Shown here piece after piece: positions 1 to 21,247 of a stretch of DNA of 21,247 nucleotides. The stretch covers positions 1-21,247 of IMG/VR virus record IMGVR_UViG_3300033552_000064; one strand, given 5' to 3'. The stretch is from a virus. Under the pieces are notes generated by a model that made no database searches, was not told where the DNA came from, and saw only the letters and a program-made list of their open reading frames with translations. The position numbers were made by a program, and so were the translations under genes. Every line of letters starts with the position of its first letter. Position 1 is the first letter of the stretch.

Positions 1-18
1 GTGGAGCCTTTCGGTTTA

Positions 19-32
19 TCTCATTATTGAGA
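19..32. promoter_or_regulatory. Dispersed 14-bp motif, site 1
   Basis: TCTCATTATTGAGA matches the consensus TCTCATTANTGAGA exactly. It lies just beyond the stop codon of the tail tube gene, outside any visible gene. It is the only copy with T at the variable position. The operator role is inferred from recurrence and symmetry; see the finding on all eight sites. Confidence 0.6.
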
Positions 33-33
33 C

Positions 34-471
34 TTAGACTTCAACGATGTCGCCGTTGACTTCAATGGTGCAATTTGAACCAGTGATTTGGTCAACACTG
101 CCGACGTTTACTTTGAACGAAGTGACCTTACCGACGAAGTGAATCTTCACCAAGTCTTGCAATGTCACGCGGAACGAGAAGTCAGCGTCGGAGAGCAAGG
201 CTGCTCTCATGGCGGTTTGTCCAGCGTTAGAGGTGTCACGGGCCATCTGAATTTGCATGGTGCCGTTGTTATACGAACCCTTGAATTTACGGACGGCGCG
301 GTTGCCTACTGGAGAGTGGGTAGCAATTGCGTACTCGCGGCCAACTTCGCCGATGTCGGTGACTTCACCAACTACAACGTATGTCAGGGCTGTGAAACCA
401 GCGCCGTCGTTTGTTGCAGGGGAGCCGGTTGCGATGGCGAGATTAGAGCCTGCTGAGGTCATTACTGGCAT
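34..471 (-). CDS. Phage tail tube (major tail) protein
   Basis: This 145-residue protein probably polymerises into the tail tube through which DNA passes at infection. The N-terminal part reads FTALTYVVVGEVTDIGEVGREY and is followed by a VRKFKGSYNNGTMQ segment, the pattern I associate with lambda gpV/SPP1 gp17.1-like tube proteins. The middle and C-terminus are beta-rich, ending in a strand run (IEVNGDIVEV). It has no signal peptide or membrane segment. It starts at ATG 471 behind AAGGAAAA. It is the last gene of the leftward head-neck-tail run in the window, directly after the tail terminator and an unknown protein, as expected for siphoviruses. The family call is from pattern memory, not from a search. 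Confidence 0.8.
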   Translation of the reverse strand: MPVMTSAGSNLAIATGSPATNDGAGFTALTYVVVGEVTDIGEVGREYAIATHSPVGNRAVRKFKGSYNNGTMQIQMARDTSNAGQTAMRAALLSDADFSFRVTLQDLVKIHFVGKVTSFKVNVGSVDQITGSNCTIEVNGDIVEV

Positions 472-494
472 AATATATTTTCCTTAATTGTCAA

Positions 495-842
495 TTAGAC
501 GTAGAGGTGGGCGGTCAAGCCGATGCCACCAGTGATTGTGATATTGCCTACGAGGTAGGCAGAAATGTCGTCAAGCTCTACCAGCACTGTGGAGGAGGCT
601 GGTACAGCAATTGCGCGACCTGCAGCAACAGAGATAGTCCCACCAAAGCCAGGAGGCGAAATGGTTGTAGCGGCGGAGCCGATGATTGTTGCAGTGACAA
701 GCGCTGCGGTTGTGTTGAAAAGTACCAGAGTCTGTTTCGAGCCTGCGGTATATGTAAGCGTGTCTGAAGCAGACAACACTGTGCGAGTCAGCGTGGCAAT
801 GAGGCCACCATCTGTCGCGTTTACTTGCGTAATTACGGCCAT
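495..842 (-). CDS. Beta-rich hypothetical virion protein
   Basis: I do not assign a function. The 115 residues are rich in T, A, V, I and G, with short alternating hydrophobic strands and no Cys, Trp or long helix, which suggests an all-beta fold such as an Ig-like or decoration domain. It starts at ATG 842 behind AGGAAA. It sits between the tail terminator and the tail tube genes with very short gaps (about 10 and 23 bases), so it is probably made late and incorporated in or near the tail or neck. Similar small beta-rich proteins occur in siphovirus structural modules, but that comparison is from memory. It could also be a secreted or surface decoration protein. Confidence 0.7.
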   Translation of the reverse strand: MAVITQVNATDGGLIATLTRTVLSASDTLTYTAGSKQTLVLFNTTAALVTATIIGSAATTISPPGFGGTISVAAGRAIAVPASSTVLVELDDISAYLVGNITITGGIGLTAHLYV

Positions 843-852
843 TTATTTCCTA

Positions 853-1263
853 TTAATTTAAAGATTCATACCTGTAAAAAATCAGTACAGGGACGATAAT
901 CCAACCAGACTCATCTATGATGGGATGCTCTGCGTGCGGAGTATTTTCGATGGACACGCTGCCGATCTTCGGCAGCAGTGGGAACAGGCTAATGACGTTG
1001 TTGACCAGTTGCTCAACTCCGCCCATACCTCTCCCACTTGGATGCCAGCAGCGCACTTCAAAAATACCCAGCAGCGTCTTGCGCCTACCGGATAGTTCGT
1101 TATTGGAAGTGACGTTTGGTATCAGTAAAGGCTCAATGTATGCGCCTGAAGATGGCTTGCTGAACGCGATACCTTCAAACGCTACGGGTATTTTAGGAAC
1201 TTGAGCATCAGCCCAAGTCTTTAACTTTGTCTCAAGTGCTGAGCGTATAATTGAGTTGCTCAT
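853..1263 (-). CDS. Phage tail terminator-like protein (DUF4128-type)
   Basis: This 136-residue protein probably caps the completed tail and joins it to the head, like lambda gpU. The N-terminus (IIRSALETKLKTWADAQV) is a helix, followed by 'PVAFEGIAFSKPSSGAYIEPLLIPN', a pattern typical of DUF4128 tail-terminator-like proteins. A later stretch reads FEVRCWHPSGRGMGGVEQLVNNVISLFP, then a C-terminal strand pair. Its ATG overlaps the stop of the preceding gene as TAATG (1261-1265), so the two are translationally coupled. A weak AAGAAGG lies ten bases upstream of the start. Position between the HK97 gp10-like protein and the tail tube agrees with this role. Confidence 0.72.
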   Translation of the reverse strand: MSNSIIRSALETKLKTWADAQVPKIPVAFEGIAFSKPSSGAYIEPLLIPNVTSNNELSGRRKTLLGIFEVRCWHPSGRGMGGVEQLVNNVISLFPLLPKIGSVSIENTPHAEHPIIDESGWIIVPVLIFYRYESLN

Positions 1264-1685
1264 TAGATATTTACCTTCTTGTATTTAGCGGCAGTCGCTT
1301 GAAGGCTGAGAGCAACCATCCGGTATGGCGGGGTTCTCTTCCAGCCAGCCGACTCTGCTTGTTCAACATAGTCCATGTTATTTGTAAGAGTGAACTTCCC
1401 GTCCTTGTCGTAAAACACCGTGCCATTCATCATGGCCTGTATTCTTGCTAGGCTGCTGGAGCCGTCACGACTTTTAGAAGTGCCGCGTGCTGCTGACGCG
1501 CCCTGCTCTTGTGGATACCACTGGTTAGCCAGTAGACCCTTGGCCTTTGGGCCTGGGTTGTCCGGTGAGGGCGTCTTCCTGACAACTGAGGAGAAAAGCT
1601 CCCAAGCAATCTCGTAGCACTTACGGTTGACGGCTAACAGTACATTGCTTGCTGCAAGCCGCGTTGATTGTTCAAAGGGGGACAT
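1263..1685 (-). CDS. HK97 gp10-like head-tail joining protein
   Basis: The 140-residue protein has an amphipathic N-terminal helix (STRLAASNVLLAVNRKCYEIAWELFSSVV), then RKTPSPDNPGPKAKGLLANQW, then a short segment containing NNMDYVEQAESAG and a C-terminal helix. This layout (helix, 'TPVDTGxLRxSW'-like stretch, 'NxxxYAxxxExG') is typical of the HK97 gp10 family of neck or tail-completion proteins. The aligned TP...G-LLANQW and DYVEQAE...GW segments support it. The gene starts at ATG 1685 with only a weak AGGG Shine-Dalgarno. It directly follows the consensus promoter at 1706-1734, which suggests it heads its own transcript. Its stop overlaps the next start. Confidence 0.68.
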   Translation of the reverse strand: MSPFEQSTRLAASNVLLAVNRKCYEIAWELFSSVVRKTPSPDNPGPKAKGLLANQWYPQEQGASAARGTSKSRDGSSSLARIQAMMNGTVFYDKDGKFTLTNNMDYVEQAESAGWKRTPPYRMVALSLQATAAKYKKVNI

Positions 1686-1705
1686 GCTGTTACGCCCTGT
1701 TGCGG

Positions 1706-1734
1706 ATTATACATTGACTTACGTATTCTGTCAA
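1706..1734 (-). promoter_or_regulatory. Consensus sigma70 promoter before the tail genes
   Basis: On the minus strand TTGACA (1729-1734) and TATAAT (1706-1711) are separated by exactly 17 bp, a perfect sigma70 consensus. It lies in the 54-bp gap between the neck gene at 1740 and the HK97 gp10-like gene. The -35 sits inside CTGTTGACAG, a 10-bp palindrome that could bind a regulator. Confidence 0.85.
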
Positions 1735-1739
1735 CAGAA

Positions 1740-2156
1740 TTACCTCCGCAAGTAAAGCTCAAACAAAAGCGGAGTTGTGTTTGAGGCTGTGGGGTCTATG
1801 ATTTTTGTCGTAACAATGTCGTATGTAAACCCGCCAACAATTACCTTGTCATCCGCACTGTCCACCTCAAGAATGCCGTTTGGCATGAGTATTGGTAGTA
1901 ACTCGGTTGATGGTCTGACGTACAGCACCTTGTCGCCGTCTTGTATGAGCGTCTTGTCCTTGGTGCCTGCACCGTTCGACTGAAGTGTCAAGTCCATGAG
2001 GATACACGTTATAGGTATCTCGCTATTGGTTACGACATTCGTACCTGTGGCGGGGTTGTAATCGCCAGTGCTAAGCTGAGTAATCAATACACCTTGCGAA
2101 CCGAAGTCGTCCATCATGTCATTGACCATGCCAATGAAGTCAGAGAAGTCCTGCAT
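1740..2156 (-). CDS. Head completion / stopper-like protein
   Basis: The 138 residues begin with an acidic helix (DFSDFIGMVNDMMDDFG) and continue as beta strands: VLITQLSTGDYNPATGTNVVTN, ITCILMDL, KVLYVRP and GGFTYDIVTTKIIDP. The 'G.Y.P.TGT' turn and the 'GD..LYV' strand resemble head-closure (stopper) proteins of the SPP1 gp16/HK97 gp9 type. These cap the portal-adaptor complex after packaging. The start ATG overlaps the stop of the preceding gene as TGATG (2154-2158), implying coupled translation. Location between adaptor-like and HK97 gp10-like genes is the main support. Confidence 0.65.
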   Translation of the reverse strand: MQDFSDFIGMVNDMMDDFGSQGVLITQLSTGDYNPATGTNVVTNSEIPITCILMDLTLQSNGAGTKDKTLIQDGDKVLYVRPSTELLPILMPNGILEVDSADDKVIVGGFTYDIVTTKIIDPTASNTTPLLFELYLRR

Positions 2157-2602
2157 CAGACGACCTCGTAAGTTGCCAGGTTGGCTGTCTGCTGTGCAGC
2201 CGCTTGTGCGGCTGTGTGGTTACGCAGGTTGGCATCCCCGTAGGCTGCATTCCAGTCTGCCGTAAACTCTGTCAACGGATGTGCAGAGGTCATGCCAGAG
2301 TATGGAACTGGCGCGACTGACATGGTGTGCGGGTTGAGGATTGTCAACTTGATGAATTGCACGTAGTTGCTGAATTGCTCGTTGCTCCATACTTCGATGT
2401 TTGCAAGTTTTCTGTGGGTCTTGGCAGTCAGTGTGCCTAAAACGTATTGTGCAGCGAGGGCTGCTGCGCGGGGGACGTTGCCGCCGCAATCGTCCAGAGC
2501 AGACTGCAGTACGCTGTCAGGGAGAATCGGCAGAGCCTGCCAGTCACCAATGCGTAGTCTAATCTTGCCGATGGATGTGGTTGGGTCAATTACATTTGCC
2601 AT
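2156..2602 (-). CDS. Head-tail adaptor-like protein
   Basis: I place the start at ATG 2602 (MANVID), because AGGAG lies five bases upstream; an in-frame ATG at 2620 has no such site. The 148-residue product is mainly helical: IGKIRLRIGDWQALPILPDS, then LQSALDDCGGNVPRAAALAAQYVLGTLTA. The sequence 'RLRIGD....P.L.D..L..AL' is typical of DnaT-like/gp6-type adaptors that bind the portal under the capsid. The C-terminus is an Ala/Gln-rich low-complexity segment (AAQAAAQQTANLA). It follows the major capsid gene and its terminator, so it either depends on read-through or on an unseen promoter. Confidence 0.65.
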   Translation of the reverse strand: MANVIDPTTSIGKIRLRIGDWQALPILPDSVLQSALDDCGGNVPRAAALAAQYVLGTLTAKTHRKLANIEVWSNEQFSNYVQFIKLTILNPHTMSVAPVPYSGMTSAHPLTEFTADWNAAYGDANLRNHTAAQAAAQQTANLATYEVV

Positions 2603-2619
2603 ATTTCTCCTATATTTCA

Positions 2620-2664
2620 TATGCCCACAGAGTAGGCATAAAAAATAGCCCTCAATAGAGGGCC
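2620..2664 (-). terminator. Terminator after the major capsid gene
   Basis: On the minus strand GCCCTC-tatt-GAGGGC (2648-2663) is followed by TATTTTTTAT, a good intrinsic terminator. A second inverted repeat, TATGCC (2620-2625) with GGCATA (2635-2640), lies immediately downstream. It probably reduces transcription from capsid genes into neck genes. Confidence 0.8.
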
Positions 2665-2678
2665 ATACTCACTACAAC

Positions 2679-3692
2679 TTAGTTGCTGGAAGTGAACTCA
2701 ACTACCATAGCTGGTCGCAGCAAGGCATTCGCAAAATTGGATTCCGATTCGATCTCAATCTTGGTTCCTTTGGCGTCGGCACTTTCAAACATGTAGCACT
2801 CTTCGCCCAACGTATTCACCAGACCGAAGCGGTTAGCTGGCGAGAAGTAGGTTTTGAAGGCTTGCGTGCCGGTAGGAACCATGAAGGCTTTGCCGACTGG
2901 GATCAAGCGCTGACCAGCATATGTGTCGCGCATTTCCAGGAAGCGTGTGCCACCGTAAGAGAACTCGCGGTGCAGTGCCGTCGCGCCGCCGAGACGCTGA
3001 CGCAGTGGCTCTTGCGTGGACTGATAGAACTGATATGCAGTCTTGATAGACGCATGGGAGATCAGCTTTGCGAAAAACTCTGGCGAGGTGAGAACCACTG
3101 TACCAGTCATCATTTCGCCGCCAGCGTTGTCCATCAACTGAACCAGACCGGCTTCGATCTTAGCCAAGACTTCGGTAGTGGTTGTGCCGAGCACGAAGTC
3201 AACGATAACGCGAGTCACGCCGAATTCGGTGTTCCAGTTCTGTGTCACGGTGCCCGATGGGCTGTACACTGTACCGGCTGTAATAGCCTGGGCGCGAGCA
3301 GCTTCCAAAGTCCATGCGTGATTCTGACGAATACGCTCCATCTTGCGAACGCGGACGCCTTCCAGAGTTTCCACACCGTCGCTACCGTAAGCACGCTTGC
3401 CTTGCAAGTCTTGTGGGCTGATGTAGTCGTCGTACGGGAAGTGTGGCACTGCGAAGGTGTGCAGCTTGCGCGTAGCATCCTTGCCGACTTGTGCGCGATC
3501 ACCACGAACGCGGTCAACGATCAGCGCGCCGTCTTTGTTGATCTCTTCAAAGACCACAACATGCTCAGCAACCGACTCTGTACTAAACAGGCCGAGTTGA
3601 CCGATGGTGCCCCATTGGTTAGGGATGACGTTGATCTCTTGCGTGTAATCAACGACTTCAAAGCCGTTGTTAAAACTACGTGTAATAGCCAT
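2679..3692 (-). CDS. Major capsid protein, lambda gpE family
   Basis: The 337-residue protein builds the icosahedral shell. The N-terminus (MAITRSFNNGFEVVDYTQEINVIPNQWGTIG) and the 'STESVAEHVVVFEE...GALIVDRVRGD' segment are characteristic of the phage major capsid protein E family (Pfam Phage_cap_E). Length is close to lambda gpE (341 aa). Later features are the HFPYDDYISPQDLQGKRA segment (E-loop/spine region in the family) and a C-terminal 'GTKIEIESESNFANALLRPAMVVEF'. It starts at ATG 3692 behind AGGATAA. It lies directly after the gpD-like gene, as in lambda, and ends in a strong terminator. Confidence 0.92.
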   Translation of the reverse strand: MAITRSFNNGFEVVDYTQEINVIPNQWGTIGQLGLFSTESVAEHVVVFEEINKDGALIVDRVRGDRAQVGKDATRKLHTFAVPHFPYDDYISPQDLQGKRAYGSDGVETLEGVRVRKMERIRQNHAWTLEAARAQAITAGTVYSPSGTVTQNWNTEFGVTRVIVDFVLGTTTTEVLAKIEAGLVQLMDNAGGEMMTGTVVLTSPEFFAKLISHASIKTAYQFYQSTQEPLRQRLGGATALHREFSYGGTRFLEMRDTYAGQRLIPVGKAFMVPTGTQAFKTYFSPANRFGLVNTLGEECYMFESADAKGTKIEIESESNFANALLRPAMVVEFTSSN

Positions 3693-3719
3693 TTTATGTT
3701 ATCCTAGATATGTGTTAAA

Positions 3720-4124
3720 TTAGACTGCAGCTTCGACCAAGATGCCGAGAGCTTTGAGTGCAGTGGTAGCAGCAGCCAACGTGGTGCCGGTGCCGAGTTG
3801 GAGGGCGGAGTCAGCAACGATGACAGGGCCGCGTGCAAGCACGATGGCGCGAGTGTCAGTGTTGGCGGCAAGAACCATATCACCGGACAGGCCAAGGCCG
3901 TCGATGATGAGCAAGCCAGCTGGGGTTTGCGAACCGTCAACAGCAGCAGACAGAGCGAGTTTCCACTTGCCTGTAGCTGTAACGCGGCCCATCACAGCGC
4001 CTACGCGCAGGGTGGCGGCAGCGTCATTGATGACGATAGACTCGCGGCAAACGCCGCGTTGTGGCTCCAGTTCGTATTTAACGAGGCCGCTGAAGCGGGT
4101 AGAATCCGTGGCGAAAATTGCCAT
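3720..4124 (-). CDS. Head decoration protein, lambda gpD-like
   Basis: This 134-residue protein probably trimerises on the expanded capsid surface and stabilises it. It has the layout of the HDPD family: a YELEPQRGVCRESIVINDAAATLRVGAVMGRVTATGKW segment (the 'sre..ti..g..l.aGtVLG.it..gk' pattern), then DGSQTPAGLLIID and TRAIVLARGPVIVADSAL, ending in GILVEAAV. All these pieces occur in gpD homologues in this order. It starts at ATG 4124 with AAGGAAA upstream. It sits between the scaffold candidate and the major capsid gene. Confidence 0.88.
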   Translation of the reverse strand: MAIFATDSTRFSGLVKYELEPQRGVCRESIVINDAAATLRVGAVMGRVTATGKWKLALSAAVDGSQTPAGLLIIDGLGLSGDMVLAANTDTRAIVLARGPVIVADSALQLGTGTTLAAATTALKALGILVEAAV

Positions 4125-4164
4125 AATATATTTCCTTAGAGAATTGAGAGAGAAAATTCAGTGC

Positions 4165-4734
4165 TTACTTGGCACTTTTGTACTTTTGTTTAATGATGCT
4201 CATTTCTGGACTCTCATTAACAATCTTTGTAGTGTCTGCAGCCGCAGCCACGCCTACTTCGGTGAACAGATTTGTCGAAGCTTCCGCATCGACTGAACCC
4301 GCCAGAGCAGAGACAACAGCTTCAAAAGCTGCGTCATCCAGGCCCTGTGTAGCCAGCATCAAGCCATCAGCCTTTGCAGTACCGATTGCCAACACTACTT
4401 TTTCTTTGCGGGCTGCAAATTTTGCAGTTTCCGCTTTAACAGCCATCTCAGCCTTTTCGGCTGTGAGCGCGTTAACAGCCGCTTGTGCAGCTTCGTAATT
4501 TGCTGTCATGCCGTCGAGGGCTGCTTTAGCGCCATCGTATTCGGCTGTAAGGGTTGCAAGTGCAGCATCAAACTCTGCTCTCATTACTGAGAGTTCTGTT
4601 TGGACGTCACTTGCGTCCGTTGTAAGGTCGGGTGTTGGGGTTGCTTCTGGCGCGACAGCTTCCACAGTTGGAGCCGATTCTTTGCCGGTGACGGCTTTGA
4701 TAATACGGTTGAGCAATTGGTTTTCCTTAATCAT
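4165..4734 (-). CDS. Coiled-coil capsid scaffold candidate
   Basis: The 189-residue protein is acidic and Ala-rich with a long central coiled coil of about residues 45-110 (LSVMRAEFDAALATLTAEYD, GAKAALDGMTANYEAAQAAV, NALTAEKAEMAVKAETAKF). The N-terminus is a short basic helix (LLNRIIKAVTGKE) and the C-terminus is basic (IIKQKYKSAK), a typical place for scaffold-capsid contact. It overlaps the S49 protease stop by ATGA (4731-4734). In lambda the scaffold Nu3 is made from the 3' part of the protease gene C; here the equivalent would be an independent overlapping gene. The scaffold role is inferred from coiled coil and position. Motif site 2 lies within it. Confidence 0.72.
   Translation of the reverse strand: MIKENQLLNRIIKAVTGKESAPTVEAVAPEATPTPDLTTDASDVQTELSVMRAEFDAALATLTAEYDGAKAALDGMTANYEAAQAAVNALTAEKAEMAVKAETAKFAARKEKVVLAIGTAKADGLMLATQGLDDAAFEAVVSALAGSVDAEASTNLFTEVGVAAAADTTKIVNESPEMSIIKQKYKSAK
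4579..4592. promoter_or_regulatory. Dispersed 14-bp motif, site 2
   Basis: TCTCATTACTGAGA is an exact consensus match. It is buried in the coding sequence of the scaffold candidate, where it encodes part of ELSVMR on the minus strand. This reading frame differs from that used at sites 3, 5 and 6. Confidence 0.6.
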
Positions 4735-5567
4735 TTAAGTCCTTGTTTTGCAGCAACGTATGCCGCGAATTGTTTAGAGGTCATCACAGCATTAACTAGG
4801 CCGATTTCAAGGGCTTCGTCTGCGCTGAATGATTTGGCCTGTAGGCCGATAATGGTTTCAACATCTACCCCCGTAAACTCACTTACATGGTTTGCGAATT
4901 CGATATTGAGCCGGGTAACGTCGGCTTGAATTTCGTCTAAAAACTCCTGCTTGAATGAGCCATCTGCGGCAAAGGGGACTTTGTTGTCACCTGAAGTTAT
5001 GAAGATACGTTTGAGGCCAGCTTGGGCCATTGCTTTAGAGGTGTCCATGAGGGCTACGACGCAGCCTATGGAACCAACGGTGGCGCTTGGGTTGGCGATA
5101 ACCTCGTCACAAACTGAGATGAGCGCGTAGGCAGCAGAGCAGGCAAGCGTGTCGGCGTAGCCGACTAGTTCAATGCCGTTAGAGTCTGCGATGGAGCGAA
5201 TTTCAGCCGCTGTTTCAAAACAGTGACCAGCTTCGCCGCCACCAGAGGTGACTTCCATCACAATAGTTTTAACGCCTTCAGAAGCCATCTCCTCTACTTG
5301 AGCGACAAGCGCCTGGTAGCTGGTGCCAACCTCACCGCAAGCGCTCATAACGGGCTTGTAGGTGAGGCTACCGTCTACCATCAGGACGCCTACTCGTTTG
5401 TTGTGATACCCTACGGTTTTTGGTGCGTAGGTGTCATCAGAGAACCTAAACGCATCACTGTTCCTGTCAGCGAGGTAATCTAAGATTACATCAAATGACT
5501 CAGGAACTATGAGATGCGGGCGGTTGTAAAGGCTACCGAGAAGCCTGTGTAGCGAGTGTGCTTTCAT
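4731..5567 (-). CDS. S49-family prohead protease (lambda gpC-like)
   Basis: This serine peptidase probably cleaves scaffold and portal proteins during capsid maturation. I start it at ATG 5567 (MKAHSLHRLL) because AAGGAG lies at the right distance; the longer form needs a GTG at 5588. In the 278-residue form the catalytic serine is Ser144 in TLACSAAYAL and the general-base lysine is Lys196 in SGDNKVPF. The 52-residue spacing equals that of the SppA Ser/Lys dyad. The GGGEAG turn and the NPSATVGSIGCVV segment are other family marks. It starts 18 bp after the portal stop and overlaps the scaffold gene. Confidence 0.9.
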   Translation of the reverse strand: MKAHSLHRLLGSLYNRPHLIVPESFDVILDYLADRNSDAFRFSDDTYAPKTVGYHNKRVGVLMVDGSLTYKPVMSACGEVGTSYQALVAQVEEMASEGVKTIVMEVTSGGGEAGHCFETAAEIRSIADSNGIELVGYADTLACSAAYALISVCDEVIANPSATVGSIGCVVALMDTSKAMAQAGLKRIFITSGDNKVPFAADGSFKQEFLDEIQADVTRLNIEFANHVSEFTGVDVETIIGLQAKSFSADEALEIGLVNAVMTSKQFAAYVAAKQGLK

Positions 5568-5584
5568 TGCACTCCTTATATTAT

Positions 5585-7099
5585 TCACGAAGAGTTGTTG
5601 GAGTTGTTGTCAGAGGTATTTCCCGTACCCGCAGTGCCGTTTTTGGCAGTGCCGTTACCTGTAGTACCCACAGCCATCCCTGCTCCAGACTTAGACTGCA
5701 CATCAGCCATCTTGGCTGGTAGCTTCTCTTTGTCCACTGGTTCATCGTCGGGCAGTAGTGGAACCTTTAACACTTCCCGCACACGATTCATAACAGCACG
5801 ATCAACTTCAATAGCTGACGTAGAGAATATACGTTGCACCGCCTTGGAGAAATCTTCCAAGCTCACTTCTTCGATATCTGCATACACGAACTTAGGCATG
5901 TTGACCACTTCCCAGCCATTAACTTCGTATAGCGTTCGCATCAGGTCGTGATTCAAGACTTCAGCAATCTCGCGCAAGCGATAGTCGATTGCGATTGCCA
6001 GTACAGAGCTTTTGCTCTCAGCCAATGAGAAGCTGCCTGTGCCGTCAGCGCCCAGTTTTAAGATGTCTACCGACAGCGCTGATAGAATGTCGCCTTGCAG
6101 GCGACGGATAATTGATTCAGTGTCATATTTCGCCCCACCCTTTGACTCCATCAAGTCATAAGTAAAGAGCGGTAACTTGGACTCTGGGTCGTGCATATTT
6201 GGCACAAGCAGCCCGCGCTGTGTGCCAGCGTTGTAATTGTCTATGATTGCTTGAAACGCTGCTACAGCCGCCTTGTCTTCTGGAGAAGCACTTGGGTCGA
6301 GGTAGCGCGGTGGGATCGCAATCTTCAGGATGCCCTGGATGTCTTTAGCAATCCCGAGCAACTCTTGGTCTTGCAGCAACGAAAGCTGCTTGAAAGCAAG
6401 ATAGATGTTCTTGTAAATTGAACTGCCTTCGGGGTTGCCCTTGCTGGCTGACGCGCTGAATAAAAGAAACTTGTCACGGTCAATTTCAATCTTGCCGTTG
6501 CTGTTCTTCTTGTTAGCAAACTTGTATGCGTTTTGAAGTGTGTTAATATCTTGCTCAATGCCCAACAAATCTGCACCGTCCTCTGAGAACAGCCAGCCTG
6601 TAATCGTGTCTTGGCTGCGCGGAGCAATTTTACGAATGCCTACCAGGCCGTCGTTATACTTGCTACCGTTGCGCTTGAGGCGGCGGCGCAGCACTTTCTC
6701 ATGCACCCCAAAACCATACTCAAGGTACGGGATGACGCTTTCGATGAAGGTTGACCAACTCTGGCCCTCCATATCGTGCATCATTGTGCGGATGGCGGCG
6801 GTGCGGGCCTTGTCTACTTCAGTGGCACCAACTGGGTCTTCTACGTCCCACTGGACGCGGCTCATCATCATGCGGTAGACATTCATTGCAGCGCCAACCG
6901 TTGGGTTGTTACGCATTTCTGCTACAGTGGAGATGAAAGCGGGATAGCGGAATGCTGACTGAGTTTCTTCAAGGACTTTCTTGTTGTGGACTTTGAGTCC
7001 AACGAAGCCTTGTTCAGCAAGGGTTATACGGGGAATTGTTAGCCCTTCGTCAGGGCTGAGGGCTGCTACTGCGCCTTCGGCGCTTGTGCTAGAAGGCAT
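5585..7099 (-). CDS. Portal protein, DUF935 (Mu gp29) type
   Basis: The 504-residue protein should form the dodecameric ring at the capsid vertex through which DNA enters and leaves. Family marks are the N-terminal 'FRYPAFISTVAEMRNNPTVGAAMNVYRMMMSRVQWDVE' stretch, 'SVIPYLEYGFGVHEKVL', 'KIAPRSQDTITGWLF' and 'DKFLLFSASASKGNPEG', as in DUF935 portals. The C-terminal 45 residues are a low-complexity Gly/Thr/Asn/Ser tail (GTTGNGTAKNGTAGTG) that may be flexible. It starts at ATG 7099, 11 bases after AGGGAG. The perfect promoter at 7132-7160 is 33 bp upstream, so portal and the downstream protease, scaffold and capsid genes probably share this transcript. Confidence 0.88.
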   Translation of the reverse strand: MPSSTSAEGAVAALSPDEGLTIPRITLAEQGFVGLKVHNKKVLEETQSAFRYPAFISTVAEMRNNPTVGAAMNVYRMMMSRVQWDVEDPVGATEVDKARTAAIRTMMHDMEGQSWSTFIESVIPYLEYGFGVHEKVLRRRLKRNGSKYNDGLVGIRKIAPRSQDTITGWLFSEDGADLLGIEQDINTLQNAYKFANKKNSNGKIEIDRDKFLLFSASASKGNPEGSSIYKNIYLAFKQLSLLQDQELLGIAKDIQGILKIAIPPRYLDPSASPEDKAAVAAFQAIIDNYNAGTQRGLLVPNMHDPESKLPLFTYDLMESKGGAKYDTESIIRRLQGDILSALSVDILKLGADGTGSFSLAESKSSVLAIAIDYRLREIAEVLNHDLMRTLYEVNGWEVVNMPKFVYADIEEVSLEDFSKAVQRIFSTSAIEVDRAVMNRVREVLKVPLLPDDEPVDKEKLPAKMADVQSKSGAGMAVGTTGNGTAKNGTAGTGNTSDNNSNNSS

Positions 7100-7131
7100 A
7101 GAGATTATTTCTCCCTTAATTAATTTTTCCG

Positions 7132-7160
7132 ATTATACGGTAAGTGTTGCATTTTGTCAA
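7132..7160 (-). promoter_or_regulatory. Consensus sigma70 promoter for the portal-capsid genes
   Basis: On the minus strand TTGACA (7155-7160) and TATAAT (7132-7137) are 17 bp apart, a perfect consensus. It lies in the 81-bp gap between terminase and portal. Capsid genes therefore seem to need no phage-specific activator, unless a repressor covers this site. Confidence 0.88.
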
Positions 7161-7171
7161 CACCCGTAACA

Positions 7172-7191
7172 CACGGCTATCTATAGCCGTG
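7172..7191. repeat. 9-bp inverted repeat across the terminase stop codon
   Basis: CACGGCTAT (7172-7180) and ATAGCCGTG (7183-7191) are perfect arms separated by CT. The terminase stop codon (7181-7183) lies at the centre and the -35 of the portal promoter is 12 bp downstream. There is no U-tract, so it is not a standard terminator. It may be an operator or an mRNA end-stabilising hairpin. Confidence 0.7.
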
Positions 7192-8599
7192 GTATAGGGG
7201 ATGATTGTTCCATTGTTGGAAGCGCGAATGTCGGCAGTTGAATTTGCTTAGACAGCGTGTTAAACGCATCTGAGGTTGCGTCAACTTGGTCGTCTTTCTG
7301 GTTGCGTGAGCCTGTAAAGAACTCCAACTCAGTAAAGAAATCATCGTTCCAAGACCCACGAACAACCTTCACACTGCCGCTCTCTGCTAGTGCACAGAAC
7401 GGCAAGAAGCGTTGTGTCTTGCCAGAGTGACCAGACATGACAACTGACCTGGCTGCTATGCCGTTTTCAGCTAGCGTGCGGATATAGAAGGCGTTAGCTG
7501 TTTTGCCACCTGCCCCTGAGTCGCGTGGAATGGTGACTTGGCAATCACTCTTACCATCCAGTTCGCCAACGTCCACCAGCGCCTTGATGACGCCGTCTGT
7601 TAGCTTCCTGAAGCGTTCTACATGCTCAATGTAGTAGATGCCGTACTTGTCTCTGGACATCTTGACTCCTGCAGTCCAGTCGGGGTCGGGGTTGCTTTCG
7701 CTAGGCACAGATGCTGCCAAGTCCCATGATCGGACACAGGCCAGAGCATTGACAGGCGGGTGATCTACAATCTCGCACCAGTCGCGGCTAAAGAAGCTAG
7801 CGCCTTCGGCGCGGGCTGTCCATGAGCCTTGTAAAAACCTAAGTTGGTTTACGCGAGGCTGGGATAACAGATTGGCAAGGTATGTCGGATTGTTCTTTAG
7901 AAGAATAGGGTTATCAACCACCGTCATAGGGATAAACCTAAATGACAGAGGCTTAGTCGCGCCACCGTAGGTTTTGATAAGATCTTCTTTTGATTCTGAC
8001 CAGAACATCTTCCCGCTGATATTGACAAAATACCGGGTGATATGTTCAGTCCCCGGCTTTGGTATGCCCGTCTCAGAATCTAAGCAATACTCTACCCAGT
8101 TGTATAAAAATGAATCCCTAGATGGGTTGCAAGTAAGCGTCATGTTGAGATGACCCTTATACTTTGCACTACGCAGGCGAGACAGAAGGAACAGTATCTC
8201 ACCTTCCGTAAACTCAGCCGACTCATCTATCAGGTAGTGGGTAACCTGAAGTCCCTGCCACTGCTCTAGCTTATCCGGCAGTGCTGCAAATTGGATTGTA
8301 GCGCCGTTGGGGAATCTCCACGTAAGAGATTGCACCCCAAAGACGCCGCCGAAATTAGAGTAAATACCCTTTGATTCATCTACAAGTCCACCGCTCAATT
8401 TAAGGACTGGGTAAGAACGTCTAACGATCATTACCCTAGCAGCAGGGTCGTTTATGTACTTGAGGGCTTTTGTGAGACACGTATAAGACTTGCCAGAGCC
8501 AGCGCCTCCGCCCGTAAGCAGGATGTCTGTGTTATCGTCCATTAGGACGAGTCTCTGTTTTTCGCTACATGGGCCGAAGTGCTTTACTCCATCATCCAT
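7181..8599 (-). CDS. Terminase large subunit
   Basis: This packaging motor has an N-terminal ATPase and a C-terminal RNase H-like nuclease that cuts concatemers. I start it at ATG 8599 (MDDGVKHF), which has GGAGGGG five bases upstream; a longer form would start at TTG 8617. In the 472-residue form Walker A is GGGAGSGKS (30-38), Walker B is HYLIDESAEF with Asp125/Glu126, and the coupling motif is LTCNPS (155-160). The nuclease domain shows RSWDLAAS with the first metal-binding Asp and a late DDQVDATSDAFN with the last. It starts 14 bp after the zinc-repeat nuclease gene. No canonical small subunit is adjacent. Confidence 0.93.
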   Translation of the reverse strand: MDDGVKHFGPCSEKQRLVLMDDNTDILLTGGGAGSGKSYTCLTKALKYINDPAARVMIVRRSYPVLKLSGGLVDESKGIYSNFGGVFGVQSLTWRFPNGATIQFAALPDKLEQWQGLQVTHYLIDESAEFTEGEILFLLSRLRSAKYKGHLNMTLTCNPSRDSFLYNWVEYCLDSETGIPKPGTEHITRYFVNISGKMFWSESKEDLIKTYGGATKPLSFRFIPMTVVDNPILLKNNPTYLANLLSQPRVNQLRFLQGSWTARAEGASFFSRDWCEIVDHPPVNALACVRSWDLAASVPSESNPDPDWTAGVKMSRDKYGIYYIEHVERFRKLTDGVIKALVDVGELDGKSDCQVTIPRDSGAGGKTANAFYIRTLAENGIAARSVVMSGHSGKTQRFLPFCALAESGSVKVVRGSWNDDFFTELEFFTGSRNQKDDQVDATSDAFNTLSKQIQLPTFALPTMEQSSPIPRL

Positions 8600-8613
8600 T
8601 ACATCCCCTCCAT

Positions 8614-9735
8614 TCAATTTTTAATATCTTTGAGTACTCCAATTAGTTGGTCGATTTCCATATTCAGCCACTGCCTGTCAACAGACATAAAGGATTCAGA
8701 ATACCCGTCAAATTTAGCTGTTGGGCTTTTATACTTTAAGCGCAATATGCGAAGTAGCTTTGTCTCAATGTCAGAGCATTCTTGCCCATCTTCAAAACTG
8801 AACTCTTTTACGACTGTAAATTCACTTCCAAAACTTCCACTGATACGTTTAGCGCGGGATAGGGTGGTCTTATTGGTTATCCCTACCTTAGTGATATCTC
8901 CGCAGGTCATTACATACAGCGTTCCAGGCTTGTTATAGTCAAAACCATTTAAGCCGCAGCTGGCGCAGCCACTACCTCGCAAGTGCACGTAAGGTATCTG
9001 CTTAAAGTGCCCATGCTCACGACACAAAATATTTACGTGATGGTGTGTTCCATTGTAAGAAATATCAGAGTAGTTATACTTCTCGCCGTGCACTTGTTGC
9101 GCCTTAGATATGAAATCCTCTTTAGAGAGTGACCCATGCCCGCACTTATTACAGCCTTGACCAGAAAGGTGAGCGCCGGGAGTCATTGTAAAACTCCCAT
9201 GCTTCTTACAGTTTATACTAACCTTAGTTCCAGAGTTTATGTAGGCAACTTCAGGGTACTCGTATGTGTCGCCGTGAATGGCACGGGCTTTTCCAATAAA
9301 ACCCTCTGTCCCTGTAGAACGTGCTGTTGCACAAGTCAAAAGTCCGCACGTAGCACAGCCTGAACCGCCAAGGTGGTGGTTGGGCATTTGCTGGAAGCCC
9401 CCATGTACGGGGCAAGTTATAGTCACAGGCAAGTAAGAACTGGCATAGACTGTTTTTGCATAGTCGTACTTGTCGCCGTGTACTTGTTCCGCCTCTTTTA
9501 AGAATGTACGGCTGTCTTTCCTAAACAACTTTGACATGGCCGCCTGCTTACAGGCTGCGCAGCCTGTACCCCTTAGGTGGTTGTTAGGAGTTACCATGAA
9601 GTTGCCATGCTCTTTGCAAGCAATGACGACCTTTTCCTTTGAACTTCTATACTCGACTAGGTCATAGCCGTAGCGCCCACTGTGTTTTTCTCTGGCTCTT
9701 GAAATAAAGCTCTCAGATGCCGTTGTGCTTGTCAT
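8614..9735 (-). CDS. Four-zinc-finger (DUF723-like) protein with GIY-YIG-like C-terminus, likely homing endonuclease
   Basis: Four repeats of about 55 residues lie at residues 10-64, 78-132, 146-200 and 208-262 (numbered from the first ATG, 9738). Each reads roughly F-x3-A-x3-H-G-x2-Y-x-Y...C-x2-H-G-x-F...P-x2-H-L-x-G-x-G-C-x2-C. Each carries a C-x2-H and a C-x2-C pair, for example C41/H44/C60/C63 and C239/H242/C258/C261, so four zinc sites are expected. The last 100 residues begin with GTLYVMTCGDITKVGITN, resembling GIY-YIG/T5orf172-type nuclease domains, and contain FDGYSESF. I prefer the second of two tandem ATGs because AGGAGG is only one base from the first. The gene interrupts the usual small-large terminase pair, as mobile endonuclease genes do. 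Its Shine-Dalgarno lies in an inverted repeat. Confidence 0.8.
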   Translation of the reverse strand: MTSTTASESFISRAREKHSGRYGYDLVEYRSSKEKVVIACKEHGNFMVTPNNHLRGTGCAACKQAAMSKLFRKDSRTFLKEAEQVHGDKYDYAKTVYASSYLPVTITCPVHGGFQQMPNHHLGGSGCATCGLLTCATARSTGTEGFIGKARAIHGDTYEYPEVAYINSGTKVSINCKKHGSFTMTPGAHLSGQGCNKCGHGSLSKEDFISKAQQVHGEKYNYSDISYNGTHHHVNILCREHGHFKQIPYVHLRGSGCASCGLNGFDYNKPGTLYVMTCGDITKVGITNKTTLSRAKRISGSFGSEFTVVKEFSFEDGQECSDIETKLLRILRLKYKSPTAKFDGYSESFMSVDRQWLNMEIDQLIGVLKDIKN

Positions 9736-9739
9736 CATA

Positions 9740-9817
9740 CCTCCTCAGGTAGTAAGAGTATTTAAGTCAAGGCACCCACACCTGAGGAGGGTTAACGCAG
9801 ATGTCTTGACTTAAATA
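9740..9817. repeat. Interleaved inverted repeats at a ribosome binding site
   Basis: Arm A CCTCCTCAGGT (9740-9750) pairs exactly with ACCTGAGGAGG (9780-9790), 11 bp. Arm B TATTTAAGTCAAG (9759-9771) pairs exactly with CTTGACTTAAATA (9805-9817), 13 bp. The order A-B-A'-B' is that of a pseudoknot. On the minus-strand mRNA, arm A contains the AGGAGG of the zinc-repeat nuclease gene, so pairing would hide its ribosome binding site. An extended -10 (TGTTATGAT, 9818-9826) lies next to arm B', so transcripts starting there would lack part of B'. Confidence 0.85.
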
Positions 9818-9828
9818 ATCATAACACA

Positions 9829-9855
9829 AAAATCCCCGCAGCTTGCGCTGCGGGG
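9829..9855 (-). terminator. Terminator after the tRNA cluster
   Basis: CCCCGCAGC and GCTGCGGGG form a perfect 9-bp stem with a four-base loop (9834-9855). On the minus strand it is followed by ATTTTTG, giving an intrinsic terminator for the transcript that carries the tRNAs. The stem is symmetrical and could also act weakly on the other strand. Confidence 0.85.
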
Positions 9856-9970
9856 CTCTAAAATAAAATAGGTGTTACAGCGCCACTCTGCCTATGCCTG
9901 TAACTTAGCTGACCATACTGTCAACCCTCTCCGCTGCACCCACACAGCGTGGGTGTTAATTCTTAAATTC

Positions 9971-10046
9971 TGGCTGGCATGGTAGGAATCGAACCTACAA
10001 CCTTCGGTTTTGGAGACCGACGCTCTGCCAGTTGAGCTACACACCA
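9971..10046 (-). tRNA. tRNA-Trp (CCA)
   Basis: The 76-nt minus-strand gene folds as a cloverleaf. The acceptor pairs TGGTGTG with CATGCCA (two G-U pairs), the anticodon loop is CTCCAAA (anticodon CCA), and the T arm is GTAGG-TTCGATT-CCTAC. The 3' CCA is encoded. It is the last of four tRNAs before the terminator. Trp codons are read by one tRNA only, so a phage copy could replace a depleted or cleaved host tRNA. Confidence 0.93.
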
Positions 10047-10050
10047 ATTT

Positions 10051-10123
10051 TGGTTGCGAAGTCTGGAATCGAACCAGTCCGTGAGCTTATGAGGCTCCAG
10101 TGCTACCATCACACCCACTCGCG
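10051..10123 (-). tRNA. tRNA with CAT anticodon (Met; initiator-like end)
   Basis: The 73-nt gene has anticodon loop CTCATAA (CAT), D arm GTGT/GCAC, T loop TTCGATT and an encoded CCA. With the CCA end fixed, the acceptor begins CGCGAGT and ends CTTCGCA, so position 1 is C and position 72 is A, the unpaired pair that marks bacterial initiator tRNAs. The three consecutive G-C pairs of initiator anticodon stems are not present (AGC/GCT instead), and there are mismatches at 7-66 and 49-65. It may be elongator Met, initiator-like, or Ile2 with modified C34. Identity within CAT tRNAs is open. Confidence 0.82.
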
Positions 10124-10140
10124 TTATATGTCCTTAGTTG

Positions 10141-10212
10141 TACTGCTACGGGGAATCGAACCCCGCTTTACAGGATGAAAACCTGTTGACCTAGCCGACA
10201 GTCGATAGCAGT
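10141..10212 (-). tRNA. tRNA-Glu (TTC), CCA not encoded
   Basis: The acceptor ACTGCTA/TAGCAGT has seven perfect pairs. The D arm is GACT/GGTC, the anticodon stem ACAGG/CCTGT encloses TTTTCAT (anticodon TTC), and the T arm is CGGGG/CCCCG. The discriminator A is followed by CAA, not CCA, so the host CCA-adding enzyme would be needed, unlike its three neighbours. The acceptor stem is unlike the G-C-rich one of enterobacterial tRNA-Glu, so glutamylation by the host enzyme is not certain. Confidence 0.85.
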
Positions 10213-10219
10213 AGTTGTT

Positions 10220-10295
10220 TGGTGCCCCTTGTCCGAGTCGAACAGACGACCTACCGCTTACAAGGCGGTTGCTCTTCCAACTGAGCTAAAGGGGC
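10220..10295 (-). tRNA. tRNA-Thr (TGT)
   Basis: The 76-nt gene has a perfect acceptor stem GCCCCTT/AAGGGGC, D arm GCTC/GAGC, anticodon loop CTTGTAA (anticodon TGT) and an encoded CCA. It starts five bases after the end of the upstream protein gene, so it must be processed out of a joint transcript from the promoter at 10690-10718. Confidence 0.93.
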
Positions 10296-10300
10296 GTGTA

Positions 10301-10660
10301 TTACTCTATAGTCCGAATGGTAGAGAAATCTACGACAGGGCGCAGCTTCTTGCTGTCTTCAAGCTCCAGTGACTTGCTTCCGCTTGCACCGTTGATCTTA
10401 ATTTCAGCAATCACTCGCTGGATTTGGTCTGTCGATATAGCCTTCTTGACGTCAATGTCAAACTCAAGCAGCTTGATAGCTGCCTGCATTTTCAGTCTGA
10501 CGTCAGTACTCTCAAGCATCTTAATCAGCACATCTACGGCGTCTTTCGACGCCTTCCCTAGGTCGCGGCTCAACTTCTTCAGCTGCACCTCGTCGTCCAG
10601 GAATGTGTGCTTTTTCACCTGCAAGGCTACCATTGTGGAGCCGCTATTTTCTGGTTCCAT
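10301..10660 (-). CDS. Hypothetical helical protein, possible terminase small subunit
   Basis: The 119-residue protein is mostly alpha-helical: DEVQLKKLSRDLGKASKDAV, DVLIKMLESTDVRLKMQAAI, KLLEFDIDVKKAISTDQIQRV. It ends in a short tail (LRPVVDFSTIRTIE). The charged helical core with 'KASKDAVDVL..ML.S.D.RLKMQAA.KLLE' resembles small terminase-like proteins I remember from other phages, but it lacks a clear helix-turn-helix that I can point to. It starts at ATG 10660 behind AAGGAG. It is upstream of the large terminase on the same strand, separated only by tRNAs and the mobile-type nuclease gene, where a small subunit would be expected. The function is a hypothesis. Confidence 0.72.
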   Translation of the reverse strand: MEPENSGSTMVALQVKKHTFLDDEVQLKKLSRDLGKASKDAVDVLIKMLESTDVRLKMQAAIKLLEFDIDVKKAISTDQIQRVIAEIKINGASGSKSLELEDSKKLRPVVDFSTIRTIE

Positions 10661-10689
10661 AATGGCTCCTTGTTAAATTCATTACAGGG

Positions 10690-10718
10690 ATAGTATCACG
10701 ACTTTCGCATTCTGTCAA
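10690..10718 (-). promoter_or_regulatory. Promoter for the tRNA transcript
   Basis: On the minus strand TTGACA (10713-10718) is followed after 17 bp by TACTAT (10690-10695). It lies between two genes, and the bases after the -35 (TTGACAGAAT) are the same as at 1706-1734, hinting at common origin or a shared regulator. It should drive the helical protein and all four tRNAs. Confidence 0.82.
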
Positions 10719-10720
10719 AT

Positions 10721-10933
10721 TTAGCCTCCGAGCAGGGCGCAAACCTTGGCCCTTTCCTCTAGTCGCAAGCGACCAGCCTTGGCGATTACCAAGTGGTCTA
10801 GCGTGGCATTGTCGGGTACGTCGCCCGTCCAGAACGAGTCAAGCAGACTCCTCAAGAACGCATTCTCATTACTGAGACTAGCTACACAACCCTCAAGATA
10901 TTCCTCGTACGGAATGTTTTCTGTTTCAGTCAT
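10721..10933 (-). CDS. Small acidic hypothetical protein
   Basis: I do not recognise this 70-residue protein. It starts acidic (MTETENIPYEEYLEG) and continues with helices: CVASLSNENAFLRSLLDSFW and a C-terminal basic helix (AKAGRLRLEERAKVCALLGG). It starts at ATG 10933 with AAGGAG nine bases upstream, inside the end of the preceding gene, and overlaps that gene by ATGA. It is the last member of a leftward operon of five tiny genes. Its C-terminus abuts the -35 of the tRNA promoter. Motif site 3 lies in its coding sequence at S-L-S-N-E. Confidence 0.72.
   Translation of the reverse strand: MTETENIPYEEYLEGCVASLSNENAFLRSLLDSFWTGDVPDNATLDHLVIAKAGRLRLEERAKVCALLGG
10864..10877. promoter_or_regulatory. 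Dispersed 14-bp motif, site 3
   Basis: TCTCATTACTGAGA is an exact match within the 70-residue gene, about 146 bp upstream of the -35 of the tRNA promoter. Confidence 0.6.
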
Positions 10934-11166
10934 TCTTGCGCTCCTTGTTTCTTTGTGACCCTTGCGGCACGGGCTTTAGCCAAAATCTCTGCCCGTGTCA
11001 TCTTGTACTCAGGCTCGTCGTCCCGCACTAAGAACAGGGCATACGTGAATCCAACTTGGTCGGGCGGGTTGTCTTGGTCAATCTTCCAGCCGTCTGCTAT
11101 AGCCTTCTCAAGGTACAGTGCGGCAGCGCCAAAACCACCAAAAAACTTTGTCTCGTAATACTTCAT
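10930..11166 (-). CDS. Hypothetical 78-residue protein
   Basis: No function is assigned. The N-terminal half is aromatic and helical (KYYETKFFGGFGAAALYLEK, AIADGWKID), followed by a strand (FTYALFLVRDDE) and a basic C-terminal helix (MTRAEILAKARAARVTKK). It looks like a compact alpha/beta domain with a tail that may bind nucleic acid. It starts at ATG 11166 behind GAGGAAA and overlaps both neighbours by ATGA, so translation of the operon is tightly coupled. Confidence 0.72.
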   Translation of the reverse strand: MKYYETKFFGGFGAAALYLEKAIADGWKIDQDNPPDQVGFTYALFLVRDDEPEYKMTRAEILAKARAARVTKKQGAQE

Positions 11167-11228
11167 TCGTTTTCCTCATGTGTTTCTTCGTATTCATCCA
11201 GCCAGCGGTCAAGGTCAAAGTCGTTCAA
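11163..11228 (-). CDS. Tiny acidic ORF (21 residues, TTG start)
   Basis: This ORF exactly fills the gap between two small genes. Its TTG start overlaps the upstream stop as TTGA (11225-11228) and its stop overlaps the downstream start as ATGA (11163-11166). The product, beginning with NDFDLDRWLDEYEETHEENE, is very acidic, has a WLDEYEE helix and no Cys. GGGGGG lies about seven bases upstream of the TTG. The two stop-start overlaps in one frame favour real coupled translation, but TTG use and size make it uncertain. Confidence 0.5.
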   Translation of the reverse strand: MNDFDLDRWLDEYEETHEENE

Positions 11229-11395
11229 GCCTTACCCCCCACTATCATCGCAATGAGGGGGTTGAAGTATTGTTCCTTCTCCTCATTCAGCATTGCAGCC
11301 ACCTCCGCAATTGCGTCTGACGAGCTTTCTGCCTCTGCTGCGACTACTCGCAGATTCTTGTGCGGCCAAGCTCGGTAGTAGACTAGAAATTCCAT
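11225..11395 (-). CDS. Hypothetical 56-residue protein
   Basis: I start this gene at ATG 11395 (MEFLVYYRAWPHK), because this ATG overlaps the stop of the 39-residue gene upstream as TGATG. A longer reading in this frame runs back through that gene and the promoter region and is not credible. The product has a strand (MEFLVYYRAW), a second strand (NLRVVAAEAES) and a helix (SDAIAEVAAMLNEEKEQYF), then a hydrophobic end (NPLIAMIVGGKA). The layout resembles a small ferredoxin-like alpha/beta protein. The function is unknown. Confidence 0.68.
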   Translation of the reverse strand: MEFLVYYRAWPHKNLRVVAAEAESSSDAIAEVAAMLNEEKEQYFNPLIAMIVGGKA

Positions 11396-11514
11396 CAGCG
11401 AATCCGAATGACGAGGTTGCCCGCCACAAGGTAGGTGGCTCCGAAGACGTTGACTACAGAGTTGCCTGTAACAAGGCTGACGGCTTTCAGGGCCACGTAT
11501 TTGACATAGTTCAT
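11395..11514 (-). CDS. Hypothetical 39-residue protein, first of the leftward operon
   Basis: The gene starts at ATG 11514 with an excellent AGGAGG five bases upstream and ends in TGA overlapping the next ATG. The product begins MNYVKYVALKAVSLVTGNSV and continues with mixed hydrophobic and basic residues (VNVFGATYLVAGNLVIRIR). It has no acidic residues, so it is strongly basic. It may be a peripheral membrane or nucleic-acid-binding peptide; this is only a guess. The strong Shine-Dalgarno and coupling argue that it is real. Confidence 0.7.
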   Translation of the reverse strand: MNYVKYVALKAVSLVTGNSVVNVFGATYLVAGNLVIRIR

Positions 11515-11544
11515 AACTACCTCCTGTTGTGTTTAGATGAACGA

Positions 11545-11572
11545 ATAATAGCACGGGTTTTGCCGTTCGCAA
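11545..11572 (-). promoter_or_regulatory. Leftward promoter of the divergent region
   Basis: On the minus strand TTGCGA (11567-11572) and TATTAT (11545-11550) are 16 bp apart. The -35 lies inside CCGTT-CGC-AACGG (11563-11575), a 5-bp inverted repeat. It would drive the five small leftward genes. It faces away from the rightward promoter, with motif site 4 between the two. Confidence 0.65.
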
Positions 11573-11590
11573 CGGTTTCAGAAAATAATT

Positions 11591-11604
11591 TCTCATTAGT
11601 GAGA
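11591..11604. promoter_or_regulatory. Dispersed 14-bp motif, site 4 (between divergent promoters)
   Basis: TCTCATTAGTGAGA is an exact match. It is 18 bp upstream of the leftward -35 and 11 bp upstream of the rightward -35, the best-placed copy for an operator controlling both directions. Confidence 0.7.
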
Positions 11605-11615
11605 TGTTACAGAAT

Positions 11616-11644
11616 TTGACAAATTGGCCTTTTGGGCGTATGAT
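11616..11644 (+). promoter_or_regulatory. Rightward promoter for the PhoH operon
   Basis: TTGACA (11616-11621) and TATGAT (11639-11644) are 17 bp apart. The start of transcription would be near 11651, leaving a leader of about 85 nt before PhoH. That leader holds a short hairpin, CTGGCC-catta-GGTCAG (11679-11695 approx.), and no strong Shine-Dalgarno. Confidence 0.82.
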
Positions 11645-11734
11645 GGGCGCTTCCCTGAGTGCAAACTTTGAGGCTTTATGCTGGCCCATTAGGTCAGCTT
11701 CCCCGCAACATGAATAACGAGGTACATACACTAT

Positions 11735-12523
11735 ATGAAACGCATGAAGACGCCACCCAAGCGCACAAGTACCAGTGCGCGCCGCGTAAAAGACAAATTT
11801 ATCCCGGAGATGGAGGAGTCAAATGGTGAGCGCTACGTCGCGGCAATGCCGAGGCTTGAAGCAAAAAACCAGAATCAGAGGCTTGCCTTGTCCTTCCTGA
11901 ATGAGGGGCGGGCAGTTACCTTCCTTACGGGCAGCGCCGGAACTGGCAAGTCCATGATTGCAGCCTATCACGCCGCCAAAATGCTTAAGTCGAAGAAAAT
12001 CGAGAAAGTCTATCTGGTGCGCCCTGCCGTCGCGGTAGGCAAGAGTATTGGGCTTTTGCCTGGTACGCTTGAAGAGAAGCTGGCCCCCTACTTTGCACAG
12101 ACCGTGGCCCACATGAGTAAGTTCTTGGGTGATGGAGCAATGCAATATATGCTGGAAAAGAAAGTTGTCGAGTTGAAGGCTGTAGAGTATCTCCGTGGCA
12201 TGTCCTTTGAGAATTGCCTCGTAATCTGTGAAGAGTGCCAAGGCTTTACCGCTGAGGAGTTTGAGATGATGCTTACAAGGCTTGGCGAGAACTGCATGAT
12301 TGTGTTCACTGGGGATGAGAAACAAAACGACCTTAAGGGTATGAGCGGACTGCGAAAGACGCTTGACATGTTCAGCCGTGCGCTGGCTGATGCGCCTGAC
12401 TACATGCTAGATGAAGATTTGGACGAGGTTGAGTCTGGTATCGGCATTGTACATTTCACCCCAGCAGATGTTGTCCGTTCCGGCCTTACCCGCGCCTTCG
12501 TTAAACTCTACTACAACGCATGA
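11735..12523 (+). CDS. PhoH-like P-loop ATPase
   Basis: The 262-residue protein is a PhoH-family ATPase. It has a basic N-terminal tail (KRMKTPPKRTSTSARRVKD), then Walker A GSAGTGKS (66-73), a YLVRPAVAVGKSIGLLPG segment, a Walker B-like CLVICEECQ (161-169, Cys-Glu-Glu where most PhoH have Asp-Glu-Ala) and sensor FTGDEKQNDL. The YLVRP...G.LPG signature is diagnostic. PhoH proteins are common in phages and some act as RNA or DNA helicase partners; the exact role is unknown. The start is uncertain: ATG 11735 or 11744, neither with a good Shine-Dalgarno. It begins the rightward operon with a homing endonuclease and a ClpP-like protease. Confidence 0.9.
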   Translation: MKRMKTPPKRTSTSARRVKDKFIPEMEESNGERYVAAMPRLEAKNQNQRLALSFLNEGRAVTFLTGSAGTGKSMIAAYHAAKMLKSKKIEKVYLVRPAVAVGKSIGLLPGTLEEKLAPYFAQTVAHMSKFLGDGAMQYMLEKKVVELKAVEYLRGMSFENCLVICEECQGFTAEEFEMMLTRLGENCMIVFTGDEKQNDLKGMSGLRKTLDMFSRALADAPDYMLDEDLDEVESGIGIVHFTPADVVRSGLTRAFVKLYYNA

Positions 12524-13062
12524 GGGAGGAAAAGCACGGATTAACTGGTAGTGATGCCAGCAGGTTACAGCGTAAAGCCTACCGCGCATGGTCTGACCTC
12601 ATAGGAAGGTGCTACAGGGAGTCCCACACATCATACAGCACCTACGGAGGGCGAGGAATTACAGTGCAAGAGTCTTGGAGGCACTCTCCCGGCACCTTTT
12701 ACGCATACGTCTCAGGCTTGGCAAACTTCTCGCCTGAGTACAGCCTAGACAGGATTGACAATTCCAAAGGCTATCAGGAGGGGAACTTGCGTTGGGCCAC
12801 AAACGCGGAGCAATGCAGAAATCAGGGTAAGCAGGATAACAATACCTCTGGTAAGTGCGGGGTCACATGGTACTACAACGAAACTGGAGGTACAAGAGCG
12901 ATAGCCTGGTGGTACGTAGACGCCAAGACGAAGAGTAAATCTTACTCTGTCAAGAAGTTCGGCCTACTTCCTGCTTTTAGCATGGCCTGTCAGTTCAGGG
13001 ATGCAAAGATTGCACAGCTTAATGCTGGCGGTGCAGGATACACAGATAAACACGGAACATAA
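12520..13062 (+). CDS. HNH homing endonuclease with AP2-like domain
   Basis: The 180-residue protein has an N-terminal RKAYRAWSDLIGRCYRESHT segment and STYGGRGI, followed by the family HNH-type core YSLDRIDNSKGYQEGNLRWATNAEQCRN (residues about 74-101). A C-terminal part (GKCGVTWYYNETGGTRAIAW to ACQFRDAKIAQLN) resembles an AP2 DNA-binding domain. Such proteins are free-standing homing endonucleases that spread into related phages lacking the gene. It overlaps the PhoH stop by ATGA and has no good Shine-Dalgarno, so it is translated by coupling. It separates PhoH from the ClpP-like gene, consistent with insertion into a former PhoH-ClpP junction. Confidence 0.88.
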   Translation: MREEKHGLTGSDASRLQRKAYRAWSDLIGRCYRESHTSYSTYGGRGITVQESWRHSPGTFYAYVSGLANFSPEYSLDRIDNSKGYQEGNLRWATNAEQCRNQGKQDNNTSGKCGVTWYYNETGGTRAIAWWYVDAKTKSKSYSVKKFGLLPAFSMACQFRDAKIAQLNAGGAGYTDKHGT

Positions 13063-13072
13063 GGAGCCACAC

Positions 13073-13771
13073 ATGAACAAATTTGAAATAGACGTCCGAC
13101 AGGACAAGCCCTCTGCAAAACGGGCAGGCTTCTACACCGAAGTGCCACAGGAGTTTACTGTTACGTACACGCCCATCAAGTCGGGTACTTTTAACATCTA
13201 CCTTTTTGGGCCTATTGAAGAGGCTGCTCAGTTTATGAGCGCTATCGAAGTGTTGAACTCTGCGAGTGAGCTTGATGAGGTGATTATCCACCTGTCAACG
13301 GATGGCGGGTCGATGGATGCCACCGATACGTTCCTGTCAGCCATGCACGCCTGTGAAGCAAAGGTGCATGTCAAGGCCAGCGGCGGTGTGCACTCAGCTG
13401 GCACCATCATCCTGCTCAGTGCGGACGAGTTCTCGCTGTCGGAGAATGCCAACTTCCTGATTCACAATGGCGGCTGCGGCGCTGGTGGAAAGTTCAGCGA
13501 CTTCAAAGCACAATCCAGGCACAGCGTAGACTACATGGAGCGAGTGTTGCGTAAAACATACAAACACTTTCTTACCCCAGCAGAGCTTGACTTGCTTATG
13601 GACGGGAAGGATTTCTGGATTGACGCAGAGGAGTTTGCGGAGCGCTACGAGAAGCGCAATGAAATGCTGATGGCAGAGTTCAGCGAAGCGGAGGAGGCGA
13701 TGGCTGCAGCGCTTGAGCAAATGACTGGAGCAGCAAAGCCCGCTCCAAAGGCCAAAAAGACAGATAAGTAA
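13073..13771 (+). CDS. ClpP-like serine protease
   Basis: I start this gene at ATG 13073, seven bases after AAGGAG; the upstream extension lies inside the endonuclease gene. The 232-residue product has the ClpP fold marks: FNIYLFGPI, a DEVIIHLSTDGGSMDATDTF loop, catalytic Ser108 in GGVHSAGTI, His131 in NANFLIHNGG and a probable Asp180 in DGKDFWIDAEEF. The C-terminus is a coiled Glu/Ala helix and a Lys-rich tail (KPAPKAKKTDK). No ClpX-docking partner is seen. As the capsid module has its own S49 protease, this one probably serves regulation or takeover rather than head maturation. A strong terminator follows. Confidence 0.88.
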   Translation: MNKFEIDVRQDKPSAKRAGFYTEVPQEFTVTYTPIKSGTFNIYLFGPIEEAAQFMSAIEVLNSASELDEVIIHLSTDGGSMDATDTFLSAMHACEAKVHVKASGGVHSAGTIILLSADEFSLSENANFLIHNGGCGAGGKFSDFKAQSRHSVDYMERVLRKTYKHFLTPAELDLLMDGKDFWIDAEEFAERYEKRNEMLMAEFSEAEEAMAAALEQMTGAAKPAPKAKKTDK

Positions 13772-13778
13772 ACACCAG

Positions 13779-13810
13779 GCCCGCACATCGAAAGCTGTGC
13801 GGGCTTTTTT
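13779..13810 (+). terminator. Terminator of the PhoH-ClpP operon
   Basis: GCCCGCACA (13779-13787) and TGTGCGGGC (13796-13804) form a perfect 9-bp stem, followed by TTTTTT. It ends the first rightward operon. The bases after it (TACGTCTG) are the same as after the terminator at 17545-17578. Confidence 0.92.
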
Positions 13811-13829
13811 ACGTCTGCACTTCTGGATG

Positions 13830-13838
13830 TGCTATACT
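13830..13838 (+). promoter_or_regulatory. Extended -10 promoter for the antirepressor operon
   Basis: TG-C-TATACT is an extended -10 element with no good -35. It lies between the terminator and the antirepressor start, with an expected leader of about 26 nt. Related elements precede the resolvase (TGCTACACT) and the far-right leftward operon (TGCTACATT). Confidence 0.6.
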
Positions 13839-13870
13839 TTTGGCTTCTACAACAACGTAAAGGGCTACAC

Positions 13871-14596
13871 ATGAAAATTATTACTCTCGCTTCTTCTGAC
13901 TCTAGCAAAGTCCTCACTATGTCCAGCTTGGAAATGGTGAGCTACGTCAATTCCACCCGTTCGCTTGGCGAGTCTGAATTACGTCACGACAATTTCATGG
14001 CTAAGGTGCCAAAAGTTCTTGGAATTCGATCTCCTGAATTTTTAGGAGATCAAAAAGACAGTCAAGGACGCACTTACAAATGCTACAACTTCCCAAAGCG
14101 CGAAGCAATGCTTATGGCGATGTCATATAGCTATGACTTGCAGGCTCAGATTTTCGATGCATGGGAATCTGCTGAAGCAGTGTTGACCAAGGCCAAGGCT
14201 GTCAGCCTGATACCAAACTTCGACAATCCAATTGAGGCTGCAGAGGCGTGGATTTCTGAAAAGAAAGTAAGCATCGCTCTCACTAATGAGATCAAGGAAG
14301 CGCAGCCGAAGATTGCTTTCCACGACGCTGTGGTGGCTGACGATACAACTTACTCTTTGGCTGAGGCAGCGAAGCTGCTGAACATCCCGCCACGTACGTT
14401 CAACCGGGAACTGCGTGATGCCGGATACTTGATGCGTAACAATGTAGCCTACCAGTATTTTGTGGGTCGTGGGGTGTTTGTCTCCCAGTACACCGGGTTT
14501 GTCTTGCCTTGCGGCGGCACTGCACCAGCGACTACGCGGGTGACGTCTAAGGGTATCACTTACCTGCAAAAGAAGTTTGCAGAAATTGTGGCTTAA
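13871..14596 (+). CDS. Phage antirepressor (Rha N-terminus, KilAC C-terminus)
   Basis: The 241-residue protein starts at ATG 13871 with AAAGGG seven bases upstream. Residues about 15-100 match the Rha regulatory domain: MSSLEMVSYVNSTRSLGESE, LRHDNFMAKVPKVLG, and YNFPKREAMLMAMSYSYDLQ. The C-terminal half, from KIAFHDAVVADDTTYSLAEA, resembles the KilAC antirepressor domain with a winged-helix part (LAEAAKLLNIPPRTFNRELR, DAGYL). Antirepressors inactivate a prophage repressor, so a repressor gene should exist outside the window. It has its own promoter after a terminator, and the RNA-repair genes follow 24 bp later. Motif site 5 lies in the gene. Confidence 0.88.
   Translation: MKIITLASSDSSKVLTMSSLEMVSYVNSTRSLGESELRHDNFMAKVPKVLGIRSPEFLGDQKDSQGRTYKCYNFPKREAMLMAMSYSYDLQAQIFDAWESAEAVLTKAKAVSLIPNFDNPIEAAEAWISEKKVSIALTNEIKEAQPKIAFHDAVVADDTTYSLAEAAKLLNIPPRTFNRELRDAGYLMRNNVAYQYFVGRGVFVSQYTGFVLPCGGTAPATTRVTSKGITYLQKKFAEIVA
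14278..14291. promoter_or_regulatory. Dispersed 14-bp motif, site 5
   Basis: TCTCACTAATGAGA is an exact match on the minus strand (TCTCATTAGTGAGA). It is inside the antirepressor gene and encodes L-T-N-E in frame. Confidence 0.6.
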
Positions 14597-14620
14597 TGTA
14601 TAAATCTTAAAGGATACAAA

Positions 14621-15709
14621 ATGGAAGTAATCGAATACCTGAAAAAGAACGGCATTGCTGCACTCACTGCGGAATATGCTATCAAGGTGAAGGTTTATGA
14701 CGAGGGCTTGATGGTGCTTGGCTACGACCAGATCGACAGCCCAAAGGCTCCAACCATCGTGCGTGAATGCCGTGGACTGATTCTTGACAACGATTTCAAC
14801 GTGGTCAGTCGGTCTTTCGACCGATTCTTCAACTACGGCGAGATGCCTGAGACTCAAGCACACCTTGACTGGAGCAGGGCTTATTGTGCGGAGAAGGTGG
14901 ACGGCTCACTCATCAAAATCTACTACTGGAATGGCCTGTGGCGCATCAGCACTCGCGGGACGGCATTTGCCGAAAGCACTGTTAACGGTTTTCCTGAGAC
15001 GTTTGCAGAGCTTGTGCTGAAAGCCCTGAGCCTGAGCGCCAAAGAGTTCCAAGACAAATGCAATTTGGAACTGCTGGACAACTGGACGTACATTTTTGAA
15101 TTGACCTGCATGGAAAATCGAGTCGTGAAGGTTTACTCTGGCTACACCTTGCACTACCTTGGCTCACGAAGCAATTTGACAGGCGACTATGGTAATGAGT
15201 TCCGCTTGCTCGACGCTATTCTCCTTGGTGCCAAGGAAATTCAAATGTACCACTTCGGGTCTGCCCGTGCCTGCGAGGAGTCAGCCAAGCACCTGCCTGA
15301 CCTTGAGGAGGGCTACGTTGTCTACCAGGATGGAGTGCCTGTGTGCAAGATTAAGTCGCCAACATACGTTGCTGTGCACCACATTCGCGGGGAAGGCCTG
15401 AATCCAAAACGCATCAGCCAGATCGTTCTCACTAATGAGACTGAAGAGTATTTGAAATACTTTCCAGAGGATGCTGTACACTTTGCGCCGTACGTGAGTG
15501 CGCTTGGGGTGCTGAAAGCGTCCCTTGAGGCAGCATACACAGCTACGCTGGACATTGTTGACCAGAAAGAGTTTGCAATGGCAGTAAAAGGTGCGCCGTA
15601 CTCTGGTGTCTTGTTTACCTGTAAGAAACTTGGCACTAAGCCTTCGGAGGTATTCAACGATATGGCAGAGCCTTACAAAATTAAACTTTTAGGAGAGTTC
15701 GTAAAATGA
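14621..15709 (+). CDS. RNA ligase, T4 Rnl1 type
   Basis: The 362-residue enzyme should join RNA 5'-phosphate and 3'-hydroxyl ends with ATP. Motif I is EKVDGSL with nucleotidyl-acceptor Lys92. Motif III-type Glu159 is in WTYIFEL, motif IV is LEEGYVV (Glu229-Gly230) and motif V is CKIKS (Lys242, Lys244). The spacing closely follows T4 Rnl1. Length is near T4 Rnl1 (374 aa). RECRGLIL (48-55) is the typical upstream segment. It starts 24 bp after the antirepressor behind AAAGGA and overlaps the kinase by ATGA, so ligase and kinase are made together. T4 uses its ligase and kinase to repair tRNA cut by the host anticodon nuclease PrrC. Motif site 6 lies within it. Confidence 0.92.
   Translation: MEVIEYLKKNGIAALTAEYAIKVKVYDEGLMVLGYDQIDSPKAPTIVRECRGLILDNDFNVVSRSFDRFFNYGEMPETQAHLDWSRAYCAEKVDGSLIKIYYWNGLWRISTRGTAFAESTVNGFPETFAELVLKALSLSAKEFQDKCNLELLDNWTYIFELTCMENRVVKVYSGYTLHYLGSRSNLTGDYGNEFRLLDAILLGAKEIQMYHFGSARACEESAKHLPDLEEGYVVYQDGVPVCKIKSPTYVAVHHIRGEGLNPKRISQIVLTNETEEYLKYFPEDAVHFAPYVSALGVLKASLEAAYTATLDIVDQKEFAMAVKGAPYSGVLFTCKKLGTKPSEVFNDMAEPYKIKLLGEFVK
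15427..15440. promoter_or_regulatory. Dispersed 14-bp motif, site 6
   Basis: TCTCACTAATGAGA is identical to site 5 and again encodes L-T-N-E, here in the RNA ligase. The genes are unrelated, so the shared residues reflect the shared DNA word. Confidence 0.6.
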
Positions 15710-16158
15710 AAGCAATCATTACCGTGGGCGTTTCAGCGTCTGGGAAGAGTACGTGGGCTAAGGAGTACGCCAAGGCGAACAAAGCCATCATTTCCAATCG
15801 GGATGATCTTCGATTTTCCCTTACTGGGTCTAGCGGCTGGGACGAGTACCGCTTTAACGGCAAGATTGAAAAACTTGTCACTTCGATGCAGATGAACCTG
15901 TTGACGCACAATCACACCCTTATACGCAGGGATGTTGTCATAGCAGACACAAACCTCAACCACGACAGCCGCGCAAGGCTCATAAAAGCTTGCGCGGGTA
16001 TCGGCTATGAGGTGGAGGTATTGGCCTTCCCTATCTCGCTAGAAGATGCAATTGACAGGGACTGGCGGCGTTGTGGCAGCAGAGTTGGAAGCTCCGTTAT
16101 TGAATTGCAATATAAAACTTGGCTTGAATTTTTGAAAGAACATAGGGGTAACATATGA
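15706..16158 (+). CDS. Polynucleotide 5'-kinase, kinase domain only
   Basis: The 150-residue enzyme should phosphorylate RNA or DNA 5'-OH ends. P-loop GVSASGKST holds Lys14 and Ser15, NRDDLRFSLTG has the general-base Asp (33/34) and Arg36, VIADTN has Asp81, and RRCGSRVG contains the lid arginines (Arg122/126). The order and spacing follow T4 Pnkp (Lys15, Ser16, Asp35, Arg38, Asp85, Arg126). The C-terminal HAD phosphatase of the 301-residue T4 enzyme is absent, so 3'-phosphate removal must come from elsewhere. It overlaps RNA ligase upstream and the phosphoesterase downstream, both by ATGA. Confidence 0.9.
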   Translation: MKAIITVGVSASGKSTWAKEYAKANKAIISNRDDLRFSLTGSSGWDEYRFNGKIEKLVTSMQMNLLTHNHTLIRRDVVIADTNLNHDSRARLIKACAGIGYEVEVLAFPISLEDAIDRDWRRCGSRVGSSVIELQYKTWLEFLKEHRGNI

Positions 16159-16697
16159 GTAACATTTTCATTACGTCGGATACACACTTCGGCCATGCCG
16201 GGGTGTGTCGATTCCTCACTGACGAAGGCACTAAGCTGCGTCCGTGGGACAACGCCGAAGACATGGACGAGGCGATGATTGAAAACTGGAATGCTGTTGT
16301 GCGTCCAAAGGACAAGACATATCACCTGGGCGATGTCGTTATCAACCGCAAGGCACTCAAAACCCTTAGTCGCCTAAACGGCGACAAGGTGTTGATAAAA
16401 GGCAACCACGACCTTTTCAAGCTTGAGGATTACACCCCATACTTCCGCGACATTCGCGGGTTTGGTGCGCTTGACGGCTTTGCGCTCACTCACGTACCGA
16501 TTCACCCTGCCAGCTTGGGGCGGTGGACAGGTAATTTTCATGGGCACTTGCACAGCAACCGGGTGATGCGAGAAGGTCGGTACGCTGACGACGAGATGGT
16601 AGTGGACGAACAGTATTTGTGCCTGTGCGTGGAGCATACAAACTTTACACCGATAGCCCTGGAAGATGCCAAGAAACGATTTGAGGAGCAACAATAA
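16155..16697 (+). CDS. Calcineurin-like metallophosphoesterase
   Basis: The 180-residue enzyme has the complete metal-binding set: SDTHFGH (Asp9, His11), HLGDVV (Asp60), KGNHD (Asn84, His85), THVPIHP (His113) and FHGHLH (His131, His133). These define the binuclear metallophosphoesterase fold, which in bacterial Pnkp removes 2',3'-cyclic phosphate or 3'-phosphate from cut RNA. Here the gene overlaps the kinase stop by ATGA and follows an Rnl1 ligase, so a role in 3'-end healing is likely but inferred. Its length fits small phage and YfcE-like phosphoesterases. It could instead act on other phosphodiesters. Confidence 0.9.
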   Translation: MSNIFITSDTHFGHAGVCRFLTDEGTKLRPWDNAEDMDEAMIENWNAVVRPKDKTYHLGDVVINRKALKTLSRLNGDKVLIKGNHDLFKLEDYTPYFRDIRGFGALDGFALTHVPIHPASLGRWTGNFHGHLHSNRVMREGRYADDEMVVDEQYLCLCVEHTNFTPIALEDAKKRFEEQQ

Positions 16698-16909
16698 TGT
16701 CTATGTTTAAGAAAAAGCGAGTGCAGTACATTGCACACTTTGAGGTCTACGTTGGCGGCGACTTGACAGGGACTGGCAACGCCGCGCTCGACTGTGAAGA
16801 CGGTATTGCAGCGAATGAGGTGAGGATGATTGTTGTTGATAGGGCACTAGAGGGGGTGGGTTGGCCTGTTGGTGGTAATGTTCTGGTCGTCGGCCTGTTT
16901 AGGCTATAA
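16697..16909 (+). CDS. Hypothetical 70-residue protein
   Basis: The function is unknown. The gene starts at ATG 16697 overlapping the phosphoesterase stop as TAATG, with an in-frame ATG at 16703 as alternative. The N-terminus is basic (MSMFKKKRVQYIAHFEVYVG), followed by GDLTGTGNAALDCEDGIAANEVRMIVVDRA and a hydrophobic end (VLVVGLFRL). It looks like a small alpha/beta protein with two strands and one helix. Coupling to the RNA-repair genes may be only positional. Confidence 0.7.
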   Translation: MSMFKKKRVQYIAHFEVYVGGDLTGTGNAALDCEDGIAANEVRMIVVDRALEGVGWPVGGNVLVVGLFRL

Positions 16910-16917
16910 GGGTAGCA

Positions 16918-17115
16918 ATGACATTTCCCGTAAAGTACATGAGCACCTACTTCGGTGTGTATAACACCATGACAGATAGCTGCGACTTCCTGTGCGCCAC
17001 CAACGCAGGGGCCAAAGCTCTGGCCGACAAGATGAACGAGGTTGAAGGCTACTTCACGCAGCGGTTTTATGATAGCCTAACGAAAGAGCAACGTGAAGAA
17101 GTTGGTGACCACTAA
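16918..17115 (+). CDS. Hypothetical 65-residue protein
   Basis: I do not recognise it. It starts at ATG 16918 with AAGGG six bases upstream. The first part is strand-like and aromatic (VKYMSTYFGVYNTMTDSCDF), then a helix (NAGAKALADKMNEVEGYF) and a Glu/Arg-rich C-terminal helix (SLTKEQREEVGDH). This resembles small phage proteins with a strand-strand-helix fold, but no function follows. Confidence 0.68.
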   Translation: MTFPVKYMSTYFGVYNTMTDSCDFLCATNAGAKALADKMNEVEGYFTQRFYDSLTKEQREEVGDH

Positions 17116-17275
17116 CTTCTCTGTTAGTGTCACAGAGTATACTGTCACCGGGGTATTCAGCGGGCAGAGCCAGTCCGGTGTTCTGCTTAGGGTTTGCCCT
17201 AGTGTACAAAAGTCGTCAGGTGTTGACGCACGTATTGACGCCGACTGGTTTACGCCTGTAGTATCAACCATTTAA
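17093..17275 (+). CDS. Possible 60-residue protein, GTG start
   Basis: This ORF starts at GTG 17093 inside the end of the preceding gene, with AAAGAG five bases upstream. The product is strand-rich (KLVTTNFSVSVTEYTVTGVF, SGVLLRVCPSV, FTPVVSTI), suggesting a small beta protein. The non-ATG start and 23-bp overlap lower confidence. Without it, 17116-17291 would be an untranslated gap in an otherwise tightly packed operon. Confidence 0.5.
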   Translation: MKKLVTTNFSVSVTEYTVTGVFSGQSQSGVLLRVCPSVQKSSGVDARIDADWFTPVVSTI

Positions 17276-17291
17276 ACTTAGGAGAACAAAC

Positions 17292-17390
17292 ATGGAAATT
17301 CTTTTCACCTTACTCGCAATCTTCATCATCTTCAAGATAGTGTTTGTGCTGCTGTACGTGATTGGTGCAATCCTCACTGGTCGAGGCTGA
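17292..17390 (+). CDS. 32-residue single-pass membrane peptide
   Basis: The ORF starts at ATG 17292 behind a clear AGGAG with a spacing of seven bases. It begins MEILFTLLAIFIIFKIVFVL and continues LYVIGAILTGRG. Nearly all of it is one hydrophobic transmembrane helix with a single central Lys and a short basic end. Such peptides may be holin-like, toxin-like or membrane-protein modulators. It ends one base before the LexA boxes, but the SOS promoter points away from it, so it belongs to the upstream operon. Confidence 0.72.
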   Translation: MEILFTLLAIFIIFKIVFVLLYVIGAILTGRG

Positions 17391-17391
17391 C

Positions 17392-17429
17392 TACTGTATA
17401 GATATACACTACTGTATGAAAATACAGTA
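17392..17429. promoter_or_regulatory. Two overlapping LexA (SOS) boxes
   Basis: Box 2, TACTGTATGAAAATACAGTA (17410-17429), is a perfect 8-4-8 palindrome in which CTGT-N8-ACAG matches the beta/gamma-proteobacterial LexA consensus. Box 1, TACTGTATAGATATACACTA (17392-17411), matches CTGT-N8-ACAC with one change and shares its last two bases with box 2. The CTACTGTAT half-sites repeat at 18-bp spacing. Box 2 ends one base before the -35. Confidence 0.9.
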
Positions 17430-17430
17430 C

Positions 17431-17459
17431 TTGACAAGATGTAAAAAGCTGTGTATAAT
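17431..17459 (+). promoter_or_regulatory. Consensus promoter under the LexA boxes
   Basis: TTGACA (17431-17436) and TATAAT (17454-17459) are exactly 17 bp apart. This perfect promoter would be strong when LexA is cleaved. CCCC-TTC-GGGG (17460-17470) follows at once and spans the expected transcription start near 17466. Confidence 0.9.
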
Positions 17460-17465
17460 CCCCTT

Positions 17466-17580
17466 CGGGGCTGGGGCTAAGGCAAGGCGATGGCTCAGTG
17501 CTAGTGCTAGGTGTTTAGGTAGTTAAGTAGTTGCTGATGATGTTAAGCCTCCCCTACAGTGATGTACGGGAGGCTTTTCT
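17466..17580 (+). ncRNA. Candidate SOS-induced small RNA (~110 nt)
   Basis: The interval from the expected start to the terminator holds no convincing gene: the only ATG with a purine-rich upstream stretch (17491 region) gives a four-codon ORF, and the longer ORF from 17531 runs through the terminator into the antisense of the resolvase gene. So the product is probably an RNA. The terminator stem includes CCUCCCC, which could pair with purine-rich ribosome binding sites. Targets are unknown. The 3' end is antisense-adjacent to the recombinase gene, which converges on it. Confidence 0.6.
17545..17578 (+). terminator. Terminator between the small RNA and the recombinase
   Basis: AAGCCTCCC (17545-17553) and GGGAGGCTT (17568-17576) form a 9-bp stem, with a TAC/GTA pair inside the loop, followed by TTTTCT. 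On the minus strand it could also stop recombinase transcription, with a weaker U-tract. Confidence 0.88.
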
Positions 17581-17593
17581 ACGTCTGTGCTAC

Positions 17594-18229
17594 TTAGGCT
17601 GTCAGGGCATATTGAGCCTGGCGTACAGCATACTCAGCAATGTAAGCATCCATGCTGTCTTTCCATTTAGAAATGTTACGTGCAATGGTGTTACGGGGAA
17701 TGCCATACTCTGCTGAGAGCTTGTCCAGTGTAGCTCCAGCTGCCTTCTTAGCTACCAGGGCAGACATTACACCTGGAGTGACAGTGAGGGGTGGGCCTAA
17801 GACTGTGCCTTGAGCCTTGGTACGCTCAAGGCCAGCATTGACCCGCTCAATCAGGATGTTACGCTCCAACTCAGCCATAGCGCCCATACATGTAAGCACC
17901 ATCTTGCCCATGCTTGAGGTAATGTCCATGCCATCGAATTGCAGGACACGTACACGGACACCCATATCCTTGAGCAACTCAACTACGTTGAGAATGTCAG
18001 ATGCTGAACGACCCAGACGGTCAACCATCGTCACAATGAGTGTGTCACCCTTTGCCATCAGGCTCAACATCTCCTTGAACAGTGGGCGCTCAGTGGCCTT
18101 GATGGAGCCTGACACACCGTCTTCAGAGTAAAACTTGTCAACAGCAAACCCTGCGTCAACAATCGTCTTGCGCTGGTTCTCAGTGGTCTGTCCAGTTGTG
18201 GAGACACGGATGTATGCGAATGTTGTCAT
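17594..18229 (-). CDS. Small serine recombinase (resolvase/invertase)
   Basis: The 211-residue enzyme starts at ATG 18229 (MTTFAYIRVS). Catalytic Ser10 is in YIRVSTTGQT, and further marks are EDGVSGS, TLIVTMVDRLGRSASD with the catalytic arginines, a MTSxxGK-like DITSSMGKM and the long E-helix AELERNILIERVNAGLERTKAQG. The C-terminal helix-turn-helix (ATLDKLSAEYGIPRNTIARN) binds DNA. It belongs to the Tn3 resolvase/Hin invertase group, not the large phage integrases. It could resolve multimers of a plasmid-like prophage, or invert a segment. No crossover-site repeats with obvious 26-bp dyads were found nearby. Confidence 0.9.
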   Translation of the reverse strand: MTTFAYIRVSTTGQTTENQRKTIVDAGFAVDKFYSEDGVSGSIKATERPLFKEMLSLMAKGDTLIVTMVDRLGRSASDILNVVELLKDMGVRVRVLQFDGMDITSSMGKMVLTCMGAMAELERNILIERVNAGLERTKAQGTVLGPPLTVTPGVMSALVAKKAAGATLDKLSAEYGIPRNTIARNISKWKDSMDAYIAEYAVRQAQYALTA

Positions 18230-18263
18230 GCTGTTTCTGCCTGTTGTTGCTTGCGATGAATGA

Positions 18264-18272
18264 AGTGTAGCA
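18264..18272 (-). promoter_or_regulatory. Extended -10 promoter for the recombinase
   Basis: On the minus strand TGC-TACACT is an extended -10 sitting about 35 bp upstream of the start codon. A TTTACA further upstream is at 20 bp, too far for a normal -35. Confidence 0.5.
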
Positions 18273-18318
18273 TCAATTTCCCACAAAGGTGTAAATTTAT
18301 TTATGGGATATTTTAGGC

Positions 18319-18342
18319 AAAAGAAAAGCCGCGTAAGCGGCT
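18319..18342 (-). terminator. Terminator of the right-hand leftward operon
   Basis: AGCCGC-ttac-GCGGCT on the minus strand is followed by TTTTCTTTT. It lies after the MazG-like gene and before the recombinase promoter. Motif site 7 starts at its last base. Confidence 0.88.
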
Positions 18343-18355
18343 CTCATTAGTGGGA
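18342..18355. promoter_or_regulatory. Dispersed 14-bp motif, site 7 (one change)
   Basis: TCTCATTAGTGGGA differs from consensus only by G for A at position 12. It lies in the 130-bp gap between the MazG-like gene and the recombinase, touching the terminator stem. Confidence 0.55.
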
Positions 18356-18362
18356 CTGCTGT

Positions 18363-18665
18363 TCAGGTCATTTCGTGCCATGAACGCAGGTACGCAGCCT
18401 TGTCATCCATCCTGTTGTGCACAAAATCTACCCGCAGGCCAAAGCGACGAGCCACCAGGAGCATGTTTGCGTATACATCAGCAAACTCTTCCTCAAGCCA
18501 AAGCTTGTTGCTCTTGCCGGTGACAGGGTGAACTTCGTCAATACCTTGGATGGTGCAACGAGCAACAACCTGGATAAGTTCACCAAGCTCCTCACTCAGC
18601 TTGCCAAGGTGCTTGAGGTCGGTAGGGTCGGTGGTTGGGTGCCAAGGGTTCACTACATCACTCAT
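18363..18665 (-). CDS. MazG-like nucleotide pyrophosphohydrolase
   Basis: I start the 100-residue form at ATG 18665 (MSDVVNPW); a GTG at 18674 is possible. The metal-binding signature is present: KLSEELGELIQVVARCTIQG (E-E-x2-E) followed by WLEEEFADVYANMLLVARRF (E-x2-D). This is the all-alpha NTP-pyrophosphatase fold, which hydrolyses nucleoside triphosphates such as dUTP or alarmone-related nucleotides. Phage MazG proteins may lower stress nucleotides or clean the dNTP pool. It overlaps the upstream stop by eight bases and is followed by a strong terminator, so it is last in its operon. Confidence 0.8.
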   Translation of the reverse strand: MSDVVNPWHPTTDPTDLKHLGKLSEELGELIQVVARCTIQGIDEVHPVTGKSNKLWLEEEFADVYANMLLVARRFGLRVDFVHNRMDDKAAYLRSWHEMT

Positions 18666-19062
18666 CCCTACCACCTGTCAGCAACTCAGTGAGAGCTTTA
18701 GCCGCAAGCTCCGCATCCTCACGCTCCAGCCAGCACATGCCAGCAGCCAGCAGCTTCTGTTCGCTAGCGAACCCGTCCCAAGCAGTTTTAATAGCCTCCC
18801 CGCCATAGACATAGCAGTAAGCTGTGCCTTTAGCAGGCGTGTAAGACATAGGGCGCACCACATCGTACTTACCGATTTTTATTGTGTCGGGCTTTACGCG
18901 TAGATGCTTGGAGCCAAGGTTGGCAGGCTTATTGCTCAGTCGAGTGATTGTATTCAGCACATCGTCTGCTGGAATGTCAACCCAAGACGTACCGGCCCAG
19001 CATTCCTGTATCGTCTTCATGTCAATCACAGCCTGCAAGATGTGGGCAAAAGGGTGTTTCAT
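18658..19062 (-). CDS. Hypothetical 134-residue protein
   Basis: I do not assign a function. It starts at ATG 19062 behind AGGAG. Early residues (FAHILQAVIDMKTIQECW) are helical. The middle has KPDTIKIGKYDVVRPMSYTPAKGTAYCYVYGG, a strand-rich segment. The C-terminus (ASEQKLLAAGMCWLEREDAE, LAAKALTELLTGG) is helical. The 'G.YDV..P....P..GT.Y' pattern recurs in small accessory phage proteins, as far as I recall. Coupled overlap with the MazG-like gene suggests joint expression. Confidence 0.75.
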   Translation of the reverse strand: MKHPFAHILQAVIDMKTIQECWAGTSWVDIPADDVLNTITRLSNKPANLGSKHLRVKPDTIKIGKYDVVRPMSYTPAKGTAYCYVYGGEAIKTAWDGFASEQKLLAAGMCWLEREDAELAAKALTELLTGGRDE

Positions 19063-19101
19063 ATTTAATCTCCTATAAAATTATTACTGGGCCAGGACGG
19101 C

Positions 19102-19443
19102 TTACAGCTGTGCCTCAATTGCGTCAGCAATCTGAGCGAATGTCTTTCCGTCGTCGTTGTGAGAGCTTAATAGTCGATCCTGCCCGTCAATGACAACTTT
19201 ATCGCCATGCTCAAATGGCAACCCTGCCCACTGCATCACAGTGAGGCCAAGGAAGTTATCGCCAGCTGTCTCTTCAAGCGTGTCGCTAATGCCAAACCCA
19301 GTCTCAGCCATTGACAGCACACAAAGCACGCCAAGGCAGCAGAAGCCTCCGCTTGCTTCGCTATGAAGCACTTCCTTAGCTTGCTCATACTGCCCAGACC
19401 GTAGGGCAGCTACCCACTTGGCTTTTATTTCTTGATTCATCAT
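19102..19443 (-). CDS. Conserved phage hypothetical ('FCCLGVLC' family)
   Basis: The 113-residue protein begins MMNQEIKAKWVAALRSGQYEQ and contains GGFCCLGVLCVL, then WAGLPF and a C-terminal FAQIADAIEAQL. This layout (K.KW..ALRSG.Y.Q......FCCLGVLC) recurs in many phage and prophage genomes, by memory, without known function. The paired cysteines might bind a metal or form disulphides. It starts at ATG 19443 seven bases after AAGGAG; a second ATG follows directly. Confidence 0.78.
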   Translation of the reverse strand: MMNQEIKAKWVAALRSGQYEQAKEVLHSEASGGFCCLGVLCVLSMAETGFGISDTLEETAGDNFLGLTVMQWAGLPFEHGDKVVIDGQDRLLSSHNDDGKTFAQIADAIEAQL

Positions 19444-19473
19444 TTTTATTCTCCTTGTTAAAGTTTATGGTAT

Positions 19474-19641
19474 TTAAGGTCTTGTAGACAGGATGTAGCA
19501 ATGCTGTCGCATCGCGTCGTAAGCACGCCTAGCAGCAGTTGTAGACCCGTAGTCGTACATGCGCCAGTGTCCTCTCTCACTTGCCCAGAACACCCAGCTG
19601 GGGTGATGTGGTAGCCACGATTGCATAGAACTATTTACCAT
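19474..19641 (-). CDS. Hypothetical 55-residue protein
   Basis: I start it at ATG 19641 (MVNSSMQSW), which overlaps the last 11 bases of the upstream gene. No Shine-Dalgarno is evident, so coupling is assumed. The product is aromatic and basic: PHHPSWVFWASERGHWRMYD, then YGSTTAARRAYDAMRQ. The 'W......RMYDYGSTTAARRAYDAM' end looks like a strand followed by a helix typical of small phage proteins. The function is unknown. Confidence 0.6.
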   Translation of the reverse strand: MVNSSMQSWLPHHPSWVFWASERGHWRMYDYGSTTAARRAYDAMRQHCYILSTRP

Positions 19642-20035
19642 AGTACACGAAGTCTTCAATGCGCTTTGCTACGCCTGCTGGTGACTGGTCGTCAGCGTCG
19701 GAGTAGCATTTATCTGAGAACAGGTAGAGCGACTGATTTTCCCCTAAATAAAAGAATCCTTCTACAGCTTCCCAGCCAGCAGTGCTGATACTGTCTCCCA
19801 GACTATACAGTGGGAGACTACCTCTCCATGTCAGACCTTGGGCATTGAACTCTGGCAAGGAACAAGCCCAGCCTACGGCACAGCCTGTAGTGCCGCAATG
19901 GAGGGAGGACAGTTGGTTGTCGCCAACGTCCACTGTCTCAGCAGTGTTATCGTACCTCCACGATGTGAGGTCGAAATTCTCCTCTGGCACTGTGCGAAGG
20001 AAATCCGCAAGCATGAGTAAGCGTTCTCTGTTCAT
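19631..20035 (-). CDS. Conserved phage hypothetical ('CGTTGCAVGWA' family)
   Basis: The 134-residue protein begins with a helix (MNRERLLMLADFLRTVPEEN) and contains HCGTTGCAVGWACSLPEF, then WEAVEGFFYLGENQSLYLFS and a C-terminal SPAGVAKRIEDFVYYG. The GT(A/T)GC-A-GWA core, a downstream FF.L......LF and a final P..VA.RI..F form a family common in phage accessory regions, with no established function that I know. It starts at ATG 20035 behind AGGAG. It overlaps the next gene. Confidence 0.78.
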   Translation of the reverse strand: MNRERLLMLADFLRTVPEENFDLTSWRYDNTAETVDVGDNQLSSLHCGTTGCAVGWACSLPEFNAQGLTWRGSLPLYSLGDSISTAGWEAVEGFFYLGENQSLYLFSDKCYSDADDQSPAGVAKRIEDFVYYGK

Positions 20036-20046
20036 GGTTTCTCCTG

Positions 20047-20214
20047 TTATCTCGTTGCATCAAAGAAGTGAAGGTCTTCATCCAGCACTTCACACCAAAC
20101 CCTACGTGGGTCGCCAACCAACTTAAACTGGTGCCAGCTTCCGCTCTTGCCAACATAGACAAGAATGCCAGGTTGCCCCCTCCAGACGTAGCGCCTACCT
20201 ACTTCGATCTTCAT
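20047..20214 (-). CDS. Hypothetical 55-residue SH3-like protein
   Basis: I start the gene at ATG 20214 (MKIEVGRRYVWRG) because AAGGAG lies seven bases upstream; the longer ORF start at 20238 has no such site. The product has alternating strands: IEVGRRYVWRG, PGILVYVGKSGSWHQFKLVG, RRVWCEVLDEDLHFF. This looks like a small SH3-like or KOW-like barrel. The function is unknown. It is the first gene of the right-hand leftward operon. Confidence 0.7.
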   Translation of the reverse strand: MKIEVGRRYVWRGQPGILVYVGKSGSWHQFKLVGDPRRVWCEVLDEDLHFFDATR

Positions 20215-20260
20215 ATGTTTCTCCTTGTTTGTATGCACATAAAAACTCTCGTAGCCCTAA

Positions 20261-20311
20261 TCTAGGGTAGATGTACCCTAGAGCATTTTCATGCGTTTTA
20301 TACGCATAAAA
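20261..20311. repeat. Two inverted repeats in the leader of the right-hand operon
   Basis: TCTAGGGT (20261-20268) pairs with ACCCTAGA (20275-20282). Then ATGCGT/ACGCAT (20291-20307) and TTTTAT/ATAAAA (20296-20311) overlap around ACGC. All lie between the putative promoter and the first gene of the leftward operon, so they may be operators or leader hairpins. Confidence 0.6.
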
Positions 20312-20356
20312 TACAGACCAATTCGCTTCTTTGTGCGTCGTTTGCTTGAAGCATTA

Positions 20357-20365
20357 AATGTAGCA
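20357..20365 (-). promoter_or_regulatory. Putative promoter for the right-hand leftward operon
   Basis: On the minus strand TGC-TACATT forms an extended -10. The -35 window (about 20380-20385) shows no good hexamer but touches motif site 8, which suggests repression there. The leader would be about 135 nt. Confidence 0.45.
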
Positions 20366-20383
20366 CAGATGTTGAGCTTAGGC

Positions 20384-20397
20384 TCTCAGTAATGGGA
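20384..20397. promoter_or_regulatory. Dispersed 14-bp motif, site 8 (one change)
   Basis: TCTCAGTAATGGGA is TCCCATTACTGAGA on the minus strand, one change from consensus. It abuts the -35 window of the putative leftward promoter at 20357-20365. Confidence 0.55.
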
Positions 20398-21120
20398 AAT
20401 ATTTAAAAAATAATTTTTAGGGCGGTGAGGTTTACTTTGGGCTAGCTATGTGCTATGTCGAAAATATATCTACCAGGCGTGGCTGGAGGGGTGTTTAGGC
20501 AGTGTGCCTATCGGGCGAGTGGGCTGCTTAACCACAAACGCACCTGGTCGCACCGCTCCAAAGGGGCTGAAATATCCATTGTAGGGCACCTCTGAGCAGC
20601 GCTGGAGCCTGGGGCATGGGCTGGCCTATGGTACACGCCGAAATGCCTCTGAGGGCGTTTAAACGTACCAATATTGGTCTAGATAAGAATCATTCTTATT
20701 TAAATGGCTGTAATCCGTCGGGTTAGCAGACCATTTGAGCCACGACATCCCACAATGATCATTCATCCCGTTAACACTCCTTTGTGGGATGAACTACCAT
20801 CCGGCAGGGTTTAAGGGGCTAGCCTCCAGCGTAGGACGGGTCAATCTAGGGGCGTAATGGGCTTGCATTGGACTACGCCAGCTGTGCCGATTGCCCTTGA
20901 TGTAGTGATCATCGCCTACGCTGTAGGTCGCATGACGTTAACGCAACTAAGTTGCATTAGGTAGGTGCTTGGCTGTGCTGGAGGGGATGCAGCTGCGGGG
21001 CTGTTGTCCCCTAGGGTTAACTGCGACAACTGCTAAACCATCGGCCTCCGGCCTATCTAGCAACATATAAAACAATCGGCCTATATAGAACGACACAGGC
21101 AACCCCATGCGTTCCCTTCA
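20398..21120. other. Non-coding, palindrome-rich region (candidate origin or partition site)
   Basis: I see no credible gene here. The region holds many inverted repeats: TAGGCA-gtg-TGCCTA (20496-20510), CGTTTAAACG (20656-20665), ACCAATATTGGT (20667-20678), ATAAGAAT-c-ATTCTTAT (20683-20699), CATCCCACAA/TTGTGGGATG (20746-20755 and 20782-20791), CAGCGTAGG/CCTACGCTG (20827-20835 and 20915-20923 approx.), GCAAC-taa-GTTGC (20943-20955) and GTTGTC/GACAAC near 21004-21030. AT-rich patches (20397-20420) flank it. Such density suits a replication origin, centromere or structured RNA. No initiator gene is in the window. Confidence 0.6.
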
Positions 21121-21247
21121 GTAGGGGCTGAGCCTGTATAGCCCCGTAGGGGCTGAGCCTGTATAGCCCCGTAGGGGCTGAGCCTGTATAGCCCCGTAGG
21201 GGCTGAGCCTGTATAGCCCCGTAGGGGCTGAGCCTGTATAGCCCCGT
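21121..21247. repeat. Tandem 25-bp repeats, five full copies, cut by the window end
   Basis: The unit GTAGGGGCTGAGCCTGTATA followed by GCCCC repeats five times without any difference from 21121 to 21245, and a sixth copy begins. Each unit contains GGGGCT...AGCCCC with a ten-base loop, and each junction forms AGCCCC-gta-GGGGCT. There are no spacers, so it is not a CRISPR array. Length and identity resemble iterons or a partition centromere, but no cognate protein gene is visible. Confidence 0.9.

Follow-up and report, generated by a model that had tools for sequence, protein, structure and literature searches.

The window analysed here, the whole stretch of 21,247 nucleotides of a 21-kb virus record (IMG/VR IMGVR_UViG_3300033552_000064), belongs to a tailed phage whose terL, portal and capsid-type genes all lie on the minus strand. 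tRNA genes are located upstream of a minus-strand nuclease gene, and between the terminator of the tRNA operon and this endonuclease gene lies the leader described below (Table 1). Where the tRNA operon ends there is a two-hairpin RNA (9934-9871, minus strand) that has no Rfam match in the window; its stems vary in their letters, with about 7 bp kept. At 10055-10122 on the minus strand there is also a weak fourth tRNA, which with 29.8 bits in Rfam is just at the threshold and is not called by ARAGORN. A second endonuclease-like ORF (12520-13062, plus strand), HNH/AP2-like by eye and without a Pfam hit, starts at an ATGA that overlaps the stop codon of PhoH and has no leader. The terL gene of the window has no intron and adjoins the endonuclease gene, an arrangement that, by analogy, resembles the one seen in collaborative homing. 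Among the related contigs, whose handles begin with L, group I introns are present in terL of L001/L005, L003 and L004, and also of L180 (L036) and L182 (L026). In the loci read (L003, L005 and L004) they sit in the P-loop codons, where terL of L004, and possibly that of L019, also carries an intein-like insert.

Table 1. Positions of the leader, its parts and neighbouring features in the window, and of related hairpins on other contigs.
Feature	Position	Strand	Remarks
terL, terminase large subunit	7181-8599	-	next downstream gene; ATG about 15 nt past the nuclease stop codon
Endonuclease gene	8614-9738	-	374 aa; treble-clef repeats (DUF4379/DUF723); PHROG 681 endonuclease; ATG at 9738
S2 3' arm ACCTGAGGAGG with SD	9740-9750	-	pairs with the anti-SD arm
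L3 linker, S1 to SD arm	9751-9755	-	5 nt in the window; up to 23 nt in homologues
S1 3' arm	9756-9776	-	contains arm B of the preliminary description (9759-9771)
Anti-Shine-Dalgarno CCTCCTCAGGT	9780-9790	-	apical loop of S1
S1 5' arm	9800-9820	-	contains arm B' of the preliminary description (9805-9817)
Intrinsic terminator of the tRNA operon	9834-9855	-	9-bp stem, T tail; directly upstream of the leader
Conserved two-hairpin RNA, end of the tRNA operon	9871-9934	-	upstream of the terminator; a neighbour, outside the lock
CU-rich-loop hairpins	L005 4885-4949; L015 3251-3315; L036 2051-2117; L013 943-1011		also L018, L020, L024, L025, L117, L346

On the minus strand, which is the relevant RNA, the elements of the leader follow each other in the order B-A-B'-A', where A is the anti-Shine-Dalgarno (anti-SD) and A' the Shine-Dalgarno (SD) arm. 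They derive from a perfect 11-bp repeat (9740-9750/9780-9790) and a 22-nt repeat of 86% (9753-9774/9802-9823) that holds a perfect 13-bp core (9759-9771/9805-9817); since the two repeats interleave, they cannot be drawn together as nested hairpins. Both had been reported in the preliminary description of this DNA, which had also placed the AGGAGG of the nuclease gene within a repeat arm, and indeed the SD of ORF 8614-9738 lies inside 9740-9750. Stem B had been given as 13 bp, and although this core is real, the helix (S1) comprises 21 positions (9820-9800 with 9776-9756, two of the 20 counted columns being mismatched) and has the anti-SD in its loop. The letters of the postulated internal extended -10, TGTTATGAT, exist at 9826-9818 of the minus strand, but the promoter scan gives no minus-strand sigma70-type site at this place, and no equivalent common to the homologues was seen. 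The SD is additionally part of a small local hairpin (e.g. AACCU-GAGG-AGGUU), the closing pairs of which vary among the copies.

A descriptor scan for an SD, an anti-SD and an interleaved stem gave the window a score of 71.8. When about 640 kb of related loci were dinucleotide-shuffled in three rounds, the highest score was 65.4, which was the single hit above 55. The leader RNA also folds better than its shuffles (z -3.07). Relatives were taken from 80 related uncultured contigs obtained by TerL-based searches, and besides the window the scan identified L001/L005/L014/L048 (one phage or near-identical copies), L003/L031, L004/L043, L013, L017, L026, L036 and L055, with L070 scoring weaker. 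A first covariance model, which knows S1 only, added L070, L079, L117, L189 and L196/L322, and a second model, with L070, L189 and L322 among its sequences, added L071 and supported L079 and L117. At the gathering score, Rfam has no family for the leader (the only matches are to tRNA and group I introns). A covariance-model search of 18 isolate genomes gave no convincing leader match (best E 0.024), blastn of the leader against phage isolates gave no match, and neither did a search with a fixed L1 motif pattern. The pattern CCTCCTCAGG-N25-55-CCTGAGGAGG is present in nine viral stretches, one of which (L196) is a new copy, and has many bacterial genome matches besides. L195, L198, L199 and L201 were rejected as copies of the leader, as they contain a different repeat in which CCTCCTCAGG ... 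CCTGAGGAGG extend across a promoter-like stretch before a small ORF, which represents a separate anti-SD arrangement.

The pairing of the leader was assessed in two alignments. In a composite alignment of nine copies paired by hand, two-sided changes are found in 25 of the 30 pairs, a result attained by 0/500 shuffles; they comprise 16/20 pairs in S1 and 9/10 in S2, the arms of which were picked per sequence in this set, favouring its pair count. The paired cells amount to 94.8%, against 71.5% in shuffled and 41-51% in slid structures. When 12 copies are aligned to the S1-only model, S1 is 92.9% paired, with two-sided changes in 18/21 pairs, and S2, which this model ignores, is 84.7% paired, with two-sided changes in just 3/10 pairs; again, none of 500 shuffles attains the totals. 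The preliminary description had named a lack of compensatory changes in homologues as the observation that would speak against RNA control, and such changes are present in both alignments. For example, L005 (TerL 73% identical) has a different endonuclease (HNH) between its tRNA genes and terL, and the parts of its leader have the same order and different letters. Between copies, 5-17 of 20 positions of the S1 arms are identical. The fact that the letters of the stems vary widely while the pairing stays argues for RNA; judging from these alignments, it is the pairing, and not the sequence, that is conserved. The covarying pairs, together with the paired state of the SD in the predictions given below, mean that an RNA pairing that hides the ribosome binding site (RBS), as had been proposed, is well supported by the sequence comparison.

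In related uncultured phages, the fold is found in front of endonuclease genes from at least four PHROG families. The downstream gene belongs to PHROG 681 in the window, L055 and L322, to PHROG 953 in L003, L036 and L070, to PHROG 374/3377 in L005 and L026 (the nuclease of L017 is a close homologue), and to PHROG 59 (NUMOD4-HNH) in L189, whose leader lies within a tRNA array and is separated from terL by about 5.7 kb. The suggested link to homing-type endonucleases thus extends to several families: every intact downstream gene scanned has a PHROG endonuclease match, its homing role being predicted from sequence. Among terL loci sorted by hand, which share ancestry and are not independent, the leader is present in 11 of the 16 with an endonuclease or a clear remnant versus 1 of the 30 without (p 3e-6). 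L011 and L012 (TerL 79-80%), the nearest relatives that have no endonuclease, have no leader either, and their terminator is followed by a simple SD and terL. L013 has kept the leader together with a decayed endonuclease, as the short ORF behind it ends in VEITD, like the C-terminus of the HNH of L003 type; in L004 the leader is kept with an 8-codon ORF, and in L079 the hairpin is present with no obvious SD. The possibility that it is a native terL leader was rejected, because it is missing from the endonuclease-free L011 and L012, occurs with an endonuclease remnant in L013, and lies at a distance from terL in L189.

The leader is lacking at five endonuclease loci of the same site, and a plain promoter-like leader precedes two relatives of the L017 nuclease, L097 and L098. 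A different leader is found before same-site endonucleases in L027/L054, L028, L033 and L029, in which the loop of a hairpin is complementary to sequence touching the SD (CTATCAC/GTGATAG, CTACAC/GTGTAG and CCACA/TGTGG); GTGGCGAA is conserved in the leaders of L027, L028 and L033. Elsewhere, the SDs of DUF723-type nucleases are paired more than those of neighbouring genes (p 9e-4). The identity of the leaders is 0.55 within and 0.54 between endonuclease families, and follows TerL weakly (Mantel rho 0.26, p 0.04). Because leader identity is independent of the endonuclease family and tracks TerL weakly, we read this as a sign that leader and ORF have been exchanged separately, and that the leader would be a shared part of the cassette.

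Regarding the folding, S1 is the pseudoknot-free MFE structure in 11 of 12 copies, with the anti-SD displayed in its loop and the SD partly paired (0.44-0.61). In RNA starting just before the anti-SD, and hence devoid of the S1 5' arm, the SD is paired at 0.79-1.00 (1.00 in the window). These values would also agree with a switch in which S1 and an A:A' hairpin exclude each other, such that nascent S1 leaves the SD open (on) and the absence of the S1 5' arm results in A:A' (off), and the shortness of L3 in the window and L005 (only 5-6 nt) would favour it too. We nevertheless consider such a competition unlikely, given that the anti-SD is not buried in a stem but exposed for pairing in the loop of S1, that the A:A' fold of the window already beats S1 by 9 kcal/mol, and that L3 is long enough for a pseudoknot in most copies. 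Across homologues L3 measures 5-23 nt. By a simple length estimate, L3 can span S1 in seven copies with every outer S1 pair closed; three copies would need one or two of these pairs to open, and the window and L005 would need four. With this range of L3, both stems can coexist after opening of 0-4 outer pairs, which goes against the earlier suggestion that the loop is short for a stable pseudoknot and that the stems may therefore compete. The internal promoter was likewise dropped as a switch: a 5'-truncated RNA keeps the anti-SD, and its SD is still paired, so such a start would not turn the gene on. The S2 duplex alone is worth -11.5 to -20.8 kcal/mol, and two interleaved helices joined by geometrically possible loops amount to a predicted H-type pseudoknot. 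We infer that both stems would coexist in one RNA and that translation would be lowered. A pseudoknot with the SD as one of its arms would be the most economical reading of the models, and it implies that every transcript containing the anti-SD would keep the gene off.

Several of these phages have long hairpins with CU-rich loops (gUUUCUCCUUCUCCUUGg) upstream of the terminator of the tRNA operon (Table 1). In L036, L117 and L346 the loop is complementary to a downstream GTGGAGA segment that precedes no ORF; tRNA-array hairpins pairing with this segment are referred to as class I. The leader might be a duplicate of such a structured RNA, with a role in processing or protein binding and with a secondary overlap with the SD, as class I hairpins have the same architecture and are weakly matched by the same models (E ~1e-4 to 1e-2), the leader models find a few of the CU-rich-loop hairpins weakly, and leaders often lie directly after a tRNA operon. 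However, the 3' partner holds the SD a few nt before the start codon in all model copies, and no leader is seen where the endonuclease is absent, which makes this origin improbable as a full explanation. The leader may descend from the ORF-less hairpins or have them as a partner, and their existence means that the fold may have another primary role, which lessens our confidence in translation as its sole role. That the repeats are recombination remnants or DNA operators for a repressor is very hard to maintain, and operator palindromes were rejected: there are perfect inverted repeats near the gene start, and I-TevI has an operator overlapping its late promoter (available text of PMC2988022), but the S1 arms, with 5-17 of 20 positions identical, keep their pairing and not their sequence.

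We consider it likely that the leader is a cis-acting, long-stem H-type pseudoknot that functions as a translational lock on free-standing homing-type endonuclease genes. The hairpin S1, of about 21 bp, would show the anti-SD in its loop, and this loop would pair with the SD located just 3' of the hairpin (S2), generating the long-stem pseudoknot; this would block 30S binding, and the parasitic endonuclease gene would probably be silent. A terminator is present upstream of the leader in most homologues, and since the leader begins within a few to about 20 nt of it, it is probably part of read-through transcripts. The endonuclease would then be read mainly from transcripts passing the upstream terminator, on which the lock would keep the gene off. 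The lock might be opened if S1 were cleaved, with RNase III as one candidate enzyme, or if transcripts started 3' of the anti-SD in the manner of T4 I-TevI. It is possible, and we put this forward with less conviction than the lock itself, that the leader represents an undescribed portable family of cis-regulatory RNA that was taken up by different endonuclease genes and that is related to the ORF-less hairpins at the tRNA-array end, which may regulate it.

In the published cases of homing endonuclease genes with a hidden RBS, as given in the available text of two sources, each gene has its own local hairpin (PMC2988022, PMC3014915). One covarying fold across four endonuclease families suggests instead a reusable regulatory module of the selfish cassette that is separable from the enzyme. 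The covariance model can be used to find hidden endonuclease cassettes in uncultured phages, and the leader offers a testable RNA lock, which raises the question of the event that opens it.

The same texts describe hairpins on upstream-initiated RNA that contain the RBS of I-TevI, I-TevII, I-TevIII and segB of T4, and of mobE of Aeh1 (PMC2988022, PMC3014915). As in these systems, the SD of an endonuclease gene is predicted here to be paired in the leader RNA. Unlike in them, the SD does not sit in one simple hairpin, as its partner forms part of the loop of a separate, roughly 21-bp hairpin, and one fold precedes several unrelated endonuclease families. No late promoter of the T4 kind was identified here by a scan for sigma70-type sites, which gave none on the minus strand at the leader. 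The hairpin of seg43(25) of Aeromonas phage 25 is named as one that does not sequester its RBS (PMC2988022, available text). Like the leader, it is a hairpin of great stability that directly adjoins a homing endonuclease RBS on the 5' side, but its stem is about 9 bp against about 21 bp here, and its 6-nt loop, GATAAA, has no anti-SD whereas the loop of the leader carries one; by this loop sequence it was rejected as the same structure. In the gene 32 leader of T4/T2, binding of gp32 is nucleated by a pseudoknot that precedes the start by about 67 nt (PMC3014915, available text). Our predictions likewise place in a phage mRNA leader a pseudoknot that would act on translation initiation, with the difference that one of its arms is formed by the SD itself. 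A long hairpin before the RBS is also known from the phage lambda N leader, which the present leader resembles in this respect, and from other leaders processed by RNase III, where cleavage could alter translation. The available text of the T4 review reports no RBS-hiding pseudoknot of an endonuclease gene, a statement that concerns this review and not the wider literature. Taken with the predicted structures, we read the leader as one that would do the same job as the hairpins of I-TevI and mobE by means of a different fold.
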